Shown: positions 1-64,000 of the stretch, in pieces
Position numbering within the stretch: the first letter of the stretch is position 1
How the letters are laid out: the number at the start of each line of letters is the position of its first letter
Assembly: GCA_030424845.1 (NCBI GenBank)
Contig: JAUHWC010000004.1
Location: forward strand, 1-64,000
DNA: 64,000 nt
Origin: Alphaproteobacteria bacterium
GTDB taxonomy: Bacteria; Pseudomonadota; Alphaproteobacteria; Sphingomonadales; Sphingomonadaceae
Direction of reading: 5' to 3'
Notes under the pieces: generated by a model
Seen by the model: the letters and a program-made list of their open reading frames with translations, nothing else
Databases searched by the model: none
What the model was told of the DNA's origin: nothing
Program-made: the position numbers and the translations under genes

Positions 1-1394
1 TCTGGCTGTCCATCCCCGAACATCCCAACGGCGCCTTCCTGGGAACGGAGATCAGCGCCAATACCTGGCCGCGCCGCACGCCGCTGCGCGCGTTCCGCGG
101 CAATACCGCGCATTCCAACTTCGACGGCTTCCTGATCGACCGGCACATCGACCAGGACAACACCTTCGGACTGGCCTCGATTCCGTTGATCCCGCTTGCA
201 GACCCCACCGATCTCGAAAGCGAAGTGATGGAGACGCACTTCGAGAACCTGACCGCCTACAAGAACCGCAATGGCGGCCTGTGGGGCCGGGGCGATCTAT
301 ACGTCTACAGCAACCTGAAACTTGCCGACAATGCCATCGGCATGACGCAGGCGGCAGGGGATATCGGCAGCCTGCCCTTCAGTTCGCGCCTGGTGGATTC
401 ACTGGTCGTGGGCGAGACCGACAATATCGGCAATCCCACTACGCCGGAGGAAGTGGCTTATGGCCGCAGCCTTCCCAAGACGGCGATCCCCGACTTCCCG
501 ATCCGCGGCTACGAATATTACGATTACCGCGACGATGTGGTGAACACGACCTTCGTGAATTTCCAGGACAACGAGCAGAGGAAGACGGGCGCGCTGTCCT
601 TCCTGCTGTTCACCAGCGCGGGCCTCAGCACCGGAAGCACCATCAGCGGTGCCGAGTTCGTCAACGCCAAGCCGGTCTACTTCCCGAAGTACGATGACCG
701 GTTCGACAATGACAACCGGGGCGGCAACGCATACCGGACCCTGTCGTTTCGCGACCTCGACGGTTCGGTGACCGGCATCCCAGGTTCCCAGGTCCTGCTG
801 CACGACGGCGAGAATGACAGCGTCGCCACAGACGATAGTTGCGAGATCCACCCCGTCTGGAACGCAGCAGTGTGTACCGGCGATATCGGTCGCCTCAATC
901 TCTCGGACAGCAGGGGAGAACTGCCTGCCGCAGTCGACCTTGAATCCCGCACGGCCCGGTTTGCCCTGCTCGCTTCGCTCGGTCCCAATGCGCCGGACAC
1001 CCCGCTCGTGCAGGCCCAGCGCGCCGCCCTGTTCTCCCGCCGTCCTCCGCAGGCGCCCATCGCGCTTTTCCGCAACGGCAAGGAGTTCAAGGTCAGCGGC
1101 GACCAGAGCACCGTGCGGGCCGGCACCGAGATCGAGCTCAGGACCGAAAGGCCGCAGGTCACGCTCAGCCTTGCAGAAATGGACGAAGGCTCCTGGGTCA
1201 TATTCCGGATGCCGGGTTTCGACAGTGCCGTTTCAGGGCTCGAACAAGCCAGCATGGATGCCTTGCGCGCAGCGAAGGAAACGTCCTGGTTCAGGGGCGA
1301 TGATGCCTTGTGGGTCAAGCTGGTGGCCGATGCCCCGGTCATGCCTGTCATTCGCCCCACGGATCTGCAAGCCAGCATAACCGTCACCCGATAG
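1..1394 (+). CDS. CEMIP/TMEM2-like secreted protein, C-terminal part (5' end outside window)
   Basis: The frame is open from base 3 to the stop at 1392-1394, giving about 463 visible residues; the N-terminus lies upstream of the window. It aligns along its whole length with the C-terminal half of the intact protein at 10547-13174. Shared landmarks are GNTAHSNFDG, YKNRNG, DNIGNPTTPEE, FPIRGYEYYD and a final block with EMD-x-GSW. The intact relative has a G8 domain and the beta-helix core of animal CEMIP/TMEM2, so a secreted glycan-acting or glycan-binding role is inferred. In this copy the G8 domain and the putative catalytic region are off the edge. Both copies point the same way, with the nitrile hydratase and peptide-uptake genes between them. 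Confidence 0.8.
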   Translation, partial: WLSIPEHPNGAFLGTEISANTWPRRTPLRAFRGNTAHSNFDGFLIDRHIDQDNTFGLASIPLIPLADPTDLESEVMETHFENLTAYKNRNGGLWGRGDLYVYSNLKLADNAIGMTQAAGDIGSLPFSSRLVDSLVVGETDNIGNPTTPEEVAYGRSLPKTAIPDFPIRGYEYYDYRDDVVNTTFVNFQDNEQRKTGALSFLLFTSAGLSTGSTISGAEFVNAKPVYFPKYDDRFDNDNRGGNAYRTLSFRDLDGSVTGIPGSQVLLHDGENDSVATDDSCEIHPVWNAAVCTGDIGRLNLSDSRGELPAAVDLESRTARFALLASLGPNAPDTPLVQAQRAALFSRRPPQAPIALFRNGKEFKVSGDQSTVRAGTEIELRTERPQVTLSLAEMDEGSWVIFRMPGFDSAVSGLEQASMDALRAAKETSWFRGDDALWVKLVADAPVMPVIRPTDLQASITVTR

Positions 1395-1417
1395 CGATCG
1401 CAACGACAACCGGCACT

Positions 1418-1456
1418 GCGCAGCTTGCCGGATCTGGCGATGTGGGTAAGCTGCGC
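1418..1456. repeat. 9-bp perfect inverted repeat downstream of the first CEMIP-like gene
   Basis: GCGCAGCTT at 1418-1426 is repeated as its exact reverse complement at 1448-1456, with 21 bases between. It lies in the 127-base gap between the CEMIP-like stop and the nitrile hydratase beta subunit. There is no T-run, so it could be an operator or a weak transcript-end hairpin. Function unknown. Confidence 0.35.
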
Positions 1457-1508
1457 GCAACCTGCCGCACGCTGGCCTTGCATTGGCCAGACGGGCGGCC
1501 TTGCGGGG

Positions 1509-1515
1509 AAGGAGG
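1509..1515 (+). promoter_or_regulatory. Ribosome binding site that supports a CTG start
   Basis: AAGGAGG ends six bases before the CTG at 1522. It fits that CTG much better than the in-frame ATG at 1483, which has no Shine-Dalgarno-like sequence in front of it. Confidence 0.5.
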
Positions 1516-1521
1516 GCGAAC

Positions 1522-2193
1522 CTGGACGGCATCCACGACCTTGGCGGCATCACGAATTTCGGTCCGGTCAGGCCCGAGCCGGACGAGCCCGTGTTCCATC
1601 ACGATTGGGAACGCCGTGTCTTCGGCATGAACATGGCCGGGCTCGCCTTCGTCGGTCCGGTCGACCGCGCGCGCCACGTGATCGAGAGAATGGATGCGAT
1701 CCACTATCTCACGACCAGCTATTACGAGCACTGGCTGCACGGGATCGTTACGCTGTGCGAGGAACTCGGATATGTTTCGGCCGAGGAACTCGAAAGCGGG
1801 AAGGCGAAGGGCCCGGCAAACCTTCCCCACCCAGCTCCCGATGCGACCATGATCGAAGAGCTTGTCCGCGTCGGCATGCCGGCGATCCGCCCTTGCGTAA
1901 CTGCGCCGGCGTTCTCCGTTGGCGCGCGGGTCATGACACGCAACATGGAGGTCAAGGGACACACGCGCCTGCCACGGTATGCACGCGGCCGACCAGGCAC
2001 GATTGTCGCCTATCGCGCGTGCCATGCCTTCCCCGATACTGCGGCACACGACCTGGGCGAATGCCCGCAACCGCTCTACACCGTTCGTTTTGAAGCAAGC
2101 GACTTGTGGGGCGACAACGTGTCCCGGCGCGATTGTGTCTACCTCGACCTCTGGGAATCCTATCTCCAGGGGCTGGACGAAGGAGTTGCCTGA
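1522..2193 (+). CDS. nthB: Nitrile hydratase beta subunit
   Basis: This is the non-catalytic partner of the alpha subunit in the enzyme that hydrates nitriles to amides in the cytoplasm. From the CTG at 1522 the protein begins (M)[15 protein letters not shown], the usual N-terminus of the family, and is about 223 residues. The segment [15 protein letters not shown] is the conserved N-terminal helix region also present in the activator two genes on. An in-frame ATG at 1483 would add 13 Arg/Ala-rich residues that the family lacks and has no ribosome binding site, so CTG is preferred; TTG at 1501 is another option. The stop is one base before the alpha subunit start, giving the order beta-alpha-activator seen in cobalt-type operons. 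Confidence 0.88.
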
Positions 2194-2194
2194 C

Positions 2195-2860
2195 ATGAGC
2201 GACGATCACCATCATGACCATGGCCATGGTCATGCACACGACGCACCGCCCAGCCCGCACCACTCCAGTGACCGCAGCGCAGAGCAGAACAGGGTGCTGG
2301 AGGAAAAGGTTGCGCGGATCGAGGCACTGCTGATCGAGAAGGGCCTGTTCGACAAGGGTGCGCTCGATCGCGTCATCGACATCTACGAGAACGACCTTGG
2401 CCCGATGAACGGAGCCAGGGTTGTCGCGAAGGCCTGGACCGATCCCGGTTTCAAGGAACGCCTGCTGCAGGATGGCAGCGCGGCAATCGCCGAACTCGGC
2501 TTCGGCGGACTGCAGGGCGAACATCTGGTCGTTTGCGAAAACACGCCCGAGGTCCACAACCTCGTGGTCTGCACCTTGTGCTCCTGCTATCCTTGGCCGG
2601 TCCTCGGACTGCCGCCCGCATGGTACAAGGATGCCGCCTATCGTTCGCGGGTGGTCGTGGATCCGAGGGGTGTCCTCGCCGACTTCGACACAGACATCGC
2701 CGACGACGTCGAGGTGAGGGTATGGGACAGCAGTTCCGAAATGCGATACCTGGTCCTGCCGGAGCGGCCCGCTGGAACCGAGCACCTCACAGAAGACGAA
2801 CTGGCACAACTGGTCCATCGCGATGCCATGATCGGGGTCAGGAAGGTTGAGCCGGCGTGA
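2195..2860 (+). CDS. nthA: Nitrile hydratase alpha subunit, cobalt type, with His-rich N-terminus
   Basis: This catalytic subunit carries the metal claw CTLCSCY at residues 126-132. Thr in the second position marks the cobalt form; iron enzymes have Ser there. The two later cysteines are normally oxidised to sulfinate and sulfenate. The protein is 221 residues, close to family length. Residues 5-23 contain nine histidines in an HxH pattern, a tail that could bind cobalt or another metal. The start at 2195 is one base after the beta subunit stop and has an AAGGAG-type site upstream. A longer frame from 1979 overlaps the beta gene and is rejected. The product amide would suit the amidase encoded next door. 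Confidence 0.93.
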
Positions 2861-3153
2861 GCAATACAAGACTTGCCAGGCCGGAAATCGCGGAGATGCA
2901 GGGCCACCAGGCACTTCCCCGCAAGAGCGGTGAACTGGTTTTCCAGGCCAATTGGGAAAGGCGCGCCTTTGCCATGGCAGTCAGCCTGGCAGAGCAAGGC
3001 CGGTTCGACTGGGCCGACTTCCAACAGGCGCTGATTGCAGCCGTGGACGAGGCGGAAGGCGAAGATCCGCTCAATCCGTCCCGAGGCTACTTTGAAAGCT
3101 GGCTCGTGGCGCTGGAAGCCGTGCTGGCGCAATCGGATCTTCTGGAAGGCTGA
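2857..3153 (+). CDS. Nitrile hydratase activator / accessory protein
   Basis: This 98-residue protein starts at a GTG that overlaps the alpha subunit stop (GTGA). It resembles the N-terminal part of the nitrile hydratase beta subunit: [20 protein letters not shown] matches [18 protein letters not shown] in the neighbouring beta subunit. That is the signature of the small activators (p14K/NhlE type) that escort the alpha subunit and help load cobalt and oxidise the claw cysteines. Its position as third gene of the operon supports this. No cobalt permease gene is present in the window. Confidence 0.85.
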
Positions 3154-3192
3154 TCGCCTGGCCTCGGCCTCCTCAACCCAGCGATGGTACCC

Positions 3193-4641
3193 TTACCCTG
3201 AAACCGCCGGCGGCGGCACATAGGCCCCGGCAGCCCTTTCGGCCATTTCTGCAAAACGGATGGCAGTAAGGTCTTCGAAGTGCGGACCGATGATCTGCAT
3301 TCCTGCGGGTAGCCCGTCGACAAAGCGCCCCGTCGGCATGACGGTGGCCGGCAGGTTGGCGACGGTTGCGAGCCCTTGCCAGGTGAAGTCGAGATAGGGC
3401 TGTTCCTTGCCATTCACGATTATGCGGCGTTCGAGCTGTTCGGAATGGACCCCTTCGCCTTCGGCCATGTGGGGAAAGGCAACGATCGGAACCGCCGGGC
3501 AAAGCAGGACGTCATACCGGTCGAAATAGGAGGCCCAGGAGCGGAAGAGGTGCTCACGCCGATCCTGGACCGCAAACCATTCCGGCAATGTCGTGCGCAT
3601 GTAGCGGACCATCTTCTCCGCAATGCCGGTGGGGTCTCCCTCGATGAAACGGGCGAATTCGTCCGCCTCACCTGGTGCAGCCGCCCCGACTATGGCGAAC
3701 AGGGCGTTCATGTAGGTCTCGTAGCTTTCCCGGGGATCGACTGGAAGCGGGACCCGTTCGAGGCGGGCGCCGGCCTCCTCAAGAGCGGCAAAGTAGTCTT
3801 CGAGCGCATCGCGATAGGCATTGTCGAGCAGGTATTCGCCATCGCCAAGCCACACGCCGACACAGAAATCTTCCAGCCGTTCATGCCGGGCCGGACGAAG
3901 ATGCTTCCTTGCTTCTGGCTTGGCGACGAGCGGCAGCACGAGCGCGAGATCTTCGGCGGATCGCGCCAGCGGGCCAGCCACGCCAAGCTGCGTCTCGTAG
4001 AGTGCTCCCGGCGGAGGCGGAATGTGGCCCCGTGTCGGGACGAGGCCGTAAGTCGCCTTGTGGCCGAACACGCCGCAGAAATGTGCCGGTATCCGGATGG
4101 AGCCTCCGATGTCGCTGCCCATTTCGAATGCGGTGAACCCGGCTGCCACGCTGCCTGCGGAACCTCCGGACGACCCGCCGGGGGAACGGCCCGGATCCCA
4201 GGGGTTCCGGCTGAGGCCATAGTTCGGGTTGAAGGACTGCCAGTCGCTGGCTCCCTGCGGCAAGTTGGTCTTGCCGAAGATGATGGCCCCTGCTGCGCGC
4301 AGGAGCTGCACGGAATCGGCATCGCTGTCGGGGAAATGGTCGCGCAAGTGCGGAAACCCGCAACTGGCCGGCATTCCGACAGCTTCGAAGGATTCCTTGA
4401 TCGTGATGGGAAGACCATCAAGCGGCCCGTTGGATTCGCCACGCGCGCGCCGCTCGTCAGCCAAGGCAGCCTCTCGGCGCGCGCGGTCGATGTCGAAGGT
4501 AACCACGAGATTGTAGGTCGGATTGTGCTGCTCGATGCGGGACAGGTACAAATCGAGCAATTGGCTGGAGGTGATCGCCCTTTCCCGAAGCAGTTTCAGC
4601 AGCGTGCTTGCCGAAGCGAATTCCAGACGTTCTGCGGTCAC
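3193..4641 (-). CDS. Amidase signature family hydrolase
   Basis: A predicted amidase of 482 residues that would hydrolyse an amide to acid plus ammonia. The Ser-cisSer-Lys machinery is visible: Lys in LPITIKES near residue 82, the Gly/Ser-rich PGGSSGGSAGSVAAG near 154-168 and the nucleophile region GSDIGGSIR near 175-183. The frame also opens at an ATG at 4662, but the GTG at 4641 has GAGGGAGGA just upstream and is preferred. It converges on the nitrile hydratase genes with only 39 bases between, so nitrile to amide to acid could be a complete two-step route, although the two units are transcribed separately. Its preferred amide cannot be read from the sequence. Confidence 0.9.
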   Translation of the reverse strand: MTAERLEFASASTLLKLLRERAITSSQLLDLYLSRIEQHNPTYNLVVTFDIDRARREAALADERRARGESNGPLDGLPITIKESFEAVGMPASCGFPHLRDHFPDSDADSVQLLRAAGAIIFGKTNLPQGASDWQSFNPNYGLSRNPWDPGRSPGGSSGGSAGSVAAGFTAFEMGSDIGGSIRIPAHFCGVFGHKATYGLVPTRGHIPPPPGALYETQLGVAGPLARSAEDLALVLPLVAKPEARKHLRPARHERLEDFCVGVWLGDGEYLLDNAYRDALEDYFAALEEAGARLERVPLPVDPRESYETYMNALFAIVGAAAPGEADEFARFIEGDPTGIAEKMVRYMRTTLPEWFAVQDRREHLFRSWASYFDRYDVLLCPAVPIVAFPHMAEGEGVHSEQLERRIIVNGKEQPYLDFTWQGLATVANLPATVMPTGRFVDGLPAGMQIIGPHFEDLTAIRFAEMAERAAGAYVPPPAVSG

Positions 4642-4743
4642 ATGTTCCTCCCTCTCCTGCAATGACGCTAGCAGAGAAAAGGAACTTTGCGAACGGTCCG
4701 CCTCGCACGCGGTCTCCGCGCCTTGGCGATGGTCTGTTGGCAG

Positions 4744-5769
4744 TCAGCCGGCTTGCGTTTCCTGCACGCAGAAGGGGCATTTCGATACCCAGTGGCCGGG
4801 AACATGCTCCTCGAATGGGGGCTCCTCGTGGCGCATGCGCTCGTCATGTTCGACAGGGCTGCGCGGCCAGAACTTGCAGCCATCGGGAGGTGCCATCGGC
4901 GATGGCGGATCGCCCTCCAGCACGATGCGCGTGCGGCTGCGCTCGGACACCGGATCAGGCTCGGGGATCGCGCTCATCAGCGCCTTGGTGTAGATGTGCA
5001 GCGGGTGATCCACCACCGCCTCGGCATCGCCCAGTTCGACGATCTTGCCAAGATACATCACCGCGATCCTGTCGGAAATGTAGCGCACGACAGACAGGTC
5101 GTGCGAGATGAAGATCATCGTCAGCCCCAGCTCGCTGGTGAGCTTCTTGAGCAGGTTGAGGATCTGCGACTGGATGGACACGTCGAGCGCCGATACCGGC
5201 TCGTCCGCGATGATCAGTTCCGGCTCAGGCGCCAGGGCACGGGCAATCGCGACGCGCTGGCGCTGGCCGCCGGAAAACTCGTGCGGATAGCGCTTCATCT
5301 GGAACGGGTTGAGACCCACCGTGCGAAGCAGCTGCGCCACGCGGGCACGCAGTTCATCGCCCTTGAGCTCCGGATGGCGGGTGCGCACGGCTTCGGCCAG
5401 CGTGTCCAGCACCGTCATGCGCGGGTTGAGCGAGGCATAGGGGTCCTGGAAGATCATCTGGAAGTTGATCCGTTCGGACCTGATCTGCTTGTCGGAAAGC
5501 GCGGTGAGTTCCCGCCCCTTCAACCAGATCCTGCCTGACGTGGGCCGCAGCAACTGCATGATCGTGCGGCTGAGCGTGGACTTGCCGCATCCGGACTCGC
5601 CAACAAGGCCCAGGATCTCGCCCTTGCGGATGGTCAGCGACACCCCGTCCACTGCCTTCACCACCCCCTTGCTTTCGCGGGTGAGGAACTTGCTGCCAAG
5701 ATCGAAATGGGTCTTCACATCGTCGATGACGAGGAAGTCTTCCTGCGGATTGCCGACGAGGGTGTTCAT
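4744..5769 (-). CDS. oppF: Oligopeptide ABC transporter ATP-binding protein (OppF-like)
   Basis: Second ATPase of the peptide importer, 341 residues. It shows Walker A GESGCGKST, the signature SGGQRQR, Walker B LIIADEP and the C-terminal extension with Cys residues (CKFWPRSP, KCPFC) that is typical of the OppD/DppD/OppF group and often forms an iron-sulfur or zinc site. Its ATG overlaps the stop of oppD (ATGA), and it is the last gene of the A-B-C-D-F operon. The substrate could be di- or oligopeptides; the 548-residue binding protein favours the Opp type. Confidence 0.9.
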   Translation of the reverse strand: MNTLVGNPQEDFLVIDDVKTHFDLGSKFLTRESKGVVKAVDGVSLTIRKGEILGLVGESGCGKSTLSRTIMQLLRPTSGRIWLKGRELTALSDKQIRSERINFQMIFQDPYASLNPRMTVLDTLAEAVRTRHPELKGDELRARVAQLLRTVGLNPFQMKRYPHEFSGGQRQRVAIARALAPEPELIIADEPVSALDVSIQSQILNLLKKLTSELGLTMIFISHDLSVVRYISDRIAVMYLGKIVELGDAEAVVDHPLHIYTKALMSAIPEPDPVSERSRTRIVLEGDPPSPMAPPDGCKFWPRSPVEHDERMRHEEPPFEEHVPGHWVSKCPFCVQETQAG

Positions 5770-6818
5770 GCGTTGCTTCCGGCGGTTTCGGGCAGCGTGT
5801 CGTCAGCGACATCGCCGGCCTTGGTCAGCACAGTTTCGATCGGAGCGCTGGAATCGCAGAAGCCGCAGGCGGACCAGCAATGGCCCGGCTCGATTTCCGC
5901 CAGCGCCGGGCGTTCGCCTTCGGGCGTGCCCGTCTTGGGATAGGGGCAGCGCGGATAGAAGGCGCAGCCCGGGATCGGCTTGGAAACGTCCGGCGGCAGG
6001 CCCGGGATGGTAAACAACTCCTGCCCCTTGGCCTGGAGCGAGGGGATCGTCTTCTGCAGGGCGCGGGTATAGGGGTGGCGCGGGTGGTAGAAGATCTGTT
6101 CCGCCGATCCGCTCTCCATCTCGCGTCCGCCATACATCACCAGCACCTTGTCACAGGTGCCAGCCACCACGCCAAGGTCATGGGTGACAAGGATCACGGC
6201 AGTGCCGAGATCGTTCTGGCGCTGCTTGATGATGTCCATGATCTGGGCCTGCACCGTCACGTCCAGCGCGGTGGTCGGCTCGTCGGCGATCAGCAGGTCC
6301 GGCTCCGTGATCAGCGCCATCGCGATCATCACGCGCTGACGCATGCCGCCGGAAAATTCGTGCGGATAGCTGTGCACCCGCTTGCTCGCTTCTGGAATGC
6401 CCACTTCCTCAAGCGCTGCGATCGCCTTGTTGACGGCGCTCTTGCGATCGATGTCGGTGTGCATCTGCAAGGCTTCCACCAGCTGCGTGGAAATACGCAG
6501 GTAGGGGTTGAGCGAGGTCATCGGGTCCTGGAAGATGATGCTGATGCGGTTGCCGCGGATCTTGCGCAGTTCCCGTGGCCCCATCTTCAGCAGGTCCTGC
6601 CCGTCGAACATGGCCGTGCCGCGTTCGATCCGGCCCGGCGGCTCCGGAATGAGGCGCATCAGCGAATAGCAGGTGACCGACTTGCCGGATCCGGATTCGC
6701 CGACAATGCCCAGCGTCTCCCCCCGGTCGAGCGAGAAGCTGACACCGTCGACTGCGCGCACCACGCCGTCACGGGTATGGAAATGGGTGGTCAGGTCGTT
6801 GACTTCGAGCAGGGCCAT
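5766..6818 (-). CDS. oppD: Oligopeptide ABC transporter ATP-binding protein (OppD-like)
   Basis: First ATPase of the importer, 350 residues from the ATG at 6818 ([20 protein letters not shown]). Walker A is GESGSGKSV, the signature [14 protein letters not shown], and Walker B LLIADEP. The C-terminal oligopeptide-transporter domain has [10 protein letters not shown] and a [10 protein letters not shown] Cys cluster. An upstream in-frame ATG at 6869 would place the start inside the permease gene oppC, so 6818, five bases beyond the oppC stop, is preferred. It forms the ATPase pair with OppF. Confidence 0.9.
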
Positions 6819-6822
6819 CCGA

Positions 6823-7761
6823 TCAATCCTTCGCGCTCTTGGGATCAAGCGCATCGCGCAGACCATCACCGATGAAATTCAGGCAGAACAGCGTCACGGC
6901 AAAGAAGCCGGCGGGAAACAGCAGCAGCCAGGGGTAGATTTCCATATTGGCCTGCCCCTCGTTGATCAGCACGCCCCACGAGGCATTCGGCGGCTGGACG
7001 CCCAGCCCCAGAAAGCTGAGGAAGGCTTCCAGCAGCATCACGGCAGGCACTGTCAGCGTGGAGATCACGATCACCGGGCCCAGCACGTTGGGGATCAGGT
7101 GCCGTATGATGATGCGGCGGTGCGAATAGCCGAGCGAAACCGCCGCTTCCACGAATTCCTGCTTCTTCAGGCTGATTACGCCGGAGCGGACGATACGTGC
7201 CATCGAAAGCCATTCCACGCAGCCGATGGCAACGAACATCAGCCACATCGACCGGCCGAATGCCACCATCAGCAGGATCACGAAAATCGTGAAGGGCAAG
7301 GCATAGAGCAGGTCCACGAAACGCATCATGGATGCATCCACCTTGCCGCCGACATACCCGGCCGTGGCGCCGTAGATCACGCCGATGGCAAGCGCGACGA
7401 CGGTCGCGACGAGGCCCACAAGCAGCGAGATACGTCCACCTTCCATAACCCGCACCATCAGGTCGCGGCCCAGCGTATCCGTGCCGAACCAGTGATCGGC
7501 CGAGGGGCCTTCAGCGCCTGCGAAAAGGTCCTGCGCATTGGCATCGTAGGGGGACAGGAAGGGTCCCACCACGCAGAACAGGCAGATGAAGATGAACACC
7601 GCAAGGCTGCCCACGGCCAGCTTGTTCTTCTTCAGCCGGGACCAGGCATCCTTCCACAAGGAGGAGCCTTCGACCAGATCCTCCTCGGTTATGACCGGCG
7701 CGCCGGCGGCGGCAGTTGCTGGCTTGTCGCCAAGGACGGCTGTTTCGGAATGATCAGTCAT
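6823..7761 (-). CDS. oppC: Oligopeptide ABC transporter permease (OppC-like)
   Basis: Inner-membrane permease of 312 residues. It has the N-terminal OppC-type segment with one membrane span (LAVGSLAVFIFICLFCVVGP), a periplasmic stretch with DHWFGTDTLGRDL that is characteristic of OppC/DppC, and the binding-protein-dependent transport domain with further spans. The EAA coupling loop is visible as EAAVSLGYS, contacting the ATPases. The start overlaps the end of oppB by eight bases, which suggests translational coupling. Confidence 0.91.
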   Translation of the reverse strand: MTDHSETAVLGDKPATAAAGAPVITEEDLVEGSSLWKDAWSRLKKNKLAVGSLAVFIFICLFCVVGPFLSPYDANAQDLFAGAEGPSADHWFGTDTLGRDLMVRVMEGGRISLLVGLVATVVALAIGVIYGATAGYVGGKVDASMMRFVDLLYALPFTIFVILLMVAFGRSMWLMFVAIGCVEWLSMARIVRSGVISLKKQEFVEAAVSLGYSHRRIIIRHLIPNVLGPVIVISTLTVPAVMLLEAFLSFLGLGVQPPNASWGVLINEGQANMEIYPWLLLFPAGFFAVTLFCLNFIGDGLRDALDPKSAKD

Positions 7762-8671
7762 ATTTCAACCGCGGATTGAGGGCGACCTGAACGATATCGA
7801 CCAACAGGTTCATGATGACGATCATCGCTGCGAACAGGACTGTAAGACCCAGCACGAGGAAATCGTCACGATTGAGTGCGGCACGCACGAACCACTGGCC
7901 AAGGCCGGGAATCTGGAAGATCGTCTCGACCACGAAGGAGCCGGAAATGATGCCTGCCAGCGCCGGCCCGAGGAAGGTGATCGCCGGGATCAACCCGCCC
8001 TTGAGGCAATGCTTCCACACGATAGTGCTTTCCGGCACGCCCTTGGCCCGAGCCGTGCGCACGAAATCCTGGTTCAGCATCTCCAGCATCCCCCCACGTG
8101 TCAGGCGGGCGAAATAGGCAGCGTAATAGAGGCCGAGAGTGGTAGCGGGCAGGATCACGAATTCAGGACCATACCAGCCGGCGACTGGCAGCCATTGCAG
8201 GATCAGGCCGAAAACCAGCGCCAGCAGCGGACCCATCACGAAGGTGGGCAGGCAGATGCCGGCCATCGATACCGACATCGGCACGTAATCGAGCCAGGTA
8301 TTGCGCTTCACCGCTGCCAGGATGCCGGCCGGAACGCCGAGGAGCAACGCCAGCAGCAGCGAGATCGAACCGAGCTTGAGCGAGACGGGAAAGGATTCGC
8401 CGATGATCTGGGTCACCGTGCGGTTGGCATAGACGGCCGAGGGACCGAACTCTCCTTGCAGGACATTGCCGAGCGAGGTGACGAAACGTTCCCCGATGGG
8501 CCTGTCATAGCCATAGAAGGCCTCGATCTGGGCGAGTATCTCGGGCGCGATGGCGCGTTCCGAACTGAACGGACTGCCGGGCGTGGCCGCCACCAGCAGG
8601 AAGGTCACGGCATATATGCCCAGGAGGACCAGCGCCCCCTGCACCAGCCGCAAGGCAATGAACTTCAGCAT
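7754..8671 (-). CDS. oppB: Oligopeptide ABC transporter permease (OppB-like)
   Basis: First permease of the importer, 305 residues, about six membrane spans. It begins with the conserved OppB/DppB N-terminus (KFIALRLVQGALVLLGIYAVTF), contains DRPIGERF in the periplasmic region and the coupling loop RTARAKGVPESTI, and ends with RLKYD. It pairs with OppC to form the channel. It sits 42 bases downstream of the binding protein gene and overlaps oppC. Confidence 0.91.
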   Translation of the reverse strand: MLKFIALRLVQGALVLLGIYAVTFLLVAATPGSPFSSERAIAPEILAQIEAFYGYDRPIGERFVTSLGNVLQGEFGPSAVYANRTVTQIIGESFPVSLKLGSISLLLALLLGVPAGILAAVKRNTWLDYVPMSVSMAGICLPTFVMGPLLALVFGLILQWLPVAGWYGPEFVILPATTLGLYYAAYFARLTRGGMLEMLNQDFVRTARAKGVPESTIVWKHCLKGGLIPAITFLGPALAGIISGSFVVETIFQIPGLGQWFVRAALNRDDFLVLGLTVLFAAMIVIMNLLVDIVQVALNPRLKYD

Positions 8672-8713
8672 GTGGTCCTCATTGGCCCGTCATCTCTCCT
8701 GTGCCTGTGGCAC

Positions 8714-10360
8714 TTATTGCTGGGAACCGGCGTTCGGCTCGAGCCAGACATATTTGTAATTGTGGTTGTCCAGCAGCTTGGGATGCCATCCCTGGACCTG
8801 CGGATCCTTCAGGAACACGCGGGTATACCAGTAGATCGGGATGATCGGCATTTCGGCGAGCAGGATTTCCTCGGTCTCGCGGAACAGCGCCATGCGCTCT
8901 TCCTCGCTATCGGCCATCCGGGCCTGTGCCACCAGCCGGTCATACCGGGCATTGCTCCAGCCCGTGTCGTTGTTGCCGTTCCCGGTGGTGAACATTTCCG
9001 TGAAGGTGGAGGGATAGACAAAGTCCCCAATCCACCCGGCGCGGGAAATGTCGTAATCGAGGTTGCTCTGGCTATCGAGGTAGACCTTCCATTCCTGGTT
9101 GTAGATGCCGACCTGGATACCGAGCTCGCGCTTCCACAGCGCCTGGATGGCTTCCGCGATCTTGCGATGCGCCTCGCTGGTGTTGATCATGAGCTCGACC
9201 TCGGGGAAACCCTCGCCGCCGGGATAGCCCGCCTCGGCCAGAAGGCGGCGCGCCTCATCCGGGTCATACTGCACGGTAGTGGAAGCGATGTAGCCGGGTA
9301 TGCCTTCCGGCACCAGGCCCGTGGCGGCTGCCTGCCCGCCCTTGGTCACGCGTTCGACGATCAGCTGCTTGTCCAGCGCCAGCGCCAGTGCACGGCGCAC
9401 CCGCACATCGGTAAAGGGTTCTCGCGTCACGTTGAGGCGGTAGAAATAGCTGCCCAGATAAGGCGAGATGGTCAGCCTGTCGGGCATGATCTCGCCGAAA
9501 TAGGGAATCTTGTCCGGGTTCACCGTGTTGGTCAGGTGCAACCGGTTGTTGCGGAACATCGTTTCTTCGGTGTTGGCGTTGTCGATCGGATAGAAGCGGA
9601 TGCCGTTGAGGCGGACCGTTTCCGCATCCCAGTATTCCGGATTGCGCTCAACCTCGATCAGCTGGTTGGTCACCCAGCTCTTCAGGCGGAAGGGTCCGTT
9701 GACGACATAGTTTTCCAGCGTCGACCAGCCGCTCTGGCGATCGGTCATGCCGCCATGTTCCTCCACCACCCGCGGATTCACGGGGAGATAGCTGGTGTGC
9801 TTGATCATCGAGAGGAAGTGCGGCGTGGAACCCTGCAGGGTGACCTGCAACGTCTTGTCGTCCAGCGCCTTTACGCCGACCTGTCCGAAATCCTCGATCT
9901 CTCCCATGTTGAACGCCTCGGCGTTCTCGATGACATAGAGCATGGGGGCGTATTCCGCGCCGAGCGCGGGACTGAGGATACGCTGCCAGCTATAGACGAA
10001 GTCGGATGCCAGCACCGGATCGCCGTTGCTCCACTTCGCATCGCGCAGGCGGAAGGTCCAGACGGAGAAATCCCCGTTATGCTCCCAGCTTTCAGCCATG
10101 CCCGGCTCGGGCTCGAGGTCGTTGGTGGGATGGCGGGCGATCAGCCCTTCAAGCAGGGCGCCGATGATCGCGCCTTCCGGAACACCTGTGACAAGGTGCG
10201 GGTCGAGCCCCTTTGGCTCGGTCCCGTTGCCCTTCAGCAGGATGCCTTCGCGGGCGGCCTTCTCCGTTTCGGGCACCCCGTCACCGCAGGAAGCCAGGGC
10301 CAGCCCCAGGAATGTCAAAAGCAGGAGGCGCCATGTCCGGCGCATGTGATCTAACAGCAT
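8714..10360 (-). CDS. oppA: Peptide ABC transporter substrate-binding lipoprotein (OppA-like)
   Basis: Periplasmic binding component, 548 residues, SBP family 5. The N-terminus has a short signal sequence ending in the lipobox LALASC, so the mature protein should be lipid-anchored. Conserved elements include RDAKWSNGDPVLASDFVYSW and the C-terminal YWYTRVF. Length matches OppA. It is the first gene of a five-gene operon running leftwards to 4744. Two in-frame ATGs (10360 and 10345) are possible starts; neither has a strong ribosome binding site. Given its location by the nitrile hydratase, amidase and 5-oxoprolinase genes, the system may help gather organic nitrogen. Confidence 0.9.
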   Translation of the reverse strand: MLLDHMRRTWRLLLLTFLGLALASCGDGVPETEKAAREGILLKGNGTEPKGLDPHLVTGVPEGAIIGALLEGLIARHPTNDLEPEPGMAESWEHNGDFSVWTFRLRDAKWSNGDPVLASDFVYSWQRILSPALGAEYAPMLYVIENAEAFNMGEIEDFGQVGVKALDDKTLQVTLQGSTPHFLSMIKHTSYLPVNPRVVEEHGGMTDRQSGWSTLENYVVNGPFRLKSWVTNQLIEVERNPEYWDAETVRLNGIRFYPIDNANTEETMFRNNRLHLTNTVNPDKIPYFGEIMPDRLTISPYLGSYFYRLNVTREPFTDVRVRRALALALDKQLIVERVTKGGQAAATGLVPEGIPGYIASTTVQYDPDEARRLLAEAGYPGGEGFPEVELMINTSEAHRKIAEAIQALWKRELGIQVGIYNQEWKVYLDSQSNLDYDISRAGWIGDFVYPSTFTEMFTTGNGNNDTGWSNARYDRLVAQARMADSEEERMALFRETEEILLAEMPIIPIYWYTRVFLKDPQVQGWHPKLLDNHNYKYVWLEPNAGSQQ

Positions 10361-10546
10361 GGCCTGACGCTATGGGCAATTGATCCGCTCTGCAACACTC
10401 TTGGTTGAAAATGTAACCTTCGTTCCGGAAGCGGGCAGATCCCGCGCTGGACGACATGATCTTGGCAAACGCGGACATCTATTGCAGGATCAAGCCCATA
10501 AGAGGAAAGCGGAGACGCCAGGTCTCCGAGCGAGGGGATGGTCATC

Positions 10547-13174
10547 ATGCACTTGCAGTCGAAACTGCTGCTTCTTCCAATGCTCCTGTCCGGTGCTGCC
10601 TTGCCCGGCATGGTTGTCGGCGCTTCCGCACAGGACAATCATGCTCATGCCGACATGGCGGCTGATGCGGCAGAGGTTCCGGCCGAGGCAAGGCAGGTGC
10701 GCTGGTCCGATCCGGCTGCCTGGCCTGATGGCAAGGTCCCTGCCGAAGGCGATGCGGTGCTGATCCCGCGCGACGCCGACGTGCTGCTGGATATCGATCC
10801 GCCGGCCCTGCGCAGCCTGACGATCGACGGCAAGCTGACCTTTTCCGACGAGATCGATATCGAGTTGGAGACCGACTGGATCTACCTGCGCCGCGGCGAA
10901 CTGCACATCGGCAGCGAGGAACAGCCGCACACGCGCAAGGCCACGATCACCCTGACCGACAAGGTGCCTGGCGAGGACATCAACACGATGGGTGACCGCG
11001 GCATCATGCTGATGGGCGGCACGCTCAGCATGCATGGCAATCGCGAGAACAGCTGGACCAAGCTGGCCCGCACGGCCGAGGCGGGCTCAGCAGAAATCGA
11101 AGTGCTCGATGCCAGCGGCTGGCGTGCAGGGGACGAGATCGTCCTTGCCTCCACCGACTTCAATCCGCGGCAGGCCGAGAAGCGGACTATTGCCGCCATC
11201 AACGGCAATGTCATCACGCTCGACAGGCCGCTCGACTACATGCATTTCGGCGAGATCACCTTCGGCGTCGACCAGCGCGGCGAAGTAGGCATGCTCACGC
11301 GCAATATCCTGGTCCAGTCTTCCGAGGATTCGCTGGAGAATTACTTCGGCGGCCACATCATGGCGATGCTCTCTCCCGATGTGCGGATTTCCGGTGTCGA
11401 GCTTTACCGCATGGGCCAGCACATGAACCTGGCGCGCTATCCGATGCACTGGCACCTGGTCGGCGAAGGACAGGGCCAGTATATCCGCAACTCCGCCATC
11501 CATGACACCTACAACCGCTGCGTGACGGTGCACGGCACCAACAATGTGCTGGTGGAAAACAACGTCACCTTCAACAATGTCGGCCACTGTTTCTTCTTGG
11601 AGGACGGGGTAGAAACGGGCAATGTCTTCGCCCGCAACCTGGGCATCCAGACCAAGTGCCATCCCACCCTGCCCTGCGATCCCACCAACCTTGGCCCGGG
11701 CCGGGGCCTGACCGGGATGGCGGGCCAGCGGGCGGAACATGTCCTGCTGCCTTCGGACAATACGGCGGCAACCTTCTGGATCACAAATCCGGACAATACC
11801 TATCGCGACAATGTGGCCGCAGGTTCGGACCAGATCGGCTTCTGGTTCGCCTTGCCGGTGCATCCCACCGGCGCCTTCGAAGGCACGCCCATCAGCGAGA
11901 GCACCTGGCCGCGCCGCACGCGCCTGCGCGAATTCAGCGGCAATACCGCCCATTCCAATTTCGACGGCCTGATGTTCGATCGCGGGCCCAACCCGGACGG
12001 CACTTTCAGCGTGGGCGGCAGCAACTACCACTTCCCCGTGGCTGACGGGGCAGACCCGAACGGCGAACCGCTGGTTTCGCATTTCGAGAGCTTCACCGGC
12101 TACAAGAACCGCAACGGCGCGGTCTGGGGGCGCGGCGAGCTGCACCTGTTCACCAACCTGCGCGTGGCAGACAACGCCATCGGCTTCACCCATGCCGCAT
12201 CGGCGGTGGGCCGTGCAGCCTACACCTCCAAGATCGTTGATTCGATTTTCGTGGGCGAGAGCGACAACATCGGCAACCCGACCACGCCGGAAGAGATCGC
12301 CTATGGCCGCAGCCTGCCCGGCGAAAGCGCGGATTTCCCGATCCGCGGCTATGAGTACTATGACATGCGCCACGATGTGGAAAACACGCATTTCGTGAAC
12401 TTCGTGCCCAACACGCTGCGCGATGCCGGGGCGATCTCCTACCTCATGTACACCAGTTTCGGCATGAGCACGGAAAACGCCATCGAAGGGGCCACTTTCG
12501 AAAACGCCAAGCCGGTTTCCTTCCCGCCCGTCGTGCGCCGCTGGGCTTCCGACTTCGGCCGGCAGAACGCCTGGCGCGGAGCGGCGATCCACGACAAGGA
12601 CGGTTCGGTCGGCGGCGTGCCGGGCGGCTTCATCGTGCTCGACAACGGCATCGCCTCTGACGAGGAGGCTTGCGAGATCAAGCCCGACTGGGGCGCAGCG
12701 GTTTGCAGGGGTGATTTCGGCCATTTCGGCCTGGGCGGCAACATGGGCTTCGGCAGCGCGCCGATCACCGATCCGATCATGCTCAGCCGCAACGGCAGGC
12801 GCTGGGAATACACCGGCCAGACGACAATCCGCAGCGGTGCGGAAGTGCGCGTGGAAACCAGCCGCGAGAGCCTCTCGCTATCCTTGCGGGAAATGGATGA
12901 TGGGTCATGGGTCCTGTTCGAGCTGCCCGGCTTCACCACCACTGCCGGTGGCGTGCAGCAGGACAGCCTTGAGGCCTTGCGTGAAGCCGGGGAAACCGGC
13001 TGGTTCCAGGGCGAGGATTCCCTGTGGGTCAAGCTGGTGGTCGACAATGGTGCAGGCGAAAGCGTGCAGATCGGCAGGCCCGGTTTCGGTGTCAGCACCG
13101 TCGGCACCGGTCCGGGCGGTGCCTTTGACGCCGGCGCAACGCTGGATGTGAGCAGGCAGGTCCGACCCGGCTGA
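10547..13174 (+). CDS. CEMIP/TMEM2-like secreted protein with G8 domain and beta-helix
   Basis: The intact member of the pair, about 875 residues. A signal peptide (about residues 1-30, ending GASAQ) is followed by a G8 domain (about 52-170: WSDPAAWPDGKVPAEGD, LTIDGKL, TLSMHG) and a right-handed beta-helix region. Residues about 297-355 (RYPMHWHLVG, NRCVTVHGTN, GHCFFLEDG) and the later NNTAATFWI-like block match, from memory, the signature of animal CEMIP and TMEM2, which act in hyaluronan breakdown. The C-terminal block (EMDDGSWVLF) is shared with the copy at 1-1394. ATG 10547 is preferred to ATG 10538 because the GAGGGG site abuts the latter. Enzymatic activity in this bacterium is inference only. 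Confidence 0.85.
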   Translation: MHLQSKLLLLPMLLSGAALPGMVVGASAQDNHAHADMAADAAEVPAEARQVRWSDPAAWPDGKVPAEGDAVLIPRDADVLLDIDPPALRSLTIDGKLTFSDEIDIELETDWIYLRRGELHIGSEEQPHTRKATITLTDKVPGEDINTMGDRGIMLMGGTLSMHGNRENSWTKLARTAEAGSAEIEVLDASGWRAGDEIVLASTDFNPRQAEKRTIAAINGNVITLDRPLDYMHFGEITFGVDQRGEVGMLTRNILVQSSEDSLENYFGGHIMAMLSPDVRISGVELYRMGQHMNLARYPMHWHLVGEGQGQYIRNSAIHDTYNRCVTVHGTNNVLVENNVTFNNVGHCFFLEDGVETGNVFARNLGIQTKCHPTLPCDPTNLGPGRGLTGMAGQRAEHVLLPSDNTAATFWITNPDNTYRDNVAAGSDQIGFWFALPVHPTGAFEGTPISESTWPRRTRLREFSGNTAHSNFDGLMFDRGPNPDGTFSVGGSNYHFPVADGADPNGEPLVSHFESFTGYKNRNGAVWGRGELHLFTNLRVADNAIGFTHAASAVGRAAYTSKIVDSIFVGESDNIGNPTTPEEIAYGRSLPGESADFPIRGYEYYDMRHDVENTHFVNFVPNTLRDAGAISYLMYTSFGMSTENAIEGATFENAKPVSFPPVVRRWASDFGRQNAWRGAAIHDKDGSVGGVPGGFIVLDNGIASDEEACEIKPDWGAAVCRGDFGHFGLGGNMGFGSAPITDPIMLSRNGRRWEYTGQTTIRSGAEVRVETSRESLSLSLREMDDGSWVLFELPGFTTTAGGVQQDSLEALREAGETGWFQGEDSLWVKLVVDNGAGESVQIGRPGFGVSTVGTGPGGAFDAGATLDVSRQVRPG

Positions 13175-13194
13175 TCGCCCGGGTTCGACGGACC
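13159..13194 (+). terminator. Hairpin across the stop of the CEMIP-like gene, possible terminator
   Basis: GGTCCG and ACCCGG at 13159-13170 pair with CCGGGT and CGGACC at 13079+100 to 13194, leaving a four-base bulge on the right arm. It spans the stop codon and lies between convergent genes. There is no T-run, so intrinsic termination would be weak. Confidence 0.3.
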
Positions 13195-13233
13195 GATGCT
13201 GCGCTCAACGGCGGGGCATCAGCCTGCTCGACA

Positions 13234-14460
13234 TCAGGCGAGACAATCGGAACCGGCAACAGGCAGGTCACCCATTGCCGCCTCGATCGATACGGCTGCA
13301 GCTCCTGCTGCCGCAGGCGGCACTGCCTCCTCGCGTGCAACCACCCGGATCCGGCCATCCCGGCCATACAGATCATCAAGGATCGTCACCGTCCCGTCTG
13401 CTTCGGCAACGGCGGTGAAATAGGTGACGTAGACCGGCATCGGATCGACAATCGACAGCGTTCGCGTCTCGCGCGATTCAAGGATGCGATCGACCTCCTC
13501 GCGCGAGGCGGCGCCTTCCAGCAGCGTGGTGGCAAAACCGATGGCATCACCCGTACGGATGCAGCCGTGGCTGAAGCTGCGCACCTCCTCGTCGAACAAC
13601 TGCCGGTTCGGCGTATCGTGCATGTAGACCGAATAGGGGTTGGGCATCACCAGCTTCATCTGGCCCAGCGCATTGTTCGGGCCCGGACGCTGGCGATAAC
13701 GGCCGTTCTGCACGACATAGCCGCGCGCCCGCGCCAGCGAGGGATTGTTGCGCACCAGCGCGCCCACGCTTTCGCGCACGATACTGGCGGGAATCTCCCA
13801 CCAGGGATTGAGGACGACCCCTTCGATCGTGGCCTGGAACACCGGTGTCGGCGTGCTCTGCTTGCCCACGATCACGCGCCAGGTGCCGACGTGGCTGCCC
13901 TGGCGCCACAGATCGGCCTCGAAGCGGGCGGCATTGACCAGGACATAGCTTTCCCCAAGCGAACGGGGCATCCAGCGCCAGCGTTCCATGTTCCGGGCAA
14001 TCGTGGCGGCGCGTTCGGGATCTTCCTCCTCGCCGTAGGCTGCCATGAGCGCGGAATATTGCGGGTGCGCCGGACGCATCAGCGCAAAAAGGGTATCCAG
14101 CGTGTCATCCGCTACTGCTGCGGCAAGCATGGCCTCCAGTGGCAGCTCGCGGTCGGAATCCTGGATATTCCAGCCGCCCCGCTCGCCCGATGCGGCATTG
14201 CCGAGCAGGTGCATGCGCGCCAGTCGCAAGGCCAGCGCGTTGGCGGCTGTATCGATGGCTTGGGGGTCGCCGGACGCGCGCGCGGCGACAAGCTCGGCAG
14301 TGGAAAGCCGGGGCAAGGCATCGATCGGCGCGACATTCACCCAGCGCTGGAGGGTCGACAGGTCGGCGGAAGACCATTCCTGCCCGTCCTGCGCAGAAAC
14401 CGGACTGGCGCAAATTGCCAGAAAAAACGAAATGATTACAGCAACCCGCATGTCGCGCAC
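13234..14460 (-). CDS. YcbB-like L,D-transpeptidase (YkuD domain)
   Basis: A 408-residue exported protein with a signal peptide (VAVIISFFLAICASPVSAQ) and a C-terminal YkuD catalytic domain. The catalytic motif is FSHGCIRTGDA, with HDTPNRQLF upstream, as in the LdtD/YcbB group that makes 3-3 crosslinks in peptidoglycan or ties proteins to it. The N-terminal part (Trp/Arg-rich RNMERWRWMPRSLGESYVLVN) is also typical of YcbB-type enzymes. The GTG at 14460 is five bases from an AGGA site; the ATG at 14451 is an alternative. It is divergent from a second transpeptidase-like gene with 71 bases between, which should hold both promoters. Confidence 0.87.
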   Translation of the reverse strand: MRDMRVAVIISFFLAICASPVSAQDGQEWSSADLSTLQRWVNVAPIDALPRLSTAELVAARASGDPQAIDTAANALALRLARMHLLGNAASGERGGWNIQDSDRELPLEAMLAAAVADDTLDTLFALMRPAHPQYSALMAAYGEEEDPERAATIARNMERWRWMPRSLGESYVLVNAARFEADLWRQGSHVGTWRVIVGKQSTPTPVFQATIEGVVLNPWWEIPASIVRESVGALVRNNPSLARARGYVVQNGRYRQRPGPNNALGQMKLVMPNPYSVYMHDTPNRQLFDEEVRSFSHGCIRTGDAIGFATTLLEGAASREEVDRILESRETRTLSIVDPMPVYVTYFTAVAEADGTVTILDDLYGRDGRIRVVAREEAVPPAAAGAAAVSIEAAMGDLPVAGSDCLA

Positions 14461-14531
14461 CCGTATCCTGTCTTGCCGAGGCCAGTCAAAACTCCCATTT
14501 TGTCATCAAAAGATACACGGGTACGCAAAAA

Positions 14532-15191
14532 ATGAAATTCACAAGGCGCAGCTTCATGGCCGCCTCGCTTGCTGCAGGTGGCACGGCAATTCTCAATCCG
14601 GCATCGCTTGCCGCACCCACGAACAGCACCCTGGTGCCGACACCTTTCGACAGTGCAGGCAACAAGGCGGCGACAAGGCCGGACGGGGTGGTGGGCCAGG
14701 CGCTGGCAGCGCTCGACAGCCATGCGGCCAGCATCACCGAGCGCGACCGTATCGGCATTGCCGACTACACGCTCCATTCACGCGAATTCCGCTTCCACAT
14801 CGCCGATGTCGAAGGCGGGGAGATCATCCGCTCCTATCTCGTTTCGCATGGCCGCGGCTCCGATCCGCAGAACAGCGGTTTTGCCCGCAGCTTCTCCAAT
14901 GTCCCCGGCTCCAACGCTTCTTCGCAAGGCAGCTTCGTCACCGGCGAAGCCTATGTCGGCAAGCATGGTCGCTCGCGCCGCCTGCACGGGCTGGAAGCGC
15001 AGAACGATCTTGCCTTCGATCGCGCCATCGTGATCCACGGTGCCGATTACGTCGATCACGGCATGGCATTGAACCAGGGCCGGGTCGGCCGCAGCCTGGG
15101 CTGCTTTGCCTTTGAGCGCAGTGAGATCAACGAGGTCCTGGAACTGCTCGGCCCCGGCCGTTTGCTATACGTGGCAGGCACGCCGGCCTGA
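14532..15191 (+). CDS. Murein L,D-transpeptidase catalytic domain family protein
   Basis: A 219-residue exported protein of the YkuD-like family with the motif GRSLGCFAFERSE, in which Cys is the expected nucleophile, and VIHGADYVDHG before it. The N-terminus TRRSFMAASLAAGG resembles a twin-arginine signal. The family is usually annotated as murein L,D-transpeptidase catalytic domain protein (PF13645 type). It faces away from the YcbB-like gene at 13234, so the cell may use the two together in wall crosslinking. The start ATG at 14532 is the only one that retains the signal sequence. Confidence 0.82.
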   Translation: MKFTRRSFMAASLAAGGTAILNPASLAAPTNSTLVPTPFDSAGNKAATRPDGVVGQALAALDSHAASITERDRIGIADYTLHSREFRFHIADVEGGEIIRSYLVSHGRGSDPQNSGFARSFSNVPGSNASSQGSFVTGEAYVGKHGRSRRLHGLEAQNDLAFDRAIVIHGADYVDHGMALNQGRVGRSLGCFAFERSEINEVLELLGPGRLLYVAGTPA

Positions 15192-15200
15192 TAGCCAGCC

Positions 15201-16658
15201 TTAGCTCGCCAACCCTGCGCCCAACTCCCGCGCAATCCCCGGGAGAAGGCGATGGACCTGGGCGGAGATGAAGAACACCCCCAGCGGATCACCGAAGGTG
15301 CCTGCGCTCAGCGGGCCGATAGCGCGTGCGCGAGGCATCACGTTGCCATCTGCGCCAAGGATGCGGTTTTCCATGTCGGTAACGATGCCCAGCCCGGTCG
15401 GATGCGGGGTGACCTTTCCCTTGCCCCGCAACGCGGCAAGCAGGCTGTCATCCCGCAACAGCCGCGCATTGTCGAAGCCGCTGCAATTGACCACCGCCCC
15501 GAACCTCTCGCGCGCCGTCTCGCCACCGGGAACCCGCAGATGCGCGACAAGCTCGTGCGCGCCCTGCACCTCGAGCCGTTCGATCATCCCCTTGCGGTAG
15601 GCCACCTGCCCTGCCTCCTCCAGCTGGCGGACGCGGGCTTCGGTCATCGGCGGCGTGCGGAAGCGATGGGCATCGTAGAAATGGCGCAGGTGGCGCAAGG
15701 CGCGCTGCTTCTCCACCAGCGCAAGCCGGGGCCATATCCGCGACAAGGGCATGGACAAGGCATCGAAGGCCGCCTGCCAACCCATCCCTTCTCCTTCAGT
15801 TTCAGCAGCATGGCGGCGCAAGCCCCTCAGGATCGACAGCGCGGTAAGCTGTTCGCGCGCAAGATATCCGGGCAATTCGCCTTGCAACAGGTCAAGCGGG
15901 ACCACCGGCGGTTCGGGCGGATCGGCCGCCGGGGCAAGAATCCGCGGCGCCTGTGCGTGGGGGCGAAGGCCGCGGCGCGAAATGGCAGTGATCCGACCCC
16001 GGTGGCCGCGCGCTGCCAGGCTAGCGATCACGTCCAGCGCGGTCAGCCCGGCGCCAACCACCAGCACATCCGCGTCAGGGTCGATGGCCGCAAGACCGGC
16101 GCGCAAGGGATCGAGGGCAATTGCCGGGTGGCCTTCCAGTTCGCCACTCGCCCATGCAGGGCGCCGCAAGGGGGGATTGCCGGGGGCCAGCAGCACCATC
16201 TCGGCCAGCAGTTCGCGCCCGCCCTCGAGCAAGACCTGCACCTGTTCATCTTCGCTGACCAGGTCGATGGCCCGGCCATGGACGTGCGCGATGGTAGAAC
16301 CGTTGGGCATTTCGGCATGAGCCTGCACAGTTTCGCGCAGGTAACGCCCGAAATCGCGCCGCCGGGCGAATATCTCGCCATTGGCAACCAGCCCGTCCGG
16401 ATCCCTCTCGTGCAAGCGCTCCTTCCAGCACCAATCGGTGAAATGGGCAGGGTCTGCGACATCGATCGAATGCGCGGCGGAAATCGCGTTGAGGCGAAAG
16501 GCCGGATCATCGGTGCTGTAGGCGAGGCCGGGGCCGATGGCAGGCGACGGTTCGATCACCGTGATCGCCAGCGGATCAGCAAGCTTGCGGACAAGCTGTA
16601 CGGCTGCGGATGCGCCGCTGAAACCGCCGCCGATGATGATGATCCGTCGTCTTGCCAT
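15201..16658 (-). CDS. FAD/NAD(P)-binding protein of the COG4529 type
   Basis: A 485-residue predicted flavoprotein. The N-terminus RRIIIIGGGFSGASAA is a dinucleotide-binding fold, and PADAVLVVGAGLTALD near residue 200 is a second one. GLAYSTDDPAFRLN is characteristic of the group with a fused FAD/NAD(P)-binding domain. Its substrate is unknown. It converges on the L,D-transpeptidase gene with nine bases between, and is followed upstream by two beta-hydroxyacid dehydrogenase genes on the same strand, so the three may form one unit. Confidence 0.75.
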   Translation of the reverse strand: MARRRIIIIGGGFSGASAAVQLVRKLADPLAITVIEPSPAIGPGLAYSTDDPAFRLNAISAAHSIDVADPAHFTDWCWKERLHERDPDGLVANGEIFARRRDFGRYLRETVQAHAEMPNGSTIAHVHGRAIDLVSEDEQVQVLLEGGRELLAEMVLLAPGNPPLRRPAWASGELEGHPAIALDPLRAGLAAIDPDADVLVVGAGLTALDVIASLAARGHRGRITAISRRGLRPHAQAPRILAPAADPPEPPVVPLDLLQGELPGYLAREQLTALSILRGLRRHAAETEGEGMGWQAAFDALSMPLSRIWPRLALVEKQRALRHLRHFYDAHRFRTPPMTEARVRQLEEAGQVAYRKGMIERLEVQGAHELVAHLRVPGGETARERFGAVVNCSGFDNARLLRDDSLLAALRGKGKVTPHPTGLGIVTDMENRILGADGNVMPRARAIGPLSAGTFGDPLGVFFISAQVHRLLPGIARELGAGLAS

Positions 16659-16693
16659 GCCCGTCTGCTGCCTGTGGTCCTGCGCCCGCAGCC

Positions 16694-17512
16694 TCAGGAT
16701 GCTGGGGGCAACAAGTCTGGCGGGACCAGGTCTTCAGGGTCCTCGGCAATCGCCCGGTAGAGCTCCGCCATGCCGGCAAAATGCGCGCTGCACCCGGCCA
16801 CATCGGCCCCGAGGTCGGCAAGGATTTCCATTTCCTGCACCCATCGCCCCGCCTTCCGGTCAAGCAGCGGAAACTGCCGTTCCGCCCATGCCACGAGCCC
16901 GGGATGGGAAAGGCGCAACTGCGCCAGCGCAGGTTCCAGCACATGTTCCGAGCGGGCATAGAGCAGCATCTGCGCCATCAGGCCGGTCACGCTCTTGGAG
17001 ACGCCGGCAAAGGTCATCTTCAAGGCAGAGGCGATGCCGAAGGGCGCATCGAGAACCGCAATGTCGAGGCCGTGATCGGCCAGCCGGGCTGCGGCCTGCG
17101 CCCCGTCTCCGGAAAGGTAGAACACCGGGTTCTGCTTGCCATCGAGCGATGGAGCAGGCCCCACGATCCCCGCATCCGCGCAGGCACGCCCGGCTCCTGC
17201 AACACGGTGGCAAAGCCTGCGGGCAAGGTCAGGCGCCACGGCATTGCATTCCACGAACAGGCTGCCTGCGCCCAGATGCGGCAGGATGACATCCACCACC
17301 GGTTCGGCGGCATCGGGCGGGACGATCGACAGCACCATGTCACAGGCCCCTACCTGCGCAGCAGACCCTTCGCCGAGGCCTGCCGCGGCAGCGCGCCGGC
17401 GGCTGGCATCGCTGCGCCCTTCCAGCAGCATCAGCACCTCGGCCCCGCGATGCTGCAGGAATGCCCCCACGCCGGCCCCCATCATCCCGCAGCCGATTAT
17501 CCCGATACGCAT
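16694..17512 (-). CDS. NAD(P)-dependent dehydrogenase with DUF1932 C-terminal domain
   Basis: A 272-residue protein starting MRIGIIGCGMMGAGVGAFL, a Rossmann fold of the 6-phosphogluconate/beta-hydroxyacid dehydrogenase superfamily. The C-terminal part (LKMTFAGVSKSVTGLMAQMLLYA) fits the DUF1932 domain, which replaces the usual catalytic C-terminus. The open frame extends further upstream to 17659 but that would overlap the next gene; the ATG at 17512 has GAGGAG five to six bases before it. Ten bases separate it from the glxR-like gene. Substrate unknown. Confidence 0.8.
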   Translation of the reverse strand: MRIGIIGCGMMGAGVGAFLQHRGAEVLMLLEGRSDASRRRAAAAGLGEGSAAQVGACDMVLSIVPPDAAEPVVDVILPHLGAGSLFVECNAVAPDLARRLCHRVAGAGRACADAGIVGPAPSLDGKQNPVFYLSGDGAQAAARLADHGLDIAVLDAPFGIASALKMTFAGVSKSVTGLMAQMLLYARSEHVLEPALAQLRLSHPGLVAWAERQFPLLDRKAGRWVQEMEILADLGADVAGCSAHFAGMAELYRAIAEDPEDLVPPDLLPPAS

Positions 17513-17522
17513 GTCCTGCTCC

Positions 17523-18407
17523 TCAATCCGCCAGGCTGTGGCCGGCCAGCCGTTCCAGTTGCCGCACCATGGCCGAATGGTCGAGATCTCCTTCACCCGC
17601 TTCGCGCGCGCTGGCCAGCAATTGCTTGCAGAAGGCCGTCTGCGGCAGCGACAGGCCAAGGGCTTCCGCCCCCTGCAAGGCCAGCGACAGGTCCTTGAGG
17701 TGCAGGTCCATGCGGAAGCCGGGATCGAAGTTGCGCTCGATCATCCGCTCCCCATGCACCTCCAGCACCTTTGACGAGGCAAAGCCGCCCAGCAACGCCT
17801 CGCGCACGCGGGCAGGATCAGCACCTGCCTTGCTGGCGAAGATCAGCGCTTCGCCCACTGCCGCGATGTTCAGCGCGACGATGATCTGATTTGCGACCTT
17901 GCAGGTCTGCCCCGCACCGACATCGCCTATATGGGTAATGTTGCCGCCCATGACCTTGAAGAGCGGAAGCGCGCGGGCAAAGCCTTCCGCGCTGCCACCT
18001 GCCATGATGGTGAGCGTCGCCGCCTTCGCCCCCACCTCGCCGCCCGATACAGGCGCATCGACATAGTCACCGCCGGCGGCCCGCACCCTGCCTGCAAAAT
18101 CCCGGGTGGCGATGGGATCGATCGAGCTCATGTCGATAACCAGCGTTCCCGGCGCCAGGCCCGCAACAACGCCGTCATCGCCGAACAGGACGGATTCCAC
18201 TTCTGGCGTATCTGGCACCATCAGGATCACCACCTCGCAGGCGGCGGCAAGATCCGACAGGCTGTCATGCCCCCTTGCCCCGAGGCCTTTCAGCTCTGCC
18301 GCAGCACCACTGGCATTGCTGATGTGCAAGTCGTGGCCGGCCCTGGCGAGGTGGGTCGCCATCGGCTTGCCCATGATCCCCAGGCCGATGAATCCGATTG
18401 TCGTCAC
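17523..18407 (-). CDS. glxR: 2-hydroxy-3-oxopropionate (tartronate semialdehyde) reductase-like
   Basis: A beta-hydroxyacid dehydrogenase of about 294 residues. The N-terminus TTIGFIGLGIMGKPMATHLA, the substrate motif DAPVSGGEVGA, the catalytic Lys region GQTCKVANQIIVA and the C-terminal GFRMDLHLKDLSLAL all match GlxR/GarR, which reduces tartronate semialdehyde to glycerate. The GTG at 18407 follows GAGGGGCAG and is preferred to the ATG at 18428. A 3-hydroxyisobutyrate dehydrogenase is the main alternative. The DUF1932 dehydrogenase follows ten bases downstream. Confidence 0.8.
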   Translation of the reverse strand: MTTIGFIGLGIMGKPMATHLARAGHDLHISNASGAAAELKGLGARGHDSLSDLAAACEVVILMVPDTPEVESVLFGDDGVVAGLAPGTLVIDMSSIDPIATRDFAGRVRAAGGDYVDAPVSGGEVGAKAATLTIMAGGSAEGFARALPLFKVMGGNITHIGDVGAGQTCKVANQIIVALNIAAVGEALIFASKAGADPARVREALLGGFASSKVLEVHGERMIERNFDPGFRMDLHLKDLSLALQGAEALGLSLPQTAFCKQLLASAREAGEGDLDHSAMVRQLERLAGHSLAD

Positions 18408-18510
18408 AGCTGCCCCTCTTCCGCACATGGCTTGCGCCGGTTAGTCCCAGACTCGCGCTTCCCGCGCAATCCCCTTGCCCCCATCGCCTGCTTTGGCCAG
18501 TATCGCCCGC

Positions 18511-19428
18511 ATGCGATTGACAAGAAGCCTGAAGGCCATCGCCGCAGCCAGCCTGCTCGTGCCCGCCACTGCCCATGCCTTCCCGGAAACGCCCGAGGAA
18601 CTGCGGCAGATCATCGCCAGCGAGCATGGCGGCAATCCCGCGTTGTATGTCGCCAATGAGGAAGGCGATTTCCGCCGCTTCGGCTGCCGCGGAAGGGCGG
18701 ACCTGATGCAGGCGCTGGTCGATTCCGGATATTCGCTGCAACAGACCGAACCCGACCTGCGCATCCGCATGTTCGTTTGCGCCATATACGAGGAAGAGAG
18801 CGCCTTCCTGCAGCAGTTCCTGACACCGGAATGGATGGCGGAAGTGGAGCAGGAATATGTCGGCAGCGGCGTGATTTCCCCCCTGCAATACGCCGTGAGC
18901 GAGAACGACTACGAGCTCACCAGTGCCCTCCTGTCCAACGAGGCGAGCTATTACCACCTTGGCGGTCGACGCGGCGAGAACCTGACGCGTGACGGGCAAT
19001 TGCTGCTGGCTGCCTATCGCGCCCGCCGCAGCAACAAGGATCGCTCGCTGGCGGCATTTGCCGAATTGCTTGACCCGCAGATCCTGGCTGCATCGCGCAA
19101 CGACCGGTTCGTTGAACTGGTGGATGACACATCCCGCAACCGAGGCGGCAGCTCCGGCGGCGACAGCGGCGGCGGTGGCCTGTTCGGCGGCCTGGGGGAC
19201 CTTGCACTGGGCGCTGCACTGGGCGGATCGAGCACCGATTTCCTGCTCGCCGCCGCGGGAGCTTCGCTGCTGGATGGCGGTGGCAATGCGGAAGACGGCG
19301 ACCAGCCTGCCAAGACAACCGGCGCGACGGACAGCCAGAGGTTGCTCGCCCGCTATGTCGCCACCGTTCCCTTCACACCTGATGAAACGCGCCCCGCGCC
19401 TCGCTGGGCTTGCGCCTGCAAGCCGTGA
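18511..19428 (+). CDS. Exported protein, N-terminal part of a probably frameshifted PDZ/SHOCT protein
   Basis: A signal peptide (MRLTRSLKAIAAASLLVPATAHA) starts a 305-residue frame. The middle, with repeated helices (DLMQALVDSGYSL, SPLQYAVSENDYELTSALL), looks ankyrin-like. It continues with a Gly/Ser-rich linker and SQRLLARYVATVPFTPDETRPAPR, then ends in WACACKP, an unconvincing C-terminus. In the next frame the same bases read LGLRLQAV, the beginning of a PDZ domain, so a one-base deletion near 19400-19405 would join this frame to 19410-19844. Whether this is a sequencing error, a real mutation or two overlapping genes cannot be decided here. The gene converges on the 5-oxoprolinase gene. 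Confidence 0.65.
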   Translation: MRLTRSLKAIAAASLLVPATAHAFPETPEELRQIIASEHGGNPALYVANEEGDFRRFGCRGRADLMQALVDSGYSLQQTEPDLRIRMFVCAIYEEESAFLQQFLTPEWMAEVEQEYVGSGVISPLQYAVSENDYELTSALLSNEASYYHLGGRRGENLTRDGQLLLAAYRARRSNKDRSLAAFAELLDPQILAASRNDRFVELVDDTSRNRGGSSGGDSGGGGLFGGLGDLALGAALGGSSTDFLLAAAGASLLDGGGNAEDGDQPAKTTGATDSQRLLARYVATVPFTPDETRPAPRWACACKP

Positions 19429-19829
19429 AAGCGCCGGTACAAGCCCTGCAAGTGGCCGAGATCGTACCGGGCGAACCGGCTGCCGGCGCAGGGTTCGCTA
19501 CCGGCGATGTCATCACCCACATTGCCGGCATCCGTGTCTACAGCACGGCCACGCTGTTCGACGGGCTGGAGCACGCGGCTGACCTCGATAGCTTCGCGGT
19601 CCGATACCTGCGCGGCGGGGAGGCAGGCTCGGCATCCGTTCCCGTGCAACTGTTTGCCGCTGCCACGGCAGATGCGCCTGCAAAGCCGGGCGAAGCAACG
19701 GCCCCTTCGGAACCGGTTGCGCAGCCCGATGGAACGCGGGACACGCTGGAAGAGCTGGAGCGGCTTGCCGATCTGCGCGATCGCGGTGTGCTGACCGACG
19801 AGGAATTCGAGGAGCTGAAGGCCCGCGTG

Positions 19830-19844
<15 letters not shown>
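19410..19844 (+). CDS. PDZ and SHOCT domain segment, probably the 3' part of the preceding gene
   Basis: The 144-residue frame begins at a TTG but is probably not independent. LGLRLQAV...QVAEIVPGEPAAGAGFATGDVITHIAG is a PDZ domain, and residues about 111-144 (LEELERLADLRDRGVLTDEEFEELKARVL) form a SHOCT motif, a short C-terminal helix pair. There is no signal peptide and no ribosome binding site near 19410, and it overlaps the preceding frame by 19 bases. The frame is open only back to a TGA at 19383, so the switch must lie between about 19386 and 19428. The 3' end overlaps the convergent oxoprolinase gene by 15 bases. Confidence 0.6.
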
Positions 19845-23417
<3,573 letters not shown>

Positions 23418-23585
23418 CGCCCGGCCCTATGCCTGATCCGGAGCGCTGCTACAAATTGATGCAAAGCCGGGCCCTTGGTCCACTTGGCAGGGATGCACGC
23501 ACAGGGTAGTCTGCGGCCAAGAGGATCAATTGCACCCGATGGATTTCGGGTGTCACGCTGAATTGCGAAACGCAAGGAGACGCTT

Positions 23586-24059
23586 ATGGCCGTCACGGTC
23601 AAGATTAACGGCGAAACACGCGATATCGACGCACCCGAAGACATGCCTCTGCTGTGGGCTCTGCGGCAGGAACTGGGCATGACCGGCACCAAGTTCGGTT
23701 GCGGCATCGGCATGTGCGGTGCCTGCACCGTGCATGTGGACGGTCAGGCCACGCGCAGTTGCGCACTGCCGATCGGCGCAATCGGCGATCGCGAAGTCTC
23801 CACCATCGAATCGCTGGGCAATACGCCCGTGGGCCAGGCGCTGCAGCAAGCGTGGCTGGACAAGGACGTGATGCAGTGCGGTTATTGCCAGGCTGGCCAG
23901 TTGATGACGGCCACCGCCCTGCTCAACAGCAATCCCAACCCCTCGGACGAGGAAATCGACAATGCGATGCGCGGCAACATCTGCCGCTGTGCGTGCTATA
24001 AGCGGATCCAGTCCGCCATTGCATCGGTCGCTCGTGAGGAGGACACGGCCAATGTCTGA
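23586..24059 (+). CDS. iorA: Molybdenum hydroxylase small subunit with two [2Fe-2S] clusters (IorA-like)
   Basis: The electron-transfer subunit, 157 residues. CGIGMCGACTVH holds the plant-type [2Fe-2S] cluster, and MQCGYCQAGQ with ICRCACY holds the second. The protein lacks a signal sequence and is likely exported, if at all, by riding with its partner. A strong AAGGAGA site precedes the ATG at 23586. It overlaps the large subunit start by eight bases. Closest family is isoquinoline 1-oxidoreductase/aldehyde dehydrogenase, but the substrate cannot be read from the sequence. Confidence 0.88.
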   Translation: MAVTVKINGETRDIDAPEDMPLLWALRQELGMTGTKFGCGIGMCGACTVHVDGQATRSCALPIGAIGDREVSTIESLGNTPVGQALQQAWLDKDVMQCGYCQAGQLMTATALLNSNPNPSDEEIDNAMRGNICRCACYKRIQSAIASVAREEDTANV

Positions 24060-26274
24060 CACCGCAACCATGAACCACGGCCCGGCACTCGGCCGTCGCG
24101 CATTCCTCAAGGTTTCCGCCCTTGCCGGCGGCGGCGTTGCCATTGCCGCCACCCTGCCGGTGGCCGCCAGGGCCATGGCGCAAGGCGCGCCGGCAGAGCT
24201 GAACGCCTTCATCACGATCAATCCCGACAACACCATCACCATCATCGGCAAGAACCCGGAGATCGGCCAGGGCATCAAGACCATGCTGCCCATGCTGATC
24301 GCCGAAGAGCTTGATGCCGACTGGGATACGGTATCCATCCTTCAGGGTGACACCAACGCCGCGAAATACGGTCCGCAGCTGGCCGGCGGCAGTTTTGCGA
24401 CCCCGATGAACTGGATGCCCATGCGCCAGACCGGCGCCGTGGCCCGCCAGATGCTGTTGGCCGCCGCGGCCCAGCGCTGGGGCGTGGATGTCGCATCCTT
24501 GAGCACCCGGCCCAGCGTCGTCGTCCACGAGGCTTCCGGCCGCAGCGCCACCTATGGCGAACTGGCCGGCGATGCCGCCATGATGCCGGTGCCGGACATG
24601 GCATCGGTGCCGCTGAAGGATGCCGCGGATTTCCGCATCATCGGCACGCCCATTGGCGGGATCGACAGCCCCAAGATTGTCCGTGGCGAACCGATCTTCG
24701 GTGTGGATACCCAGCTGGAAGGCATGGTCTATGCCGCTTTCGAGCGGTCGCCGGTCTTCGGAGCCAAGCTGCTTTCGGCCAATACCGAAGCCGCCAAGGC
24801 AGAGCCGGGCGTGATCGATGCCTTCGTGATCGAAGGCAATGGCAACCCGACCGAACTGGTCGACGGCGTGGCCGTGATCGCCAGCAACTGGTGGTTGGCC
24901 AACAAGGCGCGCGCCAAGCTAGACGTGCAGTGGGACAACGCCGAATGGGCGAGCCATTCCTCGGCCAAGTATGACGAGGATGCGCGCACCTTCATGGCCG
25001 GCGGCAACCCTCAGGAAGTGTTCTCTGCCAAGGGCGATGCCGAGAGCGCCTTTGCCTCCGCGGCCAAGGTGGTGGAAGGCGAATATTCCTATCCGTTCCT
25101 CGCCCATGTCGCGATGGAGCCGATGAACTGCACCGCGCTGATGAAGGAAGACGGCTCCATCGAAATGTGGGCCCCCAGCCAGACGCCGCAGGGCGGGCAG
25201 GGTGCCGTTGCCCAGTATCTCGGCATCACGCCTGACAAGGTCACGGTGCACATCACCCGCATGGGTGGCGGCTTCGGTCGCCGCCTGAACAATGACTACA
25301 TGGTGCAGGTCGCCGCCATCGCCAAGCAGATGCCCGGCACGCCGGTGCAGCTGATCTGGAGCCGGGAGGACGATGTCCGCAGCGATTTCTACCGCCCGGC
25401 AGGCTGGCACAAGCTGAGCGCGGCGCTGGATGAAGACGGCAAGCTGGTCGGCCTGAAGGATCACTTCGTGACCTGGGACATCGATGGCGGTGCATTCAAC
25501 CCTGCGGTGATGCCGGCCAACGAGTTCCCGTTCAACTATGTCGACAACGTCAGCTATGCGATGACGAAGATGCCGACTGCCGTGCCCATGGGCGCACTGC
25601 GCGCACCGACATCCAACGCCATCGCATTCGTTTTCCAGAGCTTCCTGGACGAAGTGGCACAGGCTCAGGGCAAGGACCTGCCCACACTCATGCTTGAGCT
25701 GGTTGAAGGTGCGGAGGCCGAGCCTGACACGATGGGTTTTGTCGGCCCGCAACCCGGCTTCAAGCCGCAGCGTCTGCGCGATGTCACCACCAAGGTCATG
25801 CAGATGGCCGAATGGGGCAAGCCGGTTGCTGAAGGCCATGCACTGGGCTTCGGATATTACTGGAGCCACCAAGGCTATTTCGCGGAAGTGGTGGAAGCCA
25901 GCCTGAACGATCGCAACCAGGTGGTGGTGCACAATGTCTGGGTGGCCGGTGACGTGGGCAGCCACATCATCAATCCCTATGGCGCGCTGAACCAGGTGGA
26001 AGGCTCTGTCATCGATGGCCTGGGCCAGGCCCTGCAGCTGGCGGTGGAAATCGAAGGCGGCGCGGTCAAGCAGTCCAACTTCCACAACTACCAGCTGCCG
26101 CGCATGCCCATGACGCCGCAGATCCACGTGGAATGGGTGCTGAGCGACCATTCACCCACCGGACTTGGCGAACCTGCCCTGCCCCCGGTGATCCCGGCGC
26201 TCACCAACGCACTGCATGCCCTGACCGGCAAGCGCGTGCGCGACCTGCCGATCGACACCTCGAAGCTGGTGTAG
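24052..26274 (+). CDS. iorB: Molybdenum hydroxylase large subunit (IorB-like), Tat-exported
   Basis: The molybdopterin subunit, 740 residues. The N-terminus GRRAFLKVSALAGGG is a twin-arginine signal, so the holoenzyme is probably exported to the periplasm. GGGFGRRLNNDY, VAMEPMNCTA and the late TGLGEPALPPV, whose Glu is the expected catalytic base of the xanthine oxidase family, are all present. The ATG at 24052 lies in the last codons of iorA and has a GAGGAGGA site. Unlike xanthine dehydrogenase there is no FAD subunit, so electrons probably pass to a cytochrome. The molybdate importer modABC is encoded head-to-tail opposite, an apt location. Confidence 0.88.
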   Translation: MSDTATMNHGPALGRRAFLKVSALAGGGVAIAATLPVAARAMAQGAPAELNAFITINPDNTITIIGKNPEIGQGIKTMLPMLIAEELDADWDTVSILQGDTNAAKYGPQLAGGSFATPMNWMPMRQTGAVARQMLLAAAAQRWGVDVASLSTRPSVVVHEASGRSATYGELAGDAAMMPVPDMASVPLKDAADFRIIGTPIGGIDSPKIVRGEPIFGVDTQLEGMVYAAFERSPVFGAKLLSANTEAAKAEPGVIDAFVIEGNGNPTELVDGVAVIASNWWLANKARAKLDVQWDNAEWASHSSAKYDEDARTFMAGGNPQEVFSAKGDAESAFASAAKVVEGEYSYPFLAHVAMEPMNCTALMKEDGSIEMWAPSQTPQGGQGAVAQYLGITPDKVTVHITRMGGGFGRRLNNDYMVQVAAIAKQMPGTPVQLIWSREDDVRSDFYRPAGWHKLSAALDEDGKLVGLKDHFVTWDIDGGAFNPAVMPANEFPFNYVDNVSYAMTKMPTAVPMGALRAPTSNAIAFVFQSFLDEVAQAQGKDLPTLMLELVEGAEAEPDTMGFVGPQPGFKPQRLRDVTTKVMQMAEWGKPVAEGHALGFGYYWSHQGYFAEVVEASLNDRNQVVVHNVWVAGDVGSHIINPYGALNQVEGSVIDGLGQALQLAVEIEGGAVKQSNFHNYQLPRMPMTPQIHVEWVLSDHSPTGLGEPALPPVIPALTNALHALTGKRVRDLPIDTSKLV

Positions 26275-26297
26275 AGCAAAGACTAACGCGGGCCGGG

Positions 26298-26921
26298 TCA
26301 GTTCAGAGTGACGACCCGGTCCGCCAGCCGCTCAACCTCCTCCCGATCGTGGCTGACCAGCAGCATGGGCAGGCGCAATTCGTCGCGGATCTGCTCTATC
26401 AGGCGCCGCATGCGTTCGGCGCGCGCTTCGTCAAGCGATGCCATCGGCTCATCCAGCAGCAGGAAACGCGGTGCAGCCAGCAAGGCGCGGCCAATCGCGA
26501 CGCGGCGCATTTCTCCACCTGAAAGCGTCGGCGGATAGCGATCCAGCAGATCCCCGATGCCGAGCAGCTCCACCACCCCGTCCCTGCCGATCCAGCCGTC
26601 TCGGGCAGGGGCCAACCTTTCGCCATAGGCAAGGTTGGCAGCCACCTTCATGTGCGGAAACAGCCGTGCGTCCTGGAAGACGTATCCGGCCCGCCGCTTC
26701 TCCGGCGGCAGGTTGATCCCGGCAGCGGCATCGAAGAGCACGTCTCCGTCCACCGCAACGCGCCCGCTATCGGGCTTCAGCAAGCCGGCAATGGCATTGA
26801 GCACCGTGGTCTTGCCTGCGCCAGACACGCCGACCAGCGCCGTCAGGACGGCGGTGCTGTGAAACGAGCAGGCGATGGCCCGCTGCCCGAAGCGGTGATT
26901 GATATCGACCTCAAAGGACAT
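26298..26921 (-). CDS. modC: Molybdate ABC transporter ATP-binding protein, short form
   Basis: ATPase of the molybdate importer, 207 residues from the ATG at 26921 (MSFEVDINHRFGQ). Walker A is GVSGAGKTT, the signature LSGGEMRRVAIGRAL and Walker B LLLDEPMASLD. It ends soon after the H-loop (LLVSHDREEVE) and lacks the C-terminal TOBE molybdate-binding domain present in full-length ModC of about 350 residues. The open frame runs further upstream, but that part overlaps modB. It overlaps modB by 11 bases and converges with iorB, 23 bases away. Confidence 0.88.
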   Translation of the reverse strand: MSFEVDINHRFGQRAIACSFHSTAVLTALVGVSGAGKTTVLNAIAGLLKPDSGRVAVDGDVLFDAAAGINLPPEKRRAGYVFQDARLFPHMKVAANLAYGERLAPARDGWIGRDGVVELLGIGDLLDRYPPTLSGGEMRRVAIGRALLAAPRFLLLDEPMASLDEARAERMRRLIEQIRDELRLPMLLVSHDREEVERLADRVVTLN

Positions 26922-27603
26922 GCGCGCGCCTCCCGGCCGAACGGCGCACCAGCACTTCGGACACCAGCAGGGCCAGCAGCGAGAGAAGGATGGAGATGAC
27001 CGCCAACCGCGCAACCTGGTCCTCTGCGCCGGGAACCTGCAGCCCGCTGTAGATCGCCAGCGGCAGGGTGCGCGTCTCGCCCGCAATATTGCTGGCAAAG
27101 GTGATGGTCGCGCCGAACTCGCCCAGCGAACGGGCAAAGCCCAGCATCGCCCCCGCGGCAATCCCGGGCAGGCTGAGTGGCAAGGTGATGGTGCGGAATG
27201 CATGCCAGCGCGTTGCACCAAGGCTGCGCGCTGCGCCCACCAGCCGGCGGTCGACCGCCTCGATGGAAAGGCGCATGGCGCGCACCATCAGCGGCAAGGC
27301 CATGACCGCCGCAGCCAGCGCCGCCCCGGTCCAGCTGAACACCAGGGTGATGCCGAACACGCTTTCCAGCCATTGGCCAACAGGGCCGTTGCGACCGAAG
27401 GCAATCAGCAACAGCCAGCCGGTGACAACCGGCGGGACCACAAGCGGCAGGTGCACCAGCGCGTCCAGCACGATCAATCCGGCAAAGCGCTTGCGCGCAA
27501 GCAGCCACGCGAGGCCATAGGCAACTGGCAGGGTGCACAGCACCGCCACCAGGCTGACTTTCAACGAGAGGGCGACCACCGCCCATTCCAAACCGGTCAG
27601 CAT
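26911..27603 (-). CDS. modB: Molybdate ABC transporter permease
   Basis: A 230-residue membrane protein with about five to six spans. It carries the ModB pattern: MALPLMVRAMRLSIEAVDRRLVGAARSLGA with the EAA coupling loop, and ARSLGEFGATITFASNIAGETRTLPLAIY, the hallmark of the family. It overlaps modA upstream by seven bases and modC downstream by eleven, so the three are translated together. Confidence 0.92.
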   Translation of the reverse strand: MLTGLEWAVVALSLKVSLVAVLCTLPVAYGLAWLLARKRFAGLIVLDALVHLPLVVPPVVTGWLLLIAFGRNGPVGQWLESVFGITLVFSWTGAALAAAVMALPLMVRAMRLSIEAVDRRLVGAARSLGATRWHAFRTITLPLSLPGIAAGAMLGFARSLGEFGATITFASNIAGETRTLPLAIYSGLQVPGAEDQVARLAVISILLSLLALLVSEVLVRRSAGRRAHVL

Positions 27604-28382
27604 GGGGTGCGCCCTTCAGGCATGGTGAAACCGCGCGCGCAGATGATCGTGGCGACCTCGTTACTGGCGAGAAAATCGAGGAAGACGGTTGCATCGCCAT
27701 GCGTGCTGCCGGTGACGCGAGCTGCGGGATAGCGGATGGCCAAGCCATCGGGCAGCGGATGCTGGAAACCTATTGCTCCCAGCTCGTCTGCCGTTGCGGC
27801 ATCGCTGGCATAGACGACCCCAGTCTGCGCCTCTCCGCGCTGGACCAGCACCAGTGCAGCGCGAACGTTCTCCGTCGGCACTACTGCATCCTTCACGCCG
27901 GCCCACAGTCCAGCAGCTTCAAGGGCTGCCCTGGCATATCTTCCCGCCGGCACGGTTTCGGGGTCCGCCATCGCCAGCTTGCCGCCGTAAAGCGGCACCT
28001 TCTGCCCGGCCGCCACCTCGGCGTCGGCAGGCACGTCATGCATCACATAGACCAATGCGTTGCCGGCTATGGTCCTCCTGCTGGCCGGATCAACAAGCGC
28101 CCGGCCTTCAAGCCAGTCCATCCATTGCTCATCGGCAGAGATCACAACATCCGCCGGTGCGCCCGCTTCAACCTGCCTTGCCAGCGATGGCGTTCCGGCA
28201 AGCGACAGCACCGGCCGCGCATGCCCCTTCGCTTCCCAGGCATCGGCCAGGTCTTCGATGACGTCGGCCATGCTCGAAGGCGCAAGCACAACCGGCCCGC
28301 GCGCCCGGTCCGCACCGGAACAGGCGCCAAGCAGCAACCCGGCCAGCAGGCTGCACAACAGGATTCGGCAAGAAGAGATCAC
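27597..28382 (-). CDS. modA: Molybdate ABC transporter substrate-binding lipoprotein
   Basis: Periplasmic molybdate-binding component, about 261 residues from the GTG at 28382. The signal sequence ends in a lipobox (LLLGAC), so it should be lipid-anchored. LAPSSMADVIEDLADAWE and LSLAGTPSLARQVEAGAPADVVISA match ModA. An in-frame ATG at 28424 gives a longer form but would place a strong palindrome at 28391-28414 inside the gene; the GTG start leaves that palindrome in the promoter region. Neither start has a clear ribosome binding site, so this choice is tentative. Confidence 0.85.
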   Translation of the reverse strand: MISSCRILLCSLLAGLLLGACSGADRARGPVVLAPSSMADVIEDLADAWEAKGHARPVLSLAGTPSLARQVEAGAPADVVISADEQWMDWLEGRALVDPASRRTIAGNALVYVMHDVPADAEVAAGQKVPLYGGKLAMADPETVPAGRYARAALEAAGLWAGVKDAVVPTENVRAALVLVQRGEAQTGVVYASDAATADELGAIGFQHPLPDGLAIRYPAARVTGSTHGDATVFLDFLASNEVATIICARGFTMPEGRTPC

Positions 28383-28390
28383 GGTCGAGT

Positions 28391-28414
28391 GCTGTATATT
28401 GCCGGATATAGTGC
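28391..28414 (-). promoter_or_regulatory. Mo-box-like palindrome upstream of modA
   Basis: GCTGTATAT and ATATAGTGC are separated by six bases; the arms match as GC-N2-TATAT/ATATA-N2-GC. The overall form resembles ModE operators (roughly CGNTATATA-N6-TATATANCG) though the AT core is shifted. It lies within 74 bases between the kinase stop and the modA GTG start. It could let molybdate-loaded ModE repress modABC. No modE gene is in the window. Confidence 0.45.
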
Positions 28415-28455
28415 GTCCAGCCATGAAAGGCCCCTTGCCTGCACAAGCCTTCGCA

Positions 28456-30153
28456 TCAGCCTTCGAGGTCGGATGTCTTGAGGCGCTTCAAGGCCTTTGC
28501 CTTGCTGGCGCGAATGGCAAATTCGGTCGGTTCGCGCACCGGGATCATCAATTCGCAGCGCACGCCTTCCTCCGGGAATTCAAGCTTGACCGGATTGCGC
28601 AGTTCGCTGGCCACGACCCGTTCGATCAGGTCGGTGCCGAAGCCGCGCCCGCGATCCTGCGGCACCGGTGGCCCGCCGCTTTCCACCCAGCGCACGCGCA
28701 CCAGTTCGGGCTCCACCAGTTCCCAGGTCACAGAGACATTGCCACCCGGCTGGCTGAGCGCACCATATTTGGCGGCGTTGGTCGCCAGTTCGTGCACTGC
28801 CAAGCCCAGCGAAAGCGCATCATTGGGCGCAAGTTCGACGTCCGGGCCGGCGGACTCCACCGTATGTTCACTGTCCTGCGCGTAGGGCCGCAGTTCAGCC
28901 TGGATGACGGCCGCAACCGGAGTGGTCCCCCAGTCCGACTTGGTCAGCAGGTCATGCGTGGCAGACAATGCGCGGATCCGCCCGTCAAGGCCATCGGCAA
29001 AGTCGTTCACGTCTTCCGCCCGGCGCCTTGTCAGGGCGATGATCGACAGGACATTGGCCAGCGTGTTCTTGACCCGGTGGTTGAGTTCGCGGGTGAGCGA
29101 GTTGCGGATCGATGCCTGCTCCTCGAACCAGACCAGCGATGCCTCGTCCTCCATCGCCTGCTGCGTCAGCATGCGGACCACCAGCATCAAGAGGCTGGCC
29201 ACCAGAAGCCCGAATATCAGCGTGGCCATCGACAGGCCTGACAACACTCCGCTGTCCGCCCGGCTGACCTGGAGGACGAAGGGCGCGTTGGCGATCGTCA
29301 CCTGCTGGCTGGTGCTGTCGCTGGCCTGTCCATCGGCAATCGAGGTGCTGGCAAGCCGGTTTTCTTCTGCCGCGGACCCATAGAAGAGCTGTACGCCGTA
29401 GTGACCGGCATCCTCCAGTTCCAGCGCGCTGGACAGGAAATCCTGTGCGTTGAACGGGCTGTAGATGAAGCCGCGCAGCCGCCTGCCTCCTGGTGCCGCT
29501 TCAAAAACGGGCATGTAGATCAGGAAGCCGGGAGCCTCGCCACCCCCCTCCTGAACGAGCACCACCTTGCCGCTGGCGGTTGGGCGCGCAGTACGCTCGG
29601 CTTCCTGCATTGCTTCGCGGCGCACACGCTCTGAGAACATGTCGTAACCCAGCGCGCGGCGGTTCCGCTCGGTGTCGGGATGCAGGAAGGTAACCGGGAC
29701 GGAAAAGGGCTGTTCGCCCGAGGGCAAGGGATAAAGCTCTGCCGGAACCGGCGATGCCTCGGCCAACAACTGGTTGAAAGCCGCAACCCCGCCCGGCCGG
29801 ACAACCATTGCCCAGCCGATCCCGTCTGCCCCGCGGTAATCTGCATCGAGACGAAGCTCGGACACAAAGCGACGGAACTGGTCAGGCTCGATATCACCCA
29901 CGGATGCGAGCAAGGCGGCACCTGCGCGCAAGTAGGCGCTGCTGGCGTTGGCGCGGCGTTCAAGCGCCGAGGAAATGGCTGTCGTGCGACTGCTGAGCTG
30001 GGCATTGGCCCGCTGCGTCTCGCTGCGCTCGATGGCAAAGATCGAGAGGATGGTGATCGCCGCAACCAGCAGGAAGATGCCAACCGGCAGCGCACGCGGA
30101 AAGCGCACAAGCCAGCGCTTGGTCTTGCTGCGTTTGCCTGTCCGCCTGCTCAA
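28456..30153 (-). CDS. CHASE-domain HWE-family sensor histidine kinase
   Basis: A 565-residue membrane sensor. A span at about residues 24-41 is followed by a periplasmic CHASE domain (about 60-300), a second span near 307-326, and an HWE-type kinase: phospho-acceptor His359 in LTRELNHRVKNTLA, the N-box HELATNAAKYGALS, and WVESGGPPV with GFGTDLIE. Kinases of this type feed PhyR in alphaproteobacteria, and this gene is divergent from nepR-ecfG with 244 bases between, so it is a good candidate sensor of the general stress response. The response regulator PhyR is not encoded in the window. The modABC genes follow on the same strand but are probably separate. Confidence 0.88.
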   Translation of the reverse strand: MSRRTGKRSKTKRWLVRFPRALPVGIFLLVAAITILSIFAIERSETQRANAQLSSRTTAISSALERRANASSAYLRAGAALLASVGDIEPDQFRRFVSELRLDADYRGADGIGWAMVVRPGGVAAFNQLLAEASPVPAELYPLPSGEQPFSVPVTFLHPDTERNRRALGYDMFSERVRREAMQEAERTARPTASGKVVLVQEGGGEAPGFLIYMPVFEAAPGGRRLRGFIYSPFNAQDFLSSALELEDAGHYGVQLFYGSAAEENRLASTSIADGQASDSTSQQVTIANAPFVLQVSRADSGVLSGLSMATLIFGLLVASLLMLVVRMLTQQAMEDEASLVWFEEQASIRNSLTRELNHRVKNTLANVLSIIALTRRRAEDVNDFADGLDGRIRALSATHDLLTKSDWGTTPVAAVIQAELRPYAQDSEHTVESAGPDVELAPNDALSLGLAVHELATNAAKYGALSQPGGNVSVTWELVEPELVRVRWVESGGPPVPQDRGRGFGTDLIERVVASELRNPVKLEFPEEGVRCELMIPVREPTEFAIRASKAKALKRLKTSDLEG

Positions 30154-30257
30154 GACGTACTCCCTTGCCCCCGAGGCGGCTGCCCCTACGAAATCCCCTG
30201 CTTACCGTCACTGGCAACGGGCCATGCAACATTTTTTCGGTTTGCGTGGCAGATGCA

Positions 30258-30282
30258 GGAACTTGATCGCGCCAGTTTCGTT
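30258..30282 (+). promoter_or_regulatory. EcfG-type promoter of nepR-ecfG
   Basis: GGAAC at 30258-30262 and CGTT at 30279-30282 are spaced by 16 bases, the published shape of alphaproteobacterial EcfG (general stress sigma factor) promoters. Transcription would begin about 100 bases upstream of nepR, giving EcfG control of its own operon. Seen in sequence; activity is inferred. Confidence 0.75.
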
Positions 30283-30397
30283 CCCCACGCATGACGATAT
30301 GCCGCACCATGCTTGCGCGAGCGATGCCTTGTTGCAACACCGCTCTTCGCGCTAGGCACGCAGGCGCAAGGCATGAACAGCAGATGTTTGAGAGCGC

Positions 30398-30589
30398 ATG
30401 AGCAACCAGGAAAAGACCAGCGGAGCCGCAAAGGCAGCCGCGACTGCGGCGAAGGAAAAGGCGGTGCAGGCCGTTCCCAAGCCGGATTGGGCAGACGGCC
30501 TCAAGCAGTTCTACGATTCCGTGGTCGATGAACCGCTTCCCGACGAGCTGGCACAGCTCCTCGCACGTTTCGACGAAGACGAGGCCTGA
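30398..30589 (+). CDS. nepR: NepR anti-sigma factor
   Basis: A 63-residue protein that would bind and hold the stress sigma factor EcfG until phosphorylated PhyR takes NepR away. The conserved helix LKQFYDSVVDEPLPDELAQLL spans about residues 35-55. The Lys/Ala-rich N-terminus is variable in the family. The stop shares one base with the ecfG start (TGATG), the usual nepR-ecfG arrangement. An EcfG promoter at 30258 precedes it. Confidence 0.9.
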   Translation: MSNQEKTSGAAKAAATAAKEKAVQAVPKPDWADGLKQFYDSVVDEPLPDELAQLLARFDEDEA

Positions 30590-31218
30590 TGTCCGGCAAG
30601 CCCAAGAAAGACCGCCCCGCAAGATCTGCGGCAGACAAGGCCGCCTTCAAGCGCGAACTGACCGAGGTGGTGCCGCACCTGCGTGCATTTGCCCGCGGCC
30701 TGTGCGGGCGGGCCGACATGGCCGACGACCTGGTGCAGGAAGCGCTGTTGAAGGCCTGGGCAGCGCAGGACCGTTTCGAACCCGGTACATCCATGCGCGC
30801 ATGGACTTTCGTCATCCTGCGAAACGTCTATCTGACAGACATGCGCCGCAATCGCTTCCGCGGCGAGTATGATGAAGGCGTGGCCGAACGAATCCTGACG
30901 GCACCTGCCGGGCAGGAGGAACCGATCCACCTTTCCGACCTGCACCGAGCATTGCTGACCCTGCCGGCAGAACGGCGCGAAGCCCTGTTGCTGGTGGGTG
31001 CCGGCGGCTTCTCCTATGAAGAAGCGGCCGAGATCTGCGGTTGCGCGGTGGGCACCATCAAGAGCCGCGTGGGACGCGCACGTGCAACAATCGCCAGCAT
31101 GATCGAGGAAGGAAAGGTGCCGGAACGCACCCTGGAAGACCCTTCGGCGCATCGCGCGATCCTGCAGGAACTGGACGAGGTTGCCGCAGGCAACGGTGTT
31201 ACCGAACCGAACCGATGA
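30589..31218 (+). CDS. ecfG: General stress response sigma factor EcfG
   Basis: An ECF sigma factor of 209 residues. Region 2 is visible as ADDLVQEALLKAWAAQDRF and RAWTFVILRNVYLTDMRR, and region 4 as LLTLPAERREALLLV with SYEEAAEICGCAVGTIKSRVGRAR, the helix-turn-helix for the -35 element. The N-terminus has a basic Lys/Arg-rich extension. Its partner NepR is encoded immediately upstream and an autoregulatory EcfG promoter lies at 30258-30282. The activating kinase is divergent. Confidence 0.92.
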   Translation: MSGKPKKDRPARSAADKAAFKRELTEVVPHLRAFARGLCGRADMADDLVQEALLKAWAAQDRFEPGTSMRAWTFVILRNVYLTDMRRNRFRGEYDEGVAERILTAPAGQEEPIHLSDLHRALLTLPAERREALLLVGAGGFSYEEAAEICGCAVGTIKSRVGRARATIASMIEEGKVPERTLEDPSAHRAILQELDEVAAGNGVTEPNR

Positions 31219-31289
31219 TGACAGCTTGATCGCGCGCGGCTGGAGGTCCATCCTGCGACAAGACCAGCTGGGGGAAAGACTGCGCGGCA

Positions 31290-32453
31290 ATGGAAACGCC
31301 TGACGAAACGGAACGGTCCTCGTCGCCCAACGCGCGTGCACAGAGCCGCGCGATGACCTTTGCCGCCCAGGAACTGCGACTTATCTCCGCGTTGGTGGTG
31401 CTGCTGGCGATCGGATTGTTCCTCGCCCTTCCCTTCGTGCTGTCCATCGGCGCGGTGGTGTTCCTGCCGCTGGTCACGGCGATCATCCTCACCATCCTGC
31501 TTTCCCCGCTGGCGGATCGGCTGGCGAGCTGGGGTGTGCCGAATTTCCTGGCATCCTTCATGGCGCTGGTGGTTTTCTTCGCCATCCTCTCCGTTGCGCT
31601 GACGGCAGTGCTCCGACCGGCCATATCGCTCTATGACCGCGTGCCGGCGATGATCGCGCGGGTCGGCGAGCACTTCAGCCAGCTACGCGGCAGCCTTGAA
31701 TGGGTCACGCGCCTCAACGAACAGGTCGGTGCACTTATGGGAAGCGAAGAGGGGCGGGAAGTGGTGCTGGCAGGACCGTCGTTCCTTCAGGAACTGGCCT
31801 TTGCGACACCGACCGTGCTGCTCGAAGTGCTGCTGACCTTCATGCTGGCTTTCTTCATGATCGAGGCGCGAATCCGCCTGCGTCATCGCCTGCTGCTGCA
31901 ACGTGCTGCCGTCGATTCGAGCCTCAAGGCCGCGCGCGTCATGCGCGAAGTGCAGGACAGGGTCGCAGCCTATATCCTCACCGTCGGCGTCATCAACGTG
32001 GGCGTTGGCGTGATCGTTGGGCTTGGCGCATGGGCGCTGGGGATGGAGGCGCCGGTGATGTGGGGCGGCCTTGCCGCACTGCTAAACTTCCTCCCCTATA
32101 TCGGCCCCCTGATGATGACCGCGCTGGTCGCGCTGTTCGGGCTGGGCACGGCGGAAGCGCCGTTGCTGGGCCTGATCCCTGCCGCAGCCTATCTCGGCCT
32201 GCATACGGTGGAATCGAACATCATCACGCCGGCCGTGCTCGGCGCGCGCTTTACCATGAACCCTGTCGTCATCCTGCTGGCCCTGTCCTATTTCAGCTGG
32301 ATCTGGGGGGTTACCGGCGCTCTCCTGTCAGTGCCGATCCTTCTGGCACTTACTGCGCTGGTGGATCACCTGGGCCGGCCCAACCTTGTCGGTTTCCTGT
32401 TCGGCGAGCCCCTGTTTGCCACCAACGTGCTGGACCTCTCCGAACCCGATTAG
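31290..32453 (+). CDS. AI-2E family transporter (PerM/TqsA type)
   Basis: A membrane protein of 387 residues with about seven to eight spans, including LISALVVLLAIGLFLALPFV near the N-terminus and GVINVGVGVIVGLGAWALGM later. The late block PYIGPLMMTALVALFGLG, EAPLLGLIPAAAYLGLHTVESNIITPAVLGARFTMNPVVI is the family signature. Members export signals or small solutes or act as Na+/H+ antiporters; the substrate here is unknown. It lies 71 bases downstream of ecfG on the same strand, so it may be in the stress operon. Confidence 0.8.
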   Translation: METPDETERSSSPNARAQSRAMTFAAQELRLISALVVLLAIGLFLALPFVLSIGAVVFLPLVTAIILTILLSPLADRLASWGVPNFLASFMALVVFFAILSVALTAVLRPAISLYDRVPAMIARVGEHFSQLRGSLEWVTRLNEQVGALMGSEEGREVVLAGPSFLQELAFATPTVLLEVLLTFMLAFFMIEARIRLRHRLLLQRAAVDSSLKAARVMREVQDRVAAYILTVGVINVGVGVIVGLGAWALGMEAPVMWGGLAALLNFLPYIGPLMMTALVALFGLGTAEAPLLGLIPAAAYLGLHTVESNIITPAVLGARFTMNPVVILLALSYFSWIWGVTGALLSVPILLALTALVDHLGRPNLVGFLFGEPLFATNVLDLSEPD

Positions 32454-32555
32454 TTTGTCCGGCTAAGGATTGCCTTTTGACCACAAGACGATAGGCTTGC
32501 TCAAGGCTCCGCATGGACGGGGCGCCGACATATTGGAAATCATGGGAGGGAGACC

Positions 32556-33062
32556 ATGCATAAACTTGTGATCGGGCTGGGCGCGGCAACCGCGCTGGCT
32601 GCCGGCGCGGCCCAGGCCCAGGGCTCGGCCTGGGGCTATTTCGAAGGAGAGAACGGGTTGCTGCAGGCCGGTGTCGGCAATGCGGAAGGCCAGCAGATCA
32701 TCATCAAGTGTGACGAGAGTGGCGACAACAAGGTCTTCGCAGCCATCCATTCGCCGACAAGCCTGGCAGGCGTTCGCCAGCGTCCTCCGGCACGCGACGT
32801 GAAGCTGCAATTCGATGGTGGCCGGATCGTCGATACGCGTTTCCGCTATCACCCCAATACCGCGATCGCCCTCAACAACCGTCGCGAGAGCGTGTTGTCG
32901 GACCTGCTGGGTCCGATGGTCGATGCGAACGAAGTGACAATCTGGCTTGATCCCGAAGACGGATCGGAAATCCGCATGAGCTTCACCGTTACCGGCGCAC
33001 GCGATGCCATCAACCGCGTGTTCGAAAGCTGCAGCGACAGCGCCAACCCGATAGCCCAGTAA
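32556..33062 (+). CDS. Small secreted protein of unknown function
   Basis: A 168-residue exported protein: a signal peptide (LVIGLGAATALAAGAAQAQG) precedes a mature domain with no motif I recognise. Two cysteines (IIIKCDES and ESCSDS) may form a disulfide. A clear GGGAGGGA site precedes the ATG. A strong bidirectional terminator follows, so its transcript ends before the convergent sodB. Confidence 0.75.
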   Translation: MHKLVIGLGAATALAAGAAQAQGSAWGYFEGENGLLQAGVGNAEGQQIIIKCDESGDNKVFAAIHSPTSLAGVRQRPPARDVKLQFDGGRIVDTRFRYHPNTAIALNNRRESVLSDLLGPMVDANEVTIWLDPEDGSEIRMSFTVTGARDAINRVFESCSDSANPIAQ

Positions 33063-33073
33063 GGCCGACAGCG

Positions 33074-33125
33074 GCACGAAAAAGGCCCGCCCTGCCATTG
33101 CAGCAGGGCGGGCCTTTTTTCGTGC
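33074..33125. terminator. Bidirectional intrinsic terminator
   Basis: A 22-base arm at 33074-33095 pairs with 33103-33125 around a seven-base loop. The arms end in A-rich and T-rich runs (AAAAA and TTTTTT), so it works on both strands. It separates the secreted-protein gene from the convergent sodB. Confidence 0.92.
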
Positions 33126-33138
33126 GCAGTGCGCGCTA

Positions 33139-33750
33139 TCAGGCGGGATAGGTCCAGGCCGAACCGCGCACCAGGTTGTCAGCAGCGAAATCCCAGTTCA
33201 GCAGGTCATTCACCACGGCCTTCAGGTAGGCGGGACGGGCATTGCGGTGGTCGATGTAATAGGCGTGCTCCCACACGTCGATCACCAGCAGCGGGTTGAA
33301 ACCGCTGTCTGCCAGCGTGTCACCATCGTGGGTTTCCTCGATCGAGAGCTTGCCGTCCTTCTCGGCCAGCCACACCCAGCCGCTGGCGAAGTGGCCTGCA
33401 CCGCGTGCTTCCAGCTGGGCCTTGAGTTGATCGAGGGAACCGAAGGCAGCGTCGATCTTGTCCGCCAGGTCGCCCGAGGGGCCGCTGGAGGACGGCGTCA
33501 GCGAGTGCCAGTAGAAACCGTGGTTCCAGCTCTGCGCGGCGTTGTTGAACAGGCCCTGGTTGGAACCGCGAGCCGCAACGATCACCTCTTCCATGCTCTT
33601 GCCGTCAAGGTCGGTGCCGGAAATGGCATCGTTCATCTTGGTGATATAGGTCGCGTGGTGCTTGCCGTGATGGAAGCCGAGCGTCTCCGCGCTGATCGCG
33701 GGAGCCAGCGCTTCGCTGTCATAGGGCAGCGGCAGAAGTTCAAAAGCCAT
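33139..33750 (-). CDS. sodB: Superoxide dismutase, iron type
   Basis: A 203-residue cytoplasmic enzyme that dismutes superoxide. Metal ligands are visible at His27 (LGFHHGKHH), His76 (QSWNHGFYW) and the Asp/His of VIDVWEHAYY. Gln72 in NNAAQSWNH is the iron-type residue; Mn enzymes carry it elsewhere. There is no signal peptide. An AAGGA-type site precedes the ATG. It is divergent from glmM by 160 bases and ends at the terminator at 33074-33125. Confidence 0.93.
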   Translation of the reverse strand: MAFELLPLPYDSEALAPAISAETLGFHHGKHHATYITKMNDAISGTDLDGKSMEEVIVAARGSNQGLFNNAAQSWNHGFYWHSLTPSSSGPSGDLADKIDAAFGSLDQLKAQLEARGAGHFASGWVWLAEKDGKLSIEETHDGDTLADSGFNPLLVIDVWEHAYYIDHRNARPAYLKAVVNDLLNWDFAADNLVRGSAWTYPA

Positions 33751-33910
33751 GAGGGATCCTTCCTGTTGAAATGCTACGTTATCAGACCAATGCGCGAGAA
33801 GCGCAATGGTGCCAAATCTGTTGGGCCATTACCTTGTGGGCGTGACATTGGCGCTGCAGCGCGCCATTGCAAGGGCAGATTTGCTATCATGGGCCAAAGG
33901 ACGAGGTTGA

Positions 33911-35248
33911 ATGGCACGTAGCTATTTCGGGACTGACGGTATCCGCGGGCGCGCCAATGCCGGCAAGCTGACCGCCGCGACGGCGATGAAAGTCGGCCAG
34001 GCTGCCGGAAAGCACTTCCTGCGTGGTGACCACAAGCACCGGGTCGTGATCGGCAAGGATACGCGCCTGTCCGGTTACATGATGGAGAATGCGCTGACCG
34101 CCGGTTTCACCAGTGTGGGCATGGACGTGATCCTTACCGGTCCGCTGCCAACTCCCGCCGTGGCGATGCTCGCCCGCGAAATGCGCGCAGACCTTGGGGT
34201 GATGATTTCCGCCAGTCACAACAAGTTTGCCGACAACGGCATCAAGCTGTTCGGACCGGACGGGTTCAAGCTGTCGGACGAGGACGAGGAAGCCATCGAG
34301 GCGGAAATGGGCCGCGAGCAGGAGCTGGCACAAGCCCAGCACATCGGCCGGGCACGCCGGATCGACGATGCCCGCGGGCGCTATATCCATGCGGTCAAGC
34401 AGTCCCTGCCCGCCGACATCCGGCTGGATGGCCTGAAGATCGTGGTCGATTGCGCTCACGGCGCAGCCTACAACGTCACACCCACCGCGATCTGGGAACT
34501 GGGCGCGAAAGTGGTGGCGATGGGCGTCAATCCCAATGGCCTCAACATCAATGACGGTGTCGGATCGACAGACCTGGGCGCAATCAAGGCGCGCGTGCTG
34601 GATGAAGGCGCCGATATCGGCATCGCGCTGGACGGTGATGCCGACCGGTTGATCGTGATCGACGAGAAGGGCGCAGAGGTCGACGGGGACCAGATCATGG
34701 CGCTGATCGGCACCACCATGGCTGACCAGGGCCTGCTCAGCCGCGCCGGGATCGTTGCCACGGTCATGTCCAACCTGGGGCTTGAGCGGTTCCTGGCCGA
34801 CAAGGGGCTTGACCTGATCCGCGCAAAAGTGGGTGACCGCTATGTCCTCGAGGCGATGAAGGCCGGCGGCTACAATGTCGGCGGCGAGCAATCCGGCCAC
34901 ATGATCGTGCTGGACCATGCGACAACGGGCGATGGCACCATCGCCGCCCTGCAGGTGCTGGGCGCACTCGTCCGCAGCGGCAAGCCGGCTTCCGAACTGC
35001 TGCACCTGTTCGATCCCGTGCCGCAACTGCTGAAGAACGTGCGCTATGAAAGCGGCGACCCGCTGTCGGCCGCCAATGTGAAGGACGCGATCGCCGCGGC
35101 CGAGGCCGACCTTGCCGGATCCGGCAGGCTGGTCATCCGCAAGTCCGGGACCGAGCCGCTGATCCGCGTGATGGCCGAAGGCGACGACGAGGCGCAGGTC
35201 CAGCGCCTTGTCGACAATATCTGTGCCGCTGTGGAAGAGGCGGCTTGA
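33911..35248 (+). CDS. glmM: Phosphoglucosamine mutase
   Basis: A 445-residue enzyme that turns glucosamine-6-phosphate into glucosamine-1-phosphate on the path to UDP-GlcNAc, used for peptidoglycan and lipid A. The N-terminal [12 protein letters not shown], the phosphoserine loop [10 protein letters not shown] (Ser of SASHN), the Mg2+ loop [13 protein letters not shown] and the C-terminal [13 protein letters not shown] are all present. The GAGG site is four bases from the ATG at 33911. The thiD gene follows 28 bases downstream. Confidence 0.96.
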
Positions 35249-35276
35249 AGCAGCCGAAGCCCTGCAGGATCACCTT

Positions 35277-36029
35277 ATGAGCCATCGCCCGCCACGCGTG
35301 CTTGCCATTGCCGGATCGGACAGTTCCGGCGGTGCCGGCATTCAGGCGGACATCAAGGCCATTACCATGCTGGGCGGTTATGCGATGACGGCGATCACCG
35401 CCGTGACCGCGCAGAACAGCAAGGGCGTGACGGGGGTGGAGACGCTCCCGCCCGATTTCGTGGCGGCGCAGATGGATGCCTGCATGACCGATATCGGCGT
35501 GGACGCGGTCAAGATAGGCATGCTTGGCAGTGCCGACATCGCCGAGGTGGTGGCTGACCGGCTGGAGGACCTTCCCTGCCCGATCATCTTCGACCCGGTG
35601 ATGATCGCCACCAGCGGAGCAGCATTGGCCGATGAAGCCACGATCGAGGTGTTCGAATGGCTGATGGAACTGGCCACGCTCACCACGCCCAATGTGCCGG
35701 AACTGGCCGCGCTGGGCGGTGATGCGGCGATGGCGGAGCGAGGCATCGCCTATCTTGCCAAGGGCGGCGATGCCGATGGTCCCACGGTTGAAGACCGGCT
35801 GCACGTCCCCGGCAAGGCACCGCTGATGTGGAGCGAACCGCGCATTGAAACACGCCATAGCCACGGCACCGGCTGCACACTTTCCAGCGCCATCGCCACC
35901 CTGATGGGCCACGGTCTGCCGCTGGCCGAGGCAGCAGGGGAAGCGCGCAGTTTCGTGCGCACCGCGCTGGAAGCCGCCCCCGGTTTTGGTACCGGGAACG
36001 GTCCGATGGGGGTTTACCTCAAACGCTAG
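35277..36029 (+). CDS. thiD: Hydroxymethylpyrimidine/phosphomethylpyrimidine kinase
   Basis: A 250-residue ribokinase-family enzyme of thiamine synthesis. VLAIAGSDSSGGAGIQADIK at the N-terminus binds substrate, and HGTGCTLSSAIAT near the end is the anion hole and catalytic motif. The ATG at 35277 follows an AGGA site; longer in-frame starts overlap glmM and are rejected. It lies 28 bases beyond glmM and probably shares its transcript. Confidence 0.95.
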   Translation: MSHRPPRVLAIAGSDSSGGAGIQADIKAITMLGGYAMTAITAVTAQNSKGVTGVETLPPDFVAAQMDACMTDIGVDAVKIGMLGSADIAEVVADRLEDLPCPIIFDPVMIATSGAALADEATIEVFEWLMELATLTTPNVPELAALGGDAAMAERGIAYLAKGGDADGPTVEDRLHVPGKAPLMWSEPRIETRHSHGTGCTLSSAIATLMGHGLPLAEAAGEARSFVRTALEAAPGFGTGNGPMGVYLKR

Positions 36030-36032
36030 GCG

Positions 36033-36923
36033 TTAGCGCTTGAGTTCATAGAAGGCAGCGATCTGCTTCCATGCCTCATCCGCCGTTTCGCAGCGGGTGA
36101 ACAGGTCAAGGTCATCGGCACTGATCGTGCCTTCTTCCACCAGCGCTTCGAAATTGATCACCCTGTCCCAGAAGTTCCTGCCGAACAGCAGGATCGGGAT
36201 CGGCTTCATCTTGCCGGTCTGGATCAGGGTCAGCAGCTCGAACAGCTCATCGCAAGTGCCGAAACCGCCCGGGAACACCGCCACGGCCCGCGCGCGGATC
36301 AGGAAGTGCATCTTCCTCAGCGCGAAATAGTGGAAATTGAGCGACAGGTACGGCGTGACATAGGAATTAGGCGCCTGTTCATGGGGCAGCACGATATTGA
36401 GGCCGATGCTTTCGCCGCCTGCCTCGCTGGCACCGCGATTGGCGGCCTCCATGATCGACGGCCCACCACCGGAGCAAACCACGAACTGGCGCATGCCGTC
36501 CTCGATGATGGACTTTTCGCTGACCAGTTTCGCCAGCTTGTGCGCCTCGACGTAGTAGCGCGATTTCTCCGCCAGCTTTTCGGCGATCTTCTTCTTTTCC
36601 GGCGTGTCGGCCTTGGCAAACACCTCGTCGATCTGCTCCGGTGCCGGGATGCGGGCAGAGCCATACATCACCAGTGTGGAACCCACGCGCGCCTCGTCCA
36701 GCAACATGGTGGGTTTAAGCAGTTCCAGCTGGAAGCGCACCGGCCGCAGCTCCTCGCGCAGCAGGAAATCGGTATCGCGGAAAGCCAGCTTGTACGTGGG
36801 ATGCCGGGTCTGCGGCGTGTCCGAAACGTCGGCATCGGCAAAGCCGGCTTCCATTTCCGCCGGGTAGAACTTGCGGTTGACCAGGTTGTGGTCGTGCTCA
36901 CGTTCGTCGGGGCGCTTGTTCAA
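36033..36923 (-). CDS. LOG family (TIGR00730-type) Rossmann-fold protein
   Basis: A 296-residue protein of the LOG family, which includes cytokinin-riboside 5'-monophosphate phosphoribohydrolases and nucleotide-cleaving proteins. The signature PGGFGTCDELFE is clear, with SGGGPSIMEAANRGA before it. The N-terminal extension of about 80 residues is longer than minimal LOG proteins and is common in this bacterial subgroup. The start is a TTG at 36923: GGGAGG sits seven bases before it, while the other in-frame TTG at 36938 lies within that site. The thiD gene converges on it four bases away. Confidence 0.87.
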   Translation of the reverse strand: MNKRPDEREHDHNLVNRKFYPAEMEAGFADADVSDTPQTRHPTYKLAFRDTDFLLREELRPVRFQLELLKPTMLLDEARVGSTLVMYGSARIPAPEQIDEVFAKADTPEKKKIAEKLAEKSRYYVEAHKLAKLVSEKSIIEDGMRQFVVCSGGGPSIMEAANRGASEAGGESIGLNIVLPHEQAPNSYVTPYLSLNFHYFALRKMHFLIRARAVAVFPGGFGTCDELFELLTLIQTGKMKPIPILLFGRNFWDRVINFEALVEEGTISADDLDLFTRCETADEAWKQIAAFYELKR

Positions 36924-36976
36924 GGCTGATCCTCCCAAAAAGTTTGCGCTGCATTACGGGGAACGAATTGAAAAGG

Positions 36977-37247
36977 CTAGGCAGGTCGGGGACCGGGAGC
37001 GCCATGGGCAGCTAGGCACTCGCGCACGCGGGCAAGCGCGCTACCCACCGGATCGTTCTCGTCCAGCAGGGCAAAGCTGCCGCTGATCACGTAGTCGGAA
37101 TGGCCATGCACGGTAGCGATCAGCGAGCGGGCAAAGCGCGCGGCATCGGGAGCGACAGGGTCATGCAACAGCGCGCGCACCTCCTGCTCGACGATCGCTG
37201 TCAGCGAGGCGCGTTGTGAATGCTCTTCTCTTGTCAGTTCCTCGCAT
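36977..37247 (-). pseudogene. 5'-truncated gene remnant, C-terminal part of a probable TetR-type regulator
   Basis: The minus-strand frame from about 37247 to the stop at 36977 reads EELTREEHSQRASLTAIVEQE, then LLHDPVAPDAARFARSLIATVHGHSDY and a short end. It has the look of the helical C-terminal domain of a TetR/AcrR regulator but the N-terminal helix-turn-helix is missing. The upstream part of the open frame (to 37618) is antisense to the GFA gene and is rejected. The remnant abuts the truncated GFA gene at about 37215-37260, which suggests one deletion removed both N-termini. Confidence 0.4.
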
Positions 37248-37642
37248 GGGGTGCATGGGAAAAGCAACGCAGCTGCCGCGATTGCCAGCTGGCGACCGGC
37301 ACTGGCCACACCACCATTGTCGGCGTGGTCAACATTCAGCTTACGGTTTTGGGCGATCCCAAGATTTATACCAGCGACGGCGAAAGCGGCGGCTGGGTCA
37401 AGCGCCACTTCTGCGGTGAATGCGGCGGGCGGCTCTATACTTCCGGTAGCCTTCCCGGCGACGTCGTGATGATCCAAGCAGGCTCGCTCGACGATCCCTC
37501 CGCCGTCACCCCGCAAAACGTGATCTACGCCAAGGATGCGGTGAGCTGGGACCATTTCGATCCGACGCTGGAAGTGTTCGACCTCTATGCCCCGTTCGAC
37601 GAGCAAACGCTGGCGCATATGAACATTCCGCCTGCGGAATAG
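37220..37642 (+). pseudogene. GFA-domain (CENP-V/GFA) protein, probably 5'-truncated
   Basis: The 140-residue frame carries the zinc-binding GFA fold: SCRDCQLATGTG near residue 18, GVKRHFCGECGGRLY, and QAGSLDD-x-PSAV. Members of the family were first described as glutathione-dependent formaldehyde-activating proteins but most have unknown roles. Full-length relatives begin with a GGC-x-CGAVR segment about 20-30 residues before the CRDC motif, and this is missing here. The visible start ATG at 37220 lacks a ribosome binding site. It may be a broken gene. Confidence 0.65.
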
Positions 37643-37674
37643 GCGAAGCTGGCTAACTGAACTTGTTAGAAGTC

Positions 37675-37748
37675 TGGATGCCCCGTGAGGATTCGAACCT
37701 CAATTGACGGAGTCAGAGTCCGTAGTCTTACCATTAGACGACGGGGCA
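37675..37748 (-). tRNA. tRNA-Gln (CTG anticodon)
   Basis: A complete cloverleaf of 74 nt including an encoded CCA (37675-37677). The acceptor TGCCCCG pairs with CGGGGCA, the anticodon stem ACGGA/TCCGT encloses a CTCTGAC loop, so the anticodon is CTG, and the T-loop is TTCGAAT. It lies downstream of the truncated GFA gene and reads the CAG codon common in this GC-rich genome. Confidence 0.93.
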
Positions 37749-37812
37749 ACAGAGGGCGCGCCACTAGCCCGCGTCCGGGATTCGGTCAAGGGGTCCCTTG
37801 CGGGGATTTCAA

Positions 37813-38232
37813 TCAATCGGCGGCAGGCCAGATGCGGGTGCGGCAGAAGAAGGCGACACAGCCTTTCACTTCTAGCGCACCGTTCTCTGCGGGCCTGACT
37901 TGGGTGCGGTAGGTTCCGCCGTCTTCCGGGTTGTAAACCTCACCGCGCCAGACCCCGTCATCCCAGCGCAAATCCTTGAGCAAGGTGATCCCCAGGATCG
38001 GCCGGTTCCTCAGCGCAGGGTCCTCATTATGTGCATCACGGTCGGATTCGCCCGGCTTGTGGCGAATGATCCGGGTGATGGTTCCGCAACGGGCCGAACC
38101 GCAGCGCGCCACGGTAATCTCTACGAAACCGCCTGAATCGATATAGGTCCCGGCAATCTCCGCCTGTGCTGCCGCCGGAGCGGACAGGAAGGCAAAGGCG
38201 GCCAACGCTGCGGCAAGAAATCTTGGTCCCAT
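37813..38232 (-). CDS. DUF2147 secreted protein
   Basis: A 139-residue exported protein: signal peptide FLAAALAAFAFLSAPAAAQA then the DUF2147 domain, seen as YIDSGGFVEITVARCGSARCG, DPALRNRPILGITLL, WRGEVYNPEDGGTY and GCVAFFCRTRIW. The paired cysteines are typical. Members are small periplasmic proteins of unknown function. It is the last gene before the arsenosugar cluster on the same strand, 40 bases from the radical SAM gene's end. Confidence 0.88.
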   Translation of the reverse strand: MGPRFLAAALAAFAFLSAPAAAQAEIAGTYIDSGGFVEITVARCGSARCGTITRIIRHKPGESDRDAHNEDPALRNRPILGITLLKDLRWDDGVWRGEVYNPEDGGTYRTQVRPAENGALEVKGCVAFFCRTRIWPAAD

Positions 38233-38271
38233 CCCGCCCTTGTGCCTGACGGGAGTGAACCTGTTATGACA

Positions 38272-39279
38272 TTAGGCAGAACAACTCGCACCGCCCAGCA
38301 CGCAGAAGCGCGCGCAATGGGGATGGTTGAGCGGAACCGACCGGTCAGCCTCTGCGAGGGTTTCCCCAAGGTCAAAGCCGGGCGAATAGGGCAGCAGGGT
38401 GCAAGCGACCACGCGGGCACGCTCCTCGCCCTTGCGATGCACGACCATGCGGCTGCTGGCACACATCACATCGGATGGGGACTTGCCCAGGATACCCCAG
38501 CAAGCGGTGGTGATCTCAGGCACGTCGGCGCTCTCGTCCATTTCCGGGAACAGGACAAGGCGCGCCGGATCGCCGGCATCGATGGTGATGCCTTCGCGGG
38601 CGAACAGCGCGGCATAGGCAGCACGTGCTGCAGCCATGTCCTCGCCTGCCAATGACCGGCCCGCCGCAGCGATTGAAAATCCCTGCGCGGAAAGCCATTG
38701 CAGCCCTTCGATCATCGGCTGCCAGCTGTTCGGCCCGCGTTCGCCTTCGTGCACGGCGCAAGTGTGGTGATCGATCGAAACGCGCAGCGTCAGCCTGGTG
38801 CCGAAGCGCTCTTTCAACGCCAGAAGCGCATCCTCGTGCCGGCGCATGGGCTTCATCGCATTGGTCAGGACCAGCGCCTCGTGCCCGCGTTCCAGCGCGT
38901 CCTCCAGCATGGACAGGAAATGCGGGTTCATGAAGGGCTCGCCGCCGGTGAAGCCGATCTCGCGCACCGCGCGGCCCGAGGCTGCAATCTCCTCGTAGAA
39001 GCGGGCCGCCTCCCCTGCCGACAGGTAGACCAGCGCATCATTGGTGGGCGAGCTTTCGATGTAGCAGCTGGCGCAGGCAAGGTTGCACAGCGTGCCCGTG
39101 TTCAGCCACAGCGTATCGAGCTTTTCCAGCGCCACGGTTGCCCGTTCGCTGCCATCCGCCGTAATCGCCGGATCGACGAACTTTCCTGCCTTCAGCGGCA
39201 CCTTGCCGGCAATGGCAAAGGGGGAAGGCCCGGTGGGAGCATTGCGCGTCTGCGGGCGGTTCTTGCTGCGCGTAGCCAT
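38272..39279 (-). CDS. Radical SAM enzyme of the arsenosugar-type cluster, not canonical ArsS
   Basis: A 335-residue radical SAM protein from the ATG at 39279. The [4Fe-4S] motif CNLACASC lies at residues 65-72, with FTGGEPF for SAM binding. The C-terminus is cysteine-rich (TTACWG, VMCASSRM, VACTLL, HCARFCVLGGASCSA), which suggests one or more auxiliary clusters. It does not contain the CN-x-C-x-HCH-type motif and DAGP block I associate with ArsS. Its start overlaps the disulfide oxidoreductase stop by one base, so the two are translationally coupled and lie divergent to arsM. The likely role is a SAM-dependent step in arsenic modification, but this is inferred from context. Confidence 0.72.
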   Translation of the reverse strand: MATRSKNRPQTRNAPTGPSPFAIAGKVPLKAGKFVDPAITADGSERATVALEKLDTLWLNTGTLCNLACASCYIESSPTNDALVYLSAGEAARFYEEIAASGRAVREIGFTGGEPFMNPHFLSMLEDALERGHEALVLTNAMKPMRRHEDALLALKERFGTRLTLRVSIDHHTCAVHEGERGPNSWQPMIEGLQWLSAQGFSIAAAGRSLAGEDMAAARAAYAALFAREGITIDAGDPARLVLFPEMDESADVPEITTACWGILGKSPSDVMCASSRMVVHRKGEERARVVACTLLPYSPGFDLGETLAEADRSVPLNHPHCARFCVLGGASCSA

Positions 39280-40694
39280 CACAGGAACCTGCGCAGTCTT
39301 GCCACGAGGCGGGCATATCTCCTGGGCAGCGCGGCGAACACGGTTGGCTCCCACGCCTTGAAGGCCAGCGCCTTGATGATCTCCGATCGCGTGGGATAGG
39401 CGATCACCGCGCTGCCCAGCGCAAAGGTCGATGCCTTGCCCGTGATCGCTTGCGTCAACGGCAACAGCAGTTCACCTGCATTGTGGCCCACGATGCTGGC
39501 ACCGAGCACCTTCTTGCCCTTCAGCACCAGCTTCATGTGGCCGGCCACCTCGCCTTCGGCCACGGCGCGATCATTGTGGTCAAACCCCTCGCGCACCACG
39601 CTAATGGCATCGCCGTGCCGGGCGCGCGCCTCCGCCTCGGTCATGCCGATCTGCGCCACTTCGGGCGAGGTATAGGTACACCAGGGCAAGGCGCGCCAAT
39701 CCACCTTGGTCGGCAGGCCCGTGGCAATCTCCAACGCGACGTTGGAGCCTTCATAGCCCGAGACATGGGTGAGCCGCGGCCCATCGCGGCAATCGCCGAT
39801 GGCATAGATGTTCTTCACCGAGGTGCGGCGGCGCGCATCCACCTTGATGCCGTTGCGCCCCAGTTCCACGCCCAGTTCCTCCAGCCCGAAGCCGGAGGTG
39901 CGCGCCTTGCGCCCGACCGCCAGCAGCAGGTGCGAGCCGGACAGGCTTTCCCCGCCGTCGGTTTCCAGCGTGATCGCGCCCGTCGTCCCGGCGACTTTCG
40001 CGGCCTTGCCATCGATGAAGCGCACACCTTCGCGCTCCATCTGCCCGCGCACGACGGCAACCGATTCCGGATCGTCGCGCCCCAGCAAGGGGCCGGGATT
40101 GATGATGGTGACTGCACTTCCGAGGCGGCGAAAGCTCTGCCCCATTTCCATGCCGATCACACCGCCGCCAATGATCAGCAGGTGTTCCGGCTGCTCGGTC
40201 AGCTCGAAAAGGTTCTCGTTGGTCAGGCAGGGAACATCCGCAATCCCCTCGATTGGCGGAATGACAGGTTCGGAGCCGGTGGCGATCACCATGCGCGGCG
40301 CGGCAAGGGTGCGGCCTGCGACCTCCACCGTGTATCGATCCCGGATCGTGGCGTGATCGCGAAACACCTCGCAACCCATGCCTTCGAAGCGCTCTTGCGA
40401 ATCATGCGGGGCAATCGCGGCAATGGCATCGTGAATGTGCCTGTGCACGCCCATCCAGTCCACTTGCGGCGGCGCCAGCCCGACACCCAGCCGTTTCTCC
40501 TCGCGCGCTTCAGCCGCCCGGCGGGCAGAGGAAATCAGGGCCTTGGAAGGAACGCACCCGTTGTTCAGGCATTCGCCGCCCATCGCCCCCTTCTCGACAA
40601 GCGCCACCTGCAAGCCGAACAGTGCGCAGCCGCCGGCCGCTGTCAGCCCGGCGGCCCCGCCACCGATCACGATCACGTCATGCGAATAATTCAT
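39279..40694 (-). CDS. Class I pyridine nucleotide-disulfide oxidoreductase, mercuric-reductase-like
   Basis: A 471-residue flavoprotein from the ATG at 40694. FAD-binding VIVIGGGAAGLTAA, the redox disulfide GECLNNGCVPSKAL (Cys42 and Cys47), NAD(P) fold LIIGGGVIGMEMGQSF and the C-terminal dimerisation domain are present. Where dihydrolipoyl dehydrogenase and glutathione reductase have the catalytic His of HPT-x-SE, this protein has YPTRSE; mercuric reductase also has Tyr there. It is coupled to the radical SAM gene and divergent from arsM. Reducing arsenic species or an arsenic-bound thiol is a plausible but unproven job. GGGGAA precedes the ATG. Confidence 0.82.
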   Translation of the reverse strand: MNYSHDVIVIGGGAAGLTAAGGCALFGLQVALVEKGAMGGECLNNGCVPSKALISSARRAAEAREEKRLGVGLAPPQVDWMGVHRHIHDAIAAIAPHDSQERFEGMGCEVFRDHATIRDRYTVEVAGRTLAAPRMVIATGSEPVIPPIEGIADVPCLTNENLFELTEQPEHLLIIGGGVIGMEMGQSFRRLGSAVTIINPGPLLGRDDPESVAVVRGQMEREGVRFIDGKAAKVAGTTGAITLETDGGESLSGSHLLLAVGRKARTSGFGLEELGVELGRNGIKVDARRRTSVKNIYAIGDCRDGPRLTHVSGYEGSNVALEIATGLPTKVDWRALPWCTYTSPEVAQIGMTEAEARARHGDAISVVREGFDHNDRAVAEGEVAGHMKLVLKGKKVLGASIVGHNAGELLLPLTQAITGKASTFALGSAVIAYPTRSEIIKALAFKAWEPTVFAALPRRYARLVARLRRFL

Positions 40695-40782
40695 TGTTCC
40701 CCAAGGTAACCGAAATGCGGTGCCATGCGACAATAATCCTGTCTATGCTCACGCCATTCGCACGAAAGGGACAGGCGGTTTC

Positions 40783-41835
40783 ATGAATCTGGAAAATTCG
40801 CAGGATTATTACGGCAAGGTTCTGGGCGGCAGCGCGGACCTGCGCACCGATGCATGCTGCACCATGGACGCCCCTGCGCCTAAAATCCTGGCAGCGCTTG
40901 CCAATGTCCATCCCGAAGTGAAGGCGCGCTACTATGGCTGCGGCCTCGTCGTCCCGCAGGCCATCGAAGGCTGCAACGTGCTCGACCTTGGTTCCGGTGC
41001 CGGACAGGATGCCTACCTGCTGGCGCAGATGGTGGGACCGAACGGCAGCGTTACCGGTGTGGATGCAACACCCGAACAACTCGCCGTGGCGAACAGGCAT
41101 CTCGACTGGCATGCCGAACGCTTCGGCTTCTCCAATGTCCGTTTCGTGGAAGGCGATATCGAGAAGCTGGAGGAGCTGGACCTTGCGGCGGAAAGCTTCG
41201 ACGTGATCGTGTCCAACTGCGTGATTAACCTTGTCGCCGACAAGGAAGCCGTCTTCCGCGCTGCACACCGCCTGCTCAAGCCCGGCGGCGAACTCTATTT
41301 CTCCGATGTCTATGCCGATCGCCGCGTTCCCGCACACCTGCTGAACGATCCCGTGCTGCATGGAGAGTGCCTGTCCGGCGCGCTCTACTGGGGCGACTTC
41401 GACATGCTGGCCAAGCGCGCAGGCTTTGCCGATCCGCGCCTCGTCACGGACCGTCCGCTCGGCATCAACGATGCCGAGGTGGCAAGGAAACTGGAGGGCA
41501 TCTCCTTCGTGTCTGCAACCTATCGCCTGTTCAAGCTGGCAGGGCTGGAACCGCAATGCGAGGATTATGGGCAGGCCGTAATCTACCAGGGTACGGTGGC
41601 GGGTGAGGAGCAGATGTTCCACCTCGACAACCACCACGCCATCGAACGCGGGCGCATCTTCCCCGTTTGCGGCAATTCGTGGCTGATGCTGGCCGAAACC
41701 CGCTTTGCCCCGCATTTCGAGTTCATAGGGAATTTCGACACCCATTACGGCGTATTCCCGGGCTGCGGCACGGCCGTTCCCTTCGGACAGAGCGATGCCA
41801 ACCCGGTCAAGAGCGACGCCGCACCGTGTTGCTGA
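40783..41835 (+). CDS. arsM: Arsenite methyltransferase of the arsenosugar-biosynthesis type
   Basis: A 350-residue SAM-dependent methyltransferase. SAM-binding VLDLGSGAGQDAYLLAQMVG and SNCVINLVADK define the fold. Cys53 (YYGCGLV), Cys146 (SNCVIN) and Cys196 (GECLSG) match the arsenite-binding cysteines of ArsM; the 50-residue spacing of the last two is the same as in characterised ArsM proteins. An N-terminal pair (ACCTMDAP, Cys25-26) and a terminal CC add more thiols. Residues near 255-345 (LDNHHAIERGR, PVCGNSW, APHFEF) are the extended C-terminus of the arsenosugar-associated subtype. It would convert As(III) to methylated forms that the radical SAM enzyme could use. Confidence 0.88.
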   Translation: MNLENSQDYYGKVLGGSADLRTDACCTMDAPAPKILAALANVHPEVKARYYGCGLVVPQAIEGCNVLDLGSGAGQDAYLLAQMVGPNGSVTGVDATPEQLAVANRHLDWHAERFGFSNVRFVEGDIEKLEELDLAAESFDVIVSNCVINLVADKEAVFRAAHRLLKPGGELYFSDVYADRRVPAHLLNDPVLHGECLSGALYWGDFDMLAKRAGFADPRLVTDRPLGINDAEVARKLEGISFVSATYRLFKLAGLEPQCEDYGQAVIYQGTVAGEEQMFHLDNHHAIERGRIFPVCGNSWLMLAETRFAPHFEFIGNFDTHYGVFPGCGTAVPFGQSDANPVKSDAAPCC

Positions 41836-41848
41836 GGGTTTCGGGCTG

Positions 41849-42850
41849 TTGAACATCCTCGTTACCGGCAGCGCCGGGCTGATCGGCGGAGAAGTCTGCG
41901 CACGCCTTGTGGCAAGCGGCCATGCGGTTATCGCAATGGTCCGCCGCACCCGTGAAGTGCGCGGCAATGACGGGGAGCTTGTAGCCGTAACCCGCATTGT
42001 ATCGGGCGATGTGACACTGCCGATGATGGGCCTCGATCCCGCCGACCATGACATCGACCTGGTGATCCACTGCGCCGCCTCGCTCACCTTTGACGCGCCA
42101 GAGGAGGAACTGGAGCGCGACAACGTTCAAGGCACCGCCCATGCGCTTGCCTTTGCCCGCGCTGCCGGTGCGCGCTTCCTGCATGTCAGCACGGCCTATG
42201 TCTGCGGCCTGGCCCAAGGCGATATCCGCGAAGGACCGGTCCCTGCGGGCACGCGCTTTGCCAATAATTACGAGGCGAGCAAGGCCCGGGCCGAGGCGTT
42301 GGTGGAGGCAAGCGGCCTGCCCTTTGCCATCGCCCGCCCGTCAATCACGCTGGGCCATTCACGGACCGGACAGATCCGGGACTTTCCATCCCTGTGCAAC
42401 GTCTTTCGCCTGATGGCGCGGGGCAAGGTCACGGTGTTTCCCGCAGACCCTGCTGCCACGCTGGACCCTGTCCCCATCGATCACGTTGCCGAAGGCATCA
42501 CTCGCATCGCTGCGCGCATGGAACAAGCGCAGGGCGGCCATTTCCACCTTACCGCCGCCAGCCCCCTGCCCGCCGCCGCCCTGGCGCATGGAGTGGCGAG
42601 GGTGGCGCATTTCCCCGATCCGCAAGTGGTACTGCCGCAAGATTATGAACCGGCATCTCTCAGCCTGGTGGAGCAGCGCGTGGCTGGGCGCATGCTGGCA
42701 ACCTTTGGAACCTATTTCACCCGCAATCCGCGTTTCGCTGACGCGAAGCTACGCGCCCTGACCGGCCTGTCATGCCCTGCCACCGATGATGCGTGGCTGG
42801 ACCGGCTGATCGCTTATGGCATTGCTTCGGGATATCTGCCCGGCGCCTAG
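41849..42850 (+). CDS. Extended SDR-family oxidoreductase/epimerase in the arsenosugar cluster
   Basis: About 333 residues from a TTG at 41849. The Rossmann fold begins ILVTGSAGLIGGEV, the active-site Tyr-x3-Lys appears in NNYEASKARAEAL, and HVSTAYV supplies the Ser. The C-terminal half (ARPSITLGHSRTGQI, DPVPIDHV) is typical of extended SDRs acting on nucleotide-sugars or carrier-linked acyl groups. The start codon is 13 bases after the arsM stop, so the two are co-transcribed; a longer frame from 41795 overlaps arsM and is rejected. Its substrate is unknown. The sugar moiety of an arsenosugar is a possible target. Confidence 0.75.
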   Translation: MNILVTGSAGLIGGEVCARLVASGHAVIAMVRRTREVRGNDGELVAVTRIVSGDVTLPMMGLDPADHDIDLVIHCAASLTFDAPEEELERDNVQGTAHALAFARAAGARFLHVSTAYVCGLAQGDIREGPVPAGTRFANNYEASKARAEALVEASGLPFAIARPSITLGHSRTGQIRDFPSLCNVFRLMARGKVTVFPADPAATLDPVPIDHVAEGITRIAARMEQAQGGHFHLTAASPLPAAALAHGVARVAHFPDPQVVLPQDYEPASLSLVEQRVAGRMLATFGTYFTRNPRFADAKLRALTGLSCPATDDAWLDRLIAYGIASGYLPGA

Positions 42851-43569
42851 CGCACGTCGGGATAAAGCCGCTCAAGCCTCTGCCGCACACCCATAGCCCA
42901 CAGGAAGCCGACCTTCAGGTATATCCAGTTGGCTTTCAGCGCACCCCATTCGGCGATGCGACGGTCACTGGTCTCGATGCGGCGGGGAACCAGTTTCACC
43001 CGCCCCAGGCTGGCCAGTTTCACGCAGATATCGGCTTCTTCCATCACCCGCGCGGACGGGTCGCAGCCGCCCACGGCAAGGAACTGGTCGCGGCGGAAGA
43101 ACATGCCATGGTCACCGAACAGCAGCCGCACGCCTTTCGCGAACAGGTGCGGGCGGAACAACAGCGGCGCGTACCATGTCTTGGCCCAATTATGCGCCGT
43201 GGTACCCCAGCGCGTCCTTTCCGGCCCCTTGATGACCGGCGTGAAACTGGCGAGCGCAATCCGCTGATCCGCCAGCGTATCGGCGATCACCTGCATCGCA
43301 TCGCCGGGCGGATAGGTATCGGCATGCAGCACCAGCACCGTCTCGCCACTGGCAGCCTCCACCCCGGCATTGATCTGCAGGCCCCGCCCGCGGATAGTCT
43401 CGACCACCCGCCAGCCATACCCTCGGGCCAGCTCCACACTGGCATCCTCGCTGCCACCATCGACGCACAGCACTTCATGAGGTGCCGGATCAAGCCTGGC
43501 GAGCACTTCGGCGAGGCGCGGCAGGGCGGCCTCCTCGTTGAGCATGGGGATGACGATGGAAATGCGCAT
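42847..43569 (-). CDS. TIGR04283-type glycosyltransferase of arsenosugar clusters
   Basis: A 240-residue family 2 glycosyltransferase. SIVIPMLNEEAALPRL starts the GT-A fold, and LCVDGGSEDASVEL and VLHADTYPP carry the substrate and metal-binding regions; MEEADICVKLASLGRV follows. The family recurs next to arsM in arsenosugar clusters. Its 3' end overlaps the convergent SDR gene by four bases and its start shares a base with the upstream TIGR04282-type gene (TGATG), so the two glycosyltransferases are one operon. Confidence 0.85.
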   Translation of the reverse strand: MRISIVIPMLNEEAALPRLAEVLARLDPAPHEVLCVDGGSEDASVELARGYGWRVVETIRGRGLQINAGVEAASGETVLVLHADTYPPGDAMQVIADTLADQRIALASFTPVIKGPERTRWGTTAHNWAKTWYAPLLFRPHLFAKGVRLLFGDHGMFFRRDQFLAVGGCDPSARVMEEADICVKLASLGRVKLVPRRIETSDRRIAEWGALKANWIYLKVGFLWAMGVRQRLERLYPDVR

Positions 43570-44156
43570 CAGCCGGCAAGCTCTGGATAATGGAGGAGGT
43601 CTTCAGGCCTGTCGCAATCTCCCAGAGGTTGCAGCATCAGGGGGGAAGAACCGCGGCCGGCAAGGCGGACAAGTGTTTCCTCCAGCACGGTCTCTTGCCC
43701 CCAGGCCATGTCATGAAAGAGGAATGGGACGGGTTCGTTGAAACCCATGAGGTAATATCCGCCATCAAGGGCCGGTCCGATCACCGTTTGGCTCCTGGCC
43801 AGCGCGCTTGCCGCTTGGCGCAGGCAGAGCGCATGCAAGCCGGGGATATCAGCGCCCAGCAGGATGGCGGGTGCGGGCACGCGGGCCAGCCTGTCGCCAA
43901 GGTCGCCATCGCCCTGATCCACCAGTTCCACATCATCGCCCAGCCAAGCTGCAAAGTCCGCGCGCGGGGCACCGGTGAACCAGACGGCAAATGGCACTCC
44001 GCTTGTCCGGATGGTGGCAATGGTGCGTTCCACCAGCTTGCGATGCAGGTCAGCCGCACCTTGTTCGCCAAGCGCCGGGACAAGCCTGGTCTTTGCCTTT
44101 CCCGGCGTGGGATATCTCGCAAACAGCGCGATCTTCGGCGGGTGCGATGGCATCAT
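43569..44156 (-). CDS. TIGR04282-type glycosyltransferase of arsenosugar clusters
   Basis: A 195-residue protein starting MMPSHPPKIALFARYPTPGKAKTRL, the hallmark of the TIGR04282 family. LGADIPGLHALCL and GPALDGGYYLMGFNE follow, giving a nucleotidyltransferase-like fold. It starts at 44156 after an AGGA site; a long in-frame extension upstream is antisense to the sterol-desaturase gene and rejected. It is the first gene of the glycosyltransferase pair and is divergent from the membrane hydroxylase gene 42 bases away. The pair would build or attach the sugar. Confidence 0.87.
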   Translation of the reverse strand: MMPSHPPKIALFARYPTPGKAKTRLVPALGEQGAADLHRKLVERTIATIRTSGVPFAVWFTGAPRADFAAWLGDDVELVDQGDGDLGDRLARVPAPAILLGADIPGLHALCLRQAASALARSQTVIGPALDGGYYLMGFNEPVPFLFHDMAWGQETVLEETLVRLAGRGSSPLMLQPLGDCDRPEDLLHYPELAG

Positions 44157-44198
44157 GGGATGTGTCCTAGACTGTAGACGCGGCTTTGGCGAACCCCC

Positions 44199-45017
44199 AT
44201 GTTTGGACCTGTCATGGCATCGCGATTCCTCAAGCTGGCCGGCTGGGCCGTCACCATCGGGGCGGTGGGCGCGATTGCCCTGGCCGAACGCCGGCATCCC
44301 TTGCGCAGCCGGAAGCGTGACGTGGTCCCACGCACGGTCCGCAACCTTGCCATGGGGGCCACTTGCCAGGCGATGATCACGATCAGCGAGGCTCCGGCCA
44401 CCCGGGCCATCGCGAGGCGCAACGCCAGCCGGAGACGCGGTTTGCAGCACTGGCTGGGCAGCGGCGTGATCGGCAAGGCGGCAGCCTTCCTGGCGATGGA
44501 TTACGGTTTCTACCTCTGGCACATCGCCACCCACAAGGTGCCCTTCCTGTGGCGCTTCCACCGCGTCCACCATGTCGACCCGGACATGGACATGAGCACG
44601 GCCCTGCGCTTCCACTTCGTCGACATGCTGGTATCCCTGCCCTGGCGGCTGGTGCAGGTGCGCGTATCCGGCATCGGCCCGCAGATGCTGAAGAACTGGC
44701 AATTGTTCTTCCTCCTGTCCGTGCTGTTCCACCACTCGAACACAAGGCTGCCCAAGGGGTGGGACAAGGCACTCAGCAGGATCATAACGACACCAAGGAT
44801 GCACGGCATCCACCACAGCCGGGACCTGTCCGAGATGGACAGCAACTGGTCGAGCGGCATCGCGGTGTGGGACCACTTGCACGGCACCTATCGCGACGAT
44901 GTGGCCCAGGAGGAAATCGTGATCGGCGTGGACGATCCCATGGCCGAACGCGATGTGGCGATCGGGCCTGCCCTGCTCGCCCCGGCACGATCCCCGGCCA
45001 CTCGCGGCGAAGGCTGA
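44199..45017 (+). CDS. Sterol desaturase / fatty acid hydroxylase family membrane protein
   Basis: A 272-residue integral membrane protein with the di-iron histidine boxes HIATH, HRVHH and HGIHH, spaced as in the fatty acid hydroxylase superfamily. The N-terminus has a span (LAGWAVTIGAVGAIALAE) and others follow. Possible substrates are carotenoid-type or acyl lipids. The gene is divergent from the glycosyltransferase operon 42 bases away; whether it belongs to the arsenosugar pathway or is just adjacent is unknown. Start 44199 or 44214; neither has a strong site. Confidence 0.8.
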   Translation: MFGPVMASRFLKLAGWAVTIGAVGAIALAERRHPLRSRKRDVVPRTVRNLAMGATCQAMITISEAPATRAIARRNASRRRGLQHWLGSGVIGKAAAFLAMDYGFYLWHIATHKVPFLWRFHRVHHVDPDMDMSTALRFHFVDMLVSLPWRLVQVRVSGIGPQMLKNWQLFFLLSVLFHHSNTRLPKGWDKALSRIITTPRMHGIHHSRDLSEMDSNWSSGIAVWDHLHGTYRDDVAQEEIVIGVDDPMAERDVAIGPALLAPARSPATRGEG

Positions 45018-45074
45018 GACCAGCATCCTTGCTACAAACCCGACCTTCGGCTAGCCTGAGGGCAGGTTCCGCTC

Positions 45075-46322
45075 ATGTGGCGGGTATTGGAAGTAGCGAG
45101 TTCTTCAAAGATGGCGGACATCTCTCCGCCGGACGGCCGCAGCAATCAGGCCGGTGATGGAAAGGGCAGGCGAAGGCGCCGCCCGGACAGGAAGCCGACC
45201 AACAGGCGCCCGGAATCCGGCAACAGCAACCGGCACGCCGCAAGGCAACAGCCCGGTCCACCTGACAAGCAGCCGCAATTGCGCGACGCCAACAGCTGGC
45301 GCCGCCCGCCGCACCACAACTACCGCCAAGCCTATGCCGCGATCGACCTTGGCACCAACAACTGCCGCCTGCTGATCGCCAAGCCGGCTGACGAGAACTT
45401 CGTGGTCATCGATGCCTTCTCGCGCGTCGTCCGGCTGGGCGAAGGCCTGGCGCAGACGGGCCGCCTGTCGCAAAAGGCGATGGATCGTGCGGTGGGCGCA
45501 TTGAAGATCTGTTCCGACAAGCTGAGGAAGCGCAACGTCCACCTTGCCCGTTCCGTGGCCACCGAAGCGTGCCGCCGCGCGGAAAACGGTGAGGAATTCA
45601 TCGAACGCGTGCGCCGCGAGACCGGCATCGTGCTCGATATCATCAGCGCCGAAGAGGAAGCCCGCCTTGCCGTGCTGGGATGCCACATCCTGTTGGAAGA
45701 CGGCATAGGTCCGGCCGTGATCTTCGATATCGGCGGCGGTTCCACCGAACTGGTGCTGATCGAAACAGGCGCTCCGGTGCCGCGCATCCTCGATTGGCAG
45801 AGCGTACCCTGGGGGGTCGTCTCGCTGACCGAAACCGTAGGCGAGGAAGCCGAGGACGAAGCCGGACGCATCGCCCGCTACACCGAAATGAAGCGCCTGG
45901 TGTCCGAGAGCTTCGCCGATTTCGCACGCCGGATCGATCACAAGCGCTCACCGGACCTTCGCCTTCTGGGCACCAGCGGCACGGTGACGACACTTGCCAG
46001 CCTGCATCTCGACCTGCCGCAGTATGACAGGCGCGCGGTGGACGGGCTGATCGTGCCCTCCAGCTCCATGCGCGATATCTCGCAGCGCCTGTCCACCATG
46101 TCTCCCGAAGAGCGGTGCCAGCTGCCGTGCATCGGCAACGAGCGGGCAGACCTGGTGGTGGCAGGCTGCGCGATCCTCGAGGCCATCCTCGATATCTGGC
46201 CCGCCCCGCGCCTTGGCGTGGCTGACCGCGGCATCCGCGAAGGCATCCTGCGCTCGATGATGAGCGCCGATGCCGAAGGCCTGGAAAAGCAGCAGGCCCT
46301 GCGACCCAACGGAGGGCAATGA
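45075..46322 (+). CDS. ppx: Ppx/GppA family phosphatase
   Basis: A 415-residue member of the exopolyphosphatase/guanosine pentaphosphatase family. AAIDLGTNNCRLLIAKP is the ASKHA nucleotide-binding fold; SVATEACRRAENGEEFI, ISAEEEARLAVLG and FDIGGGSTEL follow. The first 85 residues are a basic, low-complexity stretch rich in Arg/Pro/Gln. The start may be ATG 45075 or ATG 45111. The stop overlaps the rlmE start. Polyphosphate cleavage versus (p)ppGpp hydrolysis cannot be distinguished here. Confidence 0.85.
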   Translation: MWRVLEVASSSKMADISPPDGRSNQAGDGKGRRRRRPDRKPTNRRPESGNSNRHAARQQPGPPDKQPQLRDANSWRRPPHHNYRQAYAAIDLGTNNCRLLIAKPADENFVVIDAFSRVVRLGEGLAQTGRLSQKAMDRAVGALKICSDKLRKRNVHLARSVATEACRRAENGEEFIERVRRETGIVLDIISAEEEARLAVLGCHILLEDGIGPAVIFDIGGGSTELVLIETGAPVPRILDWQSVPWGVVSLTETVGEEAEDEAGRIARYTEMKRLVSESFADFARRIDHKRSPDLRLLGTSGTVTTLASLHLDLPQYDRRAVDGLIVPSSSMRDISQRLSTMSPEERCQLPCIGNERADLVVAGCAILEAILDIWPAPRLGVADRGIREGILRSMMSADAEGLEKQQALRPNGGQ

Positions 46323-46993
46323 TGTCCAGAGCAGGCAAGGACGCGGACCGTCGGCTGAAGACTGCCAAGAAGCGCAAGGCCAGCTCGCAGCGCTGGCTGG
46401 AGCGGCAATTGAACGATCCCTATGTGAAGCAGGCCAAGGCTGACGGATATCGCAGCCGCGCAGCCTACAAGCTGATCGAGCTGGATGACCGCTTCGGCCT
46501 TGTGAAAGGTGCCAGGCGCGTGGTCGACCTGGGCATCACGCCGGGCGGCTGGTCGCAGGTGGTCAGGAAGCGCGCACCCAAGGCGAAGGTCGTCGGCATC
46601 GACCTGCTCGAAACCGATCCGATCGAGGGCGTGACGATCTTCCAGATGGATTTCATGGACGATGCCGCACCCGGCCTGCTGCGCGATGCGCTGGACGGCC
46701 CGCCGGACCTGGTGATGTCGGACATGGCGGCCAATACCGTGGGCCACAAGCAGACCGACCACTTGCGCACCATGGCGCTGGTGGAAACGGCCGCATGGTT
46801 TGCTTGCGAAACGCTGGAGGAAGGCGGCGCCTTCATCGCCAAGGTCCTGGCCGGCGGGACGGACAAGGACCTGCTGGACCTGTTGAAGAAGCACTTCCGG
46901 TCCGTGAAGCACGCCAAGCCGCCTGCCAGCCGCAAGGGATCATCGGAATGGTACGTGATCGCGCAGGGCTTCAAGGGCCGACGGGAGGATTGA
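46319..46993 (+). CDS. rlmE: 23S rRNA (uridine-2'-O-)methyltransferase
   Basis: A 224-residue RlmE/FtsJ that methylates U2552 of 23S rRNA. SRAAYKLIELDDRFGLVK supplies the catalytic Lys, VVDLGITPGGWSQV the SAM-binding loop and MSDMAANTVGHKQTDH the catalytic Asp. Two ATGs at 46319 and 46322 both fit; the GGAGGG site suits the second. It overlaps the ppx stop and is followed by a strong terminator. Confidence 0.94.
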   Translation: MMSRAGKDADRRLKTAKKRKASSQRWLERQLNDPYVKQAKADGYRSRAAYKLIELDDRFGLVKGARRVVDLGITPGGWSQVVRKRAPKAKVVGIDLLETDPIEGVTIFQMDFMDDAAPGLLRDALDGPPDLVMSDMAANTVGHKQTDHLRTMALVETAAWFACETLEEGGAFIAKVLAGGTDKDLLDLLKKHFRSVKHAKPPASRKGSSEWYVIAQGFKGRRED

Positions 46994-47020
46994 GCCCTTC
47001 ACCGACTGAATGCCTGCGGA

Positions 47021-47062
47021 CAAACGAAAAGGGCCGGGAATGACCCCGGCCCTTTTCGTTTG
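47021..47062. terminator. Bidirectional intrinsic terminator
   Basis: CAAACGAAAAGGGCCGGG at 47021-47038 pairs perfectly with 47045-47062 around a six-base loop. A-rich and T-rich tracts lie in the arms on both sides. It ends the ppx-rlmE transcript and also that of the convergent cytochrome gene. Confidence 0.92.
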
Positions 47063-47082
47063 CGAGTTGCCTGGAAAGCGGA

Positions 47083-47724
47083 TCAGGCGGCTTCGGCAGC
47101 CGCTGCCTCTTCGCCTTCCGCACCAGCTTCGGTTTCTTCGCCTTCGACCGCTTCTGCTGCCTCACCTTCGACGCCTTCTTCGGCAGCCGGTTCTTCAGCG
47201 GGCGGTTCGGGCAAGGCCGGGCCACCGCCATATTGCAGCAGGTAGAGCATCATGTTGGCGCGTTCCTGCGGGTCGGACAGGCCGGCAAAGCTCATCTTGG
47301 TGCCGTTGGCAAAGGCACGCGGGCTGGCAAGCCATGCGTCCATGTTCTCGTAAGTCCATTCACCACCATGACCGGCGAGCGCGCTGGAATATTCGAAGCC
47401 GGGCACGTGCGAACCGATAGGCTGGCCCATCACCGCAAAGAGATTCGGACCGATGCCGTTGGCACCGCCCTGTTCGATCGTGTGACAAGCGGCACACTTG
47501 GAGAAGGAGTTCTCGCCAGCAGCAGCATCACCCATTGCAAGCAGCGTTGCCAGGGCCGGACCTTCTGCCGCGCCATCACCGGTTTCAACGCCTTCTATGA
47601 CATAACCGAGTTGTTCCGGGCGTTCCGCATCGGGCATGATAAGGTTCATGCCAAAACGCAACATGAGGGCGACGACGCCGGCAAAGAGCAGCCAGCCAAA
47701 GATGGTATTAAGACGGTCAGTCAT
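47083..47724 (-). CDS. Membrane-anchored c-type cytochrome (CycM-like) with acidic tail
   Basis: A 213-residue protein from the ATG at 47724. An uncleaved N-terminal anchor (GWLLFAGVVALMLRFGMNLI, about 10-29) is followed by one heme domain: CAACH at residues 77-81 and Met144 in TKMSFAG as axial ligand. The C-terminus (about 170-213) is a Glu/Ala-rich acidic tail beyond the cytochrome fold. Proteins of this form carry electrons from the bc1 complex to terminal oxidases in alphaproteobacteria. Longer starts to 47790 are rejected because the membrane anchor is best placed from 47724. Confidence 0.87.
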   Translation of the reverse strand: MTDRLNTIFGWLLFAGVVALMLRFGMNLIMPDAERPEQLGYVIEGVETGDGAAEGPALATLLAMGDAAAGENSFSKCAACHTIEQGGANGIGPNLFAVMGQPIGSHVPGFEYSSALAGHGGEWTYENMDAWLASPRAFANGTKMSFAGLSDPQERANMMLYLLQYGGGPALPEPPAEEPAAEEGVEGEAAEAVEGEETEAGAEGEEAAAAEAA

Positions 47725-47843
47725 GGATGATTCATCTGCCAGATTGAGCCTGTTTTGGGGCGCTCTAGTGGGCGAGCGCGCTCGGCGCAAGTGCCGATAG
47801 TGGCTTGTTTGCAGCCAAAGGTCGCTTTAGGCGGCTTTTCACC

Positions 47844-48752
47844 ATGCACAGTTTCCCTTCTCCCGCCCTCGAACTGGTCGAGAAAATGCGCGCCGCCTGC
47901 GCCGCAGATCCCGCGCGCGCAGTGGCTTTCCAGGGCGCTCCGGGCGCCAATTCCCACCGCGCGGCGATGGAATATGCGCCCGATTGCCTGCCCTTGCCCT
48001 GCTTCAGCTTTGCCGAGGCGCTGGAAGCGGTGAAGCAAGGCGAAGCTGGCTGCGCGATGATCCCGATCGAGAATTCGCAGGCTGGCCGGGTGGCGGACAT
48101 CCACTTCCTGCTCCCGGAAAGCGGGCTTTCCATCGTGGGCGAATATTTCATGCCCATCCATCATGCGCTGATGGCGCTGCCCAACGACAAGGGCGAGCTT
48201 GGCCCGTTCGAGGCGGCCTACAGCCACCCGCACGCGCTTGGCCAATCGCGCAAGTACCTGGCAGACCGCAACATCGTGCCACTGAGCCATGCGGACACCG
48301 CCGGCGCCGCGGCCCATGTCGCCGAAACCGGCGATCCGGCGATTGCCGCGATCGCCCCTGCCATCGCGGCAGACCTCTACGGGCTGACGATCGTGGATCG
48401 TAGGGTCGAGGATACCGAGGACAACACCACCCGATTCGTGGTGCTGGCGAAGGAACCGCTGGACCCGGCAAGCCTTGCCGGTGAAGAGGCGATGACCACC
48501 TTCGTCTTTGAAGTGAACAACGTGCCGGCCGCGCTTTACAAGGCGCTCGGCTGCTTCGCCACGAATGGCGTGAACATGACCAAGCTGGAAAGCTACCAGA
48601 AGGGCGCCAGCTTTGCCGCCACCATGTTCTATGCCGATATCGTTGGCGCGCCCGGAGAACCGGCCGTGGACCGCGCGCTGGAGGAACTGGCCTTCCATTC
48701 CAAGGAAGTGCGCATGCTCGGCACCTATCGCTCGGCCCGCCCGCGGGGCTGA
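47844..48752 (+). CDS. pheA: Prephenate dehydratase
   Basis: A 302-residue monofunctional enzyme converting prephenate to phenylpyruvate in phenylalanine synthesis. AVAFQGAPGANSHRAAM is the N-terminal PDT fold, CAMIPIENSQAGRVADIHFLL the substrate region, and DNTTRFVVLA is the conserved catalytic motif. A C-terminal ACT domain (TTFVFEVNNVPAALYKAL, KLESYQKGASFAATMFYADI) is the usual phenylalanine-sensing module. No chorismate mutase part is fused. The ATG at 47844 is preferred to 47805; it starts the protein just before the fold. Confidence 0.92.
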   Translation: MHSFPSPALELVEKMRAACAADPARAVAFQGAPGANSHRAAMEYAPDCLPLPCFSFAEALEAVKQGEAGCAMIPIENSQAGRVADIHFLLPESGLSIVGEYFMPIHHALMALPNDKGELGPFEAAYSHPHALGQSRKYLADRNIVPLSHADTAGAAAHVAETGDPAIAAIAPAIAADLYGLTIVDRRVEDTEDNTTRFVVLAKEPLDPASLAGEEAMTTFVFEVNNVPAALYKALGCFATNGVNMTKLESYQKGASFAATMFYADIVGAPGEPAVDRALEELAFHSKEVRMLGTYRSARPRG

Positions 48753-48759
48753 TCGCCGG

Positions 48760-50331
48760 TCACGCCAGTTCTGCCCGGGCTGCCTTGCAGTGGCTCTCTA
48801 TGAAATCGACATGCTTGGGTATCTGCGCTGCAGCCGCCCGGCATTCGGCCGCGATCTTGCGGACTTCTGCAGCGGCGAACTCGGGCGTTGCCCTGTCGGC
48901 CAGCGCATGCACGCCGCCGGGCATCACCCGCTGTCCGATCAGCATCGATGACCAGCTGCCCAGCTGGAACAAATGGCCGCCGGATATGTCGAGTATCCCG
49001 CGCGCGCGCCACAGTTCCACCGTGTGCCCGAGGCTGTCAGGCACATCCATGTTGCGGACATAGCGCCAGAATTCCGAATCGTCGCGCTCGGACAGATGGT
49101 AATGGGCGATGATGAAATCGCGCACATCGGTCCATTCCTGTTCGGTGCGCATGTTGTAGGCCCTGCGCAGGGAAGGATCCATCGCCCGCGTGGGGAAGTA
49201 TTCCAGCAGCCGTTCCAGCGAGGACTGGACGAAGTGGATCGATGTCGATTCGAGCGGTTCGAGGAAGCCCGAGGACAAGCCCAGCGCCACGACATTGTTC
49301 ACCCATGTCCGCTTGCGGCGCCCTGTCGTGAACTTGATGAGGCGCGGCGTATCCAGTGCCGGCGCATCCAGCGTTGCCAGCAGCCGTTCTTCCGCCTCGC
49401 TCTCGCTCGAAAAGGCGCTGCAGAACACGTGGCCGTTGCCGGTCCGGTGCTGCAGGGGGATGCGCCATTGCCAGCCCACGGTATGGGCGATGCCCTTGGT
49501 ATAGGGCGTGATATCGCGGCCTTCGCGCTTGCTGGGAACGGCCAGCGCCCGGTCGGAAGGGATGTACTTGCTCCAGTCGTCATAGGGTTCTTGCAGCGCA
49601 CCGCCGAGCAAGAGGCTGCGAAAGCCCGAACAGTCGATGAAGAAATCTGCCTCGAGCCTGCGTCCATCCTCGAGCACGACAGCCGAGACAAAACCGTTCT
49701 CACCATTGCGCTCGACATCGACAATCCGGCCCTCGTGGCGCTTGGCCCCGCGCGCTTCGGCAATCTTGCGCAGGTGCGCGGCATAGAGATGCGCGTCGAA
49801 ATGATAGGCATGGGTATAGCGGTTCGCCATCTGCTGCTTTTGCGGGCCCGACGGGCGAAAGCGATCCTCGCGCGCTGCGGCACGCGCCACGAACAGGTCC
49901 TGGTACTCCGGGTAATCCTCGCCGCGGTCGGCCAGGCGACCGAGCGCCCACCAGTGATGCAGCTTGACCAGCCCGTCGATCTCGCGGCCCACGGCCCCGA
50001 ACTGGTGCAGGTACTTGTCCCCGATGCGGCCCCAGTTGTGGAACTCGATCCCCAGTTTGAAGGTGCCCTGCGTGTCCGCCATGAAGGCTGCTTCGTCCAG
50101 CTTCACGAAGCGGTTGAACTGCTTCATCGGCGGGATCGTGGCTTCCCCCACGCCGACAATGCCGATGGCATCGCTTTCCACCAGTTCAACGGAAATGTCC
50201 TTCGAAAGGGCCGTGGCCAGCATGGTCGCCGCCATCCATCCGGATGAGCCGCCCCCCACCACCAGAACTTTGCGAACCCGTTCCTGTGCCGGAACCCGGG
50301 GCAGGTATTCGCCCGATGCGTAGTGTGTCAT
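48760..50331 (-). CDS. Tryptophan halogenase family flavoprotein
   Basis: A 523-residue flavin-dependent halogenase-type protein from the ATG at 50331. The FAD site VLVVGGGSSGWMAA, Lys92 in GTFKLGIEFHNWG (the hypohalous-acid Lys of PrnA-type enzymes) and GWQWRIPLQ (the WxWxIP motif) are all visible, so the key residues for halogenation are in place. Many homologues in sphingomonads act on unknown, sometimes peptide or exported substrates. It converges with pheA by seven bases. No tailoring or NRPS genes surround it and no flavin reductase is seen nearby. Confidence 0.85.
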   Translation of the reverse strand: MTHYASGEYLPRVPAQERVRKVLVVGGGSSGWMAATMLATALSKDISVELVESDAIGIVGVGEATIPPMKQFNRFVKLDEAAFMADTQGTFKLGIEFHNWGRIGDKYLHQFGAVGREIDGLVKLHHWWALGRLADRGEDYPEYQDLFVARAAAREDRFRPSGPQKQQMANRYTHAYHFDAHLYAAHLRKIAEARGAKRHEGRIVDVERNGENGFVSAVVLEDGRRLEADFFIDCSGFRSLLLGGALQEPYDDWSKYIPSDRALAVPSKREGRDITPYTKGIAHTVGWQWRIPLQHRTGNGHVFCSAFSSESEAEERLLATLDAPALDTPRLIKFTTGRRKRTWVNNVVALGLSSGFLEPLESTSIHFVQSSLERLLEYFPTRAMDPSLRRAYNMRTEQEWTDVRDFIIAHYHLSERDDSEFWRYVRNMDVPDSLGHTVELWRARGILDISGGHLFQLGSWSSMLIGQRVMPGGVHALADRATPEFAAAEVRKIAAECRAAAAQIPKHVDFIESHCKAARAELA

Positions 50332-50412
50332 GTCGCCATATTGGAGGCACATTCGCGCCGACGCAATGCGAAGTCGTTGCTTCACGCCCAAAGGCATGCC
50401 ACCAAGCAAATT

Positions 50413-51057
50413 GTGACGAGGATTGCGGGGGATAACGGGTTTGCCGATGACTGGGACGCGATGCGTTCCGATGGCGATATCCAGTTCGCACCGGTCGAGG
50501 CCCCGGACACCCCGCCTTCCGAACCGCCCGATTGGCTGCAGGATGTGTTCAGCTGGCTGGGTGACGTGCTGGAACCGGTTGGCAGGGCAATCGGTGCCGC
50601 CTGGCCTGTCATCTTCTGGATCCTGGTGGCCATCGGCCTCGCCCTGATCGGCTATGCGATCTACCGCCTCGTGGATCCGGCTCGCTTCGCCCGCCGCCGC
50701 CGGAGTGCTGATGACAGCGAATGGGTGCCGGAAGAAGCAAAGGCGCTGGAACTGCTGGAGGAAGCCGACCGGCTGGCCCGCGATGGCCGCTTCGACGAGG
50801 CGACCCACCTGCTGCTCATGCGGTCAGTCGGCCAGATCGCTGAGATCCGCCCCGACCTGATCGATCCCTCCAGCACCGCACGGGAAATCGCCGCGCTGCC
50901 CGCCCTGCCCGGCGCGGCACGCACCGCCTTTGCCACCATCGCCGAACGGGTGGAGCGCAGCCTGTTCGCCCTCTCCAGCCTTTCGGACGAAGACTGGCAG
51001 GCAGCACGCAGCGCCTATTCGGACTTCGCGCTCGGCTATCGCGGGGTGCGCTCGTGA
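50413..51057 (+). CDS. DUF4129 domain-containing protein of a MoxR operon
   Basis: About 214 residues from a GTG at 50413; a later ATG at 50461 is an alternative. One membrane span (VIFWILVAIGLALIGYAIYRLV) separates a short N-terminal part from the cytoplasmic DUF4129 domain with the EAD-x-LARDGRFDEATHLLLMRSV motif. It is the first of six genes linked by four-base overlaps. Such proteins lie in MoxR/VWA operons thought to assemble or regulate membrane or cell-envelope complexes. Confidence 0.75.
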   Translation: MTRIAGDNGFADDWDAMRSDGDIQFAPVEAPDTPPSEPPDWLQDVFSWLGDVLEPVGRAIGAAWPVIFWILVAIGLALIGYAIYRLVDPARFARRRRSADDSEWVPEEAKALELLEEADRLARDGRFDEATHLLLMRSVGQIAEIRPDLIDPSSTAREIAALPALPGAARTAFATIAERVERSLFALSSLSDEDWQAARSAYSDFALGYRGVRS

Positions 51058-52351
51058 GCAGGCGGGCAAATCCGTTCAGCGCCGGCAAGGTGGCGCTGGT
51101 GCTGCTGGTCGGGGCAAGTGCCTTCCTGCTGTTCCTCTATGCCATCGGCGCGGGCTGGACTGGCGACAGCAGGCGGTCCGCCACCGGCCATGCCAATTCC
51201 AACGCGCTGGATGGCTACTCGGCGCTTGTCACCTTGCTGGAACGGCGCGGCTATTCGGTCGAGGTGGCGCGCGACAGGGCTGTCCGGCAGGAGCAGGTGC
51301 TGATGATCCTCACTCCCGGCCTCACCACCGATCCCGCCGAATTGCAGGAACTGATGCAGGCGCGGCGATTTGCAGGCCCGACGCTGGTGATCCTGCCCAA
51401 GTGGATGAGCGCACCCCTGCCGGCGGAACTGGGCGGCGATGCACCATCGGACTGGGTGCGACTGAGCGGAGGCTTCACGCCGGTCTGGTTCGAGCAGGTC
51501 GAGGATTTCGAGCCGATGGAACTGGGTGTCGGCTCGACAAGGGGCTGGTCCGGCCTCGGCTATTCCGGCCAGCTGCCCGACCAGGAGTATATCCAGGCGG
51601 TAATCGACATCCCGGAAAAGCAGCTTTTTCCCATCATCACCGATACCGAGGGAGACCTGCTGGCAGGATACTGGAACCGCGGCGGCTTCCACCCCTACCT
51701 TGCCGATGCCGCCGGTGTCCGCTTCTCGGAAGAGGAAGAATACCTGCAGGACGAAGGCACCTATCCGCTGGTCATCGTCGCGGAGCCGGACCTGATGAAC
51801 AATTACGGCATGGCCGACATGACGCGCGCCCGCGCTGCCGTGGACATGATCGATGCGACCATGGACGGATATGAATACAATATCGTCTTCGACATGACGC
51901 TTCCGGGATACGGCACGGCAGAGAACCTGCTGACGCTGGCTTTCCGCCCGCCCTTCCTGGCGGCGACCTTGTGCCTGCTGATCGCCTTCATGGTCATCGG
52001 CTGGCGGGCATTCCGCCGTTTCGGCCCGCCGGTGGCGGAAGATGAGGTGTTTGCCCGTGGCAAGACGCAACTGGCGCGCAACGGCGCCGCGCTGGTGGAG
52101 CGGGCACGTCGCTGGCACCTGCTGGGTGCTCCCTATGCCAGCATGATGGCTGGGCGCGTCGCAGCCCTGCTCAACATCCGGATCCAGGATGCCGAGCATC
52201 GCGAGGAGGCGATCGATGCCGCCCTTGCCAGGCGGGGCCTGGCTGGCACGAATTTCCGGGAAAAGGCCCATGCGCTGCGCAATGCGCGCGGGCCGGCAGA
52301 AATGATACGCGCGGCAAGCGCATTGAAAGCGATCGAAAGGATGCTGACACG

Positions 52352-52355
<4 letters not shown>
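51054..52355 (+). CDS. DUF4350 domain-containing membrane protein
   Basis: A 433-residue protein whose GTG start overlaps the previous stop (GTGA). An N-terminal membrane span ([20 protein letters not shown]) precedes a periplasmic DUF4350 domain (about 50-290) and a second span ([19 protein letters not shown]) near residue 310. The C-terminal part is cytoplasmic. The family occurs in MoxR operons. Function unknown. Confidence 0.78.
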
Positions 52356-53314
<959 letters not shown>

Positions 53315-53323
53315 AGCAAGCTG

Positions 53324-54661
53324 ATGCGCCTGCCCGCCTTCCCCATTGTCCCGACTGCCCGGCTGCTGGTGCTGCTTGGCCTGCTGGCACCCGCTGCCGT
53401 GGTGCTGGCGGCAACGGCGCCGTCGGCATGGGTCGTGGCACCGGCTGCGGCGCTGGCGCTGCTGCTGGTGATGCTGGTGGATGGCTGGCTGGCGGGGCCG
53501 TTGCACGATCTGCAGATCATCGTGCCGAGCGATGCCGAAGTGGGCCAACCGGCTGAAGTGCGGATCCTTGCCGAGATAGACCGGGACAGCGATGCCAGCG
53601 ACCCAGAAGCGGCGCTCGGTTTCGATGCCCGGCTTGGCGATCGGGGTGTCGCCTATTTCACCCTCTCCGGCACCGGTGCGCCCTCTGCCTTTTCCGGCAC
53701 CGGCACGCTCACGCCGCGCCGCCGCGGGACGGGCGAGCTGCACGACATGTGGCTGCGCTGGCGCGGCCCCTTGGGTCTCGGGGTGCGGCAGGTCCACCGC
53801 AAGCTGGAGGACAGGCTGCGCGTCTGGCCGGACCTGTCCCCCACCCGTTCGCCGACCTTGCAGGCCTTCCTGCGCGATGCCCAGTTCGGCCTGATCGCCC
53901 GGCGGATCCGCGGGGAAGGCACACAGTTCGAGGCGCTGTCGGAATACGAACCGGGCATGGACCGGCGGCGGATCGACTGGAAGGCATCGGCGCGGCACAC
54001 TTCGCTCTATGCCCGCGAGAACGAGGCGGAGCGGGACAACCAGATCGTCTTCGCCTTCGATTGCGGCCAGTCGATGTGCGAACCGGTTGATGGCCTGCCG
54101 CGCATCGACCGGGCGGTGACCGCTGCCCTCACGGCCAGCTATGTGGCGCTCAAGGGCGGGGACCGCGTGGCCTTTTTCGGCTTTGCGGACATGCCCAGCC
54201 TCGTCACCCCGTTTGTCACCGATACACACGCCTTCCTCCGCTTGCAGACAGCGGCGGCGGAACTCGACTACGTTCCCAGGGAACCCAATTTCACCCTCGC
54301 CCTCGCCACGCTGACGGCCAAGTTGCAACGCCGCAGCCTGATCGTGCTGTTTTCCGATTTCACCGACCCCACTTCCGCGGAACTGATGGTGGAAAGCGTC
54401 GCGCGCCTGGTGCGCCATCACCTCGTGATTTTCGTGACCATGGTGGACACCGAGTTGGACAGCCTGGCCGCCCGCGATCCTGCCACGCTGGCGGATATCT
54501 CCACCGCGGTTTCCGCTGCGTCGCTGGCTCACCAGCGCGCCATCGTGCTGCAGCGCCTGCGCCAGATGGGCGTGGACGTGATCGAGGCCCCGCACCAGAA
54601 CATCGGCTATCGCCTGATCGACCGCTACCTTGAAGCAAAGCGGCTGGAGGCAGTGGGATGA
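53324..54661 (+). CDS. DUF58 domain-containing protein, MoxR partner
   Basis: A 445-residue protein with two N-terminal membrane spans and a DUF58 domain (about 200-280: YEPGMDRRRIDWKASARH) followed by a von Willebrand-like fold with AFDCGQSM, the start of the metal-ion site. DUF58 proteins are typical MoxR ATPase partners. Its stop overlaps the SpoIIM-type gene by ATGA. Confidence 0.85.
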   Translation: MRLPAFPIVPTARLLVLLGLLAPAAVVLAATAPSAWVVAPAAALALLLVMLVDGWLAGPLHDLQIIVPSDAEVGQPAEVRILAEIDRDSDASDPEAALGFDARLGDRGVAYFTLSGTGAPSAFSGTGTLTPRRRGTGELHDMWLRWRGPLGLGVRQVHRKLEDRLRVWPDLSPTRSPTLQAFLRDAQFGLIARRIRGEGTQFEALSEYEPGMDRRRIDWKASARHTSLYARENEAERDNQIVFAFDCGQSMCEPVDGLPRIDRAVTAALTASYVALKGGDRVAFFGFADMPSLVTPFVTDTHAFLRLQTAAAELDYVPREPNFTLALATLTAKLQRRSLIVLFSDFTDPTSAELMVESVARLVRHHLVIFVTMVDTELDSLAARDPATLADISTAVSAASLAHQRAIVLQRLRQMGVDVIEAPHQNIGYRLIDRYLEAKRLEAVG

Positions 54662-55722
54662 CCGGCGTGAACCTGTTCGGCTTCAACGACATCGATCCGC
54701 CTGCCGATATCTCGGCGGCGAGCCTGCGTTCGGACCGCTTCCGGCTGGAACGCGAAGTGGACTGGCAACGGCTGGAACAGATTGTCGAGGCGCTGGAGAA
54801 GAACCGGCTGGGCCGCATTGCCGATGACGACCTGCTGGAACTGCCGGTACTCTACCGCAAGGCGGCATCCAGCCTGGCCGTGGCGCGCGAGACCTCGCTT
54901 GATGCGGCAACGCTTTCCTACCTCGAGGCGCTGGTGCGCCGTGCGTGGTTCCAGGTCTATGGTCCGCGCACCGGCCTGTTCGCCTGGCTGCGGCATTTCC
55001 TGCTGGGCGGGTGGAGCGCATCGGTGCGCGACATCTGGCTCGACATCTGCATTGCGCTGTTCGTGATGGTGGCGGGAACGGTGGTCGGCTGGCTTCTCGT
55101 GGCGAGCGATCGCGAATGGTACTATGCGCTGGTTTCGGCTGACATGGCCGGCGGGCGCCAGCCGGGTGCCACGGCCGAAGAGCTGGCGGAAACCCTGAAG
55201 GGCACGGAAGGGGCGGAAGGCCTCACCGTCTTTGCTGCCTCGCTGTTCTCCAACAACAGCGGCGTCTGCATCCTCGCCTTTGCGCTGGGCTTCTGCTTCG
55301 GCACCCCCACGATGCTGCTGCTGGTCTACAACATGACCTTGCTGGGTGCGATGCTGTGGCTGTTCTTCGATGCCGGACTGGGTTGGGAATTTGCCGCCTG
55401 GCTGTCCGTCCACGGCACCACGGAACTCTTCGCCATCCTGCTTTCGGGCGCTGCCGGCTTGCATATCGGACGTTCGATGGCCTTCCCGGGTTCACGCAGC
55501 ATCCTTTCCTCTGCCGCGGCAGCGGGCAAGCGCTCCGCCCAGGTGATGGCAGGATGCGTGCTGATGCTGGTCATTGCCGGTATCCTTGAAGGCTATGCCC
55601 GCCAGCTGGTGGACACCAGCTTCGGCCGATACGCGATAGGCGGTGTCATGCTGTTCTTCTGGATCAGCTATTTCGCCTTTGCCCCGCGCCCGCGTGACCA
55701 TGACGGGGAGGCCGAGGGATGA
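54658..55722 (+). CDS. Stage II sporulation protein M-like membrane protein
   Basis: A 354-residue protein with several membrane spans (about 120-145, 200-240, 260-345). The stretch SLFSNNSGVCILAFALGFCFG followed by STTLLGAMLWLF matches the SpoIIM/DUF95 family; the name reflects distant relatives in spore formers and this organism need not sporulate. It overlaps both neighbours by ATGA. Genes of this type are part of MoxR envelope-associated operons. Confidence 0.82.
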   Translation: MTGVNLFGFNDIDPPADISAASLRSDRFRLEREVDWQRLEQIVEALEKNRLGRIADDDLLELPVLYRKAASSLAVARETSLDAATLSYLEALVRRAWFQVYGPRTGLFAWLRHFLLGGWSASVRDIWLDICIALFVMVAGTVVGWLLVASDREWYYALVSADMAGGRQPGATAEELAETLKGTEGAEGLTVFAASLFSNNSGVCILAFALGFCFGTPTMLLLVYNMTLLGAMLWLFFDAGLGWEFAAWLSVHGTTELFAILLSGAAGLHIGRSMAFPGSRSILSSAAAAGKRSAQVMAGCVLMLVIAGILEGYARQLVDTSFGRYAIGGVMLFFWISYFAFAPRPRDHDGEAEG

Positions 55723-56609
55723 GCGCCTCCGTCGCAGCACGTCTCAACGCCGGGCAATTGAAGCGCCAGCGCCAGCTGGTCACGCCGGAGGGCCTTGCCC
55801 TGCCGCTGACGATTGCCACAAAGGGTGCGCGCGCAGGGGCCCTGATGCTGGACCTGCTGATCATCTTCTTCGGGGCCCTTGCAATCCTGCTTGCGCTGGG
55901 CCTGCTCGGCTTCAGCGTGCTCGATGCCGGCACCGATGGCGAAATGAGCGGGGCAGCCGAATTCTTCATCGTCCTGATCATCCTGCTGCTGTTCCTGGCG
56001 CGCTATGGCTATTTCCTGTTCTTCGAGCTGGGACCGAAGGGTGCGACACCGGGCAAGCGCGCGCTGGGTATCCGCGTGGCCGCACGCGATGGCGGGCGCT
56101 TGACCGCAGAAGCAGTAATCGCACGCAACCTTTTGCGCGATATCGAGGTGTTCATACCCACATTCTTCCTCCTCTTGGGCGGTCAGTCCGACGGGGTCAT
56201 GGGCGCGGCGGCCTTCGTCTGGTTGCTGGTCTTCGTGCTGTTTCCCGTCTTCAACAAGGATCACCTGCGGGCAGGCGACCTGGTCGCCGGAACGTGGGTG
56301 GTGGAAGCGCAGAAGGTGAAACTGGCCGAAGCCATGTCCACCGCGCCCGACCGCAGCCAGGAATACCGCTTCGGTGAGGAGGAACTCTCCGTCTACGGCG
56401 AACACGAGTTGCAGGTGCTCGAGGGCGTGCTGAGGCAGGACAACCCGGAAGCCATGCGCGAGGTGATGTTCGCCATCTGCCGCAAGATCGGCTGGCAGGC
56501 CGGCACGGGCCACGAACGCGAATTCCTCGAAGCCTTCTACGCCGCGCTGCGGGCGCATCTGGAACGCGGCATGCGGTTCGGCAAGCGCAAGGCGGACAAG
56601 TACTCGTGA
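55719..56609 (+). CDS. RDD family membrane protein
   Basis: A 296-residue membrane protein with three to four spans. KGARAGALMLDLLII is the N-terminal RDD-type Arg/Asp motif and GATPGKRALGIRV the second signature. The C-terminal third (DRSQEYRFGEEELSVYGEHEL) is cytoplasmic. It is the last large member of the MoxR operon, overlapping the SpoIIM gene by ATGA and the GNAT gene by GTGA. Confidence 0.85.
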   Translation: MSASVAARLNAGQLKRQRQLVTPEGLALPLTIATKGARAGALMLDLLIIFFGALAILLALGLLGFSVLDAGTDGEMSGAAEFFIVLIILLLFLARYGYFLFFELGPKGATPGKRALGIRVAARDGGRLTAEAVIARNLLRDIEVFIPTFFLLLGGQSDGVMGAAAFVWLLVFVLFPVFNKDHLRAGDLVAGTWVVEAQKVKLAEAMSTAPDRSQEYRFGEEELSVYGEHELQVLEGVLRQDNPEAMREVMFAICRKIGWQAGTGHEREFLEAFYAALRAHLERGMRFGKRKADKYS

Positions 56610-57118
56610 TTCTGCGTCCGGCAACACCGGGCGATGCGCCCGCGCTCGCCCGATTGGGGCGCGACAGCTTCTGTGCGGCCTTCGCGCATCTCTACAAGCC
56701 GGAAGACCTGAACACCTTCCTGGCCAAGGCCTATTCCGAAGAAGCCGTCGCGAAGGAGATCGCCGATCCCGCCTATATCCATCGCCTGGCGGACAAGGAC
56801 GGGTCGCTGGCGGGCTTTTGCAAGATGCAATACCCGGGCAGCTATGAAGGCCATTCGGATGCGGCCAACCCCATCGTGCTGTGCCAGCTCTACACCGATC
56901 CGGCGCGAACCGGTGAAGGGATCGGGGCAAAGCTGATGGAATGGGCGCTATCCATCGCCCGCGAAAGGCAGTGCGATTCCGTGCAGCTTTCGGTGTGGAG
57001 CGAGAATTTCGGCGCGCAACGCTTCTACCAGCGCTACGGCTTTGCCAAGATCGCCGATATTTCCTTCTGGGTCGGCAACCACCGCGACGACGAATTCCTT
57101 TACGAATTGCGGCTTTGA
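56606..57118 (+). CDS. GNAT family N-acetyltransferase
   Basis: A 170-residue acetyltransferase starting at a GTG that overlaps the RDD gene stop. The acetyl-CoA binding region DPARTGEGIGAKLMEWAL and the C-terminal LSVWSENFGAQRFYQRYGF match the GNAT fold. The substrate is unknown. It may be translated with the MoxR operon because of the overlap. Confidence 0.85.
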   Translation: MILRPATPGDAPALARLGRDSFCAAFAHLYKPEDLNTFLAKAYSEEAVAKEIADPAYIHRLADKDGSLAGFCKMQYPGSYEGHSDAANPIVLCQLYTDPARTGEGIGAKLMEWALSIARERQCDSVQLSVWSENFGAQRFYQRYGFAKIADISFWVGNHRDDEFLYELRL

Positions 57119-57206
57119 CGGTCATGCCAAGCCTTCAGTTAATGGTGGTTTAGGGATTTTGCGCCAAGTTCGCCGTGACAGCACACACTTGGGGAAAGAT
57201 CGCCGC

Positions 57207-58538
57207 ATGGCCGTTGCCGAATTCCAGCTACCCGAAACCGGATTGCCTGACGGTCCGCTGGGCGACGAATTGCTGCATGATGAGGCAATCGAGCGCGTGC
57301 TGGCCGCCGTTCGCGGCCATCTCGGCCTCGAGATCGCTTTCGTGTCGCGCTATGTTGCAGGTGGCCAGCGCGAGCTGACGCATGTCCACACCGATCTCGA
57401 CCTGCCGATGGGCCCGGGCTTTCGCGAACCGGTGGAGAATTCGTACTGCTGGCACATCCTCGAAGGGCGACTTCCCGAACTGATCCAGGACCCGGCGGAT
57501 TTTCCTTTCACCAGGACGCTGGCGATCACCGACATGCTGCCGTTGGGTTGCCACCTGAATGTGCCCCTGCGCCTGTCCGATGGCAGTGTGTGGGGCAGCT
57601 TCTGCGCTCTCGGGCGGGAGGCGGACAGGACACTGGGCCAGCGCGACCTGAATGTCGTGCGCGCCTTCGCCGGGCTTGTCGCCGAACGCATCGAACAGAG
57701 CGTGGCAGGCAAGATGGAACTGGCCGCCGCCCGAAGCCGGGTGGAGGAAATGCTCGATGGCCATGCCGTCACCATCTTCCACCAGCCGATCCATTGCCTG
57801 AGCACCGGCGAACCGGTGGGCGTGGAATGCCTCGCCCGCTTCCCCAACACCACCAAGCGCGGCCCGGATGCCTGGTTCGAGGATGCCAAAAAGGCAGGCC
57901 TGGGCGTCGAGCTTGAAATGGCTGCCGTGCGCAATGCCATCGACACGCTGAACCATGTTCCCGACGGGGCCTATGCCGCTGTCAACGTATCACCGGCCAC
58001 GATCCTCTCCGGCGTGCTGGAGAAGGAACTGGAAGGCATCGAAACGTCCAAGCTGGTCGTGGAAGTCACCGAGCACCAGAACGTGCAGGATTATGCCACT
58101 CTCTCGCGGGCGCTCGAGCGACTGAAAGGGAAGGTCCGCATTGCCATCGACGATGTCGGCACCGGGTATTCCGGGCTGCGGCATATCGTCGACCTGAAGC
58201 CCGACATCCTGAAGATGGACATGTCGTTGACCCGCGATGTCGACCGCGACCCTGCCCGCCGGGCGCTGACCGGCGCGCTTGTGCAGCTGGCACGCGATAT
58301 CGGCTGCAAGCTGGTTGCCGAAGGGATCGAGACTTTCGAGGAATGCCACGCGATGGCGGTTCTCGGGGTGAATTACGGGCAGGGTTATTACTTTGCCCGT
58401 CCACTGCCCGTTGTGGCGGCACAGCAGCACATGCTGGGTTATCGCGACCAGGATCGAACACCAGATCGCGGTGAACATGCAACGCGCGGCATGCCCGCCG
58501 AAAGCGACCAGCCGCAATTGCGCAGTACAGGTGAATGA
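57207..58538 (+). CDS. GAF-EAL cyclic-di-GMP phosphodiesterase
   Basis: A 443-residue cytoplasmic protein from the ATG at 57207. A GAF-like sensor (about 20-165) precedes an EAL domain. All the catalytic elements are visible: VECLARF (the EAL Glu), AAVNVSP, VVEVTEHQ, AIDDVGTGYSGL, LKMDMS and LVAEGIET, with GQGYYFARP at the end, so it should hydrolyse c-di-GMP. Longer upstream starts are unsupported. The sensor lacks a clear ligand motif. Confidence 0.87.
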   Translation: MAVAEFQLPETGLPDGPLGDELLHDEAIERVLAAVRGHLGLEIAFVSRYVAGGQRELTHVHTDLDLPMGPGFREPVENSYCWHILEGRLPELIQDPADFPFTRTLAITDMLPLGCHLNVPLRLSDGSVWGSFCALGREADRTLGQRDLNVVRAFAGLVAERIEQSVAGKMELAAARSRVEEMLDGHAVTIFHQPIHCLSTGEPVGVECLARFPNTTKRGPDAWFEDAKKAGLGVELEMAAVRNAIDTLNHVPDGAYAAVNVSPATILSGVLEKELEGIETSKLVVEVTEHQNVQDYATLSRALERLKGKVRIAIDDVGTGYSGLRHIVDLKPDILKMDMSLTRDVDRDPARRALTGALVQLARDIGCKLVAEGIETFEECHAMAVLGVNYGQGYYFARPLPVVAAQQHMLGYRDQDRTPDRGEHATRGMPAESDQPQLRSTGE

Positions 58539-58564
58539 ACGGGCGGCCGCGGTTCTGCGGTCGG

Positions 58565-60355
58565 CTAGTCTTTCCTTATGTCCTCTGACTTGCGCCTGGG
58601 CCCGCGCTCGCGCGGCTCCGTCACGATGTGTTCGCGGGCCGCGTGCATGTTGCCTTCTTCAAGCTGGCGTTCCAACCGCTTCCAGTCGCTCTGGCGATAG
58701 GTGTCCTCGGCGCTGTCCAGCTCCTCCTGGCTCAGCCCCACTTCCTCCAGCGCCATCAATGCCATCCGCAGTGCAGATTCGAACATCTCGCGCATCAGGA
58801 ACGTCTCGCCATTGCCGTGCAGGCGCATCACGCTGAGCCGGTCATAGGTGCGTAGGTACACAGCGGCATTCGGGAACGCCTGCGTCACGGACGCGATCAG
58901 GCCCGGTTCGATATGTTCGTCGGAAATGCAGAACATGATCAGCTGGGCATCGCCTGCCCCCGCCTGCCGCAGGATGTCGATACGCGTCCCGTCGCCGTAA
59001 TAGACCTTGCTGCCGAACTCTCCCGACAGGTCGATCTGCTGCACCTTGTTATCGACCAAGGTCACGGACACACCGCCGGACATCAGCGTTTGCGCCACGG
59101 TCTGGCCGAAACGGCCATACCCGATCACCACGGCATTGGCGTGATCGTTCTCGGGTTCCGGCCGGACTTCGCCGGATCCCCGGACCGGTTCCCGACGAAT
59201 ACGGGCGGTGGCCTTCATCAGGAAGGGCGTGGCGATCATGGACAAGGTGATGATCGCGCCGAACAGGCTGGCGACATCGCTTTCGATGACCCCGGCAATC
59301 TGCGCCTGCGTATACAGGACGAAGCCGAATTCACCCCCCTGGCTGAGCAGCAAGCCCAGCGCCAGTGCGCGACGCCAGCGCATCTTGAACAGCATTCCCA
59401 GGCCGGTGATGATGGCGGTCTTGAGCGCGATGAGGAGCAACGCCATGCCGATGACGAACAAAGGCCGTTCGGCGATGGCGCCAATGTCCAGCATCATGCC
59501 GACAGCGAGGAAGAACAGGCCGAGCAGGATGGAACGGAAAGGCTCGATATCCGCCTCCAACTCGTGTCGATAGGGCGTATCGGCCAGCATTACACCGGCG
59601 ATGAAAGCCCCAAGGGCAGTCGATAGACCGACCATTTCCATCACCAGCGCCGATGCGCCCACAGTGAACAGGCCGGCCACGACGAACATCTCGCGCTCGC
59701 CCAGGCCGCCGATCAGCCGGAACAGCGGACGAATGACAAAGCGACCGGCAACGATCAGCCCCAGGAGCACGGCAACGGTCAGCAGCACCAATTGCCAACC
59801 GGGCATTCTCTCTTCCGCCGCACCGGAGTTGCCCAGGGCGGCAACGATGGTGATCAGCGGAATGATCGACAGGTCCTGGAACAGCAATATGGCAAAGGCA
59901 CGCTCGCCGAACGGGGTTTTCAGCCGCCCCCCGGATTGCAGCATGGGCAAGACCTGCGCCGTAGAGGAAAGGCCAAGTGGCAAGCCGATCGCAAGGGCGG
60001 CCTCCAGCGGGTATCCTGCAATTGCAAGCACGGTGGCGAACATCACCAGGCCGCAAAGCACCACTTGCACCAACCCGAGCCCGAAGATCTCGGACCGCAT
60101 GCGCCACAGCCGCGCCGGGTTCAGCTCGAGGCCGACGATGAACAGCAGCAGCACGATGCCAAGTTCGGCAATGCCGATGATGGTCTCCGCATTGCCGGCA
60201 AGGCCAAGCACCTGCGGTCCCACCACGGCCCCGGCAATCAGGTATCCAAGGGTCGCCCCCAGACCGAGCTGGCGGAACAGCAAGACGAAGGCGAGCGCAA
60301 AGCCCAGCAGGATCGCGCCGTCATGCAGGAAGTCCGCAGCAGCATGCACTTCCAT
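58565..60355 (-). CDS. CPA2-family cation:proton antiporter (KefB/KefC-like) with RCK domain
   Basis: A 596-residue membrane protein starting [13 protein letters not shown] at 60355. Twelve or so spans form the Na+/H+ exchanger domain, then comes a TrkA/RCK_N nucleotide-binding domain ([18 protein letters not shown]). An open frame further upstream is not needed. KefB/KefC export potassium in response to glutathione adducts; this protein may do the same. It converges on the EAL gene with 26 bases between and lies 28 bases downstream of the ZntB-like gene. Confidence 0.88.
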
Positions 60356-60383
60356 CAGCCGGACACCTTCGGCAAGCAGCGCA

Positions 60384-61412
60384 TCACAACCATTTCCATC
60401 GCCAGAAAAGGTAGAGCAGCACGGCAAAGATTCCCGTGCACAGCGCAACCACTTCCCAGAAGGCCAAGGGATCATCCATCCCCGGCACGCCGCCGACATT
60501 GATGCCCAGCAAGCCGGTGAGGAAGCTGAGCGGCAGGAAGATGCCCGCCACGATTGTCAGTATGTAGGTCGCCTGTTCGTTGCGGGCGATCGAGCGGCCG
60601 CGGATATCATCCATCAGCACGACCGCACTTTCCTTGCTGATATCGAGGTCTTCCAGGTAGCGCCGCAACCGGTCGATGCTTTCGGCTATCTCGCGCCGGT
60701 CATGGTCCTCGAACCATGGCGGGGCATAGCGACTGATCGCCTCCAGCGCCTCGTGCATCGGCCCCATGTGCCGCTTCAGGCCAAGGCAATTGCGGCGGAT
60801 GGTGGCAATCCTGTCCAGCGCTTCTTCGGCATCATCGTCCACATCGCGCTCTTCGAGCTCGTCAAGGTGGTCATTCATGTCGACGATCGAGCGGTTCATG
60901 CGGGTGATCATCGCTTCGGTGATCTCGGTGATCAGCGCGCCGCAGTCATTGGGCCCCGCCTCGCGCCGGTCGATCATCTTCAGCACGAGGCGCGGTGTCT
61001 GCAACGGTTGCTTGCGCAAGGTGACAAGGCGCTTGCCGTCACACCACAACTGGATCGACAGCATGTCTTCCGGTTGCGCGCCGGGGTTGAAATTGATCCC
61101 CCGCAGCGTCGCCACCAGCGTATCGCCTTCGCGGAAAGCACGCGGCCGGGTCCTGTCGCTGACGAGCAGTTCGCGCGTGGGTTCGGGAATGGCGAGATCC
61201 TCCAGCCACTCGTCCACGCCGGGTCGATTGCGACACAGGTGGACCCACAGCACCTCGCCTTCGCGATCGGGTTGCCAGCGGCGCGCCTCGTCCCAGTCCA
61301 GCGGCCGTCCGGCGCCCTTGCCGTCCAGCACGCGGCCGAAGATCATGGGATTGTCCGGCGGGCAGCCCTCCTCGACCTGGGGCACACCCGGCTGTTCGTC
61401 CATCTTGGTCAT
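60384..61412 (-). CDS. zntB: CorA/ZntB family divalent cation transporter
   Basis: A 342-residue protein with a long cytoplasmic domain and two C-terminal spans ([20 protein letters not shown] and the final one). The pore motif GINVGGVPG is the ZntB form of the CorA GMN signature. ZntB exports or imports Zn2+ with protons. In-frame ATGs at 61430 and 61403 are alternatives to 61412; ribosome sites are ambiguous. The antiporter gene follows on the same strand 28 bases away, and ispG is divergent. Confidence 0.85.
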
Positions 61413-61481
61413 GGCTCCACCATGCCGCAAAGTCGCACGCCTGTCATTGCCCCTTCATCCGCGCAGGACTATATAGCTGTC

Positions 61482-62630
61482 ATGTCCTCATCCGTACGCC
61501 CGTGGCGCGATATCGATCGCCGCAAGTCCCGCCAGATCATGGTCGGCAATGTTCCCGTTGGTGGCGATGCGCCGATCACGGTGCAGACCATGACCAACAC
61601 CCCGACAGAAGACGTCGCGGCCACGATCGACCAGATTCGCCGTTGCGAGGATGCCGGTGCCGACATCATCCGCGTGTCGTGCCCGACCGCGGAATCGACC
61701 GAGAATTTCGACAAGATCACCAGGGCATCCAACATCCCGATCGTGGCGGATATCCACTTCCACTACAAACGGGCGCTGGAAGCGGCGGACAAGGGCGCGG
61801 CCTGCCTGCGCATCAATCCCGGCAATATCGGCTCTTCCGAGCGGGTGGCCGAAGTCGTCCGTGCGGCCAAGGCCAATGGTTGTGCGATCCGCATCGGCGT
61901 GAACGCAGGTTCCCTCGAAAAGGACCTGCTGGAAAAATACGGCGAGCCCTGCCCGGAAGCGCTGGTCGAAAGTGCGCTCGATCATATCAAGCTGCTGCAG
62001 GACCATGACTTCCACGAATACAAGGTGGCGGTGAAGGCATCCGACGTGTTCCTTGCCGTGGCAGCCTACATGGAACTGGCAGACGCGGTGGATTGCCCGC
62101 TGCACCTTGGTATCACCGAGGCTGGCGGCCTCATCGGAGGAACGGTCAAGAGCTCCATCGGTCTTGGCAATTTGCTGTGGGCCGGGATCGGCGACACGAT
62201 CCGCGTATCGCTTTCGGCAGAACCGGAACAGGAAGTGCGGGTCGGGTTCGAGATCCTCAAGTCGCTCGGCCTGCGAACCCGCGGCGTGCGCGTGGTCTCC
62301 TGCCCCAGCTGCGCGCGGCAGGGTTTTGACGTGATCAGGACAGTGCAGGTGCTGGAGGAACGCCTGCAGCACATCAAGACGCCGCTATCGCTTTCCGTTC
62401 TCGGTTGCGTCGTCAACGGACCCGGCGAAGCGCGCGAAACCGATATCGGCATCACCGGCGGCGGCGCAGGCAAGCACATGGTCTACCTTTCCGGCGTGAC
62501 CGACCATCACGTGCAGGACCAGGACATGATCGAACACATCGTGTCGCTGGTGGAAAAGAAGGCTGCCGAGATCGAGGAGGGCATGATCGATGCCGGAAAA
62601 GCCGAAGGTGCAGTCGAAGCCGCGGAATAA
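61482..62630 (+). CDS. ispG: (E)-4-hydroxy-3-methylbut-2-enyl-diphosphate synthase
   Basis: A 382-residue [4Fe-4S] enzyme of the MEP isoprenoid pathway. The N-terminus [20 protein letters not shown], a barrel core with INPGNIGS, and the cluster ligands CPSCARQG and GCVVNGPGE are as in bacterial IspG. The start ATG 61482 ([15 protein letters not shown]) gives the correct length; the much longer open frame upstream is rejected. Its last 41 bases overlap the next gene. Confidence 0.95.
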
Positions 62631-62892
62631 TGCGCGTGGCAGCGCGGGCGAGGCAGAAGTTCTGCCCGCAACTGCTGATGCCAAGGACCCGGTTGAAGCA
62701 AGAGGAGCGCAGGCAACGGGCGCAGTCGCGGTCGGTGCGTTTGCGCTAGGGGCAGTGGCGATGGGCGCACTTGCAATCGGGGCGCTGGCCATCGGCAGGC
62801 TCGCCATCGGGCGGATGCATTTGCGCGATGCCCGGATCGACCGCTTGAGCGTGGGCGAACTTGAAATCGATCATATCAGCGCTGGCGAATGA
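62590..62892 (+). CDS. Small Ala/Gly-repeat protein overlapping ispG
   Basis: A 100-residue protein in a different frame from ispG, sharing 41 bases with its end. GAGGAGGG lies four to five bases before the ATG at 62590, a strong site. The middle is a run of about six Ala-x-Gly pentapeptide-like repeats ([25 protein letters not shown]) that would form an uncleaved membrane segment or beta-solenoid; the end is charged. Function unknown. The next gene overlaps it by ATGA. Confidence 0.6.
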
Positions 62893-63422
62893 TTTTCAGG
62901 ACCATCCTCGCTGCATTGGCGGCCCTTTGCCTTGCAGCCTGCGCCACCACCGACACCCGGCAAGATCACCACGCCCATGCCGGCAACTGGCCCGAGGCAA
63001 CGCCGTTCGATCCGGCACGCGATGCGCGCAGCGAGCTGGAAGTGGCTTTCGCGGTGGCCACGGCCCAGGATGCGGCCGGCCAGGGCAAGCTCAACATCCT
63101 CGCCGTTTTCGGTGCAAACTGGTGCCATGACAGCCGCGCGCTGGCCGGATGGCTCGAAACCCCGCGTTTTCGCGCGGTGACAGACGCGCATTTCATGGTC
63201 GTCTATATCGACGCGGGCGTTCCGCAGACCGGTGAAGATCGCAACCTCGAACTGGCGGGGGAACTGGGCGTTTCAGGCATCACGGGCACGCCCACCATGC
63301 TGGTGCTCGATGCCGATGGAAAGCTGCTCAACACGCCCGCCGATGCGAGGGCATGGCGCAACGCCTCCATGCGCAGCGAGGACGAGATTTTCTCCTGGCT
63401 GGAGGGCTTTACTCCGCAGTAA
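62889..63422 (+). CDS. Thioredoxin-fold lipoprotein with a single active-site cysteine
   Basis: A 177-residue exported protein. The lipobox LCLAAC marks a lipoprotein. The thioredoxin-like active site is WCHDS, so only the first Cys of the usual CxxC is present, and the conserved cis-Pro is in GTPTM. HDHHAHA follows the signal. Such proteins may bind metals or act on disulfides as monothiols; the role is unknown. It overlaps the Ala/Gly gene by ATGA. Confidence 0.78.
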   Translation: MIFRTILAALAALCLAACATTDTRQDHHAHAGNWPEATPFDPARDARSELEVAFAVATAQDAAGQGKLNILAVFGANWCHDSRALAGWLETPRFRAVTDAHFMVVYIDAGVPQTGEDRNLELAGELGVSGITGTPTMLVLDADGKLLNTPADARAWRNASMRSEDEIFSWLEGFTPQ

Positions 63423-63449
63423 CCCCGCGCCGCTATCCTGGCGCGCGAT

Positions 63450-64000
63450 ATGGACATCAAGATTCCCCTTGCTGCCATGCTCGTTGTTGGCGGAGCGATC
63501 GGGCTGGCCTTGCCCGGCGAAGGAGAGGTTGCATCCACGGCCGACGGACAGGCCGCGAGGGCCGAAATGCGCGGTGATCCCCAGCGTGACCTGCAACTCA
63601 ACCGTGTGACCGCTTCACCGCCTGCCCCCACCTTGCCCGGTTGGGGCGAGGAGATTGTCCTCCACCGCGAACCGGACGGGCACTTCTACGCGGATGTCTC
63701 GGTCGAAGGGCGCGAATTCCGCATGCTGGTGGATACCGGGGCCAGCGTTGTCGCGCTGACCGGCGAGGATGCTTCCGCCATGGGCCTGCACTGGTTCGAT
63801 GAAGACGTTGCGCCGGTCGCACAGGGTGCATCCGGCGCTGTGCACGGGGTCAACACAACCATCAACCGCATGGCGCTGGGGAGCCTTGAAGCCCAGGGCG
63901 TGCGAGCCATCATCATGCCGGACAGCACGGGCATCTCGCTGCTCGGGCAATCCTTCCTCAGCACCGTGGGCCGGGTGGAGATTTCCGGCGACCGCATGGT
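63450..64000 (+). CDS. Retropepsin-like aspartic protease (TIGR02281 type), cut by window end
   Basis: The visible 183 residues begin MDIKIPLAAMLVVGG, a signal or anchor segment, and contain the aspartyl protease motif FRMLVDTGASVVAL near residue 92, followed by GVNTTINRMALGS and GISLLGQSFL. This is the pattern of the TIGR02281 clan AA family found in alphaproteobacteria. The 3' end lies outside the window. It starts 27 bases after the lipoprotein gene; the ribosome binding site is weak. Confidence 0.82.
   Translation, partial: MDIKIPLAAMLVVGGAIGLALPGEGEVASTADGQAARAEMRGDPQRDLQLNRVTASPPAPTLPGWGEEIVLHREPDGHFYADVSVEGREFRMLVDTGASVVALTGEDASAMGLHWFDEDVAPVAQGASGAVHGVNTTINRMALGSLEAQGVRAIIMPDSTGISLLGQSFLSTVGRVEISGDRM

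Follow-up and report, generated by a model that had tools for sequence, protein, structure and literature searches.

Which enzyme supplies the 5'-deoxyadenosyl step in an arsenosugar-type gene cluster whose radical SAM protein does not look like ArsS? The question is raised by a locus within a 64,000-nucleotide stretch of a Sphingomonadaceae genome (GenBank assembly GCA_030424845.1, contig JAUHWC010000004.1, positions 1 to 64,000), hereafter called the window. A preliminary description of this DNA had grouped genes for ArsM, TIGR04282 and TIGR04283 proteins and a radical SAM protein (rSAM) together and had proposed that an enzyme other than ArsS may supply the step. Indeed, every gene it described is found at the locus (Table 1), the genes are grouped as claimed, and the reading frames are intact. 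The most likely start codon of the rSAM is the ATG at 39279, which shares one base with the TGA of the oxidoreductase gene. We consider it moderately probable that the cluster encodes a pathway to arsenosugars (or arsenosugar lipids) and that the place of ArsS is taken there by a second and distant family of radical SAM enzymes. The proposal that a non-ArsS rSAM within an arsenosugar-type set supplies the ArsS step is plausible and this part of the preliminary description stands, whereas the oxidoreductase is not peculiar to the cluster, as set out below.

Table 1. Features of the cluster in the window, in the order rSAM–oxidoreductase, ArsM–SDR, TIGR04283–TIGR04282 and hydroxylase-like gene
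Feature	Position	Strand	Remarks
Radical SAM protein (rSAM)	38272..39279	-	335 aa; CNLACASC and C260, C273, C293, C322, C326, C333; proposed ArsS replacement
Pyridine-nucleotide disulfide oxidoreductase	39279..40694	-	471 aa; CLNNGC; mercuric-reductase/lipoamide-dehydrogenase relative
Divergent intergenic region, oxidoreductase-rSAM pair versus arsM-SDR	40695..40782	.	
ArsM arsenite methyltransferase	40783..41835	+	350 aa; best solved relative 5evj, 335 bits
Extended SDR, thioester/fatty-acyl reductase type	41849..42850	+	YEASK motif; start codon uncertain
TIGR04283 family-2 glycosyltransferase	42847..43569	-	
TIGR04282 protein, predicted nucleotidyltransferase fold (CofC/FbiD, IspD, KdsB, GlmU type)	43569..44153	-	
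Fatty acid hydroxylase/sterol desaturase-like protein, facultative member	44199..45017	+	HIATH, HRVHH, HGIHH

The rSAM is not filed as ArsS, because it falls below the curated cut-off and its core motifs differ. The search against the ArsS model TIGR04167 that had been suggested at the outset gave 57.1 bits, well under the cut-off of 300, and the same model found no ArsS over the cut-off in the window's own genome (best 57.2 bits). The core motifs CNxxCxHCHVxAxP and TGGAPE are invariant in 14 aligned ArsS sequences, whereas the window rSAM has CNLACASCYIESSP and TGGEPF and, in addition, an extra conserved Cys (C260). The earlier statement that it lacks the ArsS motifs is nevertheless true of the core only, since a C-terminal Cys/GxSC motif is common to both. 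More specifically, the H-C-C-GxS(C/U) motif is present in the window rSAM (HCARFCVLGGASC), and it was observed in 82 of 99 rSAM gene calls and in all 19 ArsS gene calls versus none of 79 generic radical SAM proteins. Counted by alignment row, the motif is found in 17 of the 19 rows of alignment A1 (the window and 18 of 40 loci) and in 32 of the 47 rows of A2 (the window and 46 of 80 named loci; L208, L222, L230, L233, L236, L241 and L254 were left out and L201 was trimmed). Gene calling in 20 loci gave 19 ArsS frames, of which 14 make up the ArsS alignment A3. An excerpt of PMC13188914 gives GxxU for TIGR04167. Selenocysteine in the rSAM was considered and not retained: a single match (G087) has a TGA, and the protein taken from there starts after this codon and has no internal stop.

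The profiles of rSAM and ArsS align over 270 columns (E 6e-17), and with the 47-sequence rSAM profile the alignment ends at C273. When the C-terminal domains are compared by themselves the alignment is poor (probability 10.6), which speaks against the ArsS-like reading, so the claim of homology in this part is based on the full-length alignment together with the motif. By these comparisons the rSAM is judged to be a distant relative of ArsS. The solved structures nearest to its predicted model are BlsE, SkfB and SuiB (Z 18-19), which are not informative on the substrate, and an ArsS structure was absent from the match lists for this model. The rSAM frames of viral contigs served as controls; on such contigs none of the best 80 of at least 319 confirmed loci exceeded 36% identity to the rSAM, the matches covering part of its length.

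The conservation of the neighbourhood was studied in 36 family loci that were selected for the presence of rSAM. Of these, 20 come from the 43 genomes with rSAM, the majority being those of highest similarity, and the other 16 are the named loci that ranked highest in similarity; three of the 36 are repeat contigs, leaving 33 distinct loci. The observed gene content within 7 kb exceeds what chance would give: the oxidoreductase, SDR, TIGR04283 and TIGR04282 genes occur in all 33, the hydroxylase-like gene in 21 and ArsM in 17. Three loci with sphingomonad titles (L192, L209 and L254, of which two lie on short contigs) are without the SDR and were placed among the 80 other rSAM loci. In 61 of these 80 no partner gene lies within 7 kb, which counts against the arsenosugar reading, and in several, such as L223 (Ruegeria), rSAM adjoins genes of the zwf-pgl-pgi type. 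Relatives of the rSAM do recur beside arsM and TIGR04282/TIGR04283 genes in distant genomes; the orders in other classes are GT4282-GT4283-ArsM-rSAM-VTT/oxidoreductase (L097), MTAP-rSAM-ArsM-GT4282 (L098) and rSAM-ArsM-GT4282 (L267). A LOG-type protein encoded at 36033 was considered as a further pathway part and discarded, with no match in 40 loci (E 1e-8).

The window ArsM aligns with the solved ArsM 5evj, including four Cys. Its assignment to the arsenosugar subtype is not borne out by the curated model NF038099 (95 bits, cut-off 400), although homologues that are 63-64% identical adjoin canonical ArsS in L136 and lie some 5 kb from ArsS in L144. In a draw of 149 genomes of the own family, rSAM was observed in 43 and ArsM of the window type in 27, all of which are within the 43; the two genes lie within 3.4 kb of each other in 25 of the 27 and far apart in the remaining two. 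Among the 38 genomes of the phylum draw described below that have the window's ArsM type (here E below 1e-90), 16 have rSAM, 18 have ArsS, 4 have neither and none has both, so that 34 carry one or the other. In a tree of 39 hand-chosen ArsM rows the partner changes four times, and at least two of these changes are forced by well-supported branches.

Over 398 genomes of the phylum, rSAM was observed in 37 and ArsS in 116, with no genome having both (raw counts, phylogeny not corrected for; at most five candidates scored per genome, seven for TIGR04283; thresholds E 1e-15 for rSAM, 1e-40 for ArsS and 1e-30 for ArsM and TIGR04283). As the genomes drawn from the own class yielded no ArsS, the separation of the two enzymes is for the most part a difference between classes, and its within-class test relies on only seven rSAM genomes of other classes, four of them labelled gamma. 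TIGR04283 accompanies both enzymes genome-wide, being present in 36 of the 37 rSAM genomes (including all 30 of the own class, where three further genomes have it without rSAM) and in 102 of the 116 ArsS genomes.

The window TIGR04282 protein passes its curated cut-off (174.7 versus 134 bits), and the TIGR04283 protein falls just short (171.6 versus 182 bits; E 1.8e-50) and weakly resembles polyprenyl-phosphate sugar transferases. Although NCBI names the TIGR04282 family a glycosyltransferase, the predicted model (pLDDT 95.8) has a nucleotidyltransferase fold over the whole chain. It superimposes on 3cgx (Z 24.6, 1.9 A, 192 residues aligned), 7p97 (Z 19.0, 2.5 A, 179) and 6bwh (Z 17.1, 2.6 A, 178), and the 50 structure matches listed are nucleotidyltransferases by title or sequence profile, with an entry named putative NDP-sugar transferase in first place. 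The predicted fold is like that of CofC/FbiD, IspD, GlmU and KdsB over 157-192 residues (Z 12.5 to 24.6), and the sequence profile matches CofC, 3-phosphoglycerate guanylyltransferase and KdsB. We therefore predict that TIGR04282 is a nucleotidyltransferase, this being derived from a predicted fold, and a shared fold is not proof of function. Alignment A4 contains the window sequence and 22 of 27 TIGR04282 frames. Three groups of rSAM loci have a phosphorylase of the MTA-phosphorylase (MTAP) type nearby, as do 3 of 20 ArsS loci; in the window's genome such an enzyme is encoded on another contig. The predicted nucleotidyltransferase and the phosphorylase suggest which steps may follow that of ArsS.

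The analysis directly shows gene content, co-occurrence, non-overlap with ArsS and distant homology, and the folds are predicted; the chemical steps of the following route we infer throughout. ArsM would methylate As(III) to a trivalent dimethylarsenical, and where arsM is absent the dimethylarsenical may be taken up instead. The rSAM would cleave SAM and, like ArsS, join the 5'-deoxyadenosyl group to arsenic. An enzyme of the MTA-phosphorylase type could then remove adenine to give arsenoribose-1-phosphate, which TIGR04282 would turn into an NDP sugar, after which TIGR04283 would move the arsenoribose onto an acceptor, either glycerol or a lipid. The FAD disulfide oxidoreductase may keep arsenic and thiols reduced. 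A wider proposal, which we advance tentatively and hold to be somewhat less than evenly probable, is that an unnamed second family of arsenic-adenosylating rSAMs serves the Alphaproteobacteria and some other Pseudomonadota instead of ArsS, that phosphorolysis by the MTA-phosphorylase relative, nucleotidyl activation by the misnamed 'glycosyltransferase' TIGR04282 and transfer by TIGR04283 then follow, and that carriers without arsM use methylated arsenic made by others.

The carriers without ArsM count against this reading and could also be read differently. Window-type ArsM is absent from 16 of the 43 family rSAM genomes, another ArsM being found at E 1e-20 in one of the 16 and in none of the other 15, and from 21 of the 37 rSAM genomes of the phylum, where 6 of the 21 have another ArsM-like match, one of them over the cut-off. 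Moreover, no ArsM was found in a 1.2-Mb genome rated complete, which has kept rSAM and TIGR04283 together with a VTT protein. This persistence of rSAM and TIGR04283 would fit an rSAM that acts on a non-arsenic substrate, for example another 5'-deoxyadenosyl or ribosyl compound destined for TIGR04282 and TIGR04283, with ArsM having joined some lineages separately. We regard this as unlikely, as window-type ArsM never occurs without rSAM in the family draw, the two genes are joined again in the three other-class loci, the neighbours of rSAM are shared with ArsS, and no ArsM was detected in 22 of the 116 genomes that have ArsS, albeit this is less frequent than for rSAM.

The SDR and the hydroxylase-like protein might instead build the lipid part of a different organoarsenical, such as an arsenolipid, with the rSAM forming a non-ribosyl carbon-arsenic bond. 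The constant presence of the SDR in the family loci is in line with this, its best solved relatives being the thioester reductase MxaA and, in third place, a fatty acyl-CoA reductase, as are the frequent hydroxylase-like gene and the weak likeness of TIGR04283 to polyprenyl-phosphate sugar transferases. We nevertheless judge it quite improbable, for the SDR was found in none of 20 ArsS loci and the hydroxylase-like gene in one, and both are absent from four other-class rSAM loci. For the same reason the two are not part of a shared core; the SDR looks lineage-specific, and the shared core of the rSAM and ArsS loci is formed by the sugar-handling genes. Finally, the many other rSAM loci with no partner nearby might suggest that unrelated genes came together by chance or are passively linked, or that the locus has decayed. 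This is scarcely credible, given that one gene set recurs in all 33 distinct family loci fetched and is assembled again in other classes, that TIGR04283 is nearly constant in rSAM genomes and that the window frames are intact.

An excerpt of the review PMC12159101 names two bacterial radical SAM routes to carbon-arsenic bonds, namely the adenosylation step by which oxo-arsenosugars are made and the reaction of arsinothricin synthesis. In the open-licence literature searched we found no paper on this rSAM at arsenic loci, nor any description of an MTA phosphorylase or a nucleotidyltransferase in arsenosugar synthesis. So far as these searches show, the steps after the rSAM (phosphorolysis, nucleotidyl activation and transfer by TIGR04283) are undescribed there. 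If the proposal is true, a further adenosylating family would widen the expected arsenosugar makers to a class without ArsS in the genomes drawn. The cluster points to one particular enzyme and to later steps that can be tested, and with the proposed chain of phosphorylase, nucleotidyltransferase and glycosyltransferase a few purified proteins would be enough to test how an arsenosugar arises from the adenosyl intermediate.

Three known systems invite comparison. A match of the rSAM to a known unrelated family, which would have spoken against the pathway, was looked for and not found: the best NCBIfam hit is the Rv1681 family (NF049973) with 86.1 bits against a cut-off of 380. In this comparison by model score the match is limited to residues 55-230, and the radical SAM core is common to both. 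That the rSAM scores higher on this model (86) than on that of ArsS (57) does count against the ArsS-like reading. ArsL of arsinothricin biosynthesis is likewise a radical SAM enzyme beside an ArsM and forms a C-As bond. An excerpt of PMC8552651 describes it as a protein of 428 residues with three conserved Cys, accompanied by the gene arsQ for a putative GntP-related transporter. By this description the rSAM, with 335 residues and six further conserved Cys, is set apart from ArsL, and no transporter as in the order arsQ-arsM-arsL is found among the cluster genes. The canonical ArsS system shares several features with the locus. The disulfide oxidoreductase had earlier been suggested as a possible pathway part not described for the canonical pathway, yet 12 of 20 canonical loci have a relative no more than 7 kb from ArsS, and all seven long forms tested are fused to a VTT domain, three beside ArsS and four beside rSAM. 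Hence rSAM keeps ArsS-like genomic company, as TIGR04282, TIGR04283, the FAD oxidoreductase (also as VTT fusion), ArsM and the MTAP-type phosphorylase are neighbours of both enzymes, which furthermore have in common the radical SAM core, a similar length and the C-terminal H-C-C-GxSC motif.

The radical SAM protein of the window (335 aa; with its relatives, rSAM) is encoded among seven intact genes in four blocks that alternate in strand. G+C content differs little between this stretch (0.643) and the window as a whole (0.639), so that composition does not indicate recent import. An Acr3-type arsenite pump (388.5 bits; cut-off 282.8) is encoded on another contig of the same genome, and among named organisms Aurantiacibacter, Qipengyuania, Citromicrobium and others are the closest relatives. 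The G8 and CEMIP domains found elsewhere in the window are known from animal hyaluronan-related proteins.

Cluster genes and other features of the window
Feature	Positions	Strand	Remark
Radical SAM protein	38272-39279	minus	
Disulfide oxidoreductase	39279-40694	minus	one-base overlap with the rSAM gene
ArsM	40783-41835	plus	
SDR	41849-42850	plus	
TIGR04283	42847-43569	minus	
TIGR04282	43569-44153	minus	
Fatty-acid-hydroxylase-like gene	44199-45017	plus	
878-aa protein	10538-13174	plus	G8 and CEMIP beta-helix domains
Oligopeptide ABC transporter parts, amidase, fused hydantoinase A/B	3193-23417		all in a span of about 20 kb, which may serve peptide or hydantoin breakdown
IspG	59601-62630	plus	frame open about 630 codons ahead of the conserved domain, overlapping an antisense KefC-type gene; true start probably far downstream of 59601

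The preliminary description had set the radical SAM protein apart from ArsS (TIGR04167), and the profile search bears this out: the NCBIfam model of ArsS gave 57 bits against a cut-off of 300, over the core region only, a score by which rSAM is ruled out as an ArsS. The Rv1681 family model gave 86 bits (cut-off 380), again over the core region only, and rSAM exceeded the cut-off of no NCBIfam model among the best 25 of 53 matching. A genome-wide search of the organism returned no ArsS over the cut-off, and no description of rSAM was found in the literature searched. The CxxxCxxC motif and C260, C273, C293, C322, C326 and C333 are invariant across 19 aligned relatives, C260 and C333 being nearly invariant in an alignment of 47 rSAM sequences. 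We regard the cluster as a variant on an established type of pathway, with a putative new enzyme family taking over the key step.

A distant kinship with ArsS is nevertheless detectable. Profile-profile comparison of rSAM with 14 ArsS sequences aligned 270 columns (probability 98.8, E 6e-17) and brought the C-terminal cysteines of both near register; with the 47-sequence rSAM profile the alignment ended just past C273, and when the C-terminal parts were compared alone the last 17 columns aligned with low confidence. At the C-terminus, 82 of 99 rSAM and 19 of 19 ArsS gene calls carry the pattern H-x(0-2)-C-x(2-3)-C-x(3-5)-G-x-S-C; it was also seen in one of 2090 other gene calls (an over-long rSAM frame in locus L227) and in none of 79 generic radical SAM proteins from viral contigs. 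An HMM of rSAM scored ArsS at 42-55 bits and the generic proteins at a median of 13.8 (maximum 44.6), while the ArsS HMM gave 29-59 bits for rSAMs and at most 18.0 for the generic proteins; as these controls were picked by similarity to rSAM and left out the Rv1681 family, the scores show that rSAM and ArsS are related without singling out ArsS as the closest relative. PMC13188914 lists TIGR04167 among selenoprotein families and gives GxxU as its site, which we infer to correspond to GSSC in the aligned ArsS and GASC in rSAM.

Recurrence of rSAM relatives beside arsM, raised in the preliminary description, was found within the family and beyond it. Among 149 genomes of the Sphingomonadaceae, rSAM is present in 43 and close relatives of the window's ArsM in 27, all of these among the 43 (hypergeometric 7e-19, kinship ignored); the two genes are no more than 3.4 kb apart in 25 of these genomes and distant from each other in G001 and G095. 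In other lineages they adjoin in the orders GT4282-GT4283-ArsM-rSAM-VTT/oxidoreductase (L097), phosphorylase-rSAM-ArsM-GT4282 (L098) and rSAM-ArsM-GT4282 (L267, its TIGR04283-like match being weak), where GT4282 and GT4283 denote the TIGR04282 and TIGR04283 genes. L195 and L197 read GT4283-GT4282-rSAM, and in L207, L209 and L232 the oxidoreductase, VTT and both TIGR genes lie near rSAM. On the other side, just 19 of the 80 rSAM loci not counted in the family set lie within 7 kb of a partner gene; the remaining 61 lack one at that distance.

Canonical ArsS loci show the same partners: within 7 kb of ArsS (20 loci) we found the FAD oxidoreductase 12 times, TIGR04282 8, TIGR04283 7, and ArsM and the MTA-phosphorylase type 3 times each. 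The disulfide oxidoreductase, earlier taken for a possible addition to the canonical pathway, is therefore a companion of ArsS as well. Fusion of oxidoreductase and VTT was seen in all seven long forms tested, at ArsS loci (L130, L136, L144) and rSAM loci (L096, L097, L209, L246). The SDR, present in 33/33 distinct family loci retrieved and 0/20 ArsS loci, is a local addition. Two more families stand beside both ArsS and rSAM (L096, L132, L135, L147, L195, L205, L213); one weakly resembles sodium/solute symporters (36 bits), the other is without a match. The MAG behind L213, whose rSAM shares 61% identity with that of the window, is titled Klebsiella pneumoniae, probably a mislabel. In 16-18 loci (L082, L223 and others) rSAM adjoins genes of glucose-6-phosphate dehydrogenase, 6-phosphogluconolactonase and phosphoglucose isomerase groups, checked by Pfam in L082; partner families were not found near rSAM in L082 and L223.

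Across 398 genomes of the Pseudomonadota, rSAM occurs in 37, ArsS in 116 and both in none, a non-overlap that is largely a between-class difference because ArsS was found in no Alphaproteobacteria genome of this draw; its within-class test rests on 7 rSAM genomes of other classes. TIGR04283 is found in 157 genomes: 36 of the 37 with rSAM, 102 of the 116 with ArsS and 19 with neither; 30 of the 33 alphaproteobacterial TIGR04283 genomes carry rSAM. The 38 genomes with this ArsM type comprise 16 with rSAM, 18 with ArsS and 4 with neither, the last being drafts (81-93% complete). The ArsM tree suggests that ArsM has switched its partner between rSAM and ArsS: parsimony counts 4 switches, and well-supported branches account for at least two, with partners labelled per genome rather than by adjacency and long branches flagged by the program.

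The main difficulty is rSAM without ArsM. This ArsM type is missing from 16 of the 43 family rSAM genomes (one has another ArsM) and from 21 of the 37 in the phylum draw (6 have another ArsM-like match, one over the cut-off). ArsS also occurs without ArsM, though less often: no ArsM close to this type is present in 51 of 116 ArsS genomes, 29 of which have another and 22, many of them drafts, none detected. Either the ArsM-less rSAM strains rely on an external supply of methylated arsenic, or their rSAM acts on another substrate. In G496, an alphaproteobacterial single-contig genome of 1.2 Mb rated 100% complete, rSAM overlaps a VTT-domain gene (L093) and TIGR04283 is present (E 1e-33); ArsM was not found in the genome. 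Because ArsM is missing from so many rSAM genomes, our confidence in the ArsS-step reading stays moderate.

Arsenic adenosylation in oxo-arsenosugar synthesis is assigned to ArsS in PMC12159101. By position, company and motif, rSAM most likely performs this ArsS-type step, and an arsenosugar-type pathway with a second, distant radical SAM family in place of ArsS is somewhat favoured. In this pathway rSAM would adenosylate arsenic as ArsS does, and phosphorolysis, nucleotidyl transfer and glycosyl transfer would follow. Since 5'-deoxy-5'-dimethylarsinyl-adenosine is a structural analogue of methylthioadenosine, a phosphorylase is the enzyme type expected next. All six tested members of the phosphorylase family match S-methyl-5'-thioadenosine phosphorylase models best (5 over the TIGR01694 cut-off), and the family lies within 7 kb of rSAM in 8/33 distinct family loci, 3/80 others and 1/4 other-class loci, and of ArsS in 3/20; the single match in the window's genome lies on a different contig. 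These phosphorylases may simply be housekeeping enzymes.

Among solved enzymes, 5evj is closest to the window's ArsM (335 bits), and four cysteines with a role in arsenic binding align between the two. TIGR04283 shows low similarity (20-31 bits) to polyprenyl-phosphate sugar transferases, and the closest matches of the oxidoreductase are mercuric reductase and lipoamide dehydrogenase. TIGR04282 matches the putative NDP-sugar transferase 3cgx (162.7 bits), CofC (27) and 3-phosphoglycerate guanylyltransferase (26). Although the family is called glycosyltransferase, its predicted fold (pLDDT 95.8) resembles nucleotidyltransferases (3cgx, Z 24.6, 1.9 A over 192; 7p97, Z 19.0, 2.5 A over 179).
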